A DNA stretch of 64,000 nucleotides from Thermoanaerobacteraceae bacterium. GTDB taxonomy: Bacteria; Bacillota; JADQBR01. A model generated the notes under the pieces. It made no database searches, was not told where the DNA came from, and saw only the letters and a program-made list of their open reading frames with translations. Position 1 is the stretch's first letter; each line of letters opens with the position of its first letter. Below are positions 1 to 64,000 of this stretch, piece by piece. The DNA is taken from assembly GCA_017656305.1 (NCBI GenBank), contig JACDOG010000003.1, positions 62,001-126,000 of the forward strand, written 5' to 3'. The position numbers and the translations under genes were made by a program.

Positions 1-366
1 CAGGAACTGGCCGAAAGTTTGGAGATTCCCAAAGACCAGATAATTGAAGCTTTGGAGGCGGTGCAGTCTCCCAGTTCCATCTATGACACGCTTTACAAAG
101 ATGATGGAGACCCCATTTTCGTGCTGGACCAACTGGGTAGCGCCGAGGAGGAAGAAGAAGCCTGGTTTGATAAAATCGCGTTAAAAGAGCTTTTGAAACA
201 GCTGCCGGAAAAACACCGCAAGGTCCTGGTAATGCGTTTTTTCCAGGACAAGACACAGACAGAAGTGGCGGAGGCAATTGGTTTGTCCCAGGTGCAGGTA
301 TCCAGAATTGAAAGACAGGCACTAAAACAAATCCGCCAGTTAATGGCGGACACTAAAAAAAGGTAA
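1..366 (+). CDS. sigF: RNA polymerase sigma-F factor, C-terminal part (5' end outside window)
   Basis: The reading frame is open from base 1, so only the last 121 residues are visible. They cover the end of sigma region 3 and region 4; the region-4 helix-turn-helix is seen around TEVAEAIGLSQVQVSRIERQ. Sigma-F directs early forespore transcription. Sigma-F rather than sigma-G is chosen because a spoVA cluster follows, as in Bacilli and Clostridia where spoIIAA-spoIIAB-sigF precedes spoVA. Nothing indicates truncation other than the window edge. The family (sporulation sigma-70 type) is sure; the F/G choice is inference from context. Confidence 0.85.
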   Translation, partial: QELAESLEIPKDQIIEALEAVQSPSSIYDTLYKDDGDPIFVLDQLGSAEEEEEAWFDKIALKELLKQLPEKHRKVLVMRFFQDKTQTEVAEAIGLSQVQVSRIERQALKQIRQLMADTKKR

Positions 367-382
367 GATGAGATTTGCTGGC

Positions 383-440
383 AATAACAAGTCTTGTGAC
401 TGATTGCAACTGTCGTCTCCGAGGATCAAGACTTGTTATT
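383..440. repeat. 14-bp perfect inverted repeat with 30-nt spacer downstream of sigF
   Basis: The arms AATAACAAGTCTTG (383-396) and CAAGACTTGTTATT (427-440) are perfect reverse complements. No T-tract follows, so it is not a classical intrinsic terminator. It may be an mRNA 3'-end stabilising hairpin or a decayed mobile element end; its function is unknown. Confidence 0.6.
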
Positions 441-482
441 ACTTACTTCCATACTATAAAGTTTGCGCATATCTGGCAATTG

Positions 483-522
483 ACCAAAGTCATTTTTCAC
501 AATGATTTTGGTTATTTTTTTT
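483..522 (+). terminator. Intrinsic terminator after sigF
   Basis: ACCAAAGTCATT (483-494) pairs with AATGATTTTGGT (501-512) with one G-U pair and a 6-nt loop. A run of T follows (513-522, one A). It separates sigF transcription from the dodecin gene. Confidence 0.8.
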
Positions 523-580
523 GTATAGAATTTTGTGCAAGAGACAAAATAAATACAGAAATTTAAAAGGAGGGTTATGG

Positions 581-796
581 ATGCAAGTAAAGGTTATTGA
601 GCTGGTGGGAGAATCACCGTACAACTGGAAGGATGCCGTACAGCAGGCTGTGGCTGATGCTTCCAGGACTTTGCCCAATATTACAGGCGTTGAAGTTTAC
701 AACTTAACTGCAAACGTGCAAAACGGAAAATTACAGGAGTACAAGGCAAACGTCAAGATTGCATACGCCGATGACGGCGGCAATGCTTCAATCTAG
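581..796 (+). CDS. Dodecin family flavin-binding protein
   Basis: A 71-residue protein matching the dodecin family in length and pattern: an N-terminal beta strand (VKVIELVGES), a short helix with the motif SPYNWKDAVQQAV, then two strands with the GVEVYNL and YKANVKIAY blocks. Dodecins are dodecameric cytosolic particles that store or buffer flavins. The start is the ATG at 581, with AAAAGGAGGG 7-15 bases upstream; the longer frame upstream of it has no ribosome site. Terminators on both sides make it a separate small transcript lodged between sigF and spoVA. Whether it has a spore role is unknown. Confidence 0.9.
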   Translation: MQVKVIELVGESPYNWKDAVQQAVADASRTLPNITGVEVYNLTANVQNGKLQEYKANVKIAYADDGGNASI

Positions 797-806
797 TAAA
801 ACGGTG

Positions 807-840
807 AAAGCACCTGCACTTCCAGGTGCTTTCTCTTTTT
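807..840 (+). terminator. Intrinsic terminator after the dodecin gene
   Basis: The stem AAAGCACCTG / CAGGTGCTTT with a 6-nt CACTTC loop is followed by CTCTTTTT. It lies just 3' of the dodecin stop. Confidence 0.85.
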
Positions 841-900
841 GGAACAGAATTAACTAATAACTTCTTTTCATGGGGGAAAACTAATTTTGGAGGTGTTTTT

Positions 901-1389
901 ATGGGTGCAAATGAAGGCAGTCTACTGGACAAACAATTCCAGCAGGTTAAGAAACAGGCACAACAGCAGCAATACCAGCAGATGGCCCAAAGTGTCAAGC
1001 CAAAGCAGACTTGGGTGAAAAATGCGGTAGCGGCATTCCTGGTGGGCGGTTCCATTACCGCTTTTGCCCAGATTATTCAGAATATTTTTCAAAGTGCTGG
1101 TCTGGCGCAAAAGGAAGCCGGTACCGCTACACTCATGATCATGGTCTTTTTGGGGGCCTTTTTCACGGGACTCGGTATTTACGACAACCTGGGTAAGTTT
1201 GCCGGTGCCGGATCTATCGTACCCATTACCGGTTTCGCCAATTCCATAGTTTCTCCGGCACTGGAATTTAAGAGAGAGGGGTTTGTTTACGGTGTGGCAG
1301 CCAAAATGTTTACCATAGCGGGACCGGTGCTGGTATACGGTTTCGTTACTTCTGTCATTATCGGTTTGATAGCTTATTTCTTTCAATAA
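901..1389 (+). CDS. spoVAC: Stage V sporulation protein AC
   Basis: A 162-residue membrane protein of the SpoVA dipicolinic-acid channel, which works in the forespore inner membrane during DPA uptake and germination. A basic, glutamine-rich N-terminus (about residues 1-35) precedes hydrophobic segments near 41-59, 76-95 and 136-161, the usual SpoVAC layout, and length is normal. The start is the ATG at 901 behind TTTTGGAGGTG; the frame extends 75 bases further upstream but that part includes the preceding terminator region. First gene of spoVAC-AD-AEb-AEa-AF. spoVAA and spoVAB, present in Bacillus subtilis, are absent here. Confidence 0.95.
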   Translation: MGANEGSLLDKQFQQVKKQAQQQQYQQMAQSVKPKQTWVKNAVAAFLVGGSITAFAQIIQNIFQSAGLAQKEAGTATLMIMVFLGAFFTGLGIYDNLGKFAGAGSIVPITGFANSIVSPALEFKREGFVYGVAAKMFTIAGPVLVYGFVTSVIIGLIAYFFQ

Positions 1390-1431
1390 TATTGCGTACG
1401 CGATATCAGAACGATAGGAAGGTGAAAAGTT

Positions 1432-2445
1432 TTGCCTGGTGTAAAAAAAGTAGGTCAGAGAACAATTCAGTTTGCCAACCCGCCGGTGGTGATGGCCACG
1501 GCGTCAATTGTCGGTCCCAAGGAAGGTGAAGGACCGCTGGCAGACTGTTTCGATAAGATAGTGCAGGATACTTATTACGGCGAAAAGACCTGGGAAAAGG
1601 CGGAGACCAAAATGCTGGCCGAAGCTGTGGAAATGGTGATCAAGAAGGCCGGCCTGCAGACAGGCGATATTGACTACCTATTTGCCGGCGACTTGTTAAA
1701 CCAGACTATTTCGGCCAATTATGCCGCCCGGCAGCTGGCCATACCGTTTTTTGGCCTCTACGGTGCCTGTTCCACTATGTATGAAGGCACAATCTTGGCT
1801 TCCATTCTCGTGGACGGCGGTTTTGCGGAAAAAGTGGTAGCCGCTACCTCCAGTCACCATAATACGGCCGAGCGGCAGTATCGTTATCCCACGGAGCTGG
1901 GTTCCCAGCGGCCCATGACTGCCCAGTGGACCGTTACCGGTGCCGGGGCCATGCTAATAGCAAAGGAAGGTTCCGGCCCGCGCATCACCCATGCAACCGT
2001 GGGTAAAGTGGTAGACCAGGGGATTAAAGACCCCAATGACATGGGCGCTGCCATGGCACCAGCAGCTGCAGATACCATCATCACGCACCTGCAGGATACC
2101 GGGAGAAAACCCGAGGATTACGATCTGATTGTGACCGGTGACCTGGCTACTGTTGGTAAGGCCCTGGTGGAAAAGCTGACCCAGCAGCAAAACATAGACC
2201 TGTCCAAAAATTATACCGATTGTGGGATTTTAATCTATGACCCATCGCAGGACGTTCATGCCGGAGGCAGCGGCTGTGCCTGCTCGGCAGTGGTTACCTG
2301 CAGTTATTTGCTTGAAGAAATGATTGCTGGCAAGTACAAAAGAATCCTCGGTGTCGGTACTGGTGCACTGATGAGTCCCTGTTCTTGCCAGCAGGGAGAT
2401 TCCATTCCCGGGATAGGCCACGCGGTAGTATTTGAAATGAGCTAA
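1432..2445 (+). CDS. spoVAD: Stage V sporulation protein AD
   Basis: A 337-residue soluble subunit of the SpoVA complex with a thiolase-like fold; the family is known to bind dipicolinic acid. The thiolase-type cysteine sits in GLYGACSTMYEG (Cys113), and the C-terminus has the glycine-rich GTGALMSP block. Length matches the family (about 338). The start is TTG at 1432 behind AGGAAGGTGA. It follows spoVAC by 42 bp and precedes spoVAEb by 25 bp. Confidence 0.95.
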   Translation: MPGVKKVGQRTIQFANPPVVMATASIVGPKEGEGPLADCFDKIVQDTYYGEKTWEKAETKMLAEAVEMVIKKAGLQTGDIDYLFAGDLLNQTISANYAARQLAIPFFGLYGACSTMYEGTILASILVDGGFAEKVVAATSSHHNTAERQYRYPTELGSQRPMTAQWTVTGAGAMLIAKEGSGPRITHATVGKVVDQGIKDPNDMGAAMAPAAADTIITHLQDTGRKPEDYDLIVTGDLATVGKALVEKLTQQQNIDLSKNYTDCGILIYDPSQDVHAGGSGCACSAVVTCSYLLEEMIAGKYKRILGVGTGALMSPCSCQQGDSIPGIGHAVVFEMS

Positions 2446-2470
2446 CAGTATTGAAAAGGAGGAAATTCCC

Positions 2471-2827
2471 ATGTCTATACTATTGGCATTTATTATCGGC
2501 GGGTTAATTTGCGTAATTGGCCAGCTAATTATGGACCTGACGCCTTACAATATTACTCCTGGCCATGTGCTGGTGGGTTACGTCACCATGGGTGCCTTAA
2601 TCAGCAGTGTGGGCCTGTACCAACCGCTGGTAGACCTGGCTGGTGCTGGTGCAACCATACCGCTTAGCGGGTTTGGTCATACCCTGGCCCAGGGTGTCTT
2701 ACAGGCTGTCAAAAGCAAGGGGTTACTCGGAGTTTTCGGCGGCGGCATTGAGGCTACAGCGGTAGGGATTGCGGCTGCAGTGGTATTTGGCTATGTGATG
2801 GCCGTTATCTTTAATCCTCAAGGGTAG
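2471..2827 (+). CDS. spoVAEb: Stage V sporulation protein AE, membrane form (SpoVAEb)
   Basis: A 118-residue, very hydrophobic protein with about four membrane segments and the family motif around PYNITPGHVLVGYV. It is a membrane component of the SpoVA DPA channel in the spore inner membrane. It is preceded by AAAGGAGG and followed after 6 bp by the soluble spoVAEa, the same order as in Bacillus. Confidence 0.93.
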   Translation: MSILLAFIIGGLICVIGQLIMDLTPYNITPGHVLVGYVTMGALISSVGLYQPLVDLAGAGATIPLSGFGHTLAQGVLQAVKSKGLLGVFGGGIEATAVGIAAAVVFGYVMAVIFNPQG

Positions 2828-2833
2828 AAAGCC

Positions 2834-3412
2834 ATGGAGCCGCAGCGGAAGAAAAGGGTAATACTGATTACCGATGGTGACCAGGTAGCCCAGGAAGCAG
2901 TGGAGGCAGTAGCCCGCAAAGTTGGGGGGCGTTGTATTTCCCTGTCCGGGGGCAATCCTACACCGGTAACCGGTGCGGAAATAATATCAGCCATTTTGGC
3001 AACGCCCTATGACCCGGTGCTGGTCATGTTTGATGACCGGGGGCGCAGGGAGCAGGGACAGGGAGAAACCACCCTGGCGGAAGTGGTGCGGAGCGACCAG
3101 ATAGAAGTGCTGGGAGTTGTTGCCGTAGCGTCCAATACCGATCGTATTACGGGGGTTGCCGTGGATTGCTCCGTTACCAATGAAGGAAAGATTATCAATG
3201 AAGCGGTAGACAAGGACGGCTTTCCCCGTCTGGACCACAGCCGGCGCCTGCTGGGTGATACCGTCGATGTTTTGAACCGGCTGGACATACCTATTATCGT
3301 TGGAGTTGGCGACATAGGTAAGATGAGGGGAAACGACCGTGTTTCCAAGGGTGCTCCTATTACCACGAAGGCAGTGGAAGAAATTTTAGCTAGGAGTGGT
3401 TATAATATATGA
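2834..3412 (+). CDS. spoVAEa: Stage V sporulation protein AE, soluble form (SpoVAEa)
   Basis: A 192-residue soluble protein with the nucleotide-like loop RVILITDGDQVAQ at the N-terminus and blocks LSGGNPTPVTG, MFDDRG and the conserved IPIIVGVGDIGKMRGND near the C-terminus, all typical of SpoVAEa. Its biochemical role in the SpoVA complex is not established. The stop overlaps the spoVAF start by 4 bp, indicating translational coupling. Confidence 0.92.
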   Translation: MEPQRKKRVILITDGDQVAQEAVEAVARKVGGRCISLSGGNPTPVTGAEIISAILATPYDPVLVMFDDRGRREQGQGETTLAEVVRSDQIEVLGVVAVASNTDRITGVAVDCSVTNEGKIINEAVDKDGFPRLDHSRRLLGDTVDVLNRLDIPIIVGVGDIGKMRGNDRVSKGAPITTKAVEEILARSGYNI

Positions 3413-4929
3413 CCCATAAGATTGAAAAGAAGATACCGGTTCGTAAAAAACTTAAGGAAAATAAAGCTTGGCTGGATAAACAGTTGGATTTGGACAAAAA
3501 TTTTGATTTGCTATGGCGGGAGTTCAGCATTGCTGACAGGGACGCGGCACTGCTGTTTGTTGACGGATTTGTCAAGGACGATATTCTCCTTTGGATTATG
3601 CGGCGGTTAACTTCCATTGAAAGAGAACAGATCATACCCAACACTTTCAAGAAGATTTTTGAGAAGCAGATTAATTACGTGGAAGTAGAAAGCCTTGATG
3701 ACCTGCACAAGGTAGTGGATGCTATTTTGGCGGGCCCGATTGTTCTGTTTTTTGACGGCATGGACCGGGCCATCGTCATTGATGCCAGAACGTACCCGGT
3801 ACGCAGTCCGGAAGAACCCGACCTGGAGCGAGTGGTCCGGGGTTCCCGGGACGGATTTGTGGAGACGATTGTCTTCAACACGGCGCTAATTCGCCGACGG
3901 GTGCGGGACCCCAAGTTGCGCCATGAATTGATTAACGTGGGCAACCGGTCCAAAACGGATATTTGTATTTCCTACATCGAGGATATCGCTAACCCCGAAC
4001 TGGTGGAAAAGGTGAAAAGCAAGCTGCAGGAAATTGATATCGACGGCCTGCCTATGGCGGAAAAGTCCGTGGAGGAATTAATTACGCCGGGGAGTTTCTG
4101 GAATCCCTTTCCCCGGGTGCGGTATACCGAGCGGCCCGATGTGGCGGCACAGCACCTGATGGAAGGACATATCCTGATAATTGTCGATACCTCACCCAGT
4201 GTGATTATCCTCCCAGCCACGTTCTTTCACCATGTCCAGCATGCCGAGGAATACCGCGAAGCACCGGCTATTGGCGCGTACCTGCGCCTGGTAAGGTTTT
4301 TCGGCATTGTAGCCAGCGTGTTCATTGCGCCGCTGTGGCTGCTGGTTTCCCTGGAGCCCGGGTTATTACCCGAAAGCCTCAAATTTATCGGGCCTACCAA
4401 AGTGGGTAAAATCGGCCTTATGTGGCAGTTTCTCTTCGCACAGCTGGGAATTGATTTGATGCGCATGGCAGCGGTACATACTCCCGAGAGTCTAGCCACG
4501 GCCCTGGGTTTGATCGCTGCTGTGCTCGTAGGCCAGATAGCCATTCAGATCGGCCTGTTCGCGCCGGAAGTCGTGCTGTACCTGGCTGTGGCAGCCATCG
4601 GGTCCTTTGCTACTCCCAGTTATGAATTGAGCCAGGTTAACCGCATGGCAAGAATTTTCCTGCTGTTAGTTACGGGACTGTTCCGCTTGCCCGGTTTTCT
4701 GGTTGGTGCCGGGACGTATTTTTTGATTTTAGCACTGACCAAATCTTTTGGCGTGCCTTATTTGTGGCCGTTAATTCCCTTTGATTACCGTTCCTTAAAA
4801 ACAATAATCGTGCGCTCGCCGGTACCAATCCAAAACCTGCGCCCGGCAGCCTTAAAGCCCAGAGACCCTGACCGCCAGCCGGCCATTGCCATGAAACCGC
4901 AGCCTGACGACCAGAATGACAAGAAATAA
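3409..4929 (+). CDS. spoVAF: Stage V sporulation protein AF (GerA-family spore germination protein)
   Basis: A 506-residue protein: a large hydrophilic N-terminal region (about 1-280) followed by a membrane region with several helices, the GerA/SpoVAF architecture. Family blocks seen are the arginine-rich RGSRDGFVE around residue 146, PFPRVRYTERPD and DTSPSVIILPATFF just before the first membrane helix. It is the last gene of the spoVA operon. The tail is hydrophilic and proline/aspartate-rich. A palindromic repeat lies directly 3' and may end transcription. Confidence 0.93.
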   Translation: MTHKIEKKIPVRKKLKENKAWLDKQLDLDKNFDLLWREFSIADRDAALLFVDGFVKDDILLWIMRRLTSIEREQIIPNTFKKIFEKQINYVEVESLDDLHKVVDAILAGPIVLFFDGMDRAIVIDARTYPVRSPEEPDLERVVRGSRDGFVETIVFNTALIRRRVRDPKLRHELINVGNRSKTDICISYIEDIANPELVEKVKSKLQEIDIDGLPMAEKSVEELITPGSFWNPFPRVRYTERPDVAAQHLMEGHILIIVDTSPSVIILPATFFHHVQHAEEYREAPAIGAYLRLVRFFGIVASVFIAPLWLLVSLEPGLLPESLKFIGPTKVGKIGLMWQFLFAQLGIDLMRMAAVHTPESLATALGLIAAVLVGQIAIQIGLFAPEVVLYLAVAAIGSFATPSYELSQVNRMARIFLLLVTGLFRLPGFLVGAGTYFLILALTKSFGVPYLWPLIPFDYRSLKTIIVRSPVPIQNLRPAALKPRDPDRQPAIAMKPQPDDQNDKK

Positions 4930-4942
4930 TTAAGTTACAAAA

Positions 4943-4999
4943 GGACGGTTCTTTGTGATTTATTTTAAGTTCCCATGGAATTTTCACAAAAAACCGTCC
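4943..4999. repeat. Small palindromic repeat, copy A (GGACGGTT family)
   Basis: The 16-nt arms GGACGGTTCTTTGTGA (4943-4958) and TCACAAAAAACCGTCC (4984-4999) pair with one mismatch around a 25-nt loop. The GGACGGTTCT core recurs in copies B and C (24870-24900, 26117-26153). It lies between the convergent spoVAF and hydrolase genes and could act as a two-way terminator. Confidence 0.7.
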
Positions 5000-5009
5000 C
5001 CATGTGACT

Positions 5010-5762
5010 TTATGTGACTTGTTGCAGCCAGCGCAGGGTAGCGGCGCGCAGTTGTTCCTGGTGCTGCAGGAAGCGGTGGTCGCTGCCTTCAATGAAAAGG
5101 ATGTCTTTGGGTTCTTTGGCTGCCCGGTATAGTTCCTTTGCCTGGCTGACGTTTACCAGTTCGTCGTTGGTACCGTGGATAAAAAACAGTGGTATCGGTG
5201 GCAGTGCGGCAACGATTTTTAAGACATCGTACTTGATAATGTCCTGGTAAAAACCGGGTTTTAATGATAAGGTGCCAAACTCATCTGTAACATGGATGGG
5301 TTTTCCTTTTTTAAGCTGTTCCCAGTATGTTCCCATGCCTTCACGAAAAGTATCCTCCAAGTTCCAGGGCGTACCCCAGGTGCAGATTCCTTTAATTCTG
5401 CTGTCCCGCGCGGCCCGGCAGAGGGCTGTGGTGCCGCCGAAACTGCGCCCAATGATGATAAACCGTTTGTAGCCTTGCTGTTCCAGGCAGTCCAGGGCCG
5501 CACCCAGGTCGTCTATGTAGTTGGTCAGTGTGGTATCGGCAAAATCTCCCTCGCTTTCTCCCGTTCCAGAAAAATCAAATAAAAGCGTTGGATAGCCTTC
5601 ATCACTTAAAATTTTTGCAAATTCGGTACCGCGGCCGCTGCCCTCCTTGCTGCCGCGAAAACCGTGACAGATATTTACGGCAAGTCCGTTTTGGGAAGCA
5701 GCTGGGTAGAACAGGCCGCACAACTGCTGCCGGCGGCTATTGTGAAAGTAGACTTGCTGCAT
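5010..5762 (-). CDS. Alpha/beta hydrolase (serine aminopeptidase/esterase type)
   Basis: A 250-residue cytosolic alpha/beta-hydrolase. The nucleophile elbow GRSFGG (Ser107), the acid in HGTNDELV (Asp200) and the histidine in GSDHRF (His229) form a complete triad, and HGFRGSKEG supplies the oxyanion region. The substrate cannot be told from sequence; the family includes short-acyl esterases and lipases. The start ATG at 5762-5760 is preceded on the minus strand by GGGAGGGG. Monocistronic and convergent to spoVAF. Confidence 0.85.
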   Translation of the reverse strand: MQQVYFHNSRRQQLCGLFYPAASQNGLAVNICHGFRGSKEGSGRGTEFAKILSDEGYPTLLFDFSGTGESEGDFADTTLTNYIDDLGAALDCLEQQGYKRFIIIGRSFGGTTALCRAARDSRIKGICTWGTPWNLEDTFREGMGTYWEQLKKGKPIHVTDEFGTLSLKPGFYQDIIKYDVLKIVAALPPIPLFFIHGTNDELVNVSQAKELYRAAKEPKDILFIEGSDHRFLQHQEQLRAATLRWLQQVT

Positions 5763-5931
5763 GATACCCCTCCCGTTCTTAAGATAAACCCCATCATCTT
5801 CTTAATTTTTACATTATAACATATTAAATTTTTTATTTGAGCCGCAAAATGACAATTTTGAAAACTGAAAAAACATCAGCAACCGTGCCAGACATAACTT
5901 TTGGGCGCGGGCTTTTTTCTTACCCGGTATA

Positions 5932-5960
5932 TTGAAAAACCGGATTTGGCATGATATTCT
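5932..5960 (+). promoter_or_regulatory. Sigma-A type promoter of the fur/znu operon
   Basis: TTGAAA (5932-5937), a 17-nt spacer and TATTCT (5955-5960). The -10 box lies inside the left palindrome of the candidate operator at 5954-5982, which fits repression by the downstream Fur-family protein. Confidence 0.6.
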
Positions 5961-5982
5961 TAAATAAGAATATTTCTTATTT
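5954..5982. promoter_or_regulatory. Two interlocking palindromes, candidate Fur-family operator
   Basis: ATATTCTTA-AA-TAAGAATAT (5954-5973) and AAATAAGAA-TAT-TTCTTATTT (5962-5982) are both perfect inverted repeats and share TAAGAA. AT-rich palindromes of this size over a -10 box are typical binding sites for Fur/Zur/PerR dimers. A further copy of the TGAGAATATTTC word lies at 6004-6015. Assignment to the regulator encoded at 6037 is inference. Confidence 0.6.
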
Positions 5983-6036
5983 GCATATATTTTTCTTCTT
6001 TGGTGAGAATATTTCCTACCTGGGAGGCATAACTAT

Positions 6037-6450
6037 ATGGCTGTGCAGGAAATTTTACAGGTCATGAAGGATAAAGGGTGCAAGATTACGCCGCAGAGAA
6101 GGCTGTTAATTGAAATACTGCACGCAGGAAGACATAAAACTGCGGAGGAAATTTATAATGAGGTTAAGGAAAAGCAGCCCAACGTGGCTTTCGGCACGGT
6201 GTATCGTAATCTCAGCATTTTAAAGGAACTGGGTTTGATAAGAGAACTAGATTTTAAGGACGGCGGTAGTCGCTTTGAACTAGCGCAGCACCATCACCAC
6301 CACCTGGTTTGTTTGGGGTGTGGTAATGCCATTGAACTGGACATGTGTCCCTTACAGCAGCATGTGAAAAAGGCAGTGAGCGAGCATGACTTTCAAATTG
6401 CGGGCCACAGTTTTAAAATTTACGGCTATTGTCGGGCCTGCCGCAAGTAA
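6037..6450 (+). CDS. Fur-family metal-responsive repressor, probably Zur
   Basis: A 137-residue protein with an N-terminal winged helix (ITPQRRLLIEIL, then GTVYRNLSIL) and a C-terminal dimer/metal domain. The structural zinc cysteines are Cys92-X2-Cys95 and Cys132-X2-Cys135, and HHHHH at 85-89 belongs to the sensing site. Zinc rather than iron or peroxide sensing is inferred from the znuACB genes that follow at once (29 bp to znuA). Overlapping palindromes over the promoter suggest autoregulation. A PerR or iron-Fur role cannot be excluded by sequence alone. Confidence 0.85.
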   Translation: MAVQEILQVMKDKGCKITPQRRLLIEILHAGRHKTAEEIYNEVKEKQPNVAFGTVYRNLSILKELGLIRELDFKDGGSRFELAQHHHHHLVCLGCGNAIELDMCPLQQHVKKAVSEHDFQIAGHSFKIYGYCRACRK

Positions 6451-6479
6451 TGCTGTCCGGGAATTGGGGAGGAATCAGG

Positions 6480-7463
6480 ATGAAAAAGCTGGCTGTGATA
6501 CTGATAGCTGCAGCATTAGTGATACTTGCTTTTGGGTGCGGTGCTCCCGGGCGGGAGAGCGGTGCTGAACCGGGGGGTACCGGGAATAAGCTGGTTGTTT
6601 ACACCAGTTTTTACCCGCTTTATGATTTTACCAGTAAAATCGGTGGGGAAAAAGTTACGGTTAAATCAATTGTGCCGCTCGGGGCGGAGCCGCACGGGTT
6701 TGAACCGTCACCTAAGGATATTATAGCGGTGTCGGAAGCAGACGTGCTCCTTTACGTGGGGGCCGGTTTGGAGAACTGGATAGATAAAATTATTGCCAGT
6801 GTAGAAAGCAGCAATCTTGTAAGTGAGGAGCTTTCGAAATATGTGAAACTGCAAAAGTTTGCTGAGATTACAGATTACGACCGGCATGGTCACGTAGGAG
6901 AACAGCAGGGGATAGCAGTGGAACGTGCGGAAGCGGGGTATGACCCGCACATCTGGCTGGACCCAGTACGGGCAAAGAGGATTAGTCAGGTGATAGCCGA
7001 GACTTTAATTAATGCTGACCCGGAAAATGCCGGTTATTACAGGAAAAATTATGACGCGCTTGCTGCCAGGCTGGATAAACTGCACTGGGATTATCAAGAA
7101 GGACTAAAAAAGCGTACTAGCAATATAATTATTACTACTCACGATGCGTTTGGCTACCTGGCAGAAAGGTATGGCTTGGAAAGTTACAGCATCATGGGTA
7201 TTTCGGCAAATGCTGAACCTTCTTCCAAGCAGATGATACGGCTGGTTGAGTTCTGCAAGCAGTATGGGGTGAAAGTTATTTTTAGCGAATCCCTGCTTAA
7301 CACGCGGGCATCGCAAGTGCTGGCAGCGGAAGCCGGTGTTGCAGTGCTGCCTCTTCATTCTATTGCCGGGCTGACCAGGGAGCAACTGTTAGCTGGGGAA
7401 GATTATTTCTCGCTGATGTACAAGAATTTGGCCAGCCTAAAAACCGCTCTGGGATGTGATTGA
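6480..7463 (+). CDS. znuA: Zinc (or manganese) ABC transporter substrate-binding lipoprotein
   Basis: A 327-residue cluster A-I solute-binding protein. The signal peptide ends in the lipobox LAFGC (Cys20), so the mature protein is membrane-anchored. Metal ligands expected of the family are visible in GAEPHGFEPS, DPHIWLDP and TTHDAFGY, and a short His-containing loop (DRHGHVGEQ) is shorter than the long His-rich loops of classical ZnuA. The start is ATG 6480 behind GGGGAGGAA. Operon with the regulator, znuC and znuB. Zn versus Mn specificity is inferred from the neighbouring Fur-family regulator. Confidence 0.9.
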   Translation: MKKLAVILIAAALVILAFGCGAPGRESGAEPGGTGNKLVVYTSFYPLYDFTSKIGGEKVTVKSIVPLGAEPHGFEPSPKDIIAVSEADVLLYVGAGLENWIDKIIASVESSNLVSEELSKYVKLQKFAEITDYDRHGHVGEQQGIAVERAEAGYDPHIWLDPVRAKRISQVIAETLINADPENAGYYRKNYDALAARLDKLHWDYQEGLKKRTSNIIITTHDAFGYLAERYGLESYSIMGISANAEPSSKQMIRLVEFCKQYGVKVIFSESLLNTRASQVLAAEAGVAVLPLHSIAGLTREQLLAGEDYFSLMYKNLASLKTALGCD

Positions 7464-7464
7464 T

Positions 7465-8208
7465 ATGACGGCAGATCTAATGGAATTTAAAGGCGTGTCT
7501 TTTAAATATCCCAACGGTCCGGTGGTGCTGGAAAACATATCGTTTAAAATACGCAAAGGAGAATTTTACGGCCTGGTTGGGCCTAACGGCGCCGGGAAAA
7601 GTACTTTGTTGAAACTGATGCTGGGCAGTTTAAAGCCAACCAAGGGTGAAATCATTTATCATGATTTGGAAATAAAGCGGTATCGCAAAAAGGGTAAGAT
7701 CGGGTATCTTTCTCAGGAAGCGAGAAACTTCAATCCGCAGTTTCCCGGTACCGTGAGCGAGGTGGTGCAGGCTCAACTGGCGGTATTTAGCCGGGATAAG
7801 AAAAAGCTGCAGGCAAGAGTCCGTGAAACGCTGGAGCAGGTGGGCTTGCTGTCTAAAGCTGACCAGCCTATCGGGAAGCTGTCTGGTGGTCAGCAGCAGC
7901 GGGCCTTACTGGCAAGGACATTGGCTGCGGAACCGGAAATAGTGATTTTGGATGAGCCGTTGACCGGAATCGATGTCCAGTCCCAGCGTATTATTTACGA
8001 TGTTTTGCATCATTTTAATAGGCACCGCGGGAAAACAATTATCGTGGTTTCTCATAACCTGTCCTTGTTGGTAAACAGCACTGCCAGGATCTTACTGGTG
8101 GATAACGGTAGAGTTACTTTTTGCGATAACACTAATCTTAACGACAAACTACCTGTGCCGGTTCAAGGCCGGCAAAGAAGCTCAGATTTAAAGGAAGCAT
8201 TTTTTTAG
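7465..8208 (+). CDS. znuC: Zinc ABC transporter ATP-binding protein
   Basis: A 247-residue ABC ATPase with Walker A GPNGAGKST, the Q-loop in LSQEARN, signature LSGGQQQR, Walker B VILDEPLTG and the H-loop VVSHNLS. The best start is ATG 7465, 1 bp after the znuA stop; an in-frame GTG at 7456 would overlap znuA but has a worse Shine-Dalgarno distance. It energises the ZnuB permease at the inner face of the membrane. Confidence 0.92.
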   Translation: MTADLMEFKGVSFKYPNGPVVLENISFKIRKGEFYGLVGPNGAGKSTLLKLMLGSLKPTKGEIIYHDLEIKRYRKKGKIGYLSQEARNFNPQFPGTVSEVVQAQLAVFSRDKKKLQARVRETLEQVGLLSKADQPIGKLSGGQQQRALLARTLAAEPEIVILDEPLTGIDVQSQRIIYDVLHHFNRHRGKTIIVVSHNLSLLVNSTARILLVDNGRVTFCDNTNLNDKLPVPVQGRQRSSDLKEAFF

Positions 8209-8275
8209 AGAGTGCCATAGGTGATGCTGTTCGGAATATTATTTCAAAGGATTCCAGTACATGGAGGCAGCTGCT

Positions 8276-9097
8276 ATGGAAATGTTTCAGTATGATTTTT
8301 TACAGAGAGCTTTTCTGGCAGGATTGATCATTGCAGTGATATGTCCCGTGATAGGTATATTTATGGTGCTGCGCCGCATGTCGTTGGTGGGCAATGCTCT
8401 TTCCCACATATCCATGGCCGGTGTGGCTGCTGGATTGATGACAGGAGTTTCGCCTACCTTCGGTGCCGTCATAGTCTGCTTGCTTGGCAGCGGTATTATT
8501 GAACTTCTGCGAAAAAATTTTCGCAGGTATGCAGAGCTGGCTGTAGCCATCAGCATGTCTACCGGTTTGGGACTGGCCGTTCTTTTAATCAGTGCGGGTA
8601 ATGTTAACAATGCCACGGTCATGAGCTATCTATTTGGCAGTGTGGTAACAACGTCTAAATCTGATATTATCATTATTGCAATTACCGGCCTGCTGGTTAT
8701 TGTGACGGTTGCCCTGCTATATTCCAGGCTTTTTTATGTAACTTTTGATGAAGAAGGCGCATTCTATGCCGGAGTTGACACTGGTCTCGTAAATATGATT
8801 TTCGTCCTGCTGAGCGGGCTGACCGTAGCTGTATCCATACGTGTTGTGGGAATCCTGCTGGTTTCCCCTCTGATGACCATTCCCGTAGCGGCCAGCCTGC
8901 AGCTGGCAACAAGTTTTAAACAGGCTCTGGCCTTTTCCATAGTATTTGCTGTGATCAGTGTAGCTGGCGGCATAATATTATCCTACTATTTTGACCTGGC
9001 ACCTGGCGGCACCATTGTCATTGCTGCCCTGGTCATCTTATTTCTCTCAATCTTAACTAAGAAGGTTCTGCCTGTGATAAAATCAAAGTCTGCCTGA
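8276..9097 (+). CDS. znuB: Zinc ABC transporter permease
   Basis: A 273-residue integral membrane protein of the ABC-3 family with about eight hydrophobic segments and family blocks RRMSLVGNALSHISMAGVA and RVVGILLVSPLMTIPVA. The start is taken as ATG 8276 because GGAGG at 8263-8267 is correctly spaced to it, although the frame opens at 8261. It completes the metal importer and ends about 11 bp before the promoter of the first B12 leader. Confidence 0.92.
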   Translation: MEMFQYDFLQRAFLAGLIIAVICPVIGIFMVLRRMSLVGNALSHISMAGVAAGLMTGVSPTFGAVIVCLLGSGIIELLRKNFRRYAELAVAISMSTGLGLAVLLISAGNVNNATVMSYLFGSVVTTSKSDIIIIAITGLLVIVTVALLYSRLFYVTFDEEGAFYAGVDTGLVNMIFVLLSGLTVAVSIRVVGILLVSPLMTIPVAASLQLATSFKQALAFSIVFAVISVAGGIILSYYFDLAPGGTIVIAALVILFLSILTKKVLPVIKSKSA

Positions 9098-9107
9098 TTT
9101 TTTTCTA

Positions 9108-9136
9108 TTGCATTTACAGGGCAGAGGAGGTAAACT
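9108..9136 (+). promoter_or_regulatory. Promoter of the btu operon leader
   Basis: TTGCAT (9108-9113), 17-nt spacer, TAAACT (9131-9136). The same two boxes at the same spacing precede the second leader (14305-14333), although the spacers differ in sequence; this supports a real promoter. Confidence 0.6.
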
Positions 9137-9162
9137 ATAAGTTAAATGAGAATATTTTACCG

Positions 9163-9430
9163 AAACAAGTGAGCGCTTCAATTAAGGTGAAAACAGTTGA
9201 AGCGCTAGAGGGAAGCTGGTGAGAATCCAGCGCGGTCCCGCCACTGTGAGGGGGAGCTTGCCTGCATGATGCCACTGTGCGGCACTCAACTTTGCGTTAA
9301 TCTATAATGACGCAGGCCCATTGGTCTGCAGTTAACTAGTGGTTTGCGAACGTTGAGGTGCTAAGTTGAGTGCCGGATGGGAAGGCGCAGGTATAGCGGT
9401 GAACCCGAGCCAGGAAACCTGCTTGTTTCA
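9163..9430 (+). ncRNA. Cobalamin riboswitch 1 (canonical) upstream of btuF
   Basis: The conserved core is present: the AGAGGGAA block (9207-9214), GGTGAGAATCC, GCGGTCCCGCCACTGTGA and the B12 box AGCCAGGAAACCTGC (9408-9422). A stem AGCGCTTCAA/TTGAAGCGCT (9172-9181/9197-9206) closes the 5' side, and a long peripheral extension lies between the core and the B12 box. TTTGCACC (9438-9445) can pair with GGTGCAAA (9503-9510) in the terminator arm, giving a plausible antiterminator. B12 binding is expected to reduce expression of the transporter operon. Confidence 0.95.
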
Positions 9431-9484
9431 CGAACCATTTGCACCCACGGTTGATGGGCAAAGTGGTATTAAACCGGGAGAATA

Positions 9485-9520
9485 CCCCTTTTGTACACCT
9501 GCGGTGCAAAAGGGGTTTTT
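9485..9520 (+). terminator. Terminator of riboswitch 1
   Basis: CCCCTTTTG (9485-9493) pairs with CAAAAGGGG (9507-9515), with an inner CACC/GGTG, followed by TTTTT. It is the expression platform of the canonical riboswitch. Confidence 0.9.
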
Positions 9521-9543
9521 ATTTTACAAATTAAAATTTAAAA

Positions 9544-9678
9544 GGAATAGGTACTTTATCCCGAGGGGTAAAGTTTAAACTCCTACCGGTGAGACTCCGG
9601 TACGAAACTGTGAAGGATAGCAGTGCGCAAAACTACTTGAGGCTGCCATGATTCCTGAGTCAGTTTGAGGCCTATTCC
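9544..9678 (+). ncRNA. Divergent cobalamin-riboswitch-like element in tandem (copy 1)
   Basis: The 135-nt element is closed by GGAATAGG/CCTATTCC. Inside are a hairpin CTTTATCC-CGAG-GGGTAAAG, the word TTTAAACTCC, a hairpin TACCGGTGAGACTCCGGTA and ACTGTGA (9607-9613). The order and words follow those of the canonical aptamer at 26233-26398: AATAGGT entry, TTAAA, GGTGAGA..TCC, ACTGTRA, AGYCAG and closing CCTATT. However GGGAA reads ACTCC and the B12 box reads AGTCAGTTTGAGGCC. A terminator-like hairpin follows. A variant cobalamin-type aptamer is inferred; the ligand is unknown. Confidence 0.6.
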
Positions 9679-9736
9679 AATCGCACACCTAACTTGCTTG
9701 GGGGTGATTGGATGGGCCGGTGATTTCTGTACATAT

Positions 9737-9764
9737 TTCCCAGTAATAGACCGGGAAGGTTTTA
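9737..9764 (+). terminator. Terminator-like hairpin after the variant element, copy 1
   Basis: TTCCCAGT (9737-9744) pairs with ACCGGGAA (9750-9757) with one mismatch, followed by GGTTTTA. It is weaker than its counterpart at 14932. A perfect palindrome CCTTGCTGCAGCAAGG follows at 9767-9782. Confidence 0.5.
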
Positions 9765-9852
9765 TACCTTGCTGCAGCAAGGAATTTAACAAACTTGGTA
9801 CAAACAGACTGCTGGAAAGACTTCAGATTACATAGTGACAGGAGGTTGTTTC

Positions 9853-10803
9853 ATGACTGCCAAGTCTTACACCAAGACCATAGTATTATTTATTGCTGTA
9901 CTGGTGCTATTGACCAGTTTAACCGGCTGTAGTGATTCTCAGGTGACCGGTAGCAATTACGGAGGACAGGGTAGAACCGGTTCGGATGTTTATCCCGTAA
10001 CCGTTACTGATGTTTTAGGCAGGGAAGTAACTGTAGCCCGTGAGCCTGAAAGAATTGTTTCCTTGTCTCCTGCCGTAACGGAAATTCTCTTTACCTTAAA
10101 CCTGGATGAAAAGATTGTCGGTGTTACTGATTACTGTGATTACCCGGCTGCAGCCTTGGATAAGCCTAAAGTAGGGGGATTTGCTAATCCAAACATGGAA
10201 GTAATTATCAATTTGGAGCCGGATCTTGTCTTTACCTCGGCAGGCGTTCAGGAAGATATACTGCACCAGCTGGAGAAAGTGGGTATTACGGCAGTAGTGC
10301 TTGATGCCGAGGACATTGAAGGTGTACTAAATAACATAAAACTCGCAGGGGAAATTACGGGTTCCGGTGAAAAAGCTGCTGAAGTTGTGTCAAATTTACA
10401 GAAAAGAATAGACAATGTGGCGGAAAAGATTTCCAAAACCAATACAAGGCCGTCCGTCTTTTTTGAGGTTTGGGATGATCCTCTTATGAGTGCAGGTCCC
10501 GGTTCCTTTATTGACGACCTGATAAAGCGGGCAGGCGGAAGGAATATTGCCGGAGATGCCAGGGAACGCTACCCCAAATTCAATCTAGAGGTACTGCTGG
10601 CGGAGAATCCGGATATTTACATTATTAACTCCCACGCACATAAACCGGAGGATATAAAGGCACGCGATGGGTATGCAAGTTTACGTGCTGTGCAGCATGA
10701 CAGGGTCTACAGCATAGAAGATGACTTGGTGACCCTTCCTGGGCCAAGAATTGTGACCGGACTGGAAGAAATGGCCAGGATAATTCACCCGGAAGTCTTT
10801 TAG
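9853..10803 (+). CDS. btuF: Corrinoid/cobalamin ABC transporter substrate-binding lipoprotein
   Basis: A 316-residue BtuF/FhuD-type binding protein. The signal peptide ends with the lipobox SLTGC (Cys26), and a periplasmic-binding-protein type III domain follows, with PERIVSLSPAVTEILF, the glutamate-containing NLEPDLVF and FEVWDDPLMSAGPGSF blocks. Corrinoid specificity is inferred from the cobalamin riboswitch upstream and cbiZ downstream; the family also carries siderophores. The start is ATG 9853 behind GGAGG; the frame opens 18 bp earlier. First gene of btuF-btuC-btuD-cbiZ. Confidence 0.9.
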   Translation: MTAKSYTKTIVLFIAVLVLLTSLTGCSDSQVTGSNYGGQGRTGSDVYPVTVTDVLGREVTVAREPERIVSLSPAVTEILFTLNLDEKIVGVTDYCDYPAAALDKPKVGGFANPNMEVIINLEPDLVFTSAGVQEDILHQLEKVGITAVVLDAEDIEGVLNNIKLAGEITGSGEKAAEVVSNLQKRIDNVAEKISKTNTRPSVFFEVWDDPLMSAGPGSFIDDLIKRAGGRNIAGDARERYPKFNLEVLLAENPDIYIINSHAHKPEDIKARDGYASLRAVQHDRVYSIEDDLVTLPGPRIVTGLEEMARIIHPEVF

Positions 10804-10824
10804 TTTTCATCTGGAGGAATGGGT

Positions 10825-11874
10825 GTGGAATACCGGGAAAGAAAAACACGGTGGAAGCTGATATTTTTTGGCAGCTTAAGCGGTACCATTCTAGTTATGC
10901 TACTGTGCCTGACCATTGGCGCTGTTGACATTTCTGTCGGGGAGACATTTGGCATTGTAGTAAGTAAAATCCTAAAGCTGGGTTCATATTTTAATTTTCC
11001 CCAATATCCAGCTTCTCATGAGGTGATAATCTGGCAGGTGCGGCTGCCGAGGATTATTCTGGCTTCTGCTGTGGGTGCTGCTCTGGCGGCAGTTGGCGGT
11101 GTTTTTCAGGGCTTATTTAAGAACCCTATGGCTGATCCCTACGTGCTGGGTATTTCTGCCGGAGCGTCCCTGGGGGCAGCTTCCGCCATTGCGTTTCAAT
11201 TGCAGTCCGTAATTGGTTTCTTTGCCGTGCCGGCGGCGGCTTTTGCAGGAGCGCTTGCAAGTACTTTTACTGTTTACTGCCTGGGTAAAGTGCGGACCGG
11301 TGTTTCGGTATATACCCTGCTTCTGGCGGGTGTGGCACTGAGTGCTTTTTTCAGCGCCATTACCTCGTTTATTATAGTACTTCATTCCCGGGAGACACAC
11401 CAGATAGTATTTTGGATGATGGGAGGTTTTTCCGGTACTACATGGCTGCATGTAAAAACTGCTGTCCCCGTAATCTGTGGGGGAATCCTTTTGTTATACT
11501 GCTTTGCCAGGGAACTGAATGCCATGCTTTTCGGGGATAACACGGCCAGGCATCTGGGAATTGATTTAAACAGGGTAAAGAAAGCTATTCTGATATTGGC
11601 TGCCATGACTACGGCAGCCGCAGTTGCGGTGAGCGGTACAATTGGTTTTGTGGGGTTGATCATCCCACACATGGTCAGGCTTATGGTGGGCCCGGACCAC
11701 AGGATACTGTTGCCTGCTGCGGCAGTCTTCGGAGCGGCTTTTATGGTGTTAACGGATACAGTAGCCAGGACAATCCTGGCTCCTGCGGAAATTCCTGTCG
11801 GGGTGCTGACGGCATTTTTTGGCGGGCCTTTTTTCATTTACCTGTTGCGAAAGAAGAAGAGTGAGTTTATTTAG
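10825..11874 (+). CDS. btuC: Corrinoid ABC transporter permease
   Basis: A 349-residue FecCD/BtuC-family permease with about ten membrane helices. Family motifs include VRLPRIILASAVGAALA, the FKNPMADPYVLGISAGASLGA block and GTIGFVGLIIPHMVR, the L-loop that contacts the ATPase. GTG 10825 has the best Shine-Dalgarno spacing (GGAGG 10813-10817); the in-frame ATG at 10819 is only 1 nt from it. Confidence 0.93.
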   Translation: MEYRERKTRWKLIFFGSLSGTILVMLLCLTIGAVDISVGETFGIVVSKILKLGSYFNFPQYPASHEVIIWQVRLPRIILASAVGAALAAVGGVFQGLFKNPMADPYVLGISAGASLGAASAIAFQLQSVIGFFAVPAAAFAGALASTFTVYCLGKVRTGVSVYTLLLAGVALSAFFSAITSFIIVLHSRETHQIVFWMMGGFSGTTWLHVKTAVPVICGGILLLYCFARELNAMLFGDNTARHLGIDLNRVKKAILILAAMTTAAAVAVSGTIGFVGLIIPHMVRLMVGPDHRILLPAAAVFGAAFMVLTDTVARTILAPAEIPVGVLTAFFGGPFFIYLLRKKKSEFI

Positions 11875-11904
11875 CTATAAGATGGTATCAAGAGAGGAGA
11901 AAGG

Positions 11905-13170
11905 ATGAAGGGACTGTCGCTGAATATCGACAAACTAAGCTTTAGCTACGGTTCACAAAAAATACTGGAAGATTTGACCGTGCAATTTCAGGCGGGCTCT
12001 TTTGTCAGTATTATCGGTCCCAACGGGTCAGGAAAGACAACCTTGCTAAAAAATATTTCTGCTGCTCTTGTCCCGCAGAAAGGTAAGGTCCTGCTGCAGG
12101 GCCAGGATGTTTTGCGAATTAAACCGAAAAAACTGGCCCGGCAAATGGCTGTAGTGCCTCAGGATACGGCGGTAAACTTTGCCTTCACTGTATTTGAAAC
12201 GGTCCTGATGGGGCGGATGCCTTACCTGAAAAGGTTTGAAAGTGAAAGCGACCGGGATGTGGCCGTAGCCAGGTGGGCTATGGAAGTTACGCATACCTGG
12301 CATCTAAAAGACCGCTCAATAACGGAAATCAGCGGGGGAGAAAGACAGCGGGTCATAGTTGCCAGAGCTCTGGCACAGGAACCTCAGGTAATATTGTTGG
12401 ACGAACCGGTGGCTCACCTTGACCCCCAGCACCAGATGGAACTTCTGGAACTGCTGCAGACCCTGAAAGAAAGCAAGAACCTGACAGTTGTTACCGTGCT
12501 GCATGACCTGAATCTTGCAGCCCAATTTAGCGATTATGTTGTCCTGCTGCATAAAGGCAAAGTATTTGCTGCAGGCCGGCCGGAAGAAGTGCTGACGGTC
12601 AAAAATATTGAGCAGGTATACCGGGTGGAAGTTGTAATTATTCCCAATGAACTGACGGGCAGGTTTAATATTATTCCGGTGGCCAAGAGCACGCCGCCAC
12701 AGGGGAAACTGAGAAACTGCCGAATTCACCTGGTTTGCGGCGGGGGTAGCGGTGCTTTCATAATGGACAGGCTGGTTCGAAGCGGCTACCAGGTTAGTTG
12801 TGGTGTATTAAACATCGGGGATAATGATTGGCGTAAGGCCCGGGAACTGGGCATAGAGATTGCGTACGAAGCTCCGTTTAGCCCTATTTCCGAAAAAGCA
12901 TATCAAAAAAATGAGCGGTTGCTTGATAGAGCGGATGTAGTTGTCCTGCTATCTCTTCCCTTTGGCGCCGGTAACCTGAGTAATTTAGAGCAGGTTTACT
13001 CGGCTTTAAAACAGGGGAAAAAGGTGCTTGTTGTCGGGGACAGGAATTTGGCAGGCAGGGATTTTACCGGCGGTAAAGCGACGGATCTTTATGATGCTAT
13101 TGTTAAAGACGGAGCTGTTTTGCTTGCCGAGGTAAAGGATATTTTTAACGTACTGGAAACCATGTACTAA
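11905..13170 (+). CDS. btuD: Corrinoid ABC transporter ATPase fused to an uncharacterised C-terminal domain
   Basis: A 421-residue protein. Residues 1-250 are a FepC/BtuD-type ATPase with Walker A GPNGSGKTT (38-46), signature ISGGERQR, Walker B VILLDEPVAHLD and H-loop VLHDLN. Residues about 272-421 form an extra domain starting NCRIHLVCGGGSG, with a glycine-rich Rossmann-like first turn, a run ADVVVLLSLPFGAGNL and the end region GKKVLVVGDRN. The extra domain is absent from E. coli BtuD; I recall similar tails on some archaeal and clostridial homologues but assign no function. It lies between btuC and cbiZ. Confidence 0.9.
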   Translation: MKGLSLNIDKLSFSYGSQKILEDLTVQFQAGSFVSIIGPNGSGKTTLLKNISAALVPQKGKVLLQGQDVLRIKPKKLARQMAVVPQDTAVNFAFTVFETVLMGRMPYLKRFESESDRDVAVARWAMEVTHTWHLKDRSITEISGGERQRVIVARALAQEPQVILLDEPVAHLDPQHQMELLELLQTLKESKNLTVVTVLHDLNLAAQFSDYVVLLHKGKVFAAGRPEEVLTVKNIEQVYRVEVVIIPNELTGRFNIIPVAKSTPPQGKLRNCRIHLVCGGGSGAFIMDRLVRSGYQVSCGVLNIGDNDWRKARELGIEIAYEAPFSPISEKAYQKNERLLDRADVVVLLSLPFGAGNLSNLEQVYSALKQGKKVLVVGDRNLAGRDFTGGKATDLYDAIVKDGAVLLAEVKDIFNVLETMY

Positions 13171-13216
13171 AGAACCGGGGATTTGATTTTCTTTTTTGGT
13201 TTGAGGGGTGAACAGC

Positions 13217-14287
13217 TTGTTAATTCACAAGTTCAGCAGCGGAGATAGGGTTCTATTACAGGAAGATACTCTTGTTTTACACTTTGCCGGTACGCGCCGG
13301 ACGGTCAGCACGTCCGTATTTAACGGAGGTTGCCGGGAGGATTTACGGGCTGTTTTCAACCATCACCTGCCGCCTGATAAATGCACGCCTGATGCGCTTC
13401 CTGGGGGGAGTGTGCAAAATTATTTTGCTAATCTCAGCGCCGGATTAAATCTGCCTTGTGATAGGACTAGCGGCATGCTGACCGCTGCTAAAATGGAAAA
13501 TGCCGTGATTAGAACAGCAACTTTCCGCCGGTTGGAAGTTACAGCCGTGGTTACCGCCGGTGTGGATGTCAACGGCGGGCGGGCCGGTGATCCGGCATTC
13601 TATTACGAGGAAGACGGCAGGTGGGAGTATTTAGCGGGGACAATCAATATCATTTTATATATTAATGCTAACCTGCCGGCACATACTCTGGTACGTGCTA
13701 TAGTTACGGCCACGGAAGCCAAAACTGCGGCCCTGGCCGAATTAATGGCTCCCAGCCGTTATTCCAGCGGAATTGCCACCGGTTCCGGTACCGACCAAAT
13801 CATTGCCGTTGCCAATAGCCAAAGCCCGTACCTTTTTACCGATGCAGGTAAACATTCGAAATTGGGGGAATTAATTGGGGTCACGGTAAAACAGGGGGTG
13901 AGACTGGCCCTGGAAAAGGAAACGGGCCTCAACCCCAAACGCCAGTGCAGCGTACTGGCGCGGTTGGAACGATTTGGAATAACAGCCGAAGACTTTTGGC
14001 AGGCTGCTCAGAAGGACGGGATTAAAGTTTTACGTGAGCCATACCTGCGAAAGCTGGAGCAATTAGATAGGGACGAAAACCTGGTGGCTCTTACAGCAGG
14101 CTTACTCCATTTGCTGGATGAGTACCAGTGGGGACTATTATCAGGGGCGGCGCTCATGACAATAGGGACCAGGTTTGTTGAGGCTTCGCTGGGAAAAGTA
14201 CGGATGACTGAGGAATGTGCTGATAATCCTGTTAGTTTTTTGCTTAAACTGTTTGTGCGGGCTGTAAATACCCGGGTGTGCAAATAA
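13217..14287 (+). CDS. cbiZ: Adenosylcobinamide amidohydrolase (cobinamide salvage)
   Basis: CbiZ cleaves the aminopropanol side chain of (adenosyl)cobinamide or pseudo-B12 to give cobyric acid, letting imported corrinoids re-enter synthesis. The family region spans about residues 30-200 with FNGGCREDL, SGMLTAAKMENA, VTAGVDVNGGRAGDP, AGTINIILYINANLP and TATEAKTAALAEL, then ATGSGTDQII. About 130 more residues follow the core. TTG 13217 fits the GAGGGG site best; GTG 13208 overlaps that site. Last gene of the btu operon. Products would feed cbiB and cobD encoded further downstream. Confidence 0.9.
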   Translation: MLIHKFSSGDRVLLQEDTLVLHFAGTRRTVSTSVFNGGCREDLRAVFNHHLPPDKCTPDALPGGSVQNYFANLSAGLNLPCDRTSGMLTAAKMENAVIRTATFRRLEVTAVVTAGVDVNGGRAGDPAFYYEEDGRWEYLAGTINIILYINANLPAHTLVRAIVTATEAKTAALAELMAPSRYSSGIATGSGTDQIIAVANSQSPYLFTDAGKHSKLGELIGVTVKQGVRLALEKETGLNPKRQCSVLARLERFGITAEDFWQAAQKDGIKVLREPYLRKLEQLDRDENLVALTAGLLHLLDEYQWGLLSGAALMTIGTRFVEASLGKVRMTEECADNPVSFLLKLFVRAVNTRVCK

Positions 14288-14304
14288 TAGGCGAAAAAAG
14301 CATA

Positions 14305-14333
14305 TTGCATAAAGCTTCCAGAGATGGTAAACT
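14305..14333 (+). promoter_or_regulatory. Promoter of the cobK-cbiMNQO leader
   Basis: TTGCAT (14305-14310), 17-nt spacer, TAAACT (14328-14333), the same boxes and spacing as at 9108-9136. It begins 18 bp after cbiZ, so read-through from the btu operon is also possible. Confidence 0.6.
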
Positions 14334-14359
14334 ATAAAATAAATGAGAATATTTTACCG

Positions 14360-14627
14360 AAACAAGTGAGTGCTTCAATTGAAGTGAAAACAGTTGAAGC
14401 ACTAGAGGGAAGCTGGTGAGAATCCAGCGCGGTCCCGCCACTGTGAGGGGGAGCTTGCCTGCATGATGCCACTGTGCGGCACTCAACTTTGCGTTAATCT
14501 ATAATGACGCAGGCCCATTGGTCTGCAGTTAACTAGTGGTTTGCGAACGTTGAGGTGCTAAGTTGAGTGCCGGATGGGAAGGCGCAGGTATAGCGGTGAA
14601 CCCGAGCCAGGAAACCTGCTTGTTTCA
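14360..14627 (+). ncRNA. Cobalamin riboswitch 2 (canonical) upstream of cobK-cbiMNQO
   Basis: It is near-identical to riboswitch 1, including the AGAGGGAA core, GGTGAGAATCC, CCACTGTGA and B12 box AGCCAGGAAACCTGC (14605-14619). In the 5' stem the pair C-G of copy 1 is replaced by T-A (14371/14401), a compensatory change. It is expected to lower cobalt uptake and cobK expression when B12 is sufficient. Confidence 0.95.
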
Positions 14628-14681
14628 CGAACCATTTGCACCCACGGTTGATGGGCAAAGTGGTATTAAACCGGGAGAATA

Positions 14682-14717
14682 CCCCTTTTGTACACCTGCG
14701 GTGCAAAAGGGGTTTTT
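14682..14717 (+). terminator. Terminator of riboswitch 2
   Basis: Same CCCCTTTTG/CAAAAGGGG stem with a T-tract as in the first leader (14682-14690/14704-14712). Confidence 0.9.
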
Positions 14718-14740
14718 ATTTTACAAATTAAAATTTAAAA

Positions 14741-14875
14741 GGAATAGGTACTTTATCCCGAGGGGTAAAGTTTAAACTCCTACCGGTGAGACTCCGGTAC
14801 GAAACTGTGAAGGATAGCAGTGCTCAAAACTACTTGAGGCTGCCATGATTCCTGAGTCAGCTTGAGGCCTATTCC
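14741..14875 (+). ncRNA. Divergent cobalamin-riboswitch-like element in tandem (copy 2)
   Basis: This is the second copy of the element at 9544-9678. It differs at few positions, including a change that extends pairing of CTCAA with TTGAG in the internal hairpin, and AGTCAGC for AGTCAGT in the region matching the B12 box. A strong intrinsic terminator follows at 14932-14961, so this copy has a clear expression platform. Ligand and activity are unknown. Confidence 0.6.
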
Positions 14876-14931
14876 AATCGCACACCTAACTTGTCTGGGG
14901 GTGATTGGATGGGCCTGTGTCTTTTTACCAC

Positions 14932-14961
14932 TCCCCAGTGCCAGACTGGGGATATTTTTTT
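14932..14961 (+). terminator. Strong terminator after the variant element, copy 2
   Basis: TCCCCAGT (14932-14939), 5-nt loop, ACTGGGGA (14945-14952), then TATTTTTTT. It stands 25 bp before the cobK start. Confidence 0.85.
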
Positions 14962-14985
14962 AGACGGGGTTTGAGGTGATGGTTC

Positions 14986-15750
14986 ATGATTGCAGTAGTC
15001 TGTCATATCAAAGAGGGACGCGACATAATCCAACTGATCAAGGAAAAGGGACTTGAGGTTGTTGCGCTGACCGATACTGCTTACGGGAAAAAGCTGATAG
15101 CAGGTGCAGGAGTCGAAGTATATTCCGGTGACATTACGGAGACGGCACTGACGCGAATTTTTCAGGATAATGCCGTCCGGGCGCTGGTAGATGTAACGCA
15201 TCCGTATTCACACAACCTGTCCAAAATGCTGCAGCAGGTTTGTGACGATAAGCAGGTTGAATACATACGTTACCTGCGGGCGGAAACGGACCTGCCTGAC
15301 AGCTCCTTGATTTACCCGGTGACTTCCTGGCAGGAGGCGGCAAAATTTGCTCAAAAACTGGGAGATACCATTTTTCTAACCACCGGAAGCAACAATTTGA
15401 AGGAATTTCTTAACTGGGTGGACACCGGGAAAAAACGGGTTGTGGTGAGGGTGTTGCCCGACCACAAAATTATTAAAAAGTGCCAGGACCTGGGGCTAAG
15501 TCCCAAAGATATCGTGGGGATGCAGGGGCCGTTTTCCAAGCAGATTAATAAGGCTACCTTTAAAATGTATAACGCTTCAGTGATTGTAACCAAGGACAGC
15601 GGGCGTGAAGGCGGCACGGATACCAAAATTGCAGCGGCACTGGATTTGAAAATTCCCGTAGTCGTGTTGAAACGGCCGTTTCTACAGCACGGCAGATCAG
15701 CGCGAAGTTATGATGAAATTATTAGCTTTGTCAGTAAATACCGCGACTGA
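14986..15750 (+). CDS. cobK: Precorrin-6A/cobalt-precorrin-6A reductase, first copy
   Basis: A 254-residue CbiJ/CobK-family reductase, which reduces one double bond of (cobalt-)precorrin-6A with NAD(P)H. Family blocks: DVTHPYSHNLSKM near residue 68, IRYLRAE, TTGSNNLKEF, and VTKDSGREGGTDTKI near the C-terminus. It heads the cobalt-import operon cobK-cbiM-cbiN-cbiQ-cbiO. A paralogue (32084-32845) lies in the main cobamide operon, so this organism has two copies of the same step, each under its own riboswitch. Confidence 0.9.
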   Translation: MIAVVCHIKEGRDIIQLIKEKGLEVVALTDTAYGKKLIAGAGVEVYSGDITETALTRIFQDNAVRALVDVTHPYSHNLSKMLQQVCDDKQVEYIRYLRAETDLPDSSLIYPVTSWQEAAKFAQKLGDTIFLTTGSNNLKEFLNWVDTGKKRVVVRVLPDHKIIKKCQDLGLSPKDIVGMQGPFSKQINKATFKMYNASVIVTKDSGREGGTDTKIAAALDLKIPVVVLKRPFLQHGRSARSYDEIISFVSKYRD

Positions 15751-15765
15751 TGGGAGGTTTTTTTG

Positions 15766-16506
15766 GTGTCTAGAAAGATATATTTCATGGTCTTAACGCT
15801 TTTGGTCTTGACTTTTTATCCCAATCCTGCTTATGCCATGCATATCATGGAAGGATTTTTGCCTTTGCCCTGGGCCATATTCTGGGCTGTTATCACACTA
15901 CCGTTTCTCATCTACGGTTTGAAGTCCATTAAGGATACAGTGGAAGAGAACCCGGGTTTTAAAATGCTGCTGGCATTTGCCGGAGCTTTTGCCTTTGTTC
16001 TCTCCGCGCTGAAGATTCCCTCGGTGACCGGCAGTTCCTCTCATCCTACGGGAGTGGGCCTGGGTGCGATCCTGTTTGGACCCACGGTAATGACCGTGAT
16101 CGGAGTGATTATTTTACTGTTTCAGGCACTGCTTTTGGCCCACGGGGGTATCACCACCCTGGGAGCCAATACCTTTTCTATGGCTGTTGTGGGCCCGCTT
16201 GTTTCCTATGGTATCTACAAGGGTGCGCAGAAAGCGGGATTACCCAGGGGACTAGCTGTCTTTTTCGGGGCGGCACTGGGGGACCTGGCTACCTATGTCA
16301 CAACTTCGATACAGCTGGCAGCTGCCTACCCCGATCCTACCGGCGGCATAGCCGCATCCTTAACCAAATTTGTTGGTGTCTTTGCGCTTACTCAGGTACC
16401 CCTGGCTGTTTCTGAGGGGTTGCTGACCGTTGTTGCCGTTAACTTCCTGGTGAGCCACAATAAATCGGACCTGCTGGCACTGTCGGTTATTAAAAGGGAG
16501 GGTTAA
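15766..16506 (+). CDS. cbiM: Cobalt ECF transporter S component CbiM
   Basis: A 246-residue membrane protein. The N-terminus carries a signal peptide ending PAYA, and cleavage would expose Met-His-Ile (MHIMEGFLP), the metal-binding N-terminus typical of CbiM/NikM. Helices with the family blocks [14 protein letters not shown] and [23 protein letters not shown] follow. GTG 15766 is chosen because GGGAGG lies 8 nt upstream. Second gene of the cobalt-import operon. Confidence 0.95.
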
Positions 16507-16508
16507 TA

Positions 16509-16793
16509 ATGAGAAAAAACATCGTGTTATTGCTGCTGGCGGTTGTGATTGTGTTTATGCCCCTGGTGATAAATCCCGATGCCGAATACAGTGGTGCGGA
16601 TAGTGAAGCGGAAGCGGTGATAGCGCAGATTCAACCTGATGCCGAGCCGTGGTTTACCCCATTATGGGAACCGCCCAGCGGTGAAATTGAAAGCTTGCTG
16701 TTTGCGCTGCAGGCAGCTGCCGGTGCAGGGGTAATCTGCTACTTCCTGGGCTATCATGTGGGCAAAAGAAAGGGCACGGGAGCGGAACAATAA
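16509..16793 (+). CDS. cbiN: Cobalt ECF transporter small subunit CbiN
   Basis: A 94-residue protein with two membrane segments (about 5-21 and 62-80) joined by an extracytoplasmic loop containing GADSEAEAVI and EPWFTPLWEPPSGEIESLLFAL, the CbiN pattern. CbiN is needed with CbiM for cobalt loading. It is 2 bp from cbiM and directly abuts cbiQ. Confidence 0.93.
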   Translation: MRKNIVLLLLAVVIVFMPLVINPDAEYSGADSEAEAVIAQIQPDAEPWFTPLWEPPSGEIESLLFALQAAAGAGVICYFLGYHVGKRKGTGAEQ

Positions 16794-17573
16794 ATGTTTA
16801 AAATTGACCATTTTGCATATACCAACAGGCTCAAAGCAGTGCACCCGGCGGAAAAATTCGGCTTTGCCATGATAACCCTGTCACTGTGCGTGGGCTTAAA
16901 TTCGCTTCCTGTTTCGGTGGCAACGCTGACCATCATGTCCTTTGCCGTTGTTGTTCTGGCAGGTACGCCTTGGCGGTTTTACGTAAAACTGCTTACCCTG
17001 CCTTTGGGGTTTTTACTTATGGGTATTGTGGCTGTTGTTTTTTCCGTATCCTCCGTGGCCGCCGGTTATCTCTGGGGTTTTCACCTGGCCGGAGTTTATG
17101 TTGGGGTTACGGAGGACAGCCTGTACTTTGCAGTGCAGCTGTTTTTCAAGGTTTTAGGCGCGGTTTCCTGCCTGTATTTCTTGGCACTGACCACGCCGCT
17201 GACTGATATTCTGCAGGTGTTGCGAAAACTCCGGGTGCCCCCGCTCTTTTTGGAACTGATGATGCTGATTTACCGCTTCATCTTTGTCCTGCTGGAAACA
17301 GCCGGGCGTATTCACCTGTCGCAAAGTTCGCGCTGGGGTTATGCCACAATCACAGCGTCCTACCGGTCGCTGGCCGGCTTGATAGCCAACCTCTTTGCCA
17401 GGGCTTACTGGCGTTCCCAAGTGAGTTTCCATGCTCTCCTTTCCAGGGGTTACACCGGTAGGTTGGAAGTGCTGGAATCGGATTACAGGCTGTCCTGGAA
17501 AAACATCACGGTAATAACTGCAGTGGATATGTTGCTGGCAGTTTTTGGTTTGTATGGGAGGGGAATCATTTGA
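16794..17573 (+). CDS. cbiQ: Cobalt ECF transporter T component CbiQ
   Basis: A 259-residue EcfT-family membrane protein that couples CbiM to the ATPase. It has hydrophobic segments in the first half and the coupling-helix region LMMLIYRFIFVLLETAGRI, with an arginine-rich segment AYWRSQVSFHALLSRGYTG near the end that matches the conserved A-R-G box. It overlaps cbiO by 4 bp. Confidence 0.93.
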   Translation: MFKIDHFAYTNRLKAVHPAEKFGFAMITLSLCVGLNSLPVSVATLTIMSFAVVVLAGTPWRFYVKLLTLPLGFLLMGIVAVVFSVSSVAAGYLWGFHLAGVYVGVTEDSLYFAVQLFFKVLGAVSCLYFLALTTPLTDILQVLRKLRVPPLFLELMMLIYRFIFVLLETAGRIHLSQSSRWGYATITASYRSLAGLIANLFARAYWRSQVSFHALLSRGYTGRLEVLESDYRLSWKNITVITAVDMLLAVFGLYGRGII

Positions 17574-18424
17574 CGGAAAAAATACTGGAAGTGGAAGACT
17601 TGTATTTTAAATATGAAGATGGAACAGAGGCCCTTCGGGGAATTACCCTGGCCATTGAAAGAGGGAAGAAGACTATCCTGCTGGGTGCCAATGGAGCGGG
17701 AAAGTCCACGTTGTTTCTGCATTTCAACGGGGTATACCGTCCGGAGCGCGGGGTTGTGCGGTTCCAGGGGGAGCCCGTCAAGTATAATAACGCATTCCTA
17801 AAAAAGTTGCGGAAGAATGTAGGGATTGTCTTCCAGGACCCCGATACGCAGCTGTTTTCCGCCAACGTGTTTCAAGAAATTTCTTTCGGTCCGCTGAACC
17901 TCGGCTTGTCTCAGGAAGAAGCCCGTCAACGGGTGGAACAGGCCATGGCGGAAACGGGCATCACCCACCTGCGGGACAGGCCCACCCACCTGCTCAGCTA
18001 CGGTGAAAAGAAACGTGTAGCTATAGCCGATATTTTAGCCATGCAGCCGGAAGTGATTATTTTTGACGAGCCCACTGCCTGGCTGGATCCCGCAAGTCAC
18101 CGGCAGGTTGTGGCGCTGCTGGAGGATATCAATAGACAGGGCAGGACACTAGTGCTTTCCACTCACGATGTAGACCTGGCTTATTCCTGGGCGGATTACA
18201 TCATTGTGTTAAAGGAGGGCAGGGTAGTCGGGGAAGGTACCCCCGAAATCATTTTTCGAAATGATACACTGCTGGAAACAGCAGGCCTGGCAAAGCCGTG
18301 GCTGGTGGAAGTATATGACCAGCTGTTGCACAAGGGGTGGATACGGGAGACCGAGCAGCTGCCCCGGTCAAAAGAGGAACTGTTTCACGTGCTTGGGCAT
18401 CGTAAGACCGTGTCTTTCGCTTGA
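17570..18424 (+). CDS. cbiO: Cobalt ECF transporter ATPase CbiO
   Basis: A 284-residue ABC ATPase of the ECF type: Walker A GANGAGKST, FQDPDTQLFS Q-loop region, signature LSYGEKKR, Walker B VIIFDEPTAWLDP and H-loop STHDVD. The start is TTG 17570 after GGAGGGG, overlapping cbiQ. Last gene of the operon; a very strong hairpin with T-tract follows. Confidence 0.95.
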   Translation: MTEKILEVEDLYFKYEDGTEALRGITLAIERGKKTILLGANGAGKSTLFLHFNGVYRPERGVVRFQGEPVKYNNAFLKKLRKNVGIVFQDPDTQLFSANVFQEISFGPLNLGLSQEEARQRVEQAMAETGITHLRDRPTHLLSYGEKKRVAIADILAMQPEVIIFDEPTAWLDPASHRQVVALLEDINRQGRTLVLSTHDVDLAYSWADYIIVLKEGRVVGEGTPEIIFRNDTLLETAGLAKPWLVEVYDQLLHKGWIRETEQLPRSKEELFHVLGHRKTVSFA

Positions 18425-18425
18425 A

Positions 18426-18700
18426 ATGGTTTTAAATTTATATAATGGAGCCTGGGGGAACAGGTTATTGATTTCTCTGGTGAAGAAATCAATAACCTGT
18501 TCCCTTTTTTCTTTTGGGTAGAGATACTTGCCGTAGCTGAACTGGCCGTATTTGAACTGGCGGTCTTCCTCCATTATGGGGCTTTTGGTGTTGGGGAATA
18601 TAGATATCCAGGATGGTCTGTTTTGTCCGTTGCCTCCAGTTCTTGTAGAGGAACAGCAGGGCAATGATAAAACCCAGCGGGTAGCCGGTTTCCCGCTTAT
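18426..18700 (-). pseudogene. splB: Decayed spore photoproduct lyase (C-terminal fragment)
   Basis: Read on the minus strand, KRETGYPLGFIIA and FLYKNWR match the GYPVGFIIAPIY..EGW region of spore photoproduct lyase. After a gap a second frame gives FPNTKSPIMEEDR, FKYGQFSYGKYLYPKEK and DFFTREINNLFP, matching the end of the enzyme. About 30 codons between the two blocks are missing and the frame changes near 18600. The fragment lacks the radical-SAM half and a proper stop, and its frame runs into cbiO. Spl repairs UV spore photoproduct in germinating spores; this copy cannot work. Confidence 0.75.
18456..18515 (+). terminator. Very long perfect hairpin with T-tract after cbiO
   Basis: The 21-nt arms 18456-18476 (starting GGGAACAGG) and 18484-18504 (ending CCTGTTCCC) are perfectly complementary with a 7-nt loop, followed by TTTTTTC. 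It lies inside the splB relic, where the same DNA on the other strand encodes EQVIDFFTREINNLFP. Confidence 0.8.
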
Positions 18701-18774
18701 TTATTTAGATTTGTTTGCAGAATATTCCAGTAGTATTTTGGAAAACCTATGAAGGATATGAGGAGGTTGAGAAA

Positions 18775-19761
18775 ATGGTAACAGTAGGGATTCCCCGTGC
18801 GCTTTTCTATTATTATTATTTCCCCCTGTGGCGCGATTTTTTTCGCCAGCTGGGAGCGGAAGTAGTTTTGTCAGCACCGACAAATAAAAAAATCGTCAAC
18901 CAGGGTGTGGCCCTGGCGGTGGATGAGGCCTGCCTGCCTGTGAAACTGTTTTACGGGCATGTAGTGGATTTGATAGGCAAAGTAGACATGATATTTTTGC
19001 CCCGGTTGGTAAGTACCGCTCGCAAAGAGTACATCTGCCCCAAGCTCATGGGATTGCCGGATATGATCAAGGCCAGCGGGATAGCATTGCCCAAGTTAAT
19101 TGAAGTTAACATTGATATGAGTAAAAGTGACAGGGCCTTAAAACAGGCAGCACTGGCCCTGGGAAGATACTTTACCAACAACGAGTTGCGCATTTTAAGA
19201 GCCTGGAACCTGGCCAAATTTTCCCAGCAGCAGTTTGAGTACCTGCAGGCGGACAGCGGGCAGCTAGCTCTAGAGGCCCTGGAACTGTGGAACGGGGAAA
19301 GTGACTACCCCCGGTTACAGAGACAGGAGGAAAGACCCAGAATCGGGCTGTTGGGCCACGGCTACAACATTTATGACCGCTATATCAGCATGGACCTGAT
19401 TCAGAAACTGCAAAAGCTGGGAGCTCAGGTGGTTACAGCAGAAAATATACCGGCGGATATAATTGAGGAGGAAGCGGCGCGCCTGCCGAAACGCATGTTT
19501 TGGACGCTGGGCAAACGACAAATCGGGGCGGCGTTTCATTTTTTGAAAAGACCGGATATTATAGGAGTTATTCACGTGGCTTCATTTGGCTGCGGGCCCG
19601 ATTCTCTTGTGGGCGAGTTGATTGAACGGCACATGCGGCGGGCAAAAACCATGCCCTTCCTGTTTTTGACAATAGATGAGCACACCGGGGAAGCGGGAGT
19701 AGTTACCCGCCTGGAAGCTTTTTGGGACATGATTTCTTGGAGGGATGCTCAATGCCGGTAA
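18775..19761 (+). CDS. Acyl-CoA dehydratase activase-related protein, subunit 1 (DUF2229-type)
   Basis: A 328-residue protein of the 2-hydroxyacyl-CoA dehydratase superfamily, related to the regions that follow the activase domain in large single-chain activase proteins. It begins VTVGIPRALFYYYYFPLW, with candidate iron-sulfur cysteines Cys53 (DEACLPVK) and Cys88 (YICPK), and a later SFGCGPDSLV and TIDEHTGEAGVVTRLEAF. ATG 18775 has AGGAGG upstream. The gene overlaps the next by 10 bp and forms a three-gene unit with an activase. The substrate is unknown. Confidence 0.75.
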   Translation: MVTVGIPRALFYYYYFPLWRDFFRQLGAEVVLSAPTNKKIVNQGVALAVDEACLPVKLFYGHVVDLIGKVDMIFLPRLVSTARKEYICPKLMGLPDMIKASGIALPKLIEVNIDMSKSDRALKQAALALGRYFTNNELRILRAWNLAKFSQQQFEYLQADSGQLALEALELWNGESDYPRLQRQEERPRIGLLGHGYNIYDRYISMDLIQKLQKLGAQVVTAENIPADIIEEEAARLPKRMFWTLGKRQIGAAFHFLKRPDIIGVIHVASFGCGPDSLVGELIERHMRRAKTMPFLFLTIDEHTGEAGVVTRLEAFWDMISWRDAQCR

Positions 19762-20852
19762 CCATGCCCCACATGGGACACCTGTACATTCCCTTGAAAA
19801 CAATGCTTGAATACGTGGGTCTGGAAGTAATTGTCCCACCGCTGTGCAGCAAGCGCACTTTATCCCTGGGGACGCAAAATTCACCCGAGTTTGCCTGCCT
19901 TCCTTTGAAGATAAACCTGGGCAATTTCCTGGAAGCGCGGGAACTGGGTGCTGATACCATAGTGATGGCCGGCGGGCTGGGGCCCTGCCGCTTTGGCTAT
20001 TACGCCCAGATTCAGCGGGAAATCCTCCGTGACCTGGGTGTCGATATGAAAATGGTCATCCTGGAACCGCCGGATACCAGCATGCGCCATCTTTTCGAAG
20101 ACATACGCCTGCTGGCCAACGGGCATTCCTGGTTCACCATTTTGCAAGCCATTCGAGTGGCCTGGTACAAAGCCCGGGCCATAGATTTGGTGGAAATGAA
20201 ACTGCAGGAAATCAGGCCGCGAGAACAGCAACCCGGCGGTGCAGATAAAATATTTGAGCGGTTTTTACGGGATGTGGAGAAGGTAAACCAAAAAAGCCAC
20301 ATTTACCAAATGGCTGAAGACGTCATTGCGGAAATGGAAGGACTGCCGCAAATAGAGTGTTATGAGCCGGTAAGAATAGCTATTGTGGGGGAAATCTACA
20401 CCGTTCTGGAACCCTTTGTCAACTTAAATATGGAAAAGCACCTGGGGCGCATGGGTGTTGCAGTTCGGCGCTCCATTTATCTCAGCGAGTGGATAAACGA
20501 CCATATTTTTAAGGGTATTCTCCCGCTGAAAAGCAACAAAGTCGTCCGCAAGCTGGCCCGGCCCTATCTCAATCATTTTGTCGGCGGCCACGGCTGGGAA
20601 ACCGTAGGCAGTACGGTGGAACATGCGCAACTGGGTTTTGATGGTGTGATACAGGTGGCACCGCTGACCTGCATGCCGGAAATCGTGGCGCAGACTATAT
20701 TGCCTCGGGTAAGTAATGATAAAGACATACCGGTGATGACCATTTATGTGGACGAACAAACGGGGGAGGCGGGCCTGATAACGCGGCTGGAGGCTTTTGT
20801 GGATTTGATAAAGAGGAAGAAACAGCTCAAAAAAGAGGTGATGAACACATGA
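19752..20852 (+). CDS. Acyl-CoA dehydratase activase-related protein, subunit 2
   Basis: A 366-residue homologue of the same superfamily. Conserved cysteines are Cys32 (PPLCSKRT), Cys49 (EFACLPLKI), Cys79 (GGLGPCRFGYY) and one in APLTCMPEIVAQ; the end TIYVDEQTGEAGLITRLEAF mirrors the end of subunit 1, showing the two are paralogous. It probably forms an iron-sulfur-carrying partner of subunit 1. ATG 19752 has GGAGG 8 nt upstream. It overlaps the activase gene by 4 bp. Confidence 0.75.
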   Translation: MPVTMPHMGHLYIPLKTMLEYVGLEVIVPPLCSKRTLSLGTQNSPEFACLPLKINLGNFLEARELGADTIVMAGGLGPCRFGYYAQIQREILRDLGVDMKMVILEPPDTSMRHLFEDIRLLANGHSWFTILQAIRVAWYKARAIDLVEMKLQEIRPREQQPGGADKIFERFLRDVEKVNQKSHIYQMAEDVIAEMEGLPQIECYEPVRIAIVGEIYTVLEPFVNLNMEKHLGRMGVAVRRSIYLSEWINDHIFKGILPLKSNKVVRKLARPYLNHFVGGHGWETVGSTVEHAQLGFDGVIQVAPLTCMPEIVAQTILPRVSNDKDIPVMTIYVDEQTGEAGLITRLEAFVDLIKRKKQLKKEVMNT

Positions 20853-21826
20853 GAGTGTATCTAGGCATTGATGTGGGATCAGTAAGCACCAACCTGGTTG
20901 TCATGGATGAACGGCGGGAAATACTACATTCCCTGTATTTGCGTACCCAGGGGCAGCCAATCCGCACCGTTAAACAAGGATTGGTAAAATTGCAGGCCCT
21001 GCTTGATGACCGGTACGAGATCAGTGGTGTGGGTACCACCGGGAGTGCACGCAACTTGACTGCGGTGATAGTGGGTGCGGATACCGTGAAAAATGAGATA
21101 ACGGCCCATGCCGTGGCGGCGGCGCACCTGGTCCCCGATGTGCAGACGGTATTGGAAATTGGTGGGCAGGATTCCAAGATTATCATTCTGCGCAATGGTG
21201 TTATCAGTGATTTTGCCATGAACACCGTTTGTGCGGCGGGTACGGGTTCTTTCCTGGACCAGCAGGCGGCGCGGTTGGGAATACCCGTTGAGGAATTCGG
21301 CAAGCTGGCGCTGCAGGCAGAAAACCCGGTACGCATTGCCGGGCGCTGTTCGGTGTTTGCGGAATCGGACATGATACATAAGCAGCAGATGGGACATAGT
21401 TTACCGGACATCATTGCCGGGCTTTGTGAAGCCCTGGTGCGCAATTACCTCAATAATGTGGGCAAAGGGAAGGAAATCCTCAGCCCCATTGTCTTTCAAG
21501 GGGGAGTAGCGGCCAATGCCGGCATGCGGCAGGCGTTTAGCAGGGCTTTGGGGACGGAGGTAATCGTGCCCGAGCATTTTGGCGTGATGGGTGCTTTAGG
21601 TGCCGCCATATTGGCCCAGGAGACGGTACGGCAGAAGGGCAACACTAACTTCCGCGGTATGTCACTGGTGGACCAGGAGTTTACCACGCGCAGCTTTGAA
21701 TGCTCGGGGTGTGCCAATGCCTGCGAGGTAATTGAAATCAGCATGGACGGCCAGCCGTTGGCACGGTGGGGAGACCGCTGCGGTAAATGGGAAAATTCCT
21801 TATCTGCTTCCTTGAAAATTAGCTAA
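20849..21826 (+). CDS. BadF/BadG/BcrA/BcrD-type ATPase, 2-hydroxyacyl-CoA dehydratase activase
   Basis: A 325-residue ASKHA-fold ATPase. Phosphate-1 loop GIDVGSVSTN (6-15), GVGTTGSARN, EIGGQDSK and GGVAANAGM are present. Cys128 (NTVCAAGTG) and Cys167 (GRCSVFAESD) are the two ligands that hold the shared [4Fe-4S] cluster in the activase dimer. An extra C-terminal tail adds Cys285, Cys288, Cys292 (CSGCANAC) and Cys311, more than the HgdC minimum. Activases drive ATP-dependent electron injection into the dehydratase partner, here presumably subunits 1 and 2. Confidence 0.85.
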   Translation: MRVYLGIDVGSVSTNLVVMDERREILHSLYLRTQGQPIRTVKQGLVKLQALLDDRYEISGVGTTGSARNLTAVIVGADTVKNEITAHAVAAAHLVPDVQTVLEIGGQDSKIIILRNGVISDFAMNTVCAAGTGSFLDQQAARLGIPVEEFGKLALQAENPVRIAGRCSVFAESDMIHKQQMGHSLPDIIAGLCEALVRNYLNNVGKGKEILSPIVFQGGVAANAGMRQAFSRALGTEVIVPEHFGVMGALGAAILAQETVRQKGNTNFRGMSLVDQEFTTRSFECSGCANACEVIEISMDGQPLARWGDRCGKWENSLSASLKIS

Positions 21827-21832
21827 AAGGTG

Positions 21833-21861
21833 TAGACAATTCTAAGAAATTTTAGTAAAAT
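21833..21861 (+). promoter_or_regulatory. Sigma-A promoter of trpB2
   Basis: TAGACA (21833-21838), 17-nt spacer, TAAAAT (21856-21861), 26 bp upstream of the trpB2 start. No riboswitch or T-box lies in the short leader. Confidence 0.7.
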
Positions 21862-21887
21862 GTGGCCATACTTTGAGGAGAGGAGAG

Positions 21888-23264
21888 ATGAGCGAGATGA
21901 GCAAGTCAGATCAGGTAAAAATTCTTTTGGAGGAAAAGGAACTTCCAAGGCAGTGGTACAACATCCAAGCGGATATGCCCAACCTGCCGAAACCACCGCT
22001 CAATCCTGTCACCAAGAAGCCAGTTGTTCCCGAGGACCTGTCAGCCATTTTCCCCATGGAACTAATTAAACAGGAAGTGACCACAGAGCGCTGGATTGAT
22101 ATTCCGGAGGAAGTACAGGAACTGTACCGCCTGTGGCGTCCTTCTCCGGTGGTTCGGGCCAAGCGGTTGGAAAAGCTCCTGGATACGCCGGCCAGGATTT
22201 ACTACAAGTATGAAGGGGTCAGTCCGTCCGGCAGTCACAAGCTCAATACTTCCATTCCTCAGGCTTACTATAATAAAAAGGAAGGCATCAAGCGCCTGGC
22301 TACGGAAACGGGAGCCGGCCAGTGGGGAACCGCTCTCAGTCAGGCCTGCAGTTTCTTTGACATGGAATGTACTGTTTACATGGTGAAGGTCAGCTACCAG
22401 CAGAAACCTTACCGGCGGTCTTTTATAGAACTGTTTGGTGCCAATGTTATTGCCAGTCCCAGTGAACATACCGAGGCTGGAAGAAAGATACTGGAAAAGG
22501 ACCCGGATGCACCGGGCAGCCTGGGTATTGCAATCAGTGAAGCAGTAGAAGATGCTATTAAGCGAGACGATACCAATTATGCCCTGGGCAGTGTTTTAAA
22601 CCACGTTATTCTGCACCAGACGATTATCGGTTTGGAAGCCAAGAAGCAGCTGGAGAAAGTGGATGAGTACCCGGACATTGTCATCGGCTGCTGCGGTGGC
22701 GGCAGTAACTTTGCTGGCTTGAGTTTCCCGTTTATCAGGGACAACCTGGTTGAAGGGAAAAAAGTCAGGGTAATTGCCGCGGAGCCCAGCGCCTGCCCAA
22801 CCCTAACTAAGGGTAAATTTGCCTATGATTACGGTGATACGGCCCAGCTGACCCCCATTACCATGATGTATACCCTGGGTCATGATTTTGTGCCGCCGGG
22901 TATTTATGCCGGAGGACTGCGTTATCACGGAGATTCACCGCTGGTCAGCCAGCTGTATCATGATGGCCTGATTGAGGCGCAGGCGTATACTCAGAATGAT
23001 ACCTTCAAGTCTGCAGTTCAATTCGCCCGAGCTGAGGGTATTGTACCGGCACCGGAATCTTCTCACGCAGTTCACGGTGCAATCGTGGAGGCGTTGAAAT
23101 GTAAGGAAAGCGGTGAGGCCAAGACCATCCTCTTCGGTCTGAGCGGTCACGGGCACTTTGACCTGAGTGCTTACGACTTGTATCTTAGCGGCAAGCTGGA
23201 AGACGTGGAGTACTCTGAGGATTTGCTTCAGGCAAGCCTGGCCTGCCTGCCGAAAATTGAATAA
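21888..23264 (+). CDS. trpB: Tryptophan synthase beta chain, TrpB2 type
   Basis: A 458-residue PLP enzyme of the TrpB2 subgroup, recognised by its length (TrpB1 is about 400) and N-terminal extension. The Schiff-base lysine is Lys118 in PSGSHKLN, the phosphate-binding loop is [10 protein letters not shown], and [13 protein letters not shown] is also present. TrpB2 makes tryptophan from serine and indole and often occurs without TrpA, as here. It has its own promoter and terminator. ATG 21888 is used; TTG 21873 also opens the frame but lies inside the ribosome site. Confidence 0.92.
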
Positions 23265-23273
23265 CTGCCTGAA

Positions 23274-23306
23274 AAAACCGTTCCCGTATGGGGCGGTTTT
23301 AATTTT
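23274..23306 (+). terminator. Intrinsic terminator after trpB2
   Basis: AAAACCGTTCC (23274-23284) pairs with GGGGCGGTTTT (23290-23300) with two G-U pairs, followed by TTTTAATTTT. Confidence 0.75.
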
Positions 23307-23401
23307 GTGGCGCAACCGATTTTTTTAAAAAGTTTTCTCTCCGATGAAGTATAGAAATCACAGAAATGTCTTACCTTATAGGTAGGCGCAGGTGATTGAA
23401 T

Positions 23402-23869
23402 ATGCTGACTTTACCGAAATATTTTATCTATATTGTTTACACAGGGATACTGGCACTGATGCTGATAGCCGTTATACCGCGGCAGGATATCAAACGTTTG
23501 GCCATTTACGGCATTATTTTTGGCGCGGTGATGGATGGAGTGCTTATTGTGCTAGTGAGCCATATCCTCGGTCTCGGGGGATATTTACACTACGGTCCTT
23601 TGGGATTTATGGGTATTCCGCTTTTTCCGTTATTTGCGTGGACGGCGTATTTTATCCTGTACTTTTACTTTTTGCCGGAGCAAAAGCCGTTTCTTTATAT
23701 CTATACCCTTGCCGCCGCGGCGTACAGCACACTGTTATCCAATGTACTGGAGAACTTGGGGATTTTTAAATGGAACTACGGCAGGCTTTTGGTGCCTTTT
23801 ATTATCTATACTCTATGGCATGTGGCAGTTACATGGGCTTACGGCAAACTGCAGCGCATGGCGGATTAA
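23402..23869 (+). CDS. Small integral membrane protein, CBO0543-like
   Basis: A 155-residue protein with about five hydrophobic segments and conserved-looking loops around IPRQDIKR, GGYLHYGPLGFMGIP and ENLGIFKWNYGR. It resembles the uncharacterised CBO0543 family of clostridial membrane proteins; function is unknown. ATG 23402 is preferred over TTG 23396 because CAGGTGA lies at a usable distance. It stands alone between the trpB2 terminator and the 77-aa gene. Confidence 0.65.
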   Translation: MLTLPKYFIYIVYTGILALMLIAVIPRQDIKRLAIYGIIFGAVMDGVLIVLVSHILGLGGYLHYGPLGFMGIPLFPLFAWTAYFILYFYFLPEQKPFLYIYTLAAAAYSTLLSNVLENLGIFKWNYGRLLVPFIIYTLWHVAVTWAYGKLQRMAD

Positions 23870-23927
23870 ACGTGTTTGTTGAGGATAAAACGGGAAATAA
23901 TATGTCTTCGGAAAGGAGGCGTCAGAG

Positions 23928-24161
23928 ATGGCGGATATCTTTATCGACATGGGGCCGGAAATTGAGGAGGAACGGATTGCCTACTTGAAAAAAAGGCTGA
24001 GTACTGTCAAACCTGGACAGGAGGTTGCCGTTCGCGTGGAGGCAGCAGACGCGCACCAGGCGGACAAAGTGATTGAAGTGCTGGAGCAGGAGGGTTTTGA
24101 CTACCAGTCCCACGGCAGCCACAGCGGTGAGGATTTTTACCTGCGGGCCAGAAGGAAATAG
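23928..24161 (+). CDS. Uncharacterised 77-residue protein
   Basis: I do not recognise the family. The protein is small, acidic in its first half (EIEEERIAYLKKRL) and has a compact pattern EVAVRVEAADAHQADKVIEVLEQEGFDYQSHGSHSG, alternating a strand and a helix twice, like small two-layer alpha/beta domains. A strong AAAGGAGG site 10 nt upstream of the ATG and a hairpin 3' argue that it is expressed. No cysteine or signal peptide is present. Cytosolic. Confidence 0.65.
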   Translation: MADIFIDMGPEIEEERIAYLKKRLSTVKPGQEVAVRVEAADAHQADKVIEVLEQEGFDYQSHGSHSGEDFYLRARRK

Positions 24162-24180
24162 AGTTTCGTAAATTACGGCA

Positions 24181-24210
24181 ATACCCCCTTACCTTCGGGA
24201 AAGGGGGTAT
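24181..24210. terminator. Bidirectional terminator-like palindrome
   Basis: ATACCCCCTT (24181-24190) and AAGGGGGTAT (24201-24210) enclose ACCTTCGGGA. It lies between the convergent 77-aa gene and the minus-strand HAD gene; T-tracts are weak on both sides. Confidence 0.6.
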
Positions 24211-24214
24211 TTGA

Positions 24215-24853
24215 CTACTGCATGCTGGCAATTACGGCCAGCAGTTCTGTTTGGCTATCTACTACATAATCCGGCCGGTGTTTGATCAGTTCTGCTTTTT
24301 CCGCCATGCCCCAGGTAACGGCAACGGTGTTGACGCCAGCCCTGTTTCCGGAAACAATGTCAAAGGGACTGTCGCCGATATAGACTGCATTTTGCGGTTT
24401 GCTGTCCAGCATCTTTAATGCTGTCAACACCGGTTCCGGGTGAGGTTTGTGGTTGTTGATGTCGTCAGCGGTGATGATAACGGAAAACCAGTCTTTGAGC
24501 TTTAGGAAATTCAACGTCATTTCCGTGCCTACTTTGCTTTTGGAAGTAACTATGCCCAAAGCGTACTGCTGCCGCAACTTTTCCAGCATGTCCCTGGTGC
24601 CGGGGTAAAGCTCCATGCAGTCATCGTGTTCCTGCCTGTAATAGTGCTGGTAGCAGTCAAAAAACTCCTGCACACGGTCCGCCCCGGCAAAACGGCGCCC
24701 GATTTCCTTCAACGGCAGGCCGATTAAGTCCATCACATCATCCTGCCCCCACTCCAGGCCCATCTCCCGAAACACTTTTAAGTACGTGCGCCTGATTAAC
24801 GGCAGCGAATTGGTCAGTGTTCCGTCCAAATCAAAAAGAACTGTTGTCAGCAA
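24215..24853 (-). CDS. HAD-superfamily phosphatase, PpaX/Gph type
   Basis: A 212-residue haloacid-dehalogenase hydrolase: motif I LFDLDGTLTNS, a helical cap (about 15-80), motif II VTSKSK, motif III lysine in NHKPHPEP and motif IV YIGDSPFDIVSGNRAGV. This is the layout of pyrophosphatase PpaX or phosphoglycolate phosphatase; the substrate cannot be fixed. TTG 24853 is preferred because AAGGAG lies 8 nt upstream; the longer frame starts at GTG 24862, inside that site. Repeat copy B is just upstream. Confidence 0.85.
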   Translation of the reverse strand: MLTTVLFDLDGTLTNSLPLIRRTYLKVFREMGLEWGQDDVMDLIGLPLKEIGRRFAGADRVQEFFDCYQHYYRQEHDDCMELYPGTRDMLEKLRQQYALGIVTSKSKVGTEMTLNFLKLKDWFSVIITADDINNHKPHPEPVLTALKMLDSKPQNAVYIGDSPFDIVSGNRAGVNTVAVTWGMAEKAELIKHRPDYVVDSQTELLAVIASMQ

Positions 24854-24869
24854 TATTATCACTCCTTAA

Positions 24870-24900
24870 ATTCACATTGGGGACGGTTCTGAATGTGAAT
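24870..24900. repeat. Small palindromic repeat, copy B
   Basis: ATTCACATT (24870-24878) pairs with AATGTGAAT (24892-24900) around GGGGACGGTTCTG. Its reverse complement matches copy C (26120-26150) at 30 of 31 positions, so B and C are an inverted pair about 1.2 kb apart. Confidence 0.8.
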
Positions 24901-24917
24901 AATTTTCCTGATTTTTC

Positions 24918-25835
24918 CTAATTTTTAATGATGTTTTCCAGGGCTTGATTTAGTGTGGGAAACTTAAAGGTATAACCCGCATCTTGAAGTTTCGCGGGGA
25001 TCACCCGCTGCCCGTTTAACAGCATATCTGCTTGTTCTCCCAAAGCCAGGCGTAGTACGGTAGTAGGAACCTGCAGCCACGACGGTTTGCCCATGACTTT
25101 GCCCAGGGTACGGCAGAATTCCCGCATTGTCACAGGGTGAGGTGCGGTGGCATTGACCGGCCCGGTAATATTGCCGTTTTCAAGGATATAGATGATGCTT
25201 CCGGTAAGGTCTTCCAGGTGAATCCAGGACAGCCACTGGTCTCCCGTGCCCAGCGGGCCGCCCATGTAGAATTTAAATGGTAGCTGCATTTTTTCCAGTG
25301 CCCCGCCATTTTTACCAAGCACCACTCCGATGCGCAGGGTAATCACGTTCACGCCCAGTGCCCGGGCCTCATAAGCCTCACTCTCCCATGCCCGGCAGAC
25401 CCGGGCTAAAAAGTCCTGTCCGGCCGGGGTATCTTCCGTAAGTTGTTCATCACCGTGCGGCCCGTAAAAGCCGACTGCTGAAGCATTGATTAATAAACTT
25501 GGTTTAAGTGTTTTGTTTTTTATGGCGTTTACTACCGTCCGGGTGGTGTTTACCCTGCTGTCCAGGATGCGCTTTTTCTTTTGTCGCGTCCACCGGCCTT
25601 CACCGATAGATTCTCCAGCCAGGTTTATGATATACTCTGTTTCCGGTAAGGCAGCGGAGGGAGTCAAGGATTGCGGACCGCGCCATACCAGGGTTTTGAT
25701 ATTGTTTCCCAATACCTGTCGTGCTTTAGTGAGATTCCGTGTGAGGACGAACACCTGGTATCCTGCGGAAACCAATGCCGAGCACAAGTTTTTTCCGACA
25801 AAACCGGTTCCGCCCAAGACCAGAACTTTTTTCAT
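24918..25835 (-). CDS. TIGR01777-family NAD-dependent epimerase/dehydratase-like protein
   Basis: A 305-residue extended SDR protein with the N-terminal Rossmann motif VLVLGGTGFVGKNL. NLAGESIGEGRWTRQKKKRIL and the ASAVGFYGPHGDE block are the marks of the YfcH/TIGR01777 group, and a short C-terminal domain with PVTMREFCRTLGK and NGQRVIPAKLQDAGY follows. Tyr in VGFYG replaces the classical YxxxK catalytic context, as usual in this group. The reaction is unknown. The ATG at 25835 is followed upstream by a poor ribosome site. It lies between repeat copies B and C. Confidence 0.85.
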   Translation of the reverse strand: MKKVLVLGGTGFVGKNLCSALVSAGYQVFVLTRNLTKARQVLGNNIKTLVWRGPQSLTPSAALPETEYIINLAGESIGEGRWTRQKKKRILDSRVNTTRTVVNAIKNKTLKPSLLINASAVGFYGPHGDEQLTEDTPAGQDFLARVCRAWESEAYEARALGVNVITLRIGVVLGKNGGALEKMQLPFKFYMGGPLGTGDQWLSWIHLEDLTGSIIYILENGNITGPVNATAPHPVTMREFCRTLGKVMGKPSWLQVPTTVLRLALGEQADMLLNGQRVIPAKLQDAGYTFKFPTLNQALENIIKN

Positions 25836-25951
25836 AGCACCACCGTTTCTTTGGTATTTTTTTCAGATATTCTTTATCGACGAGGGTAAAACCTTTTAAA
25901 ATGAAAAAAAGGTTTCGCTTTATAAACATCTAATTCTGTTTAAGGAAAAAA

Positions 25952-26194
25952 ATGACAGGGGAACGTATTGATGGCAAAAAATGTGCTTGTGCTGGAAAAA
26001 ATAAAACTCTCCCGCCAGGTCCTGGTGGGGTGTTGACTTCCATCCTGTTAATCTCCCTGACGGTAATTACGTTTGTAACTGTATTTGCGTGGTGGGGTTA
26101 CGGGGAACGGCCGCACAAAATTCACATTGAGAACCGTCCCCAATGTGAATTTTTTAGTAACAAAAATTGTTTAAAAAAGCAGGAATTTCTCTGA
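25952..26194 (+). CDS. Possible small membrane protein (80 codons), doubtful
   Basis: An open frame with one clear hydrophobic segment (about 29-48, VLTSILLISLTVITFVTVFA) after a short basic, Cys-containing N-terminus (KKCACAGKNK). AAGGA precedes the ATG by 5 nt. The last third runs through palindromic repeat C, so the 3' end may be fortuitous. No family is recognised. Confidence 0.3.
   Translation: MTGERIDGKKCACAGKNKTLPPGPGGVLTSILLISLTVITFVTVFAWWGYGERPHKIHIENRPQCEFFSNKNCLKKQEFL
26117..26153. repeat. Small palindromic repeat, copy C
   Basis: AAAATTCACATTG (26117-26129) is the perfect complement of CAATGTGAATTTT (26141-26153), loop AGAACCGTCCC, with a T-run on the right side. It is inverted relative to copy B. 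Confidence 0.8.
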
Positions 26195-26232
26195 GAACTT
26201 TAGAATAGAGTAAGTAAAGCTTAATAGCGGGA

Positions 26233-26398
26233 CGTAATAGGTGTCGTGACGACTTAAAAGGGAAGTCCGTACCTTCCGTGGGAAGGGAACGGCGCGGTCC
26301 CCGCCACTGTAAGTGGGTAGTCACTTGTGGAGCCACTGGGATTATCCGGGAAGGAACAAGTGAACGATGACCCATAGCCAGGAGACCTGCCTATTACG
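26233..26398 (+). ncRNA. Cobalamin riboswitch 3 (canonical) upstream of cbiD
   Basis: P1 is CGTAATAGG/CCTATTACG. The core has TTAAAAGGGAA, CGGTCCCCGCCACTGTAA and GGGAAGG, and ends with a perfect B12 box AGCCAGGAGACCTGCC (26376-26391). A terminator follows at 26465. It controls the de novo cobamide operon. Unlike the two leaders upstream it has no second element. Confidence 0.97.
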
Positions 26399-26464
26399 CA
26401 AGTCTGCAGCAGTCCTACGGGGCATAGGATAATGCGTTAAGGTGAGACCTTAATGTAGCATTAG

Positions 26465-26495
26465 AAACCTTGCCTTCGGGCAGGGTTTGTTTTTT
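26465..26495 (+). terminator. Terminator of riboswitch 3
   Basis: AAACCTTGCC (26465-26474), TTCG-type loop, GGCAGGGTTT (26479-26488), then GTTTTTT. Confidence 0.9.
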
Positions 26496-26524
26496 ATACG
26501 GACCCTGTGAAAGGAGCAGGTATT

Positions 26525-27667
26525 TTGCTGCAAGGGAATAACAGTGCAGGCGATAAACAGAAAAGGCGTCGCTGGCGGAAAGGGTATACCACCGGTTCCT
26601 GCGCGGCTGCTGCCGCCAAGGGAGCGGTAATGATGCTGACCAATGCTGCGAGCTACGATGCAGTGACTATCGACACGCCGGCAAAAGTCAGATTAAATAT
26701 CAAGCTGTACGACCAGCAGGTGCAGGGGGACGTGGCTCGATGCAGCGTCATTAAGGATGCCGGCGACGACCCGGATATAACCGACGGGATTAAAGTGTTT
26801 GCCGAGGCTTCATGGTTGGAGAGCCAGGAAATTGAAATAGTGGCCGGTGAAGGTATTGGCAAGGTGACCAAGCCCGGTCTGGACGTAGCCGTGGGAGAAC
26901 CGGCCATTAATCCCGTACCCAGGCGCATGATTTACAATGAGGTAAGCGCGGTTCTGCCGCGAAACAGGGGTGTTAGCATCCGTCTATGGGTTCCCGGCGG
27001 CGAAAAGCTGGCCGAAAAAACGCTTAACCCCCAGCTGGGTATTGAAGGCGGCATTTCCATTCTGGGTACCACCGGAATAGTGGAGCCCATGTCCGAGGAA
27101 GCTTTTAAGACTTCCCTGGTGCCGCAGATTAAAGTGGCTTTGGCCCAAGGAGAAGATACCCTGGTGCTGACGCCCGGACGCAGGGGACAGAGGCGGGCCG
27201 TGAGCTTGGGTGTCCCCGAGGCAGCAACGGTACAGGTAAGCAATTTTATCGGTTACATGCTGGAACAGTGCGTGGATTTGGGTGTTAAGAGGGTGATTCT
27301 GTTCGGGCACCTGGGTAAACTGGTGAAAATTGCTGCCGGTGTCTTTCATACTCACAGCAAGGTGGCCGATGCCCGCAAGGAAACGTTGATTGCGCAGGCG
27401 GCACTGGAAGGCGTTCCCTATGGCATAATCGGGCAACTGGCGGACTGCGTGACAACGGAAGCGGCTATTGGCGTTCTCAGGGAAAACGGCCTTGACCATA
27501 TATTACACCGGCTGGCGGCAAAAGCTTCACAGAGGGCGGAACAACGGGTGCAGCAGCGGTTGCGGGTCGGCACCATTTTCCTATCCCTGAAAGGAGAAAT
27601 TGTGGGCTACGATAAGGCTGCAATTGCTATTGGGAGTGATAAGGGTTGGTTTACCCAATTAAGGTAA
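26525..27667 (+). CDS. cbiD: Cobalt-precorrin-5B C1-methyltransferase
   Basis: A 380-residue CbiD, which methylates C-1 during anaerobic corrin synthesis. The N-terminal signature RKGYTTGSCAAAAAKGA, PGLDVAVGEPAINPVPRRM, LGIEGGISILGTTGIVEPMSEEA and ILFGHLGKLVKIAAG are all present. TTG 26525 is chosen because AAGGAG (26510-26515) is 9 nt upstream; GTG 26507 lies in front of that site. First gene of the long riboswitch-controlled operon, overlapping cbiE by 22 bp. Confidence 0.95.
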   Translation: MLQGNNSAGDKQKRRRWRKGYTTGSCAAAAAKGAVMMLTNAASYDAVTIDTPAKVRLNIKLYDQQVQGDVARCSVIKDAGDDPDITDGIKVFAEASWLESQEIEIVAGEGIGKVTKPGLDVAVGEPAINPVPRRMIYNEVSAVLPRNRGVSIRLWVPGGEKLAEKTLNPQLGIEGGISILGTTGIVEPMSEEAFKTSLVPQIKVALAQGEDTLVLTPGRRGQRRAVSLGVPEAATVQVSNFIGYMLEQCVDLGVKRVILFGHLGKLVKIAAGVFHTHSKVADARKETLIAQAALEGVPYGIIGQLADCVTTEAAIGVLRENGLDHILHRLAAKASQRAEQRVQQRLRVGTIFLSLKGEIVGYDKAAIAIGSDKGWFTQLR

Positions 27668-28269
27668 TTGGTGTGGGACCGGGACATGAAGATTACCTGA
27701 CGCCGGCAGCCAGAAAGGCTGCGGAACAGGCGGACTGCCTTGTTGGCGGTAGGAGGGCGTTACGGTTGTTTGCCCATTTAGGAAAAGAAACCTACTTGAT
27801 AGACGGCAACCTGTCCTGGCTGGTAGAGAAGCTTGTGCAGCTATGGGAGGATAACAGGAAAGTTGCTGTATTGGTAACGGGAGACCCGGGATTTTACAGT
27901 TTATCCGCCTATCTTAAAAAGCACTTTCCTGCCGAGCAGTTGGAATTTATCCCCGGTATCAGCTCTGTGCAGGTGGCCTTTGCCAGGATTAAGCGTTCGT
28001 GGCAGGATGTCCGGTTTGTCAGCGTGCACGGCAGGCCCCTGGAGGAGCTGCGGGAGGTTGTACATCCGGGGCAGACCGTGGTAATTCTGACAGATAATAA
28101 TCATACTCCCAGGATAGTGGCGGAATACCTGCGGGGAAAGGTAGAGGGTGACCCCCGGGTTTTTATCTGCGACAGTTTAACTGAACCGGAAGAAACGGTG
28201 GTGGAAACCCGGCTGTCCCGGGTGGACCAGGAACTGACAAACAGCGTGATGGTGATTGCTTATGAATAA
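27646..28269 (+). CDS. cbiE: Cobalt-precorrin-7 C5-methyltransferase subunit
   Basis: A 207-residue SAM-dependent tetrapyrrole methylase: IKVIGVGPGHEDYLTP, LVGGRRAL, LVTGDPGFYSLSAYL and FIPGISSVQVAFARI are the family loops. CbiE methylates C-5; together with CbiT it equals the two halves of CobL. The start TTG 27646 overlaps cbiD by 22 bp. It is followed by cbiT with 8 bp overlap. Confidence 0.95.
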   Translation: MVYPIKVIGVGPGHEDYLTPAARKAAEQADCLVGGRRALRLFAHLGKETYLIDGNLSWLVEKLVQLWEDNRKVAVLVTGDPGFYSLSAYLKKHFPAEQLEFIPGISSVQVAFARIKRSWQDVRFVSVHGRPLEELREVVHPGQTVVILTDNNHTPRIVAEYLRGKVEGDPRVFICDSLTEPEETVVETRLSRVDQELTNSVMVIAYE

Positions 28270-28858
28270 ATACGTAACGCCCGGTTTGGACGACGCAAGT
28301 TTTGTGCGGGGTAATGTTCCCATGACAAAGGAAGAAGTGCGTATCATCAGCCTGTGCAAGCTGGCATTGCAGCCGGAAAGTATCGTTTACGATATCGGTG
28401 CCGGAACGGGCTCTATAACCGTGGAAGCAGCACGTCTGGTAGCCGACGGGAAGGTTTTTGCTGTTGAGAAAAACCGTGAAGCTGTACAGTTAATTAGAGA
28501 AAACCTGTCTAAATTTAATTCTGATAATGTCAGCCTGGTAATTGGCGAAGCACCCCGGTGCCTCCGGGAACTGCCCCCGCCGGACCGGGTTTTTATTGGC
28601 GGCAGCGGGGGAAATCTCAAAGACATAATTCGCTTTGTGGACCGGCGGTTAAAGCCGCAAGGGCGGATTGTGGCCAATGCGGTTACCCTGGAAACGGCAT
28701 ATGAGGTAATTTCACTACTGGAGACCGGGAATTATGACGTAAATGCGGTTACCGTCAGTTTGAGCAAGCTGAAAAAGATCGGCAAGTACCACATGTGGCG
28801 GGCAGAAAATCCCGTAACGGTAATATGGGGCATCAAAGGAGGAAACGTAAGTGGCTAA
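28262..28858 (+). CDS. cbiT: Cobalt-precorrin-6B C15-methyltransferase (decarboxylating)
   Basis: A 198-residue class I methyltransferase with SAM motif VYDIGAGTGSITVEAARL, a second acidic loop VFAVEKNREAV and VFIGGSGGNLKDII, all CbiT hallmarks. It methylates C-15 and decarboxylates the C-12 acetate. The start is ATG 28262, overlapping cbiE; cbiL overlaps its end by 8 bp. Confidence 0.95.
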   Translation: MNKYVTPGLDDASFVRGNVPMTKEEVRIISLCKLALQPESIVYDIGAGTGSITVEAARLVADGKVFAVEKNREAVQLIRENLSKFNSDNVSLVIGEAPRCLRELPPPDRVFIGGSGGNLKDIIRFVDRRLKPQGRIVANAVTLETAYEVISLLETGNYDVNAVTVSLSKLKKIGKYHMWRAENPVTVIWGIKGGNVSG

Positions 28859-29555
28859 ACTTTACGCAATAGGTGTGGGACCCGGCGACCCGGAACTGTT
28901 GACATTAAAGGCGCACCGCATTCTCCGGCAGGTGGAGACGGTCTTTGTGCCCAAGTCACGCAAGAGCAATACCAGTGTGGCTTTGGAAATTGCCGGGGAG
29001 TATATTCCGCCGTCGACCAAGATAGAGTATCTTTACATGCCCATGATTGAGTCCCGGGAAGAACTGAACCGCTGCTGGGAAGAAGCGGCGAGGACGGTGT
29101 TGCAAGGGCTGGAACGGGGCGATGCTGCATTCTTAACCCTGGGAGACCCGCTGACCTACAGCACGGCAACTTATCTTGCCGAGGCGTTATGGCGGCTGGA
29201 CAGCACTGCCGAAGTGGTTTTTATTCCCGGTATTACTTCGTTTAACGCCTGTGCCGCGCGGTTGGGCATGCCGCTGGTGGAGGGAAATGAAACTTTGGTG
29301 GTAGTTCCGTCCGCAGGTACGGAAGATTATTTAAGAAAAGTTTTTACCACTCACGACAGCTGTATTCTGTTAAAAGTGTCCCGTGCTTACGATACGGTCT
29401 TGAAAGTGCTGGAAGAGCTGGATTTAAAGGACCGGGCGGTGTTTGTCAGCCGTTGCGGCAGTCACAGGGAGCAGGTGGTACGTGACCTGGACAGTCTCAA
29501 GGACAAAAAAATAGATTACTTATCACTGATGATTGTTAAGGGAGGAAACCAATAA
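28851..29555 (+). CDS. cbiL: Cobalt-factor-II / precorrin-2 C20-methyltransferase
   Basis: A 234-residue tetrapyrrole methylase: LYAIGVGPGDPELLTLKA, LGDPLTYSTATYL and FIPGITSFNACAARLGMPL fit CbiL/CobI. It adds the C-20 methyl group, the first methylation after cobalt insertion. The start is GTG 28851 behind AAAGGAGG. Operon member between cbiT and cbiF. Confidence 0.94.
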   Translation: MAKLYAIGVGPGDPELLTLKAHRILRQVETVFVPKSRKSNTSVALEIAGEYIPPSTKIEYLYMPMIESREELNRCWEEAARTVLQGLERGDAAFLTLGDPLTYSTATYLAEALWRLDSTAEVVFIPGITSFNACAARLGMPLVEGNETLVVVPSAGTEDYLRKVFTTHDSCILLKVSRAYDTVLKVLEELDLKDRAVFVSRCGSHREQVVRDLDSLKDKKIDYLSLMIVKGGNQ

Positions 29556-30322
29556 TGCAGGTATATTTTATCGGTGCCGGCCCCGGGGACCCGGATTTGA
29601 TCACGGTTAAGGCGGTTAAAGCCTTGCAGAAAGCCGATATCATTATCTATGCCGGGTCTCTGGTAAACAAGGAAGTGCTGCAGCACGGGCGGCCCGATGC
29701 CGAAATTTACAACAGTGCCGAGATGACGCTGGAAGAGGTGCTGGAGGTAATGGAAACTGCCGTGAAAGCAGGCAAGGTTGTGGCCCGGGTACACACCGGA
29801 GACCCCTGCCTGTACGGCGCCACGCAGGAGCAGATGGACGCGCTGGCGGCAAGAGGAATCGAGTACACCGTAATCCCCGGTGTCAGCTCGTTTCTGGCGG
29901 CAGCAGCAACATTAAAGCGGGAGTACACCCTGCCGGATATCAGCCAGACCGTGATTCTCACGCGGGTGGAGGGCAGGACCCCGGTACCGGATAAGGAGAA
30001 CCTGGCTGACCTGGCCCGGCACCAGGCAACGCTCTGCCTGTTTCTCTCCGTACATTTAATTGACAAAGTGGTAGAGCAGCTGCGGGAGGGGTATCCCGCT
30101 GACACTCCGGTTGCCGTGGTGCATAAAGCGTCCTGGCCGGAGGAAAAAGTGGTTACCGGTACTTTAGAAGACATTGCGGAGAAAATTAAAGAAGCGGGTA
30201 TTGACAGGACCGCCCTGATACTGGTGGGTAGATTTTTGAGCGATGATTACGCCCGTTCCAAACTTTATGATCCCAGGTTCAGTCACGGCTTTCGCCGAGG
30301 GCAGGAGAGTGCCGGCACATGA
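29555..30322 (+). CDS. cbiF: Cobalt-precorrin-4 C11-methyltransferase
   Basis: A 255-residue tetrapyrrole methylase with VYFIGAGPGDPDLITVKA, the CbiF-typical IIIYAGSLVN, VHTGDPCLYGATQEQMDAL, IPGVSSFLAAAATLKREYTLP and LFLSVHLIDKVVEQL. It methylates C-11. It overlaps the cbiL stop by 1 bp and the cbiG start by 4 bp. Confidence 0.96.
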   Translation: MQVYFIGAGPGDPDLITVKAVKALQKADIIIYAGSLVNKEVLQHGRPDAEIYNSAEMTLEEVLEVMETAVKAGKVVARVHTGDPCLYGATQEQMDALAARGIEYTVIPGVSSFLAAAATLKREYTLPDISQTVILTRVEGRTPVPDKENLADLARHQATLCLFLSVHLIDKVVEQLREGYPADTPVAVVHKASWPEEKVVTGTLEDIAEKIKEAGIDRTALILVGRFLSDDYARSKLYDPRFSHGFRRGQESAGT

Positions 30323-31380
30323 AGTATGCCGTGGTGGCCTTGACTGAGGGCGGCAGCAGGCTGGCGGTTAAGGTAGCTGACCTGGTGAAATACTGTGATG
30401 TTTATATTTACAGAGGCAACGCCTACCCCGGCCTGCAGCGGCGGCAGTTTACCGAGTTCAACTCGCTGGGGGACCTTCTCGGAGAGATAATGCCCCGGTA
30501 CCAGGTTATTGTCTTGATCATGGCCCTGGGCATAGTAATGCGCACCATTGGCCCGTACCTGCAGGGAAAGGACAGGGACCCGGCGGTACTGGTGTTGGAT
30601 GAGCGGGGACAGTTTGTCATCAGCGCGCTGTCCGGGCACCTGGGTGGGGCCAATGAACTGGCCGTCGGGCTGGCGGCAAAGCTAGGGGCTCGGCCGGTCA
30701 TTACCACCGCTACTGATGTCCGGGGAATTACGGCGGTTGACAGCCTTACCCGTTCCTTGGGGTGGAAGCTGGAGCCGGTGGCAGGCATTCGCAGGGTGAA
30801 CAGTGCGCTGGCCAACGGCAGGGATATTACTGTGGTTTCGGACTTGGATTATCTGCCGGGACGCCAATTTGGCAGCCACGAAATACTGCGTTTACAGCCA
30901 GCACAGCCCGGTGGAAAAAAGCCGGTAGTGGTGGTCAGCAATAAAACCGGACAGCAGTTGGACTGGGCACTGTACGTGCGGCCCAACAACCTGATTATCG
31001 GGCTGGGCTGTAAGAAAGCGATTTCTTTGGAGGAACTGCTGGCGGCGGTTTCCCAAACCCTGAACCGGTACCAACTGAGTGCAAAATGCGTGAAAGAAAT
31101 CGCCACCTGTACGGTGAAAAAAGGTGAGGCTGGCTTAACCCGGCTGGCCGAGCAGTTACAGGTGCCTGTTAAATATTATACGCCCGAAGAACTGTCCGGT
31201 GCTGTTAGGGAATTTGCTCTTAGCCGGTCAACTTTTGTAAAAAAGCAGATTGGAGTTGAAGGAGTATGCGAACCAGCAGCCATGCTGGGGGCAAAAAACC
31301 CCAGGCTGATTGTACCGAAAACAACCTATCCCGGGATTACGGTAGCAGTGGCCGAGGACACATCTATATTGTCGGCCTAG
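30319..31380 (+). CDS. cbiG: Cobalt-precorrin-5A hydrolase
   Basis: A 353-residue CbiG, which opens the delta-lactone and releases acetaldehyde. Three parts are seen: an N-terminal domain with LIMALGIVMRTIGP, a middle SALSGHLGGANELA with the ITTATDVRGI block, and a C-terminal domain with LIIGLGCKKAISLEELL and GVEGVCEPAAMLGA near the end. The final 115 bp overlap the open frame of cbiH. Confidence 0.95.
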   Translation: MKYAVVALTEGGSRLAVKVADLVKYCDVYIYRGNAYPGLQRRQFTEFNSLGDLLGEIMPRYQVIVLIMALGIVMRTIGPYLQGKDRDPAVLVLDERGQFVISALSGHLGGANELAVGLAAKLGARPVITTATDVRGITAVDSLTRSLGWKLEPVAGIRRVNSALANGRDITVVSDLDYLPGRQFGSHEILRLQPAQPGGKKPVVVVSNKTGQQLDWALYVRPNNLIIGLGCKKAISLEELLAAVSQTLNRYQLSAKCVKEIATCTVKKGEAGLTRLAEQLQVPVKYYTPEELSGAVREFALSRSTFVKKQIGVEGVCEPAAMLGAKNPRLIVPKTTYPGITVAVAEDTSILSA

Positions 31381-32087
31381 GCCCGGGAGATGAAGAATAC
31401 ATGTGCGGTAGGGCACGACAGTGCCTAAGCAGCAGCGATGTAATCGTGGGCTACAAGACTTACCTGTCCTTGATCAAGCACCTGATTGGCGAAGATCAGC
31501 AGGTTGTTTCTTCGGGAATGACCAGGGAAGTGGAACGCTGTGAAAAAGCAATTGCGCTGGCAGAGCAGGGTTTGAGGGTCAGTCTCGTTAGCAGCGGTGA
31601 TCCCGGTGTTTACGGTATGGCGGGGATTCTTTACCAGTTGTTGGAGCAGAAAGATAGTGACATTCCCGTGGAGGTTGTGCCGGGAATTACTGCCGCCAGT
31701 GCGGCGGCGGCCTCTTTGGGAGCACCGCTGATGCACGATTTTGCCTGCATTAGTCTCAGCGACCTGCTGACACCGTGGTCCACCATATTAAAGAGAGTGG
31801 AATACGCGGTCAGAGGCGATTTTGTCATAGCACTGTACAACCCCAAAAGTAAAAAACGGGTGAAACATATTGAAGAAGTACGGGAACTGCTGCTGAACAT
31901 TTTGTCTCCGGATACGCCCGTAGGTATCGTTCGCAATGCCAAACGGGGGCAGGAGGAAGTAATAATTACCAACCTGAAAGATTTTACTTCACATACCATC
32001 GACATGTTTACCACAGTGATTATCGGCAACAGCCAGTCCTATGTGAGGGACGGAAAGTTCATCACACCCCGGGGGTATCAACTGTGA
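31266..32087 (+). CDS. cbiH: Cobalt-precorrin-3 C17-methyltransferase
   Basis: A 273-residue frame. The methylase domain starts at HIYIVGLGPGDEEYM (about residue 32) and continues with VIVGYKTYLSLI, SSGDPGVYGMAGILYQL, PGITAASAAAASLGAPL and IALYNPKSKKRVKHI, which fit CbiH/CobJ (ring contraction at C-17). The only standard start codon is ATG 31266, giving a 31-residue non-homologous head and a 115-bp overlap with cbiG. An ATT or ATC start near 31360 is an alternative. It overlaps cbiJ by 4 bp. Confidence 0.93.
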   Translation: MRTSSHAGGKKPQADCTENNLSRDYGSSGRGHIYIVGLGPGDEEYMCGRARQCLSSSDVIVGYKTYLSLIKHLIGEDQQVVSSGMTREVERCEKAIALAEQGLRVSLVSSGDPGVYGMAGILYQLLEQKDSDIPVEVVPGITAASAAAASLGAPLMHDFACISLSDLLTPWSTILKRVEYAVRGDFVIALYNPKSKKRVKHIEEVRELLLNILSPDTPVGIVRNAKRGQEEVIITNLKDFTSHTIDMFTTVIIGNSQSYVRDGKFITPRGYQL

Positions 32088-32845
32088 TACTGGTTATCGG
32101 GGGAACCGCTGATGGCCGCATGCTGGCGGAGTACCTGCAGCAACTGGGCTACCGGGTGACTGTTTCCGTGACTACTGACCTGGGTGGTAAGCTGTTGCAA
32201 GGTGCTGGGATAGACGTTATCCGAGACCGGTTTACTCCGGAGACGCTGTCGCAGGTAATACGGCGACAAGGCGTTGCTGCAGTGGTGGATGCCAGCCACC
32301 CCTATGCTGTAGAAATATCAAAATTGGCGCAACAAGTCTGTCAGGCGGAAAAAATACCCTACATTCGATACGAGCGGCGGCCTGTAGAGCTACCCCGGCA
32401 CCCCCTGGTCAGCAAGGTGACTGGCTGGGAGGAGGTTACGGCGGCAGTGGCTGCTGTGCCGGGACCCGTCTTTTTGACAGTAGGTGTCAAGCCCCTGGCA
32501 ATACTTTACCAGGCGGGCTTGATGCGGCGCCGGCGGGTTATTGCCCGGGTACTGCCGGAAGAAAGCAGCATCCGGGCATGCAAGCAATACGGGGTGGCGG
32601 AAATTATTGCCTTTTGCGGTGTGGCCAGTAAGGAATTAAATATGGCCCTGTTTAAGCAGTACAATGCCGGGGTAGTTGTAACCAAGGACAGCGGCGCACC
32701 TGGGGGGACTACGGCAAAAATCGAGGCAGCGCTGGTACTGGAGATACCCATTGTGGTGGTGCAGCGGCCTGCTGTTACCTATAAAAATCAGGTTAGTACC
32801 TTTGACGGTATTGCTCAATTTCTCTGGGAGAGGGGATTGAAATGA
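32084..32845 (+). CDS. cbiJ: Cobalt-precorrin-6A reductase, second copy
   Basis: A 253-residue CbiJ/CobK-family reductase: VIGGTADGRMLAEYLQQLG, VDASHPYAVEISKLAQQVC, FLTVGVKPL and VTKDSGAPGGTTAKIEAAL. It performs the same reduction as the paralogue at 14986-15750, but this one sits in pathway order within the main operon and is likely the housekeeping copy. It overlaps cbiH and cbiX by 4 bp each. Confidence 0.93.
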   Translation: MILVIGGTADGRMLAEYLQQLGYRVTVSVTTDLGGKLLQGAGIDVIRDRFTPETLSQVIRRQGVAAVVDASHPYAVEISKLAQQVCQAEKIPYIRYERRPVELPRHPLVSKVTGWEEVTAAVAAVPGPVFLTVGVKPLAILYQAGLMRRRRVIARVLPEESSIRACKQYGVAEIIAFCGVASKELNMALFKQYNAGVVVTKDSGAPGGTTAKIEAALVLEIPIVVVQRPAVTYKNQVSTFDGIAQFLWERGLK

Positions 32846-33201
32846 AGGCAATAGTAATTTTGGGACATGGTAGCAGGGCAGAGGAAGCCATACAATCTTT
32901 CTACCAACTGGTTGATCTGGTGAAGGAAAAAATCAAATCGGATAATATCACGGCGGCTTTCCTGGGTTCTGCCGAGCCGAAACTGGAAACGGTTGTCAGC
33001 GAGCTGGCGGAGAAAGGGATTACGCAAATTATCGTCGTGCCGTTGTTCTTATTCCGGGGGATACATGTAACGGAGGATATTCCCCGTATCATCGACCAAC
33101 TGCAGCAAAAGTACGGCGTGGAAATAACTTGTACCCGCAATTTGGGTTCGGATACCAGAATAGCGGATATCGTGGTGGACCGGATACGGGAGGTCGGTTA
33201 A
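32842..33201 (+). CDS. cbiX: Sirohydrochlorin cobaltochelatase, short form
   Basis: A 119-residue small CbiX, about half the size of bacterial long forms and working as a homodimer in known cases. Metal-site histidines are His9 (ILGHGSR) and His75 (FRGIHVTEDIP). It inserts cobalt into sirohydrochlorin, the entry step of the anaerobic route. No His-rich tail or FeS cysteines are present. It abuts cbiC. Confidence 0.93.
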   Translation: MKAIVILGHGSRAEEAIQSFYQLVDLVKEKIKSDNITAAFLGSAEPKLETVVSELAEKGITQIIVVPLFLFRGIHVTEDIPRIIDQLQQKYGVEITCTRNLGSDTRIADIVVDRIREVG

Positions 33202-33840
33202 ATGAAGTTTGTCAAAAACCCCCGGGCCATTTACGAGGAAAGTATGGACATTATTTCGCAATACACTGCCGGGTTAAATCTGGAGCCGGTGGAGGAACAG
33301 GTGTACCGGCGTATCATTCACACCACCGGTGACCCGGGTATTGCCCGGTATATCAGCATGTCACCGGACTTTGTCACGGCGGCCTTCGGTGTGATGGCAA
33401 AAGACAGCTTTATCATTTATACCGATGTGAACATGATCAAAGCGGGCATCAACGAGCAGAGGGTTGCCGAACTGGGCGGCAGGGTAGTCTGCCGTATTGC
33501 CGAGCCGGAAATCATTGCCGAGGCCAGGCGAACGGGCGAAACCAGGGCCATGACTGCCGTAACCCAATCCAAAGATCTTATCGCCGGTAACATGGTGGTT
33601 ATCGGCAATGCACCTACGGCTTTGTTTGCCGTGCTGCGGCTGGTTTCACAGGGAATCCGGCCCGGAGTGATAGTGGGTACTCCGGTCGGTTTCGTTGGTG
33701 CCAGGGAATCCAAGGAGGAACTGGAAAAGGCAGGTATTCCCTATATCACCATACGCGGCACCAGGGGTGGCAGTACCGTTGCTGCCGCGGTTGTCAATGC
33801 ATTGCTGTACAACTATGGCAGTCGGGAGGAAACAGGATGA
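33202..33840 (+). CDS. cbiC: Cobalt-precorrin-8 methylmutase
   Basis: A 212-residue CbiC/CobH, which moves the methyl group from C-11 to C-12 to give cobyrinic acid. The catalytic histidine is His40 in RIIHTTGDPGIA; NAPTALFAVLRL, GTPVGFVGARESKEEL and TIRGTRGGSTVAAAVVNAL complete the family pattern. It overlaps cobU by 4 bp. Confidence 0.96.
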   Translation: MKFVKNPRAIYEESMDIISQYTAGLNLEPVEEQVYRRIIHTTGDPGIARYISMSPDFVTAAFGVMAKDSFIIYTDVNMIKAGINEQRVAELGGRVVCRIAEPEIIAEARRTGETRAMTAVTQSKDLIAGNMVVIGNAPTALFAVLRLVSQGIRPGVIVGTPVGFVGARESKEELEKAGIPYITIRGTRGGSTVAAAVVNALLYNYGSREETG

Positions 33841-34394
33841 AACAACAGGGACGGTTTATTTTCGTAACCGGCGGCTCCCGCAGCGGCAAGAGTGCCTTTG
33901 CGGAACGATTGGCCTGGGACTTGGGCGGCGGCAACGTGGCCTACGTGGCAACGGCTCAAGTGCTGGACGAGGAAATGGAACGGCGGGTGGCGGCGCACCG
34001 GCGGCGCCGCCCCAGTGAATGGGCTACTTTTGAAGAGCCTCTTGACCTGCCAGAAGTGATAGCGAAAACAGGCGCCCGGTATGCGGTGACTCTGGTGGAC
34101 TGTATTACCATGTGGGTGAGCAACTTGCTGTTTCGGGAAGAACGGGACATTTTGGACCGGGCAAGACGCCTGGCGCAGACGGCAACTATGACAAGCAATA
34201 CCGTAATCATGGTGTCCGGTGAGGTGGGCTGGGGAGTAATTGCGGATAATCCCTTGTCTCGCCAGTTCTGTGACCTGCTGGGCAGTACCAACCAGATACT
34301 GGCCGGTGCTGCTGATGACGCTTACGTGACCATTTCCGGTATATCCTTGATGTTAAAACAAGGAGGAGAGTTTACGCCATGGTCGGCAAGGTAA
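33837..34394 (+). CDS. cobU: Adenosylcobinamide kinase / adenosylcobinamide-phosphate guanylyltransferase
   Basis: A 185-residue CobU. P-loop FVTGGSRSGKSAFAE, HRRRRPSEWATFEEPLDL (histidine that is guanylylated in the family), VDCITMWVSNLL and VSGEVGWGVIADNPLSRQF are present. It phosphorylates adenosylcobinamide and converts it to the GDP form for CobS. It overlaps cbiP by 16 bp. Confidence 0.95.
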   Translation: MKQQGRFIFVTGGSRSGKSAFAERLAWDLGGGNVAYVATAQVLDEEMERRVAAHRRRRPSEWATFEEPLDLPEVIAKTGARYAVTLVDCITMWVSNLLFREERDILDRARRLAQTATMTSNTVIMVSGEVGWGVIADNPLSRQFCDLLGSTNQILAGAADDAYVTISGISLMLKQGGEFTPWSAR

Positions 34395-35905
34395 TGCTCC
34401 AGGGAACTTCATCCAATGTGGGAAAAAGCGTACTGGCGACCGGTTTGTGCCGCATTTTTTACCAGGAAGGCTACCGTGTCTTTCCTTTTAAGGCCCAGAA
34501 TATGGCTTTAAATTCCTATGTCACCAGGGACGGCGGTGAAATGGGACGGGCACAGGTAGTCCAGGCGGAAGCTGCCGGCATAGAGCCGGACGTGCGCATG
34601 AACCCCATCCTGCTCAAACCTACGGGTAATTCCCGGTCCCAGGTCATCTTGCTGGGAAGACCCGTGAGAAACATGAGCGCCCGGGAATATCATCTGGATT
34701 TTAATACCCGGGCATTGGGCGTTATCGAGGAGTGCCTGGAATACATGAAACAGTTTGACGTGGCGGTTATTGAAGGAGCTGGCAGCCCGGCGGAGGTGAA
34801 TTTAAAGGACCGGGATATTGTCAACATGCGGGTGGCAAAAATGGCCCGGGCACCGGTGCTACTGGTTACCGATATCGACCGGGGCGGTGCCCTGGCTTCG
34901 GTGGTCGGCACCCTGGAGTTGCTGGATGCGGACGAAAGGGACCTGATTAAGGGAATTATTATCAACAAATTCCGCGGGGATATCAAGCTGCTGCAGCCGG
35001 CGGTGGATTTTCTGGAAGAAAGGACGGAAAAGCCGGTGCTGGGTGTGGTACCCTACTTTACCGGTTTCAAGATTCCGGAGGAGGATTCCGTTGCCCTGGA
35101 GCGCAGTGAAAGGACGGAGGTAATAGCACGGGATTTGCAGGTAGCGGTCATCCAGCTGCCCTGCATTTCCAACTTTACTGACTTTGACAGCCTGGAAGCG
35201 GAACCGGACGTGCAGCTCAGCTATATTAAAGAGGTATTCCAGCTGAAAGAGCCCGATTTAATCATCATACCTGGCAGCAAAAATACCATTGAGGATGCCC
35301 TTTACTTGCAGCGTTCTGGACTGGCGGATAAAATAGTGGCTTTGGCGCGGCAGGGCGTACCGGTTATTGGTATTTGCGGCGGGTTTCAAATTCTTGGCCG
35401 GGAACTGTGGGACCCTCTGGGTACCGAAGCTGCAGTGCCTCAGGCCCGGGGACTGGGTCTGCTGGATATGGTGACCACTTTTGAGCCGGAAAAGGTGACC
35501 AACCAGGCAGAGGCGGAAGTTGTCGGCAGCGGGCCGTTTTTGGAGGCCTTCCACGGCCAGCGGTTTACCGGTTACGAGATACACATGGGACGGACCGAAC
35601 TGGGCCCGGGGGTCAATCCGGCCTTTACCGTCATCAGAAGGTCAGGGGAGCCGGTGGAGGTGTCGGACGGAGCCGTCAACGAGGAGGGAACGGTGCTGGG
35701 TACCTACCTGCACGGGATATTTGACAACGACCAGTGGCGGCGCTACCTGTTGAACAGACTGCGCATCAAAAAAGGATTGGCACCGCTGGAGCCGACGGAA
35801 ACGGATACGCTGGCCAAGCGGCAGAAGGATTATAACAAGCTGGCCGACGTACTCCGAAACAGCCTAAATATGGACCTGCTTTATAAAATTGTATTTGGGA
35901 CTTAA
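34379..35905 (+). CDS. cbiP: Cobyric acid synthase
   Basis: A 508-residue two-domain amidotransferase. The N-terminal ATPase part has VMLQGTSSNVGKSVLATGLCRIF, NMALNSYVTRDGGEMGRAQ and IEGAGSPAEVNL; the C-terminal class I glutaminase-like part has PVIGICGGFQILG (nucleophile Cys) and GTYLHGIFDN. It amidates side chains b, d, e and g of adenosylcobyrinate diamide with glutamine. A 116-bp gap to cbiB follows with no obvious terminator. Confidence 0.97.
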   Translation: MVGKVMLQGTSSNVGKSVLATGLCRIFYQEGYRVFPFKAQNMALNSYVTRDGGEMGRAQVVQAEAAGIEPDVRMNPILLKPTGNSRSQVILLGRPVRNMSAREYHLDFNTRALGVIEECLEYMKQFDVAVIEGAGSPAEVNLKDRDIVNMRVAKMARAPVLLVTDIDRGGALASVVGTLELLDADERDLIKGIIINKFRGDIKLLQPAVDFLEERTEKPVLGVVPYFTGFKIPEEDSVALERSERTEVIARDLQVAVIQLPCISNFTDFDSLEAEPDVQLSYIKEVFQLKEPDLIIIPGSKNTIEDALYLQRSGLADKIVALARQGVPVIGICGGFQILGRELWDPLGTEAAVPQARGLGLLDMVTTFEPEKVTNQAEAEVVGSGPFLEAFHGQRFTGYEIHMGRTELGPGVNPAFTVIRRSGEPVEVSDGAVNEEGTVLGTYLHGIFDNDQWRRYLLNRLRIKKGLAPLEPTETDTLAKRQKDYNKLADVLRNSLNMDLLYKIVFGT

Positions 35906-36021
35906 GTTTAAATCTTTATTTGATTTTAGTTGTCCGGCCTAAATCCTCCTGCGTGGTAGCATCTATCCGTTACATACAATTTAGTTACCATAGTTAGCAT
36001 TTGTCGTTGGGAGTGTAAGGG

Positions 36022-36984
36022 TTGATTGATACTTTCATATTTTTAAGCGCATATGTTCTGGATCTCCTGATCGGTGACCCGGCGTTTATCCCGCACCCGG
36101 TGGTCCTGATCGGCAAGTTTATTGACCGGGGCGAGAAACTGCTGCGCCGGTTTGCAGCTGACCCCGGGGGCGAACGGGTTGCTGGAGCGGTGTTAGCCGT
36201 TGTGACGGTGGTAATGACTTATACTACGGTATTCTGGCTTATCAGAGCCTCATACATACTAAATTTTTGGGTAGGTGTGATTACCAATGTGTGGGTGCTA
36301 TCTATGACCTTTGCCGCTAAAGGCCTGGCTGTAGCGGGAAGGAACATACACGACCTGCTGGTGCAGGATAAGCTTGAGGAAGCCAGAAAGGCTGTGGGAA
36401 TGGTAGTGGGAAGAGACACGGAAAACCTACCGGCCCGTGAAGTGGTGCGGGCTACCGTGGAGACTGTTGCGGAAAACCTGGTGGATGGTGTCATAGCACC
36501 GCTGTTCTACGCTGTGCTGGGTGGTGCACCGCTGGCCATGGCCTACAAGGCGGTTAACACGCTGGATTCCATGATCGGCTATAAAAACGACCGTTACAAG
36601 AACTTTGGTTGGTTTGCGGCGCGACTGGACGATGCAGCCAACTTTTTGCCGGCAAGGGTTGTCATTCCCCTGCTGCTGACTGCTGCGGCACTGTTGAAAC
36701 TGGATGTCAAAGCCGCCTGGAAAACCATACGCCGTGACGCCGCCAAGCATCCCAGTCCCAACGGTGGCATACCGGAATCCCTGGTGGCGGGAGCCCTAGG
36801 AATACAGCTGGGGGGTCTCAACTATTATTTCGGGCAGCCCAGCTTCCGGGCCACCATGGGGGACAAGAGACGCAACATGGAACCAGTTGATATCGAAACA
36901 ACTGTTAAGCTCATGCACCTGTCAGCCGGACTGGCGGTATTGATGGGCAGCGCAGTAGTTTACTTGTTCAATGTAGCAATTTAA
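36022..36984 (+). CDS. cbiB: Adenosylcobinamide-phosphate synthase, membrane protein
   Basis: A 320-residue CbiB with about five membrane segments and family blocks YVLDLLIGDPAFIPHPVVLIG, VGRDTENLPAREVVRATVE, NTLDSMIGYKNDRYKNFGW and SPNGGIPESLVAGALGIQLGG. It attaches aminopropanol (or its phosphate) to cobyric acid. The start is TTG 36022 behind GGGAGTGTAAGG. It sits between cbiP and cbiA. Confidence 0.95.
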   Translation: MIDTFIFLSAYVLDLLIGDPAFIPHPVVLIGKFIDRGEKLLRRFAADPGGERVAGAVLAVVTVVMTYTTVFWLIRASYILNFWVGVITNVWVLSMTFAAKGLAVAGRNIHDLLVQDKLEEARKAVGMVVGRDTENLPAREVVRATVETVAENLVDGVIAPLFYAVLGGAPLAMAYKAVNTLDSMIGYKNDRYKNFGWFAARLDDAANFLPARVVIPLLLTAAALLKLDVKAAWKTIRRDAAKHPSPNGGIPESLVAGALGIQLGGLNYYFGQPSFRATMGDKRRNMEPVDIETTVKLMHLSAGLAVLMGSAVVYLFNVAI

Positions 36985-37033
36985 AAGGCAAGAATTGGCA
37001 TTGATGATACACTGAGCTTTTAGGAGTGATTTG

Positions 37034-38419
37034 ATGCACATACCCAGGTTGGTTATTGCCGGAACACACAGTGGCGTGGGCAAAACTACCCTGGCTACGG
37101 GTATTATGGCTGCTTTAACGGCGCGGGGTTACCGGGTCCAGGGGTTTAAGGTGGGCCCTGATTACATTGATCCCGGCTATCACCGCCTGGCCACCGGGCG
37201 GGCGTCCCGCAACCTGGACTGCTGGATGATGGGTGAAGACAGGGTACGGCAGTCCTTTGTACTAGCGGGTACTGGGGCAGACATTTGTATTATTGAAGGT
37301 GTTATGGGGCTTTTTGACGGGAGCAGTGAAAATGGAGCAGGCTCCACGGCGGAAATTGCCCGGATACTGCAGGCGCCGGTTATCCTGGTAGTGGACGTCC
37401 GCTTCATGGGCCAGAGTGCTGCCGCGGTAGTACAGGGCTACCGGCAGTTCTGGCGGGATATCAACGTGGCCGGTGTGATACTGAATAAGGTGGGCAGTCA
37501 AAGACACCGGGATATGGTGGTTAAAGCCATAGAAAGCCACTGTGGGGTTCCCATCCTTGGTACAGTGTTACGGGATGAAGAACTGACCACTCCGGAACGA
37601 CACCTGGGACTGCTTCCCGTGGCCGAGAACCGGCAGGCTCAGGAGAAAATATCCGTGCTGGGCAGGCGGGTAGCAAGTGCCATTGACCTGGAGCGTCTGG
37701 TGGGTATCGCAAAAAGTGCCGCGCCCGTAAAGGGAAGTGCCGGGGTGCTTGACAGGAGTTCCCCCCGGGTGGAAATAGCGGTAGCTCGTGATGAAGCCTT
37801 TAATTTTTACTATCAGGACGGCCTGGATATGTTGGAAGCATGCGGGGCCGAGCTTGCCTATTTTAGCCCCATCCGTGACAGCGGTCTGCCGCCCCGGGCC
37901 GGTGGCCTGCTTATCGGCGGCGGTTTTCCGGAAAGTTACCTACAGGAGCTATCGGAAAATCGGCCCATGCTGGAGGCCATTGGCAGGGCTTACCGGCAGG
38001 GTATGCCCATTTACGCCGAATGCGGCGGCTACATGTACCTAACGCGGCAGGTTACCGGCACGGGCGGCGACACGTATCCCATGGTGGGGATTGTTCCCGG
38101 CACCTGCATCATGGAACCCAGGCTTGTGGGTATGGGATACATTAAAGCCGTGGCGCAAAGGGACAACATACTGTGCCTAAAAGGCGACGTCCTGCGCGGG
38201 CATGAATTCCACTATTCCCGGTTCCAATCAGAACAACCGCCCAATGCATTTGTTTTTTACGGTGGCAGGGCTGAAGACGGCCGTGTGGACGGGTATGCCG
38301 ACGGCAACCTCCTGGCCTCATACCTGCACCTGAACTTTTTCGGTCACCAGCAGCAGGCCAGGCGGTTTGTGGAGCGCTGTGTCGCCTTTCGGAACGGGAG
38401 GACGGTTGACAATGACTGA
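37034..38419 (+). CDS. cbiA: Cobyrinate a,c-diamide synthase
   Basis: A 461-residue relative of CbiP. ATPase motifs IAGTHSGVGKTTLATG and GFKVGPDYIDPGYH, EGVMGLFDG, and the C-terminal glutaminase domain with PIYAECGGYMYL (nucleophile Cys), HEFHYS and ASYLHLNFFG are seen. It amidates the a and c side chains. ATG 37034 has TAGGAG 7 nt upstream. It overlaps btuR by 8 bp. Confidence 0.96.
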   Translation: MHIPRLVIAGTHSGVGKTTLATGIMAALTARGYRVQGFKVGPDYIDPGYHRLATGRASRNLDCWMMGEDRVRQSFVLAGTGADICIIEGVMGLFDGSSENGAGSTAEIARILQAPVILVVDVRFMGQSAAAVVQGYRQFWRDINVAGVILNKVGSQRHRDMVVKAIESHCGVPILGTVLRDEELTTPERHLGLLPVAENRQAQEKISVLGRRVASAIDLERLVGIAKSAAPVKGSAGVLDRSSPRVEIAVARDEAFNFYYQDGLDMLEACGAELAYFSPIRDSGLPPRAGGLLIGGGFPESYLQELSENRPMLEAIGRAYRQGMPIYAECGGYMYLTRQVTGTGGDTYPMVGIVPGTCIMEPRLVGMGYIKAVAQRDNILCLKGDVLRGHEFHYSRFQSEQPPNAFVFYGGRAEDGRVDGYADGNLLASYLHLNFFGHQQQARRFVERCVAFRNGRTVDND

Positions 38420-38987
38420 TTACGGCTTAATACACGTGTACATGGGGACAGGAAAGGGAAAAACCACGGCAGCATTGGGACTGGTACTCCGGGCAGTGGG
38501 ATACGGGGCTCGGGCTGCAGTTGTCCAGTTTATGAAGGGCAACATGTACTCGGGGGAGATATTTTCCCTGGCCCGCTTTAGCGACCGGGTTGACCTGTAT
38601 AAGTTTGGCTGGAGCTGCCCTCACAGTCCCATGATTAGAAGCGGTATGATGCGGTGTCAAAAATGCGGGCAGTGCTTCCGGGAAAACCGCAATCCGGACA
38701 ACAGGTACGCACCGCAGGCATTGGAAACGGCGGGAAAATTGCTGCATTCGGGCCGATACCAGCTGCTGGTACTGGATGAAGTGGGAAATGCCCTGCGGCG
38801 CAATTTACTTTCGGTGCAAGCGGTGCTGGGTCTGCTGAAGAACAGGCCGGAGGGAATAGAAGTGATCTTAACCGGCAGGGAAATGCCGGAGGAAATTATT
38901 GCCGAGGCGCACTACGTTACGGAAGTAACCCCTGTGAAGCATCCTTTCCACCGGGGTGTGGCGGGCCGGAGGGGAATTGAGTATTAA
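38412..38987 (+). CDS. btuR: Cob(I)alamin adenosyltransferase, BtuR/CobA type with cysteine-rich insert
   Basis: A 191-residue CobA/BtuR-type ATP:corrinoid adenosyltransferase. The Walker-A-like loop is GTGKGKTT (12-19), VVQFMKGN follows, Walker B is LLVLDEVGNAL and VILTGREMPEEI follows later. Between them lies a segment with Cys69 (WSCPHS) and Cys82-X2-Cys85-X2-Cys88 (CQKCGQC), which is not part of the E. coli enzyme and looks like a zinc or iron-sulfur site. It adenosylates the cobalt before amidation. It overlaps cbiA by 8 bp. Confidence 0.93.
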   Translation: MTDYGLIHVYMGTGKGKTTAALGLVLRAVGYGARAAVVQFMKGNMYSGEIFSLARFSDRVDLYKFGWSCPHSPMIRSGMMRCQKCGQCFRENRNPDNRYAPQALETAGKLLHSGRYQLLVLDEVGNALRRNLLSVQAVLGLLKNRPEGIEVILTGREMPEEIIAEAHYVTEVTPVKHPFHRGVAGRRGIEY

Positions 38988-38996
38988 TGGGAGAAA

Positions 38997-39067
38997 TTAG
39001 AATACAGAAGATAAAATTATCTAAGTTACGTTATTCTGATTTCTGATTCCTGTCTTCTGCATTCTTA
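38997..39067. repeat. Imperfect inverted repeat of the ATTCTG/TTCTG type
   Basis: TTAGAATACAGAAGA (38997-39011) and TCTTCTGCATTCTTA (39053-39067) are nearly complementary (13 of 15). The right half is a chain of ATTCTG-like words. It sits between btuR and cobT, could fold as one hairpin, and resembles dispersed intergenic repeats of clostridial genomes (recollection). Confidence 0.5.
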
Positions 39068-39092
39068 AACCATTAAGAGAGGGGAAATATCC

Positions 39093-40145
39093 ATGAGTAA
39101 TTTAAGACTAACTATAGAGTCAATACGACCTTTGGATGAAGCGGTAATGAAAAAAACGCAGGAGCGTTTGGACAACCTGACCAAACCGCCCGGCAGTTTG
39201 GGTGTGCTGGAAAGGATAGCCAGGCAGCTGGCCGGTATTACTGGAAAGGTAATTCCTGAGATACCTAAAAAAGCCGTTATCCTCATGGCCGGAGACCATG
39301 GGGTAGTGGCGGAAGGCGTCAGTGCCTTTCCCCAGGAGGTTACCCCGCAAATGGTGCTGAATTTTGCCAGCGGCGGTGCCGCAATTAACGTGCTAACCCG
39401 GCACGCCGGGGCGGAAATCTGCCTGGTGGATGTGGGGGTGGCACAAGACCTGCCTGACCTGCCCGGTTTGATAAAAAGAAAGATTGCCTACGGGACCAAA
39501 AACATGGCGGAAGGACCGGCCATGACCGAGGAAGAAGCAGTTAAGGCCGTGGAAGTAGGTATTGAGGTGGCCAACGAGCAGATTGACAGGGGTATTGGCC
39601 TGATAGGTATGGGTGAAATGGGTATCGGCAACACTACCCCCAGTGCGGCTATTTTGGCAGTGCTGGGTGAAATTCCTGTTGAACAGGCTGTGGGCCGGGG
39701 AACCGGCCTGGATGACGCGGGTTTACGGAGAAAAATAGCGGTAATTGAGAAAGCCATCGAGGTAAATAAACCGGATAAAACCAACGCCCTGGATGTCCTG
39801 GCAAAGGTGGGCGGCCTGGAGATAGCCGGCCTGGCAGGCGTGGTGCTGGGGGCAGCTGCCCGCCGGGTACCGGTGCTGGTGGACGGGTTTATTTCCGGCG
39901 CGGCAGCCCTGGTGGCCACCAGCCTGGCTCCGGCGGCGAAAAACTATTTAATTGGCTCTCATTTATCTGCCGAGCCGGGACACAAAAAAATGCTGGAAAT
40001 TATGGGACTTGACTCCGTGCTGCATATGGACATGCGGCTGGGTGAAGGTACGGGAGCAGCGCTGGGCATGACCGTGGTGGACGCCGCCTTGAAGATACTG
40101 AAGGAGATGGCTACCTTTGAGGATGCGGGAGTATCCAAAGGTTAA
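39093..40145 (+). CDS. cobT: Nicotinate-nucleotide:base phosphoribosyltransferase
   Basis: A 350-residue CobT. Blocks LDNLTKPPGSLGVLERIA, ILMAGDHGVVAEGVSAFPQEVT, GIGLIGMGEMGIGNTTPSAAIL, GRGTGLDDAGL and the C-terminal RLGEGTGAALGM are diagnostic. It activates the lower-ligand base as its alpha-ribotide. No 5,6-dimethylbenzimidazole synthesis gene is in the window, so the base used is unknown. AGAGAGGGGA precedes the ATG. Confidence 0.97.
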   Translation: MSNLRLTIESIRPLDEAVMKKTQERLDNLTKPPGSLGVLERIARQLAGITGKVIPEIPKKAVILMAGDHGVVAEGVSAFPQEVTPQMVLNFASGGAAINVLTRHAGAEICLVDVGVAQDLPDLPGLIKRKIAYGTKNMAEGPAMTEEEAVKAVEVGIEVANEQIDRGIGLIGMGEMGIGNTTPSAAILAVLGEIPVEQAVGRGTGLDDAGLRRKIAVIEKAIEVNKPDKTNALDVLAKVGGLEIAGLAGVVLGAAARRVPVLVDGFISGAAALVATSLAPAAKNYLIGSHLSAEPGHKKMLEIMGLDSVLHMDMRLGEGTGAALGMTVVDAALKILKEMATFEDAGVSKG

Positions 40146-40174
40146 ACGCACCAATAATATGGAAAGTGATAGGT

Positions 40175-40933
40175 ATGCTTAAAAGATTTTTCTGCGCCGT
40201 TCAGTTTCTGACAAGACTACCGGCCTGGCCGCGCCTGCAGGTGAAGGAAGCTGATTTTGCCCGCAGCATGGCATTTTTCCCGCTGGTGGGCATGCTTATC
40301 GGGCTTTTCCTTGCAGGCACGTACCTGGTATTTTACCGGGTAATGCTGCCTGAAGTTGTGGCGGCTCTGATGCTGTTAACCGAGCTGGCCGTAAGCGGTG
40401 CCCTGCATTTGGACGGGTTTATGGACACCATGGACGGCCTGTTCTGCGGCCGGACTAGGGAGCGCCGGCTGGAAATACTGCGGGACAGCCGGGTAGGGGC
40501 CCACAGTGTGGTCGGCGTGGTCATGTTGTTTTTGTTGAAATGGTCTCTGCTCCTGCAGCTACAGCGGGAGCAGCCTGCCCTTATCTTCGGGGTACTGCTG
40601 TTGATGCCCGCAGTGGGCAGGCTAAACATGGTGCTGGCGACTTATTATTTCCCCTACGTGAGAGAGGAAGGTTTGGGAAAGGCCTTTGCCTCCTCGTTGA
40701 GACTGCGGGATGTATCTGCTGCACTGGTAACGGTTGTGGCGGCAGTAGTTGTCCTGCTGCCTGCTGCCGGAATTGCTGCAGCAGCGGTGGTGGTACTGCT
40801 GGCCATGCTGGCAGCATCGGCAGTGACAAGGCTGCTGGGCGGGCTTACCGGTGATGTTTACGGTTGGCTCAATGAAACTTCGGAAACGGTGTGGTTATTT
40901 GTTTTCCTTTTATTTTTCACTTATGTCAGCTAG
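40175..40933 (+). CDS. cobS: Adenosylcobinamide-GDP ribazoletransferase (cobalamin synthase)
   Basis: A 252-residue polytopic membrane enzyme with about six helices. The family blocks AVQFLTRLPAW, LHLDGFMDTMDGLFCGRTRERRLEILRDSRVGAHSVVG (acidic metal site) and GGLTGDVYGWLNETSE are present. It joins the nucleotide loop to adenosylcobinamide-GDP. ATG 40175 is preferred over GTG 40166 because GGAAAG is correctly spaced. Confidence 0.95.
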   Translation: MLKRFFCAVQFLTRLPAWPRLQVKEADFARSMAFFPLVGMLIGLFLAGTYLVFYRVMLPEVVAALMLLTELAVSGALHLDGFMDTMDGLFCGRTRERRLEILRDSRVGAHSVVGVVMLFLLKWSLLLQLQREQPALIFGVLLLMPAVGRLNMVLATYYFPYVREEGLGKAFASSLRLRDVSAALVTVVAAVVVLLPAAGIAAAAVVVLLAMLAASAVTRLLGGLTGDVYGWLNETSETVWLFVFLLFFTYVS

Positions 40934-40951
40934 GGACTGGAGTGACCGGTA

Positions 40952-42052
40952 TTGCAATTTGACAGCAGTAAACTGAGACAGCACGGTGGAAATATCAGAG
41001 AAGTATCCAGGGAATACGGCCCAAAAACCTACCTGGACTTCAGTGCCAACATCAACCCGCTGGGCCTGGCGCCGGCGGTGGAGCAGGCTATCCGGGACGG
41101 AATCAGCCAGGTGGTTTACTACCCCGAGCCGGATGCAGTTACTTTTAATCATGCTGTGGCGGAATACCTGGGCGTTGACCCCAAATATGTCGTATCCGGC
41201 AACGGGGCTGCAGAACTGATTTACTTGCTGGTACGCCGGGTTAATCCGCGAAGAGTGATTATTCCCATTCCTACTTTTAGCGAATACCAGCTGGCCTCGG
41301 AAGCGGGAAACTCGGAAATTGTTCCGGTGGTTTTAAGACGGGAAACGCGGTTTCAATGGGATATGGAAGCTTTGCTGCAGGCAGTACCAAAAGGCGATAT
41401 GCTTTTCCTCTGCAACCCCAACAACCCGGTGGGCAACTTGCTGGAGAGAGAAAATTTACTGGCCGTGTTAAAGGCCTGTAGGGAGCACGGAACGGCTGTG
41501 GTTGTTGACGAGTCTTTCAGGGACTTTGTGGAGGATATGCCCAGTGCGCTGCCTTTCGTGGAGGAATTTGCCAACTTGACAGTGCTTTACTCACTGACCA
41601 AGTTTTTTGCCCTGCCGGGACTGCGGCTGGGGTGTGCTGTGGCCCAGCCGGCAGTAGTAAAAGAGCTGAATGCCATGAAGGACTGTTGGAGCGTCAACAC
41701 GCTGGCCCAAATTGCCGGGTGCACTGCCGTGAAGCAGACGGGTTATATTGCGGAAACCAGGGCACTGGTAGCTGAGGAACGGGAGTTCTTGTATAACAGC
41801 CTGCGGCAGATACGGGGTTTGGACCCTTATGTTCCGTCCGCCAATTATATTTTTATCGACATCAGCGAAACCGGTCTGTCTTCCGGAGTGCTACGCGACA
41901 AATTAATCGAAAGGGGAATTATAGTCCGGGACTGTGCAACATATCCTACACTGGGGGAGGATTATATCAGAGTTGCCGTGAAGAGGCGGGAAGAAAACCT
42001 GCTGTTAATAGATGCGTTGAAACATGTTTTGGAAGGCAATGATGGAAAATGA
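40952..42052 (+). CDS. cobD: L-threonine-O-3-phosphate decarboxylase
   Basis: A 366-residue PLP fold type I protein related to histidinol-phosphate aminotransferase. It starts QHGGNIREVSREYG and has DFSANINPLG, the cofactor loop NGAAELIY, FLCNPNNPVGNL, VVDESFRDF and the Schiff-base lysine in YSLTKFFALPGLRLG. Within a cobamide operon this is CobD, which makes (R)-1-amino-2-propanol phosphate. HisC itself is less likely from context. The start is TTG 40952; it overlaps cobC by 4 bp. Confidence 0.9.
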   Translation: MQFDSSKLRQHGGNIREVSREYGPKTYLDFSANINPLGLAPAVEQAIRDGISQVVYYPEPDAVTFNHAVAEYLGVDPKYVVSGNGAAELIYLLVRRVNPRRVIIPIPTFSEYQLASEAGNSEIVPVVLRRETRFQWDMEALLQAVPKGDMLFLCNPNNPVGNLLERENLLAVLKACREHGTAVVVDESFRDFVEDMPSALPFVEEFANLTVLYSLTKFFALPGLRLGCAVAQPAVVKELNAMKDCWSVNTLAQIAGCTAVKQTGYIAETRALVAEEREFLYNSLRQIRGLDPYVPSANYIFIDISETGLSSGVLRDKLIERGIIVRDCATYPTLGEDYIRVAVKRREENLLLIDALKHVLEGNDGK

Positions 42053-42681
42053 TGGAACTATATTTAATCAGACACGGGCAAACTTTATGGAACCAGGATA
42101 AAAAGTACCAGGGGCACCAGGATGTGCCCCTGAGCCAAAGCGGCAAGCAGCAGGCCCGGGCCCTGGCTCGGTGGCTGCGGCCTGTTGAGCTGGATGCGGT
42201 CTATGCCAGCGACCTGTCCCGGGCCCTGGATACGGCAAAGGAAATAGCCAGGGAACGTGGCATTAAGGTTCAGGTAGACAAACGCTTTCGGGAAATAAAT
42301 TTTGGCCATTGGGAAGGGCGCACCTTTAATGAGATTAAGAAAATATATCCCGACCTGGTGGCCCAGTGGATTGCCGACCCGTCCCAGGTGCAGCTACCCG
42401 GGGGTGAAGATTTTGTGACGGTAAAGAAACGGTCCTATAAGGCGGTACAGGAAATAGTTGAAGAGCACAATTATTCCGGGCGGGTGGCGGTGGTCTCTCA
42501 CGGTGCCACCATTCGTACCATTCTCTGCTCGGTACTGGATCTGCCTTTAAAAGCCATGTGGCAGATGGAACAGGGCAATACTGCCGTCAACATCATAAAA
42601 TTTCCTAAAGACTATCCGCCAATTGTGGCTTTGGTTAACAGCACTTGCCACCTGGATCAAGCATGCTACGGAAGTTTTTAA
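42049..42681 (+). CDS. cobC: Alpha-ribazole phosphatase
   Basis: A 210-residue histidine phosphatase: LIRHGQTLWN with the phosphohistidine (His9), YASDLSRALDTAKEIA, the acidic FREINFGHWEG and VSHGATIRTIL with the second histidine. Position at the end of the cobamide operon supports the alpha-ribazole(-phosphate) phosphatase role; the fold alone would also allow a phosphoglycerate mutase. A terminator follows. Confidence 0.88.
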   Translation: MMELYLIRHGQTLWNQDKKYQGHQDVPLSQSGKQQARALARWLRPVELDAVYASDLSRALDTAKEIARERGIKVQVDKRFREINFGHWEGRTFNEIKKIYPDLVAQWIADPSQVQLPGGEDFVTVKKRSYKAVQEIVEEHNYSGRVAVVSHGATIRTILCSVLDLPLKAMWQMEQGNTAVNIIKFPKDYPPIVALVNSTCHLDQACYGSF

Positions 42682-42715
42682 TAATGCCTGGTTTATTGGA
42701 CGTTTGACCAACTGT

Positions 42716-42747
42716 AACTCCGGCCTGTTTCCGGTCGGAGTTTTTTT
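42716..42747 (+). terminator. Intrinsic terminator of the cobamide operon
   Basis: AACTCCGGCC (42716-42725) pairs with GGTCGGAGTT (42733-42742), 7-nt loop, then TTTTTTT. Confidence 0.9.
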
Positions 42748-42749
42748 AT

Positions 42750-43110
42750 GCATGAAAAACCGGACGGTAAAACCGAAGTTTTAAACACGGAACCGGAAGT
42801 TTCAGACAAAGCGAGCAGGTAACCTGGGATGTTTGCATAACTTATAATATGGCAAATTTTCCAAAACTGTCTTGCGCTTTTAAATCTTAAACCCCGCTCG
42901 GCAACATTTTTAATGTTGGCATGAGCAGTAATTCCAATTGTCTGGCTGATGGTGGTGAAGATGGCCAGGTCTACAAATAATATTGGCAAGATGATCCAAT
43001 ATAAGGTTAAGAGACAGTGTTTTAATTTAATTCTCTAATTGCCAAATGTACCATAATCCGGACATTAAATCCATAAAAAGAGAAATTTGCGCCTGTACAG
43101 TTTGTTAAGG
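42750..43110 (-). other. Intergenic stretch with a possible minus-strand gene relic
   Basis: No convincing gene. On the minus strand a frame from about 43000 to 42700 gives a hydrophobic start (WIILPILFVDLAIFTTIS) followed by a basic stretch (NVAERGLRFKSARQFWK). It lacks a ribosome site, has a stop immediately upstream and ends inside the cobC terminator region. It may be the remains of a membrane protein; nothing is recognised. Confidence 0.25.
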
Positions 43111-43118
43111 CAAATTAG

Positions 43119-43147
43119 TTGACATAATTTTGCCTCTGTGATAATAT
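43119..43147 (+). promoter_or_regulatory. Sigma-A promoter of the lysine riboswitch-lysA unit
   Basis: TTGACA (43119-43124), a 17-nt spacer and TAATAT (43142-43147): a near-consensus promoter just upstream of the L-box. Confidence 0.85.
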
Positions 43148-43183
43148 AAACTACAAATATAATACGAATGCCTCATCTCTTGG

Positions 43184-43375
43184 CCGAGGTGAGGTAGAGG
43201 CGCGAATCGCCATCAGTACTATAGGTGAGGAGGGCACCTGTGATCCTATAGGAAAGGGGCATTCGCCGAAGTCTAAGAACGGCTGCGGTTCTTGGGCTGG
43301 GCCTGTGCCGAACAGGTACAGGACTGTCACCAGAGAATACCCCTGATTCTCTGGTGGAGAACTATCTCGCTCTTA
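43184..43375 (+). ncRNA. Lysine riboswitch (L-box)
   Basis: P1 arms GAGGTAG (43191-43197) and CTATCTC (43362-43368) close the aptamer. The conserved words AGAGGCGCGAA, AGTACTATAGG, GGAAAGGGGCATTCGCCGAAG, the GGCTGGGCCTGTGCC region, GGACTGTCACC and TGGAGAACTATCTC follow the known L-box order. Lysine binding should favour the terminator at 43411 and reduce lysA. Confidence 0.96.
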
Positions 43376-43410
43376 AGGGGAAGGAGATGGGTGTTTCTTT
43401 ATGCGCCGAA

Positions 43411-43447
43411 AACGGCGGTGAGAAATGCTCACCGTCGTTTATTTTTT
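43411..43447 (+). terminator. Terminator of the lysine riboswitch
   Basis: AACGGCGGTGAG (43411-43422), 5-nt loop, CTCACCGTCGTT (43428-43439), then TATTTTTT. Confidence 0.9.
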
Positions 43448-43501
43448 ACTTGCTCATCTCTGAAGAAAATTTTATTAACATAGAAAGGGAGAGGGGAATT
43501 G

Positions 43502-44839
43502 ATGAAGTTTCACGGTACCATGAGGATTAATGAGAAAGGGCACCTGGAAATTGGCGGCTGCGATACGGTTGACCTGGCAAAAGAGTTCGGTACTCCCCTG
43601 TACATTTATGATGAGAAAAAGCTGCGGGAAACCTGCCGGGAATACTACAATTCTTTTGTAGAAAAGTACGAAAATGCAATGGTTCTCTATGCCAGCAAGG
43701 CATTTTTAACCACGGCTGTGTGCCGCATTATGGAGGAAGAAGGACTGGGTCTGGACGTGGTATCCGGCGGAGAATTGTACACGGCACTGCAGGCGGACTT
43801 CCCCATGGAGCGTGTTTACTTCCACGGCAATAACAAGACGCCGGATGAACTGCGATTGGCACTGAATAACGAAGTGGGCCGGATAGTTGTGGACAACTTT
43901 TATGAACTGGAGCTGCTGGATGCCTTGGCGCGGGAATTGCACTGCGTTCCGGAAATTCTCCTGCGTATTACTCCGGGAATTGAAGCGCACACTCACGAGT
44001 ATATCAAAACCGGGCAAATTGACTCCAAATTTGGCTTTACTCTCAGCAACGGCCAGGCTATGGAAGCAGTCAAGGCGGCTCAGGAAAAGCACGTATCCTT
44101 ACGCGGCGTGCACTGCCATATCGGGTCGCAGATTTTCGAACTGAATTCATATGTCCATGCTGTGGACGTGATGATGAAATTTATTGCCGATATTCGGGAA
44201 GAGACCGGTTTGGCCATTGAAGAGCTTAACCTGGGCGGCGGCTTTGGCATTTACTACTCCGAAGGCGATGAGCCTGCCAACATCGAGGAATTTGCTGATT
44301 TGGTCATGCAGCGTGTCCACCTGAAAGCGGAAGAATATAACTTGCTGCAGCCTATGGTCCTGGTAGAGCCCGGCCGCTCCATTGCCGGACCGGCAGGCAG
44401 TACGCTTTACACTGTAGGTTCTATCAAGGAAATTCCGGGAGTACGGAAGTACGTAGCTGTTGACGGCGGCATGACTGACAACATCCGCCCGGCGCTTTAC
44501 CAGGCAAAGTACGAGGCTATTATTGCAAATAAGGCGGGTCTGGAAGCCAACGATATCGTATCCATCACCGGCAAGTGCTGTGAATCTGGCGACATGCTGG
44601 CCTGGGATGTGAAACTGCAGGAGGCGGAACCGGGTGACCTGTTGTTAATGCCTGCTACGGGTGCTTACGGCTATACCATGGCCAGCAACTACAACCGCCT
44701 CACCAAGCCTGGTGCCGTCCTGGTACAGGACGGAAAGGCGGAACTGATATTAAAGCCCGAGACTTACGAAGACCTCATTCGCAACGACGTGATGCCCGAA
44801 CGATTGAGAAAGTCTGTTAGGCTAAAATCCATTGGTTAG
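43502..44839 (+). CDS. lysA: Diaminopimelate decarboxylase
   Basis: A 445-residue PLP fold III decarboxylase for the last step of lysine synthesis. The Schiff-base lysine is Lys66 (VLYASKAFL); GLGLDVVSGGELYTAL, GVHCHIGSQI, LNLGGGFGIYY, EPGRSIAGPAG, the active-site GKCCESGDML and PATGAYGYTMASNYN are present. ATG 43502 has GAGAGGGG upstream; the TTG one codon earlier is in the same frame. Single gene under the lysine riboswitch. Confidence 0.97.
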   Translation: MKFHGTMRINEKGHLEIGGCDTVDLAKEFGTPLYIYDEKKLRETCREYYNSFVEKYENAMVLYASKAFLTTAVCRIMEEEGLGLDVVSGGELYTALQADFPMERVYFHGNNKTPDELRLALNNEVGRIVVDNFYELELLDALARELHCVPEILLRITPGIEAHTHEYIKTGQIDSKFGFTLSNGQAMEAVKAAQEKHVSLRGVHCHIGSQIFELNSYVHAVDVMMKFIADIREETGLAIEELNLGGGFGIYYSEGDEPANIEEFADLVMQRVHLKAEEYNLLQPMVLVEPGRSIAGPAGSTLYTVGSIKEIPGVRKYVAVDGGMTDNIRPALYQAKYEAIIANKAGLEANDIVSITGKCCESGDMLAWDVKLQEAEPGDLLLMPATGAYGYTMASNYNRLTKPGAVLVQDGKAELILKPETYEDLIRNDVMPERLRKSVRLKSIG

Positions 44840-44922
44840 TATAAATTAAGTAGCGGAATATAAGCGGAATATATTAACGGGTTCCGTTTTGAGGCGGAAA
44901 ATTGGCAATTGACACACGACAG

Positions 44923-44967
44923 CGGCGTGCAAACTGGTACTACCAGTTTGACACGCCGTTTTCTTTT
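44923..44967 (+). terminator. Intrinsic terminator of lysA
   Basis: CGGCGTG (44923-44929) pairs with CACGCCG (44952-44958), with an inner AAACTGG/CCAGTTT, then TTTTCTTTT. Confidence 0.85.
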
Positions 44968-45150
44968 CATATTAACGGTTTGCACCATTTTTATTCAAAT
45001 GGAATGAACAGGGCCTGTCGGAAATTTTCAATGAAGGATATCAATTTACTTTACGTGGTATCCTTTTGCATTTCTTGGAAAATGGTATAATCAGGATAAG
45101 AGTGCAGTATTGATAGCAACCTGATATCGTGATCAAAATAAAGCCAAAAG

Positions 45151-45180
45151 CGAGGGACTATTAGTTTCCTTCGTTTTTTT
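45151..45180 (+). terminator. Terminator-like hairpin in the lysA-DHH gap
   Basis: CGAGGGA (45151-45157) pairs with TCCTTCG (45167-45173), one G-U pair, followed by TTTTTTT. No gene directly upstream uses it. Confidence 0.55.
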
Positions 45181-45402
45181 CTATTTTCTATGCAAAAATT
45201 ATTGCAATTCGGTTGCTAAATTGCTGCTAATTTGGTAGCCGTTTTGCTGTTTTTATATTTTCCATCTCTAAACGAGCAGATTTCCTCGCTATAATTTTTT
45301 CTTTGGGGGAGTGCGATTCTCGATTTTCAGTTGCTGGTTTCTCGGTATGATAAATGATATAATCAAATGAATGGATATGTAGTTTTTGATGGAGTGATGG
45401 GT

Positions 45403-48027
45403 ATGCAGCTCATACTGGCCCACAGAACATTGGATTTTGATGCTCTGGCAGCCATGGTGGCGGCAAAAAAACTGTACCCCCGGGCCAAGCTGGTGGTGTC
45501 CGGTAAACCGGACCCAACGGTACGGGAATTTATGGCCCTCTATAAAGATGCCATTCCCTTTTTGCGCTCCCACCAGGTGCCGGTTCAGGAACTGGAAAAG
45601 GTGATTATTGTAGATACCAACGCTGTAAAACAGCTGGGCGATATGAGCTGGACAATCGAGAAGGCCGGCGAGATACATATCTATGACCACCACCCGGAAA
45701 CTGGGGAAATCCAGGCAACACATTCGAGGATAGAAAGACTTGGCGCGGTAACAACCATGTTGGTCGAGGAGCTGGTCAGGAAAAATATAGCAATTTCTCC
45801 CTACGAAGCTACCATTTATGCCCTGGGAATTTACCAGGACACCGGGTGCCTGACTTACCCCGGCACTACGCCGCGTGATGCCCGGATGGCGGCTTTGCTG
45901 CTGGAAAAAGGGGCAAACTTAAAGGTGGTCGGCGATTTTATTGAGCGCGGGCTTAATGACGACCAGCAGGAGCTGTTCAATGACCTGATTACCAATGCGG
46001 AAGAACTGTGGGTGAACGGCATCCAGGTTTTGGTCAGCAAAGCCCGGGTAGACAATTATGTTGGCGGACTGGCTTTTTTGACTAGCAAGCTGCTGGAGAT
46101 TACCGGGGTGGATTCGGTTATTGCTGTGGTGAAAATGGAGAAAAAAGTGCACCTGGTGGGCAGGACCCGGGTGGACTGTGTGCCCATGCACAGGGTTATG
46201 GCCAATTTCGGCGGCGGCGGCCATCCCAAAGCAGCTGCTGCTACGGTTAAGGATATGGATTTGGAGGGTGTGTACCAAAAGTTACGTGACCTGCTGAAAA
46301 AGTTCGTGCAGCCGGTGCTTACCGCGGAGAAAATCATGTCCTACCCGGTTAAGGCGGTGGCGCCGGATACTTCCATTGCAGAAGCGGGTAAGCTGATGCT
46401 GCGCTACGGGCATTCGGGCATGCCTGTGCGCGATCAGGAAAAATTGGTGGGCATCATTTCTCGCCGGGATGTGGATAAGGCGCTGTACCACGGGCTGGGA
46501 CATGCTCCTGTCAAGGGTTTTATGAGCAGGAATGTCAGGGTTATTTCCCCTGATACTCCGCTTCCCGAAATACAGCGGCTGATGGTGCAGTATGATATCG
46601 GTCGGCTGCCCGTAGTGGAAAATGACAGGATGGTGGGTATCGTTTCACGCAGTGACGTGCTGCGTACCCTGCACGGCGAGGGATACAACCATCCTTTTAA
46701 TACTCTTTACCTCAATCAGTGTAACATCCGGGAAAAGCCGGACGTGCGCCGGCTGCTGGCACAGCAGCTGACCGGAGAGCAGCTGGAGCTGCTTGCAGGA
46801 ATTGGCCGCCTGGCTGACGAACATAACTGGGGTACCTATCTTGTAGGCGGAGTTGTGCGGGATTTGCTGCTGGAAGTGCCCAATTTTGATTTTGATATAG
46901 TAGTGGAGGGTAACGCGCCCCAGTTGGCCCAGGCAGTGGCCGAGGAGTATGACGGGCGCTTGGTGGTTCATGAAAAGTTTCAGACAGCTACTGTGGTTCT
47001 AAATGACGGATTGAAGGTTGACTTTGCCACTGCAAGAAAGGAATTTTACGAGTACCCGGCAGCCCTTCCCACGGTGGAAGCATCCACTCTCAAGGAGGAC
47101 CTGTACAGGCGGGATTTCACTATCAATGCCATGGCCGTGCAGTTAAATGAGGATAATTTTGGTGAACTGGTAGATTTCTTCTGTGGGTATACTGACCTGG
47201 AAGAGAAGTGCATTCGGGTGCTGCATAATTTGAGTTTCATTGAGGACCCGACGCGCATCCTGAGAGCTGTCCGGTTCGAACAGCGCTACTGCTTTGAGAT
47301 TGAACCCCAGACTGCCTACGTGATGCGTAATGCCATTTTGGAAGAGACTTTGAAAAGCGTCAGTGCCGACCGGGTATGGGCTGAGTTGAAGCTGATACTG
47401 GAGGAAGCGGCGCCGATAAGGATATTTAAACGGCTGGCTGAACTGGAGGTATGGTCCCAGATTATTCCCGGTCTTGAATGGAATGACACCCTAGAAGGGA
47501 ACCTAGAAAGGGTAGAAAAAATTGCGGATACCATTTCTAGAGAAGCAGGAAGTAAACTGGACACCTGGTTGATTTACCTGACCCTGATTTTAAAGGCGGC
47601 GGGCAAGAGGCACGCCACTGGCTGGCTGCAGCAACTGTCGCTGGCAAAGGAGTACCGGCAGTTTATTGCTAGTTGCCTGGACCATGACCTGGTGCAATTG
47701 AGCGGTAGGCTGAAAGAACTGACTTTGAAAGAACTACATAAAATATTACGCGCACGATCCACCGGCGAAGTGGCTGTATTGTTGTGCCAGCTTGATGATT
47801 CCGGCTTGAGGGAATGGATTTTAAAGTACCTGGTAAAACGCCGGAGTATTAAGGAAGAAATAACAGTGGACGGCAATTACTTGCGCGCGCTGGGCGTGAA
47901 ACCGGGGCCCGTCTACGGTAAGGTTTTATTTGCCCTGGAATGTGCCGTGTTAAATGATGAAGTTGCCGGTGAAGCAGCGCAGCGGGAATTTGTTCACCGG
48001 TGGCTCAAGGAAAAGGGAGTGTTATAG
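45403..48027 (+). CDS. DHH-CBS-poly(A)/tRNA nucleotidyltransferase fusion (A-adding or CCA-type enzyme)
   Basis: An 874-residue protein. Residues 1-300 are a DHH/DHHA1 phosphoesterase module (FDALAAM, YDHHPET at 94-100, GGGGHPKAAAA). About 310-435 are two CBS domains (IMSYPVKAVAPDTSI, ISRRDV, PVVENDRMVGIVSRSDVL). From about 470 a class II nucleotidyltransferase head follows (YLVGGVVRDLL, DFDIVVEG, RRDFTINAMAVQL, RILRAVRFEQRY). In Aquifex and Deinococcus such fusions are the A-adding partner of a split CCA system. ATG 45403 is used because GGAG is 8 nt upstream. Confidence 0.9.
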   Translation: MQLILAHRTLDFDALAAMVAAKKLYPRAKLVVSGKPDPTVREFMALYKDAIPFLRSHQVPVQELEKVIIVDTNAVKQLGDMSWTIEKAGEIHIYDHHPETGEIQATHSRIERLGAVTTMLVEELVRKNIAISPYEATIYALGIYQDTGCLTYPGTTPRDARMAALLLEKGANLKVVGDFIERGLNDDQQELFNDLITNAEELWVNGIQVLVSKARVDNYVGGLAFLTSKLLEITGVDSVIAVVKMEKKVHLVGRTRVDCVPMHRVMANFGGGGHPKAAAATVKDMDLEGVYQKLRDLLKKFVQPVLTAEKIMSYPVKAVAPDTSIAEAGKLMLRYGHSGMPVRDQEKLVGIISRRDVDKALYHGLGHAPVKGFMSRNVRVISPDTPLPEIQRLMVQYDIGRLPVVENDRMVGIVSRSDVLRTLHGEGYNHPFNTLYLNQCNIREKPDVRRLLAQQLTGEQLELLAGIGRLADEHNWGTYLVGGVVRDLLLEVPNFDFDIVVEGNAPQLAQAVAEEYDGRLVVHEKFQTATVVLNDGLKVDFATARKEFYEYPAALPTVEASTLKEDLYRRDFTINAMAVQLNEDNFGELVDFFCGYTDLEEKCIRVLHNLSFIEDPTRILRAVRFEQRYCFEIEPQTAYVMRNAILEETLKSVSADRVWAELKLILEEAAPIRIFKRLAELEVWSQIIPGLEWNDTLEGNLERVEKIADTISREAGSKLDTWLIYLTLILKAAGKRHATGWLQQLSLAKEYRQFIASCLDHDLVQLSGRLKELTLKELHKILRARSTGEVAVLLCQLDDSGLREWILKYLVKRRSIKEEITVDGNYLRALGVKPGPVYGKVLFALECAVLNDEVAGEAAQREFVHRWLKEKGVL

Positions 48028-48028
48028 A

Positions 48029-48661
48029 ATGTCGCTGCATAGTATGAGTATCAACTGGCTGGCTGCTGCCGTTCCGGCCATCCTAATGGCCGTCATTTTC
48101 CATGAATACGCTCACGGGAAAGTGGCTTACATGCTGGGAGACCCGACTCCTAAGTACCAGAATCGCTTGAATTTAAACCCGCTAAATCACCTGGACCCGC
48201 TGGGAACGCTGATGTTTTTGCTGGTGGGTTTTGGCTGGGCCAAGCCGGTGCAGGTAAACCCGTTCCATTTTCACGGGGATAGGCGTAAAGGAATGATGCT
48301 GGTCAGTCTGGCCGGACCGGGTATGAATTTGGTCCTGGCCTATCTGGGGGCGGTTGGCTGGCACCTGTTCGGCAATACCAGCCTGTACCTGTTTAATTTT
48401 TTCCGTGCCCTGGTTATCTATAACGTGGTCCTGGCGGTATTCAACCTGATTCCTGTTCCACCGCTGGACGGTTCCAAAATACTGGCCGGTTTGCTGCCGC
48501 CCCGGCACTCACATATTATTTACACTCTTGAAAGTTACGGCCCCCTTATCTTATTATTATTACTGTTTACGGGCGTCATTGGAAATATTATGTGGCCTAT
48601 TGTAAGAAGTCTGGTAAGAATACTGGATGTGTTAGCTAGTTTTGCAGGGTTGGGATTTTAG
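48029..48661 (+). CDS. Site-2 protease family membrane peptidase (M50)
   Basis: A 210-residue membrane protein with the zinc motif HEYAHG (His25, Glu26, His29) and the second-site motif NLIPVPPLDGSKI, in a short YwhC-like form without a PDZ domain. It is expected to cleave within the membrane; the substrate is unknown. ATG 48029 starts 1 bp after the preceding stop with GGGAG 9 nt upstream. It belongs to the run DHH fusion-M50-trpS-scpA-scpB common in Clostridia. Confidence 0.9.
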   Translation: MSLHSMSINWLAAAVPAILMAVIFHEYAHGKVAYMLGDPTPKYQNRLNLNPLNHLDPLGTLMFLLVGFGWAKPVQVNPFHFHGDRRKGMMLVSLAGPGMNLVLAYLGAVGWHLFGNTSLYLFNFFRALVIYNVVLAVFNLIPVPPLDGSKILAGLLPPRHSHIIYTLESYGPLILLLLLFTGVIGNIMWPIVRSLVRILDVLASFAGLGF

Positions 48662-48689
48662 GTCAATATACAGATAAGGAGGATGTGAC

Positions 48690-49676
48690 ATGGCGAAAGG
48701 AAGAATTTTTAGCGGCATGCGTCCGACGGGAAAACTGCACATCGGGCATTTAAGCGTGATTGAAAACTGGGTTGAACTTCAGGACGAATACGAATGTTTT
48801 TTTGCGCCAGTGGACTGGCATGCACTGACTACTGGCTATGAAGATACATCCAAACTGCGGGAAAACACCAGGGATATGCTGTTAGATTGGCTGGCAGTGG
48901 GCCTGGATCCGGAAAAAAGCACGATCTTTATCCAGTCCCATGTCAAGGAACACGCGGAGCTGCACCTGCTGCTTTCCATGACTACACCGCTGTCCTGGCT
49001 AGAACGGTGCCCAACTTACAAGGAGCAGCTGCAGCAGCTGGGAGAGGGGAAGGATATCCGCACGTATGGTTTCCTGGGTTATCCCGTGTTGATGGCAGCT
49101 GATATTCTGGTCTATCGTGCCGATACCGTTCCCGTGGGCGAGGACCAGTTGCCGCACCTGGAGCTGGCAAGAGAAATGGTCCGCCGCTTCCATTACCTGT
49201 ATGATACGGAACTGTTCCCGGAACCGCAGCCGAAGCTGGCGGAGATTGCCATGCTGCCGGGAATTGACAAGAGAAAGATGAGCAAGAGCTATAACAACGA
49301 TATTGCTATTACCACTACTAGTGAGGAACTGTGGGAGCGGGTACGTAACATGGTGACCGACCCGGCACGTGTCAGAAAGACGGACCCGGGCAATCCCGAA
49401 GTATGCGTGGTGCATACCTATAACAAGATTTATAACAAGGAAGAAGTGACAGAAAGAATCGAACAGTGCCGGACTGCCGACATTGGTTGTATTCAGTGTA
49501 AACGGCGCCTGGCAGACAAGATGGTGGAAGCCCTGGAGCCAATTTGGGAACGGCGGGCAAAGCTTGAGCAAAATCCGGGACTGGTTGATGAAATTATTGC
49601 CGCTGGGGCGGAAAAGGCACGCCGGGAAGCTTCCGAAACCTTGAGGCTGGTATATGAGGTCATGAAACTCAACTAG
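48690..49676 (+). CDS. trpS: Tryptophanyl-tRNA synthetase
   Basis: A 328-residue class I synthetase of normal length. The HIGH signature is at 17-20 (KLHIGHLS) and KMSKS at 196-200; PVGEDQLPHLELAREM and GYPVLMAADILVY are typical TrpRS blocks. ATG 48690 has AAGGAGG 7 nt upstream. No T-box leader is present, so it is not controlled by tRNA-Trp in that way here. Confidence 0.97.
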   Translation: MAKGRIFSGMRPTGKLHIGHLSVIENWVELQDEYECFFAPVDWHALTTGYEDTSKLRENTRDMLLDWLAVGLDPEKSTIFIQSHVKEHAELHLLLSMTTPLSWLERCPTYKEQLQQLGEGKDIRTYGFLGYPVLMAADILVYRADTVPVGEDQLPHLELAREMVRRFHYLYDTELFPEPQPKLAEIAMLPGIDKRKMSKSYNNDIAITTTSEELWERVRNMVTDPARVRKTDPGNPEVCVVHTYNKIYNKEEVTERIEQCRTADIGCIQCKRRLADKMVEALEPIWERRAKLEQNPGLVDEIIAAGAEKARREASETLRLVYEVMKLN

Positions 49677-49687
49677 GCGGGAAGTGC

Positions 49688-50434
49688 ATGGGTTATAAAA
49701 TTAAGCTGGACATTTTTGAAGGTCCTTTTGACTTGCTGTTTCACTTGATTGAAAAAAACGAGATAGATATTTACGATATACCTATTGCGGAAATTACCAG
49801 GCAGTATCTGGATTACCTGTATGCCATGGAACAGCTGGATCTGGAAATAACTAGCGAGTTTTTGGTAATGGCTGCCACCCTGCTGTCCATCAAGGCAAAG
49901 ATGCTTTTGCCTCGCCAGCCCCAAGAAGATGCCGAGGAAGAGGAGGGTGTGGATCCCAGGGAGGAGCTGGTGGAGCGCTTGCTGGAGTACAAGAAGTATA
50001 AGCAGGTGGCAGGCTACCTGGAACGGAGGGAAAAAGAGGCGGCAAAAGTTTATCCCCGCGAAATCAACGTGGAGGAAGTGGCCGCCGCTTTCGCAGATGA
50101 CAACCCGCTTGAGGGTGTGGAACTGACGGACCTGCTGGATGCCCTGGTGCAGGTGATGGCCAGGGTGAAGGAAAAAGAGCCGTTTGCCCGGATTACCCGG
50201 GAGGAGATAACTATCCGGGATAAGGTGGTGCAGATACAGCAGGAGTTAAACAGGCGGAAAAATGGCATGCTTTTTAGCGAACTTTTTTCCAAACAGGCAT
50301 CGCGGGTTGAGATAGTGGTTACTTTCCTGGCCCTGCTTGAACTGATGCGCCTGGGAAAAGTACTGGCGAGGCAGAGCCGGAACTTTGGTGACATCTACCT
50401 GTATGCACTGGATGCGGACGGGGGAGAGGCATGA
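49688..50434 (+). CDS. scpA: Segregation and condensation protein A
   Basis: A 248-residue kleisin. The N-terminus IKLDIFEGPFDLLFHLIEKNEIDIYDIPIAEIT binds SMC, an acidic linker (about residues 79-90) follows, and the C-terminal winged helix has VVTFLALLELMRLGKV. It closes the SMC ring for chromosome segregation. It overlaps scpB by 4 bp. Confidence 0.96.
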   Translation: MGYKIKLDIFEGPFDLLFHLIEKNEIDIYDIPIAEITRQYLDYLYAMEQLDLEITSEFLVMAATLLSIKAKMLLPRQPQEDAEEEEGVDPREELVERLLEYKKYKQVAGYLERREKEAAKVYPREINVEEVAAAFADDNPLEGVELTDLLDALVQVMARVKEKEPFARITREEITIRDKVVQIQQELNRRKNGMLFSELFSKQASRVEIVVTFLALLELMRLGKVLARQSRNFGDIYLYALDADGGEA

Positions 50435-50997
50435 TGCTGTTTTCGGAGGAACTGCTGGGTGCGATGGAGTGCCTGCTGTTTGTGGCTCACGAACCGCTTT
50501 CCGTAAAAAGACTGGCGGAGATACTGGAACTAAAGGAAGCAGAGGTCGAAGAACTGCTGGATATGCTTTCCGGGGAGTATGAAAAGAGCGGCCGCGGTAT
50601 TCAGTTGGTGGAGGTTGCCGGTGGGTACCAGGTCTGCACGCGTCCGGAATTTGCTGCTTACGTGGAAAAACTGTACAAACCGCAGACCCAGGCCCTTTCC
50701 CGGGCGGCTCTGGAAACGCTGGCCATCATTGCTTACAAGCAGCCCATAACCAGGGCTGAAGTGGAGCAGATACGCGGTGTGAAGGTTGACGGTGTGATCA
50801 ATACGCTGATGGAAAAAGGACTGCTGGAAGAAGTGGGCCGCAAGGAAGGACCCGGCAGGCCTATTCTTTACGGAACTTCAAACAAATTTCTGCAGCATTT
50901 CGGCCTGAAAAGTCTGGATGAACTGCCTGACCCGGAGGATTTTGTGGCGGAAGCCGGTGACGCTGAGACGGCAGTTGAGGAAGGTGAAAGCAGGTAA
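50431..50997 (+). CDS. scpB: Segregation and condensation protein B
   Basis: A 188-residue ScpB with two winged helices: the first around EELLGAMECLLFVAHEPLS, the second in ALSRAALETLAIIAYKQPITRAEVEQIRGV and LLEEVGRKEGPGRPILYGTSNKFL. It partners ScpA in the SMC complex. The last 20 residues are acidic and variable. Confidence 0.96.
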   Translation: MMLFSEELLGAMECLLFVAHEPLSVKRLAEILELKEAEVEELLDMLSGEYEKSGRGIQLVEVAGGYQVCTRPEFAAYVEKLYKPQTQALSRAALETLAIIAYKQPITRAEVEQIRGVKVDGVINTLMEKGLLEEVGRKEGPGRPILYGTSNKFLQHFGLKSLDELPDPEDFVAEAGDAETAVEEGESR

Positions 50998-51019
50998 GCA
51001 CCCGGTTTTTCGCGGCCAG

Positions 51020-51259
51020 CTACCTGCTTGTTTTGTTGTTCTCCAGGTGTTTCCTGGCTGCCATGGTGGAAAGCGTGCCCATGGGACAGATCTGGCAGCG
51101 GGCACGGGGCTGGTACTTGATACCCAGGCCAATGGCAACCAGTGTGGTAATAAATGGTTCGGAAGAAGACAAATCCTGCGCTACTGTTGGCAGGATACAT
51201 GAAAAAGTAGCCATAAAAGTAAAATCTGTGCTTAGAAAATGAATTTGTCTTTTGGTGAT
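51020..51259 (-). pseudogene. Relic of a 4Fe-4S membrane protein (NapH/YccM-like), C-terminal piece
   Basis: The minus-strand frame is open from about 51259 to the stop at 51020. It includes LVAIGLGIKYQPRARCQICPMGTLST, which looks like the end of a 4Fe-4S-binding membrane protein where a helix is followed by a C-X2-C-P motif. There is no ribosome site and the helices and other cysteines expected upstream are missing, so I treat it as a fragment. It fills the scpB-macrodomain gap. Confidence 0.4.
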
Positions 51260-51313
51260 TTAATTGTGTTAAAAGTTAAAGGAAAACTTTAAATAATAAA
51301 GAAGTGAGGTACA

Positions 51314-51844
51314 ATGCAAATTAAAATTTCCGGTGTTACCGTTGAATGTGTGCGGGGGGATATTGCCGCACAGGAGGATGTTACTGTAGTGGTCAATGCC
51401 GCCAATGCCCAACTGCTCCCCGGCGGGGGTGTTGCTGGTGCCATACACCGGGCGGCAGGTCCGGGACTGGCGGAGGAATGCCGTCCACTGGCGCCCATTA
51501 AACCCGGAGAAGCGGTCATTACCGGCGGTCACAACCTTCCGAACAAGTACGTGATTCACTGCCTGGGGCCGGTATACGGCGTGGATGAGCCGGCGGACCG
51601 GCTGCTGGCAAGCTGCTACCGCAATGCTCTGAAGCTTGCCGAGGAGCGAGGGATTGACTCAATTGCCTTTCCGGCCATTTCCACGGGAATTTTCGGTTAT
51701 CCTGTGGAAGAAGCGGCAACAGTGGCTTTGAAAACGATTATAGAAATAATTCCCGGCCTGAAAAAGGTTGAAAAAATTCGCTTTGTGCTTTATAGTAATG
51801 AGCATCTGAAAATTCATGAGGAGGTACTGCGCAGACTGGTGTAA
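51314..51844 (+). CDS. Macrodomain protein (ADP-ribose / O-acetyl-ADP-ribose processing)
   Basis: A 176-residue single macrodomain. The ADP-ribose pocket is complete: VVVNAANAQLLPGGGVAGAIHRAAG (asparagine and glycine-rich loop), GEAVITGGHNLPNKYVIH, and the second loop FPAISTGIFGYPVEEAA. This type hydrolyses ADP-ribose esters such as O-acetyl-ADP-ribose or ADP-ribosyl groups. GAAGTGAGG precedes the ATG. Monocistronic by position. Confidence 0.93.
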   Translation: MQIKISGVTVECVRGDIAAQEDVTVVVNAANAQLLPGGGVAGAIHRAAGPGLAEECRPLAPIKPGEAVITGGHNLPNKYVIHCLGPVYGVDEPADRLLASCYRNALKLAEERGIDSIAFPAISTGIFGYPVEEAATVALKTIIEIIPGLKKVEKIRFVLYSNEHLKIHEEVLRRLV

Positions 51845-51981
51845 TAATTGCGGTTATTTATCAGTGCACGGAAGTAACAATTAACCGGCATTAACTTTTC
51901 GGGAAGGTCACAGCTGTTGCCATCTTTTTTTGCAATAAAATGTCTTTTCAGTAAAAAAAAATGTCCATACAGGAAGGATTT

Positions 51982-52010
51982 TTGACGAATTTATAGAATA
52001 AACCGATATT
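51982..52010 (+). promoter_or_regulatory. Probable promoter of the NSS transporter unit
   Basis: TTGACG (51982-51987), 17-nt spacer, GATATT (52005-52010), 49 bp before the start codon in an AT-rich leader. Confidence 0.5.
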
Positions 52011-52059
52011 TATAATAAGTAAATATATTACTAAAATTTTAAGAAAAGGAGTTGAGGTT

Positions 52060-53586
52060 ATGGAAGCAAGTGGACGTGAACAGTGGGGATCACGGGTCGG
52101 ATTTATCCTGGCAGCGGTTGGTTCAGCCGTAGGCCTGGGTAATATCTGGGGTTTCCCCTATCGAGCTTTTTCTAACGGTGGCGGTGCATTTTATATTCCT
52201 TACCTGTTTGCACTGTTTACTGCCGGTATTCCCATCATGATTTTGGAACTGGCTATGGGACAGAAAAATCGTGGTGCTGCACCTCTTACCTTTGCCAAGC
52301 TTAACCGCAAGTGGGAATGGCTTGGCTGGATGCAGACTTTTATTAGTTTTGTGATTGCTACGTATTACGTTGCCATTATTGGTTGGGCTATTGCTTATAC
52401 CTATTTTTCATTTGGTCAAATATGGGGTACTGATACCAAGGCGTTCTTATTTGGTGATTATTTAGGTGTTACTAGCAGTCAATTTGAATTGGGCGGCTTG
52501 CAGTGGGGCGTAGTAATTCCTGTGGTTATTGCCTGGATAGTGATTTACGCCGCTATTCGCGGTGGTGTGAAAAAGGGTATTGAGACTGCCAACAAAGTTT
52601 TTATGCCTTTGCTTGCTCTCTTTTTGATTATCATTGCTATTCGCGGGGTAACCTTACCGGGAGCTGTAAAAGGCTTAGAGTTTCTTTTTAAACCTGATTT
52701 CAGCCGTATATTTGATTTTAATGTGTGGACGGCAGCTTACGGGCAGATTTTCTTTAGTTTAAGTATTTGTTTTGCCATTATGATTACTTACTCAAGTTAC
52801 CTGCCCAAAAAGACTGACATTGTCAATAACGGTTTCATGGTATCATTGTTAAACTGCAGCTTTAGTTTATTGGCCGGTTTTGCGGTATTTGGAGTGTTAG
52901 GATTTATGGCTCATGCCCAAGGCGTCGGCGTACAGGATGTTGCGGCCGGCGGTGTTGGTTTGGCCTTCGTTGTATTTCCTAAGGCGATAAGTCTGATGCC
53001 GTTTGCTCCTGGCCTGTTTGGTGCTTTATTCTTTATCTCCCTGGTATTTGCTGGCTTGTCTTCAGCTATTTCCATTAATGAGGCAGTTCTTGCCAGCTTT
53101 ATGGATAAGTTTTCTGTTTCACGCCAGAAAGCCGTTAATGTTTACTGTGCTATCGCATTTCTGGTCAGTTTGCTGTTTGCAACTGGAGCAGGGCTTTTAA
53201 TTCTGGACGTAGTAGACCACTTTATCATGCAAATTGCCATTACCTTTGCCGGATTGATTGAGGTTATGCTGGTTGCATGGTTCTTTAACCTTGATAGCTT
53301 TAAAGAACACATCAACCCCATGTCTGATTTCCGGGTTGGTGCCTGGTGGACTTTCATGCTGAAAGTAGTAACACCTCTGGTGCTGGGTTATATGGCAATA
53401 TCCCAGTTATGGGGTGATCTAACCTCTAATTACGGAGACTATACTGATGCAGCTATCTTGGTGTTCGGATGGCTGGTTGTGTTGGCCACATTGGTTTTTG
53501 GCATTGCAATGCAGTTTGTCAGCTGGAAGGATGAAGAATTGCTGACCGGCGATGTATTGGATAAGCAAGCTGGTATAGGAGGTTAA
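52060..53586 (+). CDS. Sodium-dependent amino-acid transporter, NSS (SNF) family
   Basis: A 508-residue LeuT-fold protein of about 11-12 helices. Helix 1 carries GSAVGLGNIWGFPYRAFSNGG with the substrate and sodium-site backbone, followed by LELAMGQKNRGAAP; helix 6 lies around FFSLSICFAIMITYSSY. Length and the 34-aa gene 3 bp downstream point to the MetP-like Met/Ala importer branch (inference). It is a secondary transporter in the cytoplasmic membrane driven by sodium. GAAAAGGAG precedes the ATG. Confidence 0.9.
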   Translation: MEASGREQWGSRVGFILAAVGSAVGLGNIWGFPYRAFSNGGGAFYIPYLFALFTAGIPIMILELAMGQKNRGAAPLTFAKLNRKWEWLGWMQTFISFVIATYYVAIIGWAIAYTYFSFGQIWGTDTKAFLFGDYLGVTSSQFELGGLQWGVVIPVVIAWIVIYAAIRGGVKKGIETANKVFMPLLALFLIIIAIRGVTLPGAVKGLEFLFKPDFSRIFDFNVWTAAYGQIFFSLSICFAIMITYSSYLPKKTDIVNNGFMVSLLNCSFSLLAGFAVFGVLGFMAHAQGVGVQDVAAGGVGLAFVVFPKAISLMPFAPGLFGALFFISLVFAGLSSAISINEAVLASFMDKFSVSRQKAVNVYCAIAFLVSLLFATGAGLLILDVVDHFIMQIAITFAGLIEVMLVAWFFNLDSFKEHINPMSDFRVGAWWTFMLKVVTPLVLGYMAISQLWGDLTSNYGDYTDAAILVFGWLVVLATLVFGIAMQFVSWKDEELLTGDVLDKQAGIGG

Positions 53587-53589
53587 GAT

Positions 53590-53694
53590 ATGAGCGGTAG
53601 TGCAATTGCAATGATGATTTTTGCCATGGTCGTACTCTGGGGTGGTTCCGCGTATTGCATCAGCGTGGCCATGAGAAAACAGGAACAGGAATAA
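53590..53694 (+). CDS. MetS-type small subunit of NSS transporter (34 aa)
   Basis: The 34-residue protein consists of one membrane helix (about 4-26, rich in Met, Ala, Ile, Val with WGGSAYC) and a charged tail ending KQEQE. This is the pattern of the methionine/alanine importer small subunit MetS, which in Corynebacterium is needed for MetP activity. GGAGG lies 7 nt before the ATG and the gene starts 3 bp after the transporter stop. A strong terminator follows. It is easily missed by gene callers because of its size. Confidence 0.85.
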   Translation: MSGSAIAMMIFAMVVLWGGSAYCISVAMRKQEQE

Positions 53695-53708
53695 TATCAT
53701 GGACATCT

Positions 53709-53751
53709 AAGGGCCAGACTTTACCGCTGGCGGTAAAGCCTGGCCCTTTTT
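53709..53751 (+). terminator. Intrinsic terminator of the NSS transporter unit
   Basis: AAGGGCCAG-A-CTTTACCG (53709-53726), CTGG loop, CGGTAAAG-C-CTGGCCCTT (53731-53748), then TTT. It is a long stem with a single internal mismatch. Confidence 0.9.
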
Positions 53752-53820
53752 GCATACTTAGATACTGCGGTGGGAAAATAAGGTATAGTATAAAAATTTG
53801 TCCTGACGGTGTTTTAGGTG

Positions 53821-54531
53821 ATGCTGAAATACTACATTTTCCTTATCTTTATTCTCATAGCAACTCTTGTTGTTTTAATGCCGGTAACCGTACGCCTCCG
53901 TTTTAGCCGCGACCGGGCTGATGACCATTTAGTGGTCTACTGGCGGCCTTTTAACCTGATACCCATGGGTAAAATGGAAATACCACTGGTTCAACTGAGA
54001 TTTGACGGTTTTAAACCGTATCTCGAGATTCTGGGGGAATTTGAACTACTTCGCCAAAAACCTGTGGTAAAAAAGGAAGTTGAGGTAAAGCAAGCGCCCT
54101 GGTACCAACTGCCCAAAATCATACAGCTGACGCCGGAACTGCTGGTTGCGGCGGTGCACCTGGCGTCAATAAGCAGGTGGTTTTTGCGGCATGTACACTG
54201 CCTGGCATTTCAATGGAAAACGGAAGTGGGCTTTGCTGATGCTTCGGCAACGGGCATCGCGGTTGGTGCCTTGTGGGCTTTTAAAAACCTGGTTTTGCAG
54301 CAACTGGTAAAATATATCAGGATATCACCAGAAAGTAACCGGATAAACGTGATACCCGATTTTAACAACCCCGGGCTGCGGACGGATTTTGACTGCATAT
54401 TAACAGTGCGTTTCGGCTATATTATTATTGCAGGATTGCGGGTGTTAAAAGTAGGGCTATCCTTAATTAAAAGTTTCATGCAAGTAAAGGGAGTGAAGGT
54501 ATGGCGGAAGATCATCCAATTCAATCACTGA
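53821..54531 (+). CDS. DUF2953 domain membrane-anchored protein
   Basis: A 236-residue protein with an N-terminal membrane helix (LKYYIFLIFILIATLVVLMPV) and the DUF2953 pattern: an RLRFSRDRADDHLVVYWRPF-like strand region and a central VHCLAFQWKTEVGFADASATG block. In Firmicutes it regularly precedes ytfJ in sporulation contexts; molecular function is unknown. ATG 53821 (or GTG 53818) is the start. It overlaps ytfJ by 31 bp. Confidence 0.85.
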   Translation: MLKYYIFLIFILIATLVVLMPVTVRLRFSRDRADDHLVVYWRPFNLIPMGKMEIPLVQLRFDGFKPYLEILGEFELLRQKPVVKKEVEVKQAPWYQLPKIIQLTPELLVAAVHLASISRWFLRHVHCLAFQWKTEVGFADASATGIAVGALWAFKNLVLQQLVKYIRISPESNRINVIPDFNNPGLRTDFDCILTVRFGYIIIAGLRVLKVGLSLIKSFMQVKGVKVWRKIIQFNH

Positions 54532-54944
54532 TGCAAACGGCAATGGAAAGTATCAAAGAAATGGTGGATGTAAATACCGTAGTAGGGGATCCGGTAGAAA
54601 CACCCGACGGCAGCGTTATTATTCCCATTTCCCGGGTATCCTGCGGTTTTGCTGCCGGTGGCAGCGAATTTTCATCGCCTAATGGCAATGGTGGCGGGGA
54701 TAAAGGTAGCCTGCCCTTTGGCGGCGGCAGTGGTGCCGGAGTTTCCGTACAGCCTGTGGGCTTTTTGGTGGTAAGCAAGAATGAAGTGAGGTTACTGCCG
54801 GTAGACAGTAATGTCATATTTGATAGACTGATTGACGTTACCCCTCAGGTTCTGGAAAAAATCAAATCCATGCTTAACGGCGGAAAGGGCCAGCAGCAAT
54901 CGAAGCCGGACGCCAAGCAGCCGGATCTGCAGGGTGGAGTGTAA
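54501..54944 (+). CDS. ytfJ: GerW/YtfJ family sporulation protein
   Basis: A 147-residue protein. The core VVGDPVETPDGSVIIPISRVSCGFAAGGSEF, a glycine-rich disordered middle (GNGGGDKG to GGGSGAGVS) and VQPVGFLVVSKNEVRLLPV match YtfJ/GerW, a forespore protein required for dipicolinic-acid- and lysozyme-related germination in Bacillus. GTGAAGG precedes the ATG. It overlaps the DUF2953 gene and is followed by a terminator. Confidence 0.93.
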   Translation: MAEDHPIQSLMQTAMESIKEMVDVNTVVGDPVETPDGSVIIPISRVSCGFAAGGSEFSSPNGNGGGDKGSLPFGGGSGAGVSVQPVGFLVVSKNEVRLLPVDSNVIFDRLIDVTPQVLEKIKSMLNGGKGQQQSKPDAKQPDLQGGV

Positions 54945-54975
54945 ATTTTGCTTATATTGGGGCCGGACAAGAAAC

Positions 54976-55010
54976 AGCACGTTCTCCTGGCGAGGGCGTG
55001 CTTTCTTTTT
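54976..55010 (+). terminator. Intrinsic terminator after ytfJ
   Basis: AGCACGTTCTC (54976-54986) pairs with GAGGGCGTGCT (54992-55002) including two G-U pairs, then TTCTTTTT. Confidence 0.85.
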
Positions 55011-55012
55011 AA

Positions 55013-55198
55013 GTCGGAACTTTTACCCGCAAAAACAAAGATGGTTCCAAAGTGCGTTATGTCCAGTTGGCCCATAACTACAGGGAGGCTGGTCCGGGAA
55101 CACCGCTGATATGCCTTGGTAGATTAAGTGAAAAAAGACCTGACCGGCTGGAAGCTTGGCGGGGTAATATCCGGCTTCGGCGTTTGTTTTGGCTATAA
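55013..55198 (+). mobile_element. Relic of an IS1634-family transposase (N-terminal piece)
   Basis: One frame without a start codon reads FTRKNKDGSKVRYVQLAHNY, then LGRLSEKRPDRLEA, close to the N-terminus of IS1634-type transposases (pattern F-R-K-x(n)-G-x(2)-Y-x-Q-L-V-x-N-x-R). It ends at a stop at 55196-55198. The DDE catalytic part and terminal repeats are missing. It lies in the ytfJ-dacB gap. Confidence 0.6.
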
Positions 55199-55307
55199 AC
55201 TGTCTGTCGGTGGGATTTGCAGAAAAAGGGAATAAATTCCTTTTCAGGAAGGTTAGCCCGGTGGCGGCGTAGAAATTAAAAGAATATTATTTAGAGGGCG
55301 GGAGGGG

Positions 55308-56462
55308 ATGAACAGCACAGTGCTGGCAAGAAGGTTATGCACAGGTTTTCTGGTTATACTCGTGACAGTTACAGCCTGGCCGGTCCCCGTATTTGGCACA
55401 CCGTCGCTGGTCAACGCCAAAGCGGCTGTACTCATGGACGCGCAGACAGGGAGGGTACTCTATGCCAGGAATATGCACCGGCGGCTGCCACAGGCGAGCA
55501 CGACCAAAATCACCACGGCTATTCTGGCCATTGAAAAAGGTGATTTGGATAAGAAAGTACGCATCAGCAGGCATGCGGCGTCCACCGGGGAAGCTACCAT
55601 GGGCTTGCGGTCCGGGGAAGTGCTGTCGGTCAGGGACCTGCTTTACGGTATGCTGCTACAATCGGCAAATGATGCGGCGGTGGCTATTGCCGAGGCAGTA
55701 GGGGGTTCGGAAAAGAGATTTGTAAGGCTGATGAATCAATTTGTGGCCAAAGTGGGTGCCAGGAACACGCATTACGTGAACCCCCACGGACTCCATGATC
55801 CGGAGCATTATTCCTCAGCTTACGATTTGGCGTTAATTACCAGGTATGCCCTGCAGTTTCCGGAATTTCGCAAAATAGTCAGCACCAGAATGCAGCCGGT
55901 AGTAAGGCAGGGCTGGTCCAGGCCGCAGCTGATTAAAAACAAAAACCGGCTGCTGACTGGCGACGATGAATATTACCCTTATGCCGACGGGGTAAAACCA
56001 GGTTACACCTCGCCGGCAGGCAACTGCCTGGTAAGTTCGGCAACCAGGGATGGTTGGACTTTGATTGCCGTGGTTTTAAATTCGTGGGATGTCTACGGCG
56101 AAAGTAAAAAGTTGCTGGAGTGGGGATTCTCCTCGTTTAAGCGGAAAGTGCTGGTTGAGAAAAATATAGTTGTGGACCTGGTGAAAGTGGAAAAAGGGCG
56201 TGAAGATACAGTTATCGTTGTTACTGCTGAAGACTTGTTCGTGCCCCTTTTGGGTCGCGAGAAGGGAAAGATAGAGAAAAGGGTCGTGCTGCCCGATAAG
56301 GTAACTGCCCCGGTGAGAAAAGGCGAAAGGCTGGGGGAAATGCAGGTGTTTTACGACGGTAAGAAAATTGCCGCGGTGGACCTGGTGGCGGCTGAAGCAG
56401 TTAAAGAACGGTCATATTTGGCTGCCATCTGGCAGGCCCTGATATCGCTTTTTGTCTTTTGA
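55308..56462 (+). CDS. dacB: D-alanyl-D-alanine carboxypeptidase (PBP5*/DacB-DacF type)
   Basis: A 384-residue low-molecular-weight penicillin-binding protein. A signal peptide (about 1-31) is followed by the S11 domain with SxxK at Ser64-Lys67 (QASTTKI), SxN at 119-121 (QSAND) and KPG at 230-232 in place of the usual KTG. A C-terminal beta domain and a final hydrophobic amphipathic segment follow. It trims peptidoglycan peptides. The spmA-spmB genes downstream match the dacB-spmA-spmB order of Bacillus, suggesting a spore-cortex role. GGAGGG lies very close to ATG 55308; GTG 55320 is an alternative. Confidence 0.9.
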   Translation: MNSTVLARRLCTGFLVILVTVTAWPVPVFGTPSLVNAKAAVLMDAQTGRVLYARNMHRRLPQASTTKITTAILAIEKGDLDKKVRISRHAASTGEATMGLRSGEVLSVRDLLYGMLLQSANDAAVAIAEAVGGSEKRFVRLMNQFVAKVGARNTHYVNPHGLHDPEHYSSAYDLALITRYALQFPEFRKIVSTRMQPVVRQGWSRPQLIKNKNRLLTGDDEYYPYADGVKPGYTSPAGNCLVSSATRDGWTLIAVVLNSWDVYGESKKLLEWGFSSFKRKVLVEKNIVVDLVKVEKGREDTVIVVTAEDLFVPLLGREKGKIEKRVVLPDKVTAPVRKGERLGEMQVFYDGKKIAAVDLVAAEAVKERSYLAAIWQALISLFVF

Positions 56463-56559
56463 TTTGTGGTTATTGTGAGAACGGACAAGTTGCTTTGGTG
56501 TTCTAAATATCTTTTCCCCCTCATAGTGTTAGTTATAGGACGTGCTAAGGGGGAAAATT

Positions 56560-57153
56560 ATGGTCAATGTTGTCTGGCTGGCACTGCTGGTTTCTGGTAT
56601 CGTAGTTGCCGGATTAAATGGTGAAATTGAAGTGGTTACCAAGGCGGCCATGGATTCTGCCCAGGCGGGCGTAAATATTGCCATTGAAATTATCGGCTTG
56701 ATGGCCTTGTGGCTGGGACTGATGCGAATAGCCCAGGAGGCGGGAATGATTAATTTGCTGGCCAAAATAGTGAGACCTATTACCCGGTTTTTGTTTCCCA
56801 CGGTTCCCCAGGACCACCCGGCCATGGGTGCAATCATCATGAACATCAGCGCCAATATTTTAGGACTGGGTAATGCGGCCACTCCCTTCGGGCTGAAAGC
56901 CATGCAGGAGCTGCAGAAGCTAAACGAAAACCCCGATGAAGCCAGTGAGGCCATGTGTACGTTTTTGGCCCTCAATACTTCCTGTATCACTTTAATTCCG
57001 GCCACCATTATTGGCATCCGCGTGGCTGCCGGTTCTTCCAATCCTACGGAGATTGTCGGTCCTACCATTTTTGCCACGACCACGGGTACAATTGTAGCCA
57101 TTACTGCCGACAAGATACTGCAGAAAAGATACCGGAAACGCAGCAGGAGGTGA
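56560..57153 (+). CDS. spmA: Spore maturation protein A
   Basis: A 197-residue membrane protein with the nucleoside-transporter gate fold: LNGEIEVVTKAAMDSAQAGVNIAIEIIGLMALWLGLMRIA, PDHPA-like QDHPAMGAIIMNISANILGLGNAATPFGLKAM and LNTSCITLIPATIIGIR. It is needed with SpmB for spore core dehydration in Bacillus. ATG 56560 has AAGGGGG upstream. A CATAGTGT box about 30 bp upstream with AAATATC before it could be a sigma-E type promoter (weak). Confidence 0.95.
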   Translation: MVNVVWLALLVSGIVVAGLNGEIEVVTKAAMDSAQAGVNIAIEIIGLMALWLGLMRIAQEAGMINLLAKIVRPITRFLFPTVPQDHPAMGAIIMNISANILGLGNAATPFGLKAMQELQKLNENPDEASEAMCTFLALNTSCITLIPATIIGIRVAAGSSNPTEIVGPTIFATTTGTIVAITADKILQKRYRKRSRR

Positions 57154-57157
57154 CAGG

Positions 57158-57697
57158 ATGCTTTTAAACATTATTTCGCAGGTATCACGCTGGGCTATTC
57201 CGTTTTTGCTGCTGACCATACCGGTTGCTGGTTTTTTGCGTGGGATAAAGGTGTATGAAACCTTTGTAGAGGGTGCGGAAGAAGGCTTTGAAACGGCGGT
57301 CAGAATCATTCCCTTCCTTGTGGGAATGCTGGTTGCAATCGGTGTTTTTCGCGCTTCCGGTGCCATGGATATGTTTGTACGTCTTATCAACCCGGTGATG
57401 AGTTTGATCGGGGCACCGGGTGAGGTGCTGCCGCTGGCAGTGATGCGTCCCCTGTCCGGCGGCGGTGCACTGGGTATTGCTACCGAGCTCATAGGTGTCC
57501 ACGGCCCGGAAAGCTTTATTGGCAGACTGGCGTCAACCATGCAGGGCAGTACCGATACCACCTTTTACGTGCTTACCGTTTACTTCGGCTCGGTGGGTAT
57601 TCGTAAGTACCGCTATGCACTGACCCTGGGACTGCTAGCTGATGTGAGCGGCCTGCTGGCTTCCATATTTATCTGCAACTTGATGTTTGGCAGTTAA
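57158..57697 (+). CDS. spmB: Spore maturation protein B
   Basis: A 179-residue partner of SpmA with the same gate fold: YETFVEGAEEGFETAVRIIPFLVGMLVAIGVF, LPLAVMRPLSGGGALGI and the end SVGIRKYRYALTLGLLADVSG. It begins 4 bp after spmA behind GGAGG. A terminator follows after about 70 bp. Confidence 0.95.
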   Translation: MLLNIISQVSRWAIPFLLLTIPVAGFLRGIKVYETFVEGAEEGFETAVRIIPFLVGMLVAIGVFRASGAMDMFVRLINPVMSLIGAPGEVLPLAVMRPLSGGGALGIATELIGVHGPESFIGRLASTMQGSTDTTFYVLTVYFGSVGIRKYRYALTLGLLADVSGLLASIFICNLMFGS

Positions 57698-57766
57698 TTT
57701 GCAGGTGAGCTTTGCAATTTGAAAATTAAAGGTAACGTATGCAAATAAACGGATGGATTTTCCAGT

Positions 57767-57792
57767 CGACCGGTTTGGTCGTTATTTTTTTT
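57767..57792 (+). terminator. Intrinsic terminator after spmB
   Basis: CGACC (57767-57771), GGTTT loop, GGTCG (57777-57781), then TTATTTTTTTT. The stem is short but followed by a clear T-tract. Confidence 0.65.
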
Positions 57793-57954
57793 GCCGGTAA
57801 ACGGCTGTGGTAACAGCTTCCGGCTGATGATACGGCTTTTCAAGCGATTTAAGACCAAAATACGCCCGTTAAAGGAATTTATATTTACACCGCAATGCCC
57901 GGTCAGTAAAATAAATTTAAAAGTCAGAAAATTATGACTAATAGGGAGGAAAGG

Positions 57955-58722
57955 ATGATGCAGCTGGACCTAGACCGGGTTTCCCTGCATTTTGGCGGGG
58001 TTACAGCGCTGTCCGAAGTAAGTATACAGGTTAAAAAGGGAGAAATTTTTGCCATCATTGGCCCCAACGGAGCAGGTAAGACCAGTCTCTTAAACTGTAT
58101 CAGCGGGCTGTACCGGCCCAGCTCGGGCAGGATTGTTTTTGAAGGCAAAGATATTACCCACATGTCCACGCACCAGCGGCCGCTCTTGGGAATTGCCAGG
58201 AGTTTTCAAAATATCGAGCTGTTTTCGCACATGACCGTGCTGGAAAACCTGATGCTGGGACGACACATAAAAATGAAAAGCGGCATTGTCAGCGGGGGGC
58301 TTTACTGGGGCAAGGCACAACGGGAAGAAGTGATGCATCGGGAGGTGGTTGAGGATATCATTGATTTTCTGGAAATAGAAAATATTCGTCGCAAAAAGGT
58401 GGGGACACTGGCTTACGGTTTGCAGAAACGAGTGGAGCTGGGCCGTGCTCTGGCTTTGGAACCCTCGTTGCTGTTGCTGGATGAGCCAATGGCCGGCATG
58501 AACAGCGAGGAAAAAGAGGATATGGCCCGGTTTATTTTGGACATTGCGGAAGAAAAGGGTACAACAATCATTTTAATTGAGCACGACATGGGGGTGGTGA
58601 TGGATATTTCCGACCGGGTTGCCGTCCTGGACTTCGGCAGAAAGATTGCCGAAGGGTCACCGGAAGAAATACAGTGCAATCCTAAAGTTATTGAAGCCTA
58701 TTTAGGCGAACAGGTAAGTTGA
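57955..58722 (+). CDS. livG: Branched-chain-amino-acid-type ABC transporter ATPase (LivG)
   Basis: A 255-residue LivG-type ATPase: FGGVTALSEVSIQVKKGEIFAIIGPNGAGKTS (Walker A), IARSFQNIELFSHMTVLEN (Q-loop), a signature replaced by LAYGLQKR, Walker B LLLLDEPMAGMN and H-loop LIEHDM. ATG 57955 or 57958 follows GGGAGGA. It opens the operon livG-acyl-CoA synthetase-livH-livM-livK. A livF ATPase is not visible in the window; it may lie downstream. Confidence 0.92.
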   Translation: MMQLDLDRVSLHFGGVTALSEVSIQVKKGEIFAIIGPNGAGKTSLLNCISGLYRPSSGRIVFEGKDITHMSTHQRPLLGIARSFQNIELFSHMTVLENLMLGRHIKMKSGIVSGGLYWGKAQREEVMHREVVEDIIDFLEIENIRRKKVGTLAYGLQKRVELGRALALEPSLLLLDEPMAGMNSEEKEDMARFILDIAEEKGTTIILIEHDMGVVMDISDRVAVLDFGRKIAEGSPEEIQCNPKVIEAYLGEQVS

Positions 58723-58736
58723 AAGGAGGCATGCGG

Positions 58737-60644
58737 ATGCAGGCGGATACCTTGCCCAAACTGCTGGTACAAAAAGAGCGGTTGTACGGAAATAAGAAAA
58801 GTGCCTTAAGGGAAAAAGAGTTCGGTATCTGGCAATCAGTTACCTGGGAAGGTTACTATACCAACGTCAAGGACTTTGCCCTGGGCTTACATGTTTTAGG
58901 CCTCCGCCGGCATGATAAGGTGGCCATTATCGGTGATAATCGTCCCGAATGGATGTATGCCGAACTGGCTGCCCAGGCTATGGGAGGGGTATCGGTAGGT
59001 ATTTACCAGGATTCCCTGCCTAAAGAGGTAAGTTACGTGCTTAATCATTCCGAGGCGGCATTTGTAGTGGTTGAAGACCAGGAACAGGTGGATAAGATCC
59101 TGGAAATTAAACACGAGATACCCCATGTCAAAAAAGTAATTTATTATGACCCCAGGGGTTTGCACAACTATCGGGACGAACTCCTAATGTCCTTTTTGGA
59201 GGTGCAGGAACTGGGATACCAGTTTGATAGCGAGCACCGGAAGTTTTTCGAAAGAGAAGTGGAAAAAGGGCGCGGAGACGATGTGGCTATTATTTGCTAC
59301 ACGTCCGGTACTACGGGTTTTCCCAAAGGCGCCATGTTAACTCACAATAACCTGCTGAGTATGGCCCAAAATCTTTTGGATGTGGATCCGGTGATGCCTG
59401 GAGATGAATTTGTGTCTTTTTTACCCCTGGCCTGGATTGGTGAACAGATGATCTGTGTTGCTGCTTCCCTGCTAAGGGGTTTTACCGTAAACTTTCCGGA
59501 AGAGCCGGAAACTGCCAGCGAAAATATTCGGGAAATCGGGCCTCACGTCATGTTTTCCCCACCGCGTATTTGGGAAGACATAGTTTCGCAGATTCAGGTG
59601 AAAATTGAAGACAGTACCTGGCTGAAAAAGACGCTTTATAAACTGTTTATGCCGGTTGGCTACAAGGTGGCAGATGCACAGTTTAACAAACAGCCCGTGC
59701 CGCTGTGGCTGAAACTGCTACACAAGGTAGGCGAGTTCTTAATCTTCAGTGCCATCAAGGACCACTTTGGTTTGCTGCGCTTGCGCAGGGCCTACACTGG
59801 GGGCGCGGCGCTGGGGCCGCAGGTTTTTCGGTTTTTTCACGCGCTTGGTGTTAACTTGAAGCAGATTTACGGACAAACCGAGGTGTCAGGCATTGCCGTA
59901 ATGCACCGGGATGGCGATGTAAGGTATCACAGTGTGGGCAAACCACTGCCCGCTACTGAGGTGAAAATTTCGGACAGCGGGGAAATACTACTGAAAAGTC
60001 CCAGCGTTTTTTGCGGCTACTACAAGAACGAACGGGCCACGGCAGAAACAATTACCGACGGGTGGCTGCATACGGGAGACGCCGGTTATATAGACGAGAA
60101 CGGTCACCTGGTAGTCATTGACCGCTTAAAGCACGTGCTGACCACGCAGGAAGGCGAGGTTTTTTCCCCGCAGTACATTGAAAACAGCCTGAAATTCAGC
60201 ATGTATATCAAAGAAGCTGTGGTTATCGGCAAGGACCGGCCCTATGTGGTGGCCTTGATAAACATCGACTATTCCAACACGGGCAAGTGGGCGGAAAACA
60301 ACCAAATTGCCTACACCACTTATTCGGACCTGTCCCAAAAACCCGAGGTAATCGAGCTGATTGCCGGGGAAGTGAAACGGGTTAATCAGGAACTGCCCAA
60401 AGCGGCAAGAATCAAAAAATTCGTACTGCTCCACAAAGAGCTAGATGCGGACGATGAAGAGCTGACCCGCACCAAAAAAGTGCGGCGGGGTTATGTGGAG
60501 GACAAATACCGGCAGCTGATTGCTGCCCTGTATACTGACAGCCGTACCATCAAAATTGAAGGCAAGGTTAAATACCGGGACGGCAGGGAAGCCAATGTGG
60601 AAACGGCGTTGACGGTAACGTCTATGGAAACGGAGGTGGCTTAG
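58737..60644 (+). CDS. AMP-forming acyl-CoA synthetase (long-chain fatty-acid type)
   Basis: A 635-residue adenylate-forming enzyme. The AMP-binding P-loop is YTSGTTGFPKGAM; VSFLPLAWIGEQM, the A5-type YGQTEVSG and WLHTGDAGYIDENG follow, with a C-terminal region KHVLTTQEGEVFSPQYIENSLK. It activates a carboxylic acid to its CoA thioester in the cytosol; homology is closest in style to FAA1-type long-chain enzymes, yet location inside a liv operon suggests an imported acid as substrate (inference). ATG 58737 has AAGGAGG 7 nt upstream. Confidence 0.9.
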   Translation: MQADTLPKLLVQKERLYGNKKSALREKEFGIWQSVTWEGYYTNVKDFALGLHVLGLRRHDKVAIIGDNRPEWMYAELAAQAMGGVSVGIYQDSLPKEVSYVLNHSEAAFVVVEDQEQVDKILEIKHEIPHVKKVIYYDPRGLHNYRDELLMSFLEVQELGYQFDSEHRKFFEREVEKGRGDDVAIICYTSGTTGFPKGAMLTHNNLLSMAQNLLDVDPVMPGDEFVSFLPLAWIGEQMICVAASLLRGFTVNFPEEPETASENIREIGPHVMFSPPRIWEDIVSQIQVKIEDSTWLKKTLYKLFMPVGYKVADAQFNKQPVPLWLKLLHKVGEFLIFSAIKDHFGLLRLRRAYTGGAALGPQVFRFFHALGVNLKQIYGQTEVSGIAVMHRDGDVRYHSVGKPLPATEVKISDSGEILLKSPSVFCGYYKNERATAETITDGWLHTGDAGYIDENGHLVVIDRLKHVLTTQEGEVFSPQYIENSLKFSMYIKEAVVIGKDRPYVVALINIDYSNTGKWAENNQIAYTTYSDLSQKPEVIELIAGEVKRVNQELPKAARIKKFVLLHKELDADDEELTRTKKVRRGYVEDKYRQLIAALYTDSRTIKIEGKVKYRDGREANVETALTVTSMETEVA

Positions 60645-60645
60645 G

Positions 60646-61530
60646 ATGACTTTTTTCCTGCAGCTGGTGGTTACCGGCCTGGTAGTAGGTGCGGTTTACG
60701 CCATGGTGGCCCTGGGTTTTGTTCTTATTTACAAATCCAGTGACGTGATTAACTTTGCCCAAGGTGAACTGCTGCTGGTAGGGGCTTATACCTGCTGGAC
60801 ACTGGTTGCCGTATACCATGTCCCTTTCCTGCTGGCGATGGCAGTGAGCATTTGTGTCAGCCTTTTCCTGGGAATTGCCATTGAAAGGATGGTACTACGG
60901 TCGTTTATCAACGAACCGGTAATTTCAGTGATTATGGCAACTCTGGGATTATCCAGTGCCATGCGGGGAATTTTGCAGGTCATCTGGAGCACGGACACCA
61001 AGACCTTTCCGGAAATCTTTCCTTCTGCTCCGGTAATCATCGGGCCCATAGCGGTGTCTCGGGTTTATCTTTATTCCTTATTTATCAGCCTGGCGATGCT
61101 GGTTATTTTCTCGTTGTTTTTCAAGTATTCCAATATGGGCATTGCCATGCGCGCCACTGCCGATGACCAGCAGGCGGCGCTGTCCATGGGAATCAGCGTA
61201 AAAGTTATTTTTGCTGCTACCTGGGCCATAGCTGCCGTTGTGGCTGGTATCGGCGGCATACTGTTGGGAAACATCAACGGGGTGAATCCCTCCTTAAGCC
61301 ATATCGGACTGACCGTGCTGCCAGTGGCCATTTTAGGGGGGCTGGACAGTATTCCCGGGGCCATCCTCGGCGGGTTATTCATCGGCGTTTTGGAGAGCCT
61401 GTCCGGAGGTTATTTGGACCCTTTGCTGGGCGGCGGTGTGAAGGAAGTGGCGCCTTTTGTGGTGCTGGTACTGATATTAATGATCAGACCTTACGGATTA
61501 TTTGGCCAAGAGATTATAGAAAGGGTGTAG
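60646..61530 (+). CDS. livH: Branched-chain-amino-acid-type ABC permease LivH
   Basis: A 294-residue permease with about eight helices. It has the family start VVTGLVVGAVYAMVALGFVLIYKSSDVINFAQGEL, the coupling loop ATADDQQAALSMGISV and the end region GGLDSIPGAILGGLFIGVLE. It starts 1 bp after the synthetase stop. With livM it forms the membrane channel. Confidence 0.94.
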   Translation: MTFFLQLVVTGLVVGAVYAMVALGFVLIYKSSDVINFAQGELLLVGAYTCWTLVAVYHVPFLLAMAVSICVSLFLGIAIERMVLRSFINEPVISVIMATLGLSSAMRGILQVIWSTDTKTFPEIFPSAPVIIGPIAVSRVYLYSLFISLAMLVIFSLFFKYSNMGIAMRATADDQQAALSMGISVKVIFAATWAIAAVVAGIGGILLGNINGVNPSLSHIGLTVLPVAILGGLDSIPGAILGGLFIGVLESLSGGYLDPLLGGGVKEVAPFVVLVLILMIRPYGLFGQEIIERV

Positions 61531-61533
61531 GTT

Positions 61534-62601
61534 ATGCGGTTGCGCAATCCGTTTGTCATGGAAAGTGGCGTTTTCACTACTAATTACCGTGATGATATGG
61601 CATTTCACTTTCCCGTACTGGCAAAAATCAGAGTGGCGGTCATCCTGCTACTGCTGTTTCTGCTGCCGTTTTTCGCCAGCACCTATTTTGTCAGTATTGC
61701 CAACCTAGCAGGTATTGCGGTAATCGGTGCGCTGGGCTTAAATATCCTAACGGGATTCACCGGGCAAATTTCCATCGGCCAGGGAGCATTTTTAGGTGTT
61801 GGTGCCTACACCGCCGGTTTTATTACTGCCAAACTGGGTTTGCCTTTCTGGCTGGCCCTGCCGGCAGCCGGCTTCGTGACCGCACTGGTGGGAGCCGTTT
61901 TTGGTGTTCCCTCGCTACGGTTAAAGGGTCTCTACCTGGCTATTGCCACCCTGGCTGCCCAGGTGATTATCGAGTTTGTGATCGTTCACTGGGAAACGGT
62001 CACCAACGGAGTGCATGGTATGTTTTTGCCGGCACCCGGTATTTTTGGCTATGCTCTGGACAGCGACGTGTCCTACTACTACCTGGTGTTAACCGCCTGT
62101 ATTATCATGACTGTATTTTGTTTCAACCTGTTTCGCAGCAGGGTGGGGCGGGCTTTTATTGCCATCCGGGATCGGGACCTGGCGGCGGAGGTCATGGGAA
62201 TTGACCTGTTTCGCTACAAAATCTACGCTTTTGCTCTCAGTTCCTTTTACGTCGGCATTGCCGGAGCTTTATGGGGGCATTACCTGAGGATTATCAGCCC
62301 CGAGCACTTTACCATCGGCGTCTCCATCCAGTACCTGGCCATGGTTATTATCGGTGGGCTCGGCAGTGTCATGGGTTCCATTTACGGTGCCGTGTTTATT
62401 ACCCTGCTGCCCATAGTGCTGCGGGAGTTAAGCGGGCTTCTGGCCAATTATTTGCCCAATATTGAAGCCGTGATTCTGGGCTTAAAGGAGGCGGTTTTCG
62501 GCATAACAATCATCGTTTTTCTGATTTACGAGCCTGAAGGCCTGGCAAAAATCTGGCAGAACATCAAAGACTATTTTAAACTTTGGCCGTTTTCTTACTA
62601 A
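61534..62601 (+). CDS. livM: Branched-chain-amino-acid-type ABC permease LivM
   Basis: A 355-residue permease. About 35 hydrophilic N-terminal residues precede the first helix; then ALGLNILTGFTGQISIGQGAFLGVGAYTAG, LRLKGLYLAIATLA, the coupling loop IRDRDLAAEVMGIDLFRYK and MVIIGGLGSVMGSIYGAVF follow. Length is slightly above family average. A 92-bp gap leads to livK. Confidence 0.94.
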   Translation: MRLRNPFVMESGVFTTNYRDDMAFHFPVLAKIRVAVILLLLFLLPFFASTYFVSIANLAGIAVIGALGLNILTGFTGQISIGQGAFLGVGAYTAGFITAKLGLPFWLALPAAGFVTALVGAVFGVPSLRLKGLYLAIATLAAQVIIEFVIVHWETVTNGVHGMFLPAPGIFGYALDSDVSYYYLVLTACIIMTVFCFNLFRSRVGRAFIAIRDRDLAAEVMGIDLFRYKIYAFALSSFYVGIAGALWGHYLRIISPEHFTIGVSIQYLAMVIIGGLGSVMGSIYGAVFITLLPIVLRELSGLLANYLPNIEAVILGLKEAVFGITIIVFLIYEPEGLAKIWQNIKDYFKLWPFSY

Positions 62602-62693
62602 GGTTGAGCGTCCGGGGAAGGGAGGGAGGCCAGAACAAAAAGCTTTTGGGATTTGCTTGATACGCGATATTAAATTCAAAAGGAGGTATCGTG

Positions 62694-63872
62694 ATGTTTC
62701 ACAGGTTGTGCTGGTTGGCTGTGTTGACAAGTTTGCTGCTTGTGATTTCCCTGGCTGCTGGCTGCGGCAGTTCCGAAAACGTTAGGGAGCCGGTCAAGTT
62801 GGGCGGTATTTTCGATATTACCGGGGCCACCGGTGACGTGGGAAAGCCCTATGCCGAGGGAGTGCAGGCCTATGTGAAATGGATTAACGAAAACGGCGGC
62901 ATCAACGGGCGTACCGTTCAGTTGGTGGACATAGACTACGCGTACAAAATTCCGCAGGCGGTGGAGGCTTACAAGAAACTGGTTACCCAGGAAAAGGTAC
63001 CGGCCATTCTGGGCTGGGGTACCGGGGATACGGAGGCTATGGTGCCTTTTATCACCAAGGACAGAATTCCTTATATTTCCGGGTCGCTGTCGGAAAACCT
63101 GCTGACGGTGGAAAACCACCCCTATAACTTTATGGTTGCTGCATCCTACTCGGACCAGGCAAGGGTTCTTTTACGGTGGATTAAGGATAACGCCGCAGAG
63201 GAAAATCCCAAAGTTGCCTTGATTTACAATGATACCGGTTTTGGTCGGTCCCCCATAACCGATGCCGAGGCTTTTGCTGAAAAAATCGGCGTAGAAATAG
63301 TGGATAAGGAAATTGTGGACCTGAAGGCTCTGGATGCTACTTCACAGCTGTTAAATATTCAAAAAGCCGGTGCGGATTATGCCATTATTCAGGAAACATC
63401 CAACGCCACGGCAACCATTTTAAAGGATGCAAAAAGGCTGGGGCTGGATATCCAGTTTCTCGGCTTAAACTGGACTGCCGACGAGATTTCTCTGAAACTG
63501 GCCGGTGAAGCGGCTGAAGGATATATCGGCGTGGTACCATTTGCTTTTCCCTTTGAAGACGTTCCGGGCATGAAGGATGTCAGGGAAGGTTTTGCTTTGA
63601 TGGGTAAGAAACCGGAAGAGCTAACGCAAAAGCACATCCAGGGCTGGCTGTCAGCCATGATTATGCTGGAGGGATACAAGCGGGCCGGTGAAAATATCAC
63701 GGGTGAAAATATCAAGAAAGGCTTGGAAACTCTAAATGAATTTACTTCCGGGGATTTGGGCGCTCCGGTCAGCTTTTCCGCCAGCAGTCATCGCGGCAGC
63801 AGCAAGGTCAAACTTTACCAGGTGAAAAACGGCCAGTGGCAGCCCATTACCGACTGGATTGGTTACCAGTAA
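62694..63872 (+). CDS. livK: ABC transporter substrate-binding lipoprotein, LivK/amide-urea type
   Basis: A 392-residue type I periplasmic binding protein. The signal peptide ends LAAGC (Cys24, lipobox). The mature part starts PVKLGGIFDITGATGDVGKPYAEGVQAYVKWIN, with ILGWGTGDTEAM and the second lobe SDQARVLLRWI onward. Ligands of such proteins include branched amino acids, amides, urea and aromatic acids; sequence does not decide. Start ATG 62694 has AAAGGAGG upstream (GTG 62691 also possible). Confidence 0.9.
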   Translation: MFHRLCWLAVLTSLLLVISLAAGCGSSENVREPVKLGGIFDITGATGDVGKPYAEGVQAYVKWINENGGINGRTVQLVDIDYAYKIPQAVEAYKKLVTQEKVPAILGWGTGDTEAMVPFITKDRIPYISGSLSENLLTVENHPYNFMVAASYSDQARVLLRWIKDNAAEENPKVALIYNDTGFGRSPITDAEAFAEKIGVEIVDKEIVDLKALDATSQLLNIQKAGADYAIIQETSNATATILKDAKRLGLDIQFLGLNWTADEISLKLAGEAAEGYIGVVPFAFPFEDVPGMKDVREGFALMGKKPEELTQKHIQGWLSAMIMLEGYKRAGENITGENIKKGLETLNEFTSGDLGAPVSFSASSHRGSSKVKLYQVKNGQWQPITDWIGYQ

Positions 63873-64000
63873 CCTGGTCAATAGTAACTAAGTAATTGTT
63901 AAATCAACCAGGCCGGTGGTACTACTTGTTGCAGGAACCGTGGTACCCCCGGCCCTAACCGGATACTTGGAAGTTTCATTTTCAAGCGTTGGGGGTAAGT

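Follow-up and report, generated by a model that had tools for sequence, protein, structure and literature searches.

A conserved RNA element, probably descended from the cobalamin riboswitch, follows canonical B12 riboswitches ahead of cobalt and corrinoid uptake operons

In the adenine pbuE riboswitch of Bacillus subtilis, the aptamer helix P1 and the terminator are mutually exclusive, and the ligand-stabilized aptamer blocks invasion by the terminator strand. Known riboswitch variants have usually acquired a new ligand through minor alterations of the binding pocket they inherited. Among described tandem leaders, a TPP riboswitch (OFF) followed by a riboswitch for its precursor HMP-PP (ON) occurs 131 times (PMC9481103). 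Tandems with NOT A AND B logic also include AdoCbl followed by c-di-GMP-I; a tandem of AdoCbl with a cobalt-sensing (NiCo) riboswitch might be expected and was not seen, and that review did not cover associations with orphan candidates (PMC9481103). For corrinoids, an activating riboswitch, based on a kissing loop, was first reported in 2023; that of Alkalihalobacillus halodurans cobT has a cobalamin aptamer, an L5-L13 kissing loop, and a P13 antiterminator (PMC10653944).

We analysed a stretch of 64,000 nucleotides (the window) from a Thermoanaerobacteraceae bacterium, in which a 135-nt element had been proposed to be a variant cobalamin-type riboswitch placed behind a canonical one. Every motif that the original prediction named lies where it had placed it, including P1 (GGAATAGG/CCTATTCC), a hairpin, TTTAAA, GGTGAGACTCC, ACTGTGA, AGTCAG, and the closing CCTATTCC, and the position behind a canonical B12 riboswitch and its terminator is borne out by the RF00174 match and the terminator scan (Table 1). 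A covariance model built from 18 elements, R1, recovers the variants in the window with exactly the boundaries 9544-9678 and 14741-14875. Both copies are inside a 601-bp block (9122-9722 and 14319-14919, 97.8% identity) that is duplicated ahead of two different operons, and they are therefore not independent evidence. Since both are also in the R1 training set, independent support was taken from other genomes. The predicted fold of copy 1, closed by P1, has an energy of -48 kcal/mol versus -35.6 kcal/mol in shuffles (z -3.0). Its P6 arm consists of a lower stem (AACTG/CAGTT), a middle stem (AGGA/TCCT), an asymmetric loop with ATGA, an apical stem, and a loop ending in ACTT. The leader holds two aptamer-like folds with a terminator each, with no gene and, on the + strand, no promoter-like site between them, the arrangement of a tandem riboswitch. 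The cbiD-led biosynthesis operon, which has a canonical riboswitch without the variant, provides a contrast within the window.

Table 1. Positions of the tandem leaders, their parts, and neighbouring features in the window
Feature	Coordinates	Strand	Basis or remark
Canonical cobalamin riboswitch aptamer, first element of tandem copy 1	9150..9440	+	RF00174, 97.9 bits
Intrinsic terminator of canonical riboswitch copy 1, then T tail	9484..9516	+	terminator scan
Variant element copy 1, P1 to P1' core	9544..9678	+	R1 model 101 bits, E 1.7e-22
P1 5' strand and conserved GGT (GGAATAGGT), copy 1	9544..9552	+	sequence, model-fitted alignment
P2 hairpin, copy 1	9553..9574	+	covarying stem, conserved YGAG loop
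TTAAA directly after P2, copy 1	9575-9579	+	
P4-like hairpin with GGTGAGACTCC	9584..9602	+	only a minority of homologues have one
P6 arm, copy 1	9605..9666	+	alignment, pair counts
T1 hairpin copy 1	9669..9718	+	-27.3 kcal/mol; 5' arm contains P1 3' strand; T run weak
Second terminator copy 1, degenerate (TTCCC...GGGAA, TTTT)	9737..9763	+	inspection; not reported by terminator scan
Operon 1 under tandem leader	9835..14287	+	BtuF-like corrinoid substrate-binding protein, BtuC-like permease, BtuD-like ATPase, CbiZ
Canonical cobalamin riboswitch, tandem copy 2	14347..14637	+	RF00174, 97.6 bits
Intrinsic terminator of canonical riboswitch copy 2	14681..14713	+	terminator scan
Variant element copy 2	14741..14875	+	R1 model about 102 bits (102.1)
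T1 terminator-like hairpin and T run, copy 2	14865..14926 (hairpin 14865-14916)	+	-28.0 kcal/mol, then CTTTTT
T2 terminator copy 2	14932..14952	+	terminator scan
Operon 2, cobalt uptake	14986..18424	+	cbiJ, cbiM, cbiQ, cbiO-like ATPase
Third canonical cobalamin riboswitch, ahead of cbi biosynthesis genes	26222..26408	+	RF00174; without variant element

The cobalamin family models do not recognize the window copy. RF00174 gave no match to it at E<=10 (Rfam 15) and its gathering cutoff of 31.5 bits was not reached, RF01482 (AdoCbl_riboswitch) and RF01689 (AdoCbl-variant) gave none in window 9441-9834 at E<=10, and all 4227 Rfam families run on the same interval at that threshold returned four implausible matches, none of the cobalamin clan; the comparison with these three models, which the original prediction had put forward, thus turned out negative. 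Two relatives do pass the RF00174 cutoff. G121a, the least derived one, aligns with RF00174 from end to end (59 bits) but lacks J3/4, L5, and peripheral parts, and G125 scores 32.7 bits (25.1 on a shorter piece); G048 reaches 20.9 bits. R1 in turn picks up canonical riboswitches, among them the one at window 26234-26397 (30 bits). Because of these bridging relatives and the reciprocal model matches, descent from the B12 aptamer is well supported. RF00174 (clan CL00101) and the variants have in common the GGU-P2-UUAAA entry, the fold-closing P1, and the UGA and AUGA internal loops of P6, the last seen in the alignment of G121a to RF00174, and less derived variants retain a GAGYCAG remnant.

What the variants have lost is as uniform as what they have kept. 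Among 38 aligned variants and 33 canonical partners, the J3/4 GGGAA is found in 1 versus 33, P5/L5 (the kissing-loop strand) in 0 versus 33, the B12 box AGCCAGGAGACCUG in 0 versus 30 (allowing up to two substitutions), and the second GGGAAG in 0 versus 32. The GCCACUG/GGGAAGG extension is missing as well, and P4 is usually absent, with an L4-like motif in 9 of the 38. The original prediction had already noticed the altered GGGAA and B12 box, a reading that these counts extend to the aligned homologues. Conversely, the block AGG[TC]-hairpin-TTAA, in the same order as in the RF00174 consensus, is present in 36/38 variants versus 4/33 partners, and YGAG in the P2 loop in 34/38 versus 2/33, so that P2 and UUAAA are far more conserved in the variants than in their partners. 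Since the same signatures are lost and the GGU-P2-UUAA block with YGAG is retained across the family, the variants are a consistent, different family and not the product of random decay. By the features that define a cobalamin riboswitch, the element does not qualify as one. The likeness to a B12 aptamer that had been claimed from the window alone therefore holds in part: P1-P2-UUAAA and the P6 loops are shared, but GGTGAGACTCC, ACTGTGA, and AGTCAG are not conserved in most homologues.

These losses bear directly on whether the element still senses a corrinoid. A remodelled pocket might bind cobinamide or another incomplete form, making the element an activating or second-threshold switch. The homology to RF00174, the known activating corrinoid riboswitch that responds best to cobinamide (PMC10653944), and the position of copy 1 ahead of a btuFCD-cbiZ salvage operon would all fit. 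However, almost no member retains J3/4, P5/L5, or the B12 box and most have lost P4, and the known repressing and activating corrinoid switches both depend on the L5-L13 kissing loop (PMC10653944); with L5 missing, a loop of the cobT type cannot form. We regard this alternative as unlikely. With the hallmarks of the known corrinoid site missing, it seems more likely that the ligand is something other than a complete corrinoid.

The family extends well beyond the window. BLAST among 101 relatives gave one strong match (79%) and weak ones, and four of the five non-self loci have a canonical RF00174 riboswitch just upstream on the same strand; the match L005 (G089), which has no RF00174 nearby, was dismissed as chance. 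Searching with a pattern for the conserved hairpin revealed more elements, and the reversed control pattern had no matches. A scan of GTDB genome contigs gave eight stretches in five genomes, all of them Bacillota MAGs or Desulfotomaculia relatives such as Desulfofundulus and Desulfovirgula. R1 matched in 36 of 399 genomes sampled from the phylum, where match lengths of 122-143 nt correspond to variants and about 158-182 nt to canonical riboswitches. For alignment, 38 variants from 26 genomes were retained, and an unfiltered search added six at cbiM loci (25-42 bits). The original prediction had proposed a search of other Clostridia for homologues behind B12 riboswitches, and such homologues were found: the family comprises 44 elements from 26 genomes of one phylum, with compensatory changes. 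Elements of Desulfovirgula (L027) and D. thermosubterraneus (L030) were left out of the count as near copies of those of G276. Two candidates were rejected: the supposed variant pair at G276:C14 is a single canonical riboswitch split by a long insert, and at G161:C50:74380 a decayed canonical copy precedes an intact one. A blastn search of plasmids and a pattern scan of viral contigs gave no match to the element.

The genomic context is constant. Of the 38 variants, 37 come directly after a canonical RF00174 riboswitch, at a distance of 67-198 nt (median 99; mostly 67-144 nt, with 198 nt for G121b), and the remaining one, G161b, is behind another variant that is itself behind a canonical riboswitch. 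Each of the six additional variants lies between a canonical riboswitch and cbiM. Thus all 44 have a canonical cobalamin riboswitch upstream on the same strand, and no stand-alone variant was seen among the followed matches (a few below 27 bits were left aside). Downstream of the 38, with some genes identified by eye from translations, cbiM follows directly in 11 and cbiJ then cbiM in 9; genes for BtuF-type corrinoid-binding proteins follow in 5, those for large exported DUF4430/prenyltransferase-like/SLH proteins in 8, and a DUF2162 transporter gene in 2 (a single leader with two variants), with three contexts unassigned (G276b, G261, G060). At least one CbiM gene occurs in each of the 26 genomes, and in all 26 a canonical riboswitch and a variant precede a cobalt-type cbiM operon (profile positions 1 to about 202). 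The cbiM paralogues at four other loci have only weak canonical-length R1 matches.

Since the window copies are part of a recent duplicated block and relatives show tandem canonical pairs and remnants, one could take the element for a degenerating duplicate of the B12 riboswitch with no present function. The original prediction had likewise allowed for a degenerate element kept for structure. But identical parts have been lost and kept across many families, the element stands at the cobalt cbiM operon in every one of the genomes, strong T1 hairpins occur in 35 of 38 variants, and both strands have changed in most pairs of the fold (below). From these comparative data, decay appears already largely refuted, and we consider it very improbable; structural degeneration as the original prediction had put it is disfavoured by the covariation together with the uniform pattern of loss and retention.

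The P1-P2-P6 core is conserved with strong covariation. MAFFT misregistered the 5' strand of P6, and pairs were therefore counted on a model-fitted alignment of the 38 sequences; since fitting to the model biases an alignment in favour of the structure, we report slid and shuffled controls alongside, and there is kinship within the sample, as the sequences of the genus-level cluster g16 are related. Of the cells, 92.3% are paired; column shuffles give 76.1% and slid controls 31-49%. Changes on both sides were found in 22 of 28 pairs, with 218 double-changed cells versus 69 in shuffles, and none of 500 shuffles reached the observed values on any measure. RNAalifold agrees on 20 of 26 pairs. In addition, the apical pairings of P6, GCCCCTTCAA/TTGAGGGGGC, ATGAATGTAA/TTACATTCAT, and GGGTATTTAA/TTAAATACCT, are visible already in the plain MAFFT alignment. 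The unpaired positions are conserved as well: GG(U/C) after P1, YGAG in the P2 loop, and UUAAA, and in P6 the ACU ending the apical loop and the AUGA of the internal loop, where ATG[AC] is present in 37/38 variants.

The strong conservation of the P2 loop and its flanks, with YGAG much more frequent than in the canonical partners, might suggest the site of an RNA-binding or antitermination protein, or else a ligand-free attenuator acting as a fixed kinetic gate. A covarying fold of several helices, with conserved nucleotides in its internal loops and P1/T1 as a platform, instead resembles an aptamer with its expression platform, and the conserved parts come from a known aptamer. We therefore consider a protein target or a ligand-free gate improbable, more so than a corrinoid pocket.

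The expression platform lies directly at the end of the fold. The original prediction had described a terminator of the element's own, strong in copy 2, which corresponds to the scanned T2 of that copy and to a counterpart in copy 1 that is degenerate on inspection. It had missed a nearer terminator-like hairpin, T1, that shares the 3' strand of P1. Because the P1 3' strand is the 5' arm of T1, P1 and T1 are mutually exclusive. T1, defined by the use of at least 4 of the 9 P1 nucleotides and a T-rich tail following, reaches -17 kcal/mol or better in 35 of 38 elements versus 84 of 760 dinucleotide-shuffled flanks; a good T run is missing from window copy 1, G097, and G013. In many genomes a second terminator, T2, is present, and its 5' flank can on inspection pair with the G-rich 3' half of T1, as in copy 2 (GGGGGTG with CACTCCC). 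The conserved GGGAGGTGATT was tried as a Shine-Dalgarno sequence and rejected: the Desulfofundulus group changes it together with its T1 partner, and it is therefore read as a stem and not as a ribosome site. In copy 1, on the btuF side, the T run of T1 and T2 have decayed, and both are intact in copy 2. A long insertion in the T1 loop separates the terminator arms of G121b (L016 / G121:C10:66995 onward).

According to our energy estimates, which ignore kinetics, tertiary structure, and ligands, the P1 and no-P1 states differ by a median of +3.4 kcal/mol (range -6.6 to +15.1), with +1.6 and -0.9 kcal/mol for the window copies, and several genomes are predicted to prefer the P1 state even with no ligand present. 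This modelled closeness is as would be expected for a switch. In many genomes the energies favour T1 over P1, and one might argue that the element is an ordinary second terminator in which only the T1 and T2 hairpins matter and the overlap with P1 is incidental. Yet conservation and covariation extend over the entire fold upstream, and an operon behind a strong terminator that nothing relieves would stay permanently off; this alternative is the least credible of those considered.

Given its conserved covarying fold coupled to a computed expression platform, the element probably acts as an attenuator of transcription in its own right, the second in a two-part leader that would form a NOT B12 AND X gate. 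When B12 is low, RNA polymerase would escape the AdoCbl-controlled terminator and transcribe the second element. A ligand X, whose existence we infer, would then stabilize the P1-P2-P6 fold, so that P1 keeps its 3' strand, the base of T1 is blocked, and the polymerase reads on; in the absence of X, it would be stopped by T1 and, in many genomes, also by T2. The ON sign would hold only if the ligand stabilizes P1. The whole leader would thereby compute NOT B12 AND X for the cobalt and corrinoid uptake operons. More tentatively, the variants may be a new orphan ON-riboswitch class, derived from the AdoCbl riboswitch by loss of the corrinoid core and re-use of the P1-P2-P6 periphery for a different ligand. 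The original description as a variant cobalamin-type riboswitch thus stands as to descent and tandem regulatory role, which are both supported, but not as to type, given the missing defining features and RF00174 match. Cobalt activating its own uptake would, with an ON sign, make little physiological sense. By analogy with the TPP/HMP-PP logic, in which the product is OFF and the precursor ON, and with the pbuE-like competition, our leading guess is that X is a corrinoid-pathway precursor or a signal of that pathway's state, which fits both the genes and the TPP precedent.

In comparison with described systems, the predicted ON sign through an aptamer-dependent antiterminator resembles the A. 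halodurans cobT switch (PMC10653944), but here it is P1 that competes with the terminator. Two independent transcription switches in one leader are also known from AdoCbl doublets and mixed tandems, whereas the second element here belongs to no listed class (PMC9481103). The proposed competition between aptamer and terminator is like that of pbuE, with an unrelated aptamer and ligand, and overlap of the terminator with P1 also sets the variants apart from their canonical partners. No description of the element was found in open-licence papers, and no Rfam 15 family covers it. A widespread riboswitch seems to have lost its pocket signature with the scaffold still under selection, and the intermediates are visible in living genomes. 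That it consistently accompanies cobalt and corrinoid uptake genes but is missing from the biosynthesis operon in the window suggests that cobalt homeostasis has a second input; a tandem of AdoCbl with a cobalt-related sensor would be expected but had not been seen (PMC9481103).

Several leaders of unusual composition were observed. A triple leader (L015 / G161:C50:26841-27459) has a canonical B12 riboswitch and two variants, followed by DUF2162 and MotA/ExbB-like genes, and another (L108 / G060:C45:72486-73286) holds a canonical riboswitch, a variant, and a second canonical riboswitch within about 800 bases. Just past T1 at L121 (G212:C2 after 38382; also in G371) lies a remnant of a B12 riboswitch 3' half (GGTGAACCTGAGCCAGGAGTCCTGC), which is the trace of a past tandem duplication. 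The canonical partner of G212a (L121:264-464), like those at similar g16 loci, matches RF00174 only from 45 to 169 and seems to have no P2, and the variant behind it keeps P2. The large exported proteins with prenyltransferase-like repeats, DUF4430, and SLH are under B12-riboswitch control at L063, L066, L072, L074, G237a, G015, G132, and G098; they are candidates for corrinoid capture at the surface, DUF4430 being presumably related to the intrinsic-factor type fold. The window has two CbiJ/CobK paralogues, one heading the cobalt-uptake operon (14986-15750) and one in the biosynthesis operon (32084-32845), and cbiJ (precorrin-6A reductase) also leads the cobalt-uptake operon behind the tandem leader in several relatives. 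Finally, a lysine riboswitch (RF00168, 124 bits) is located at 43187-43372 of the window, upstream of the ORF at 43499.
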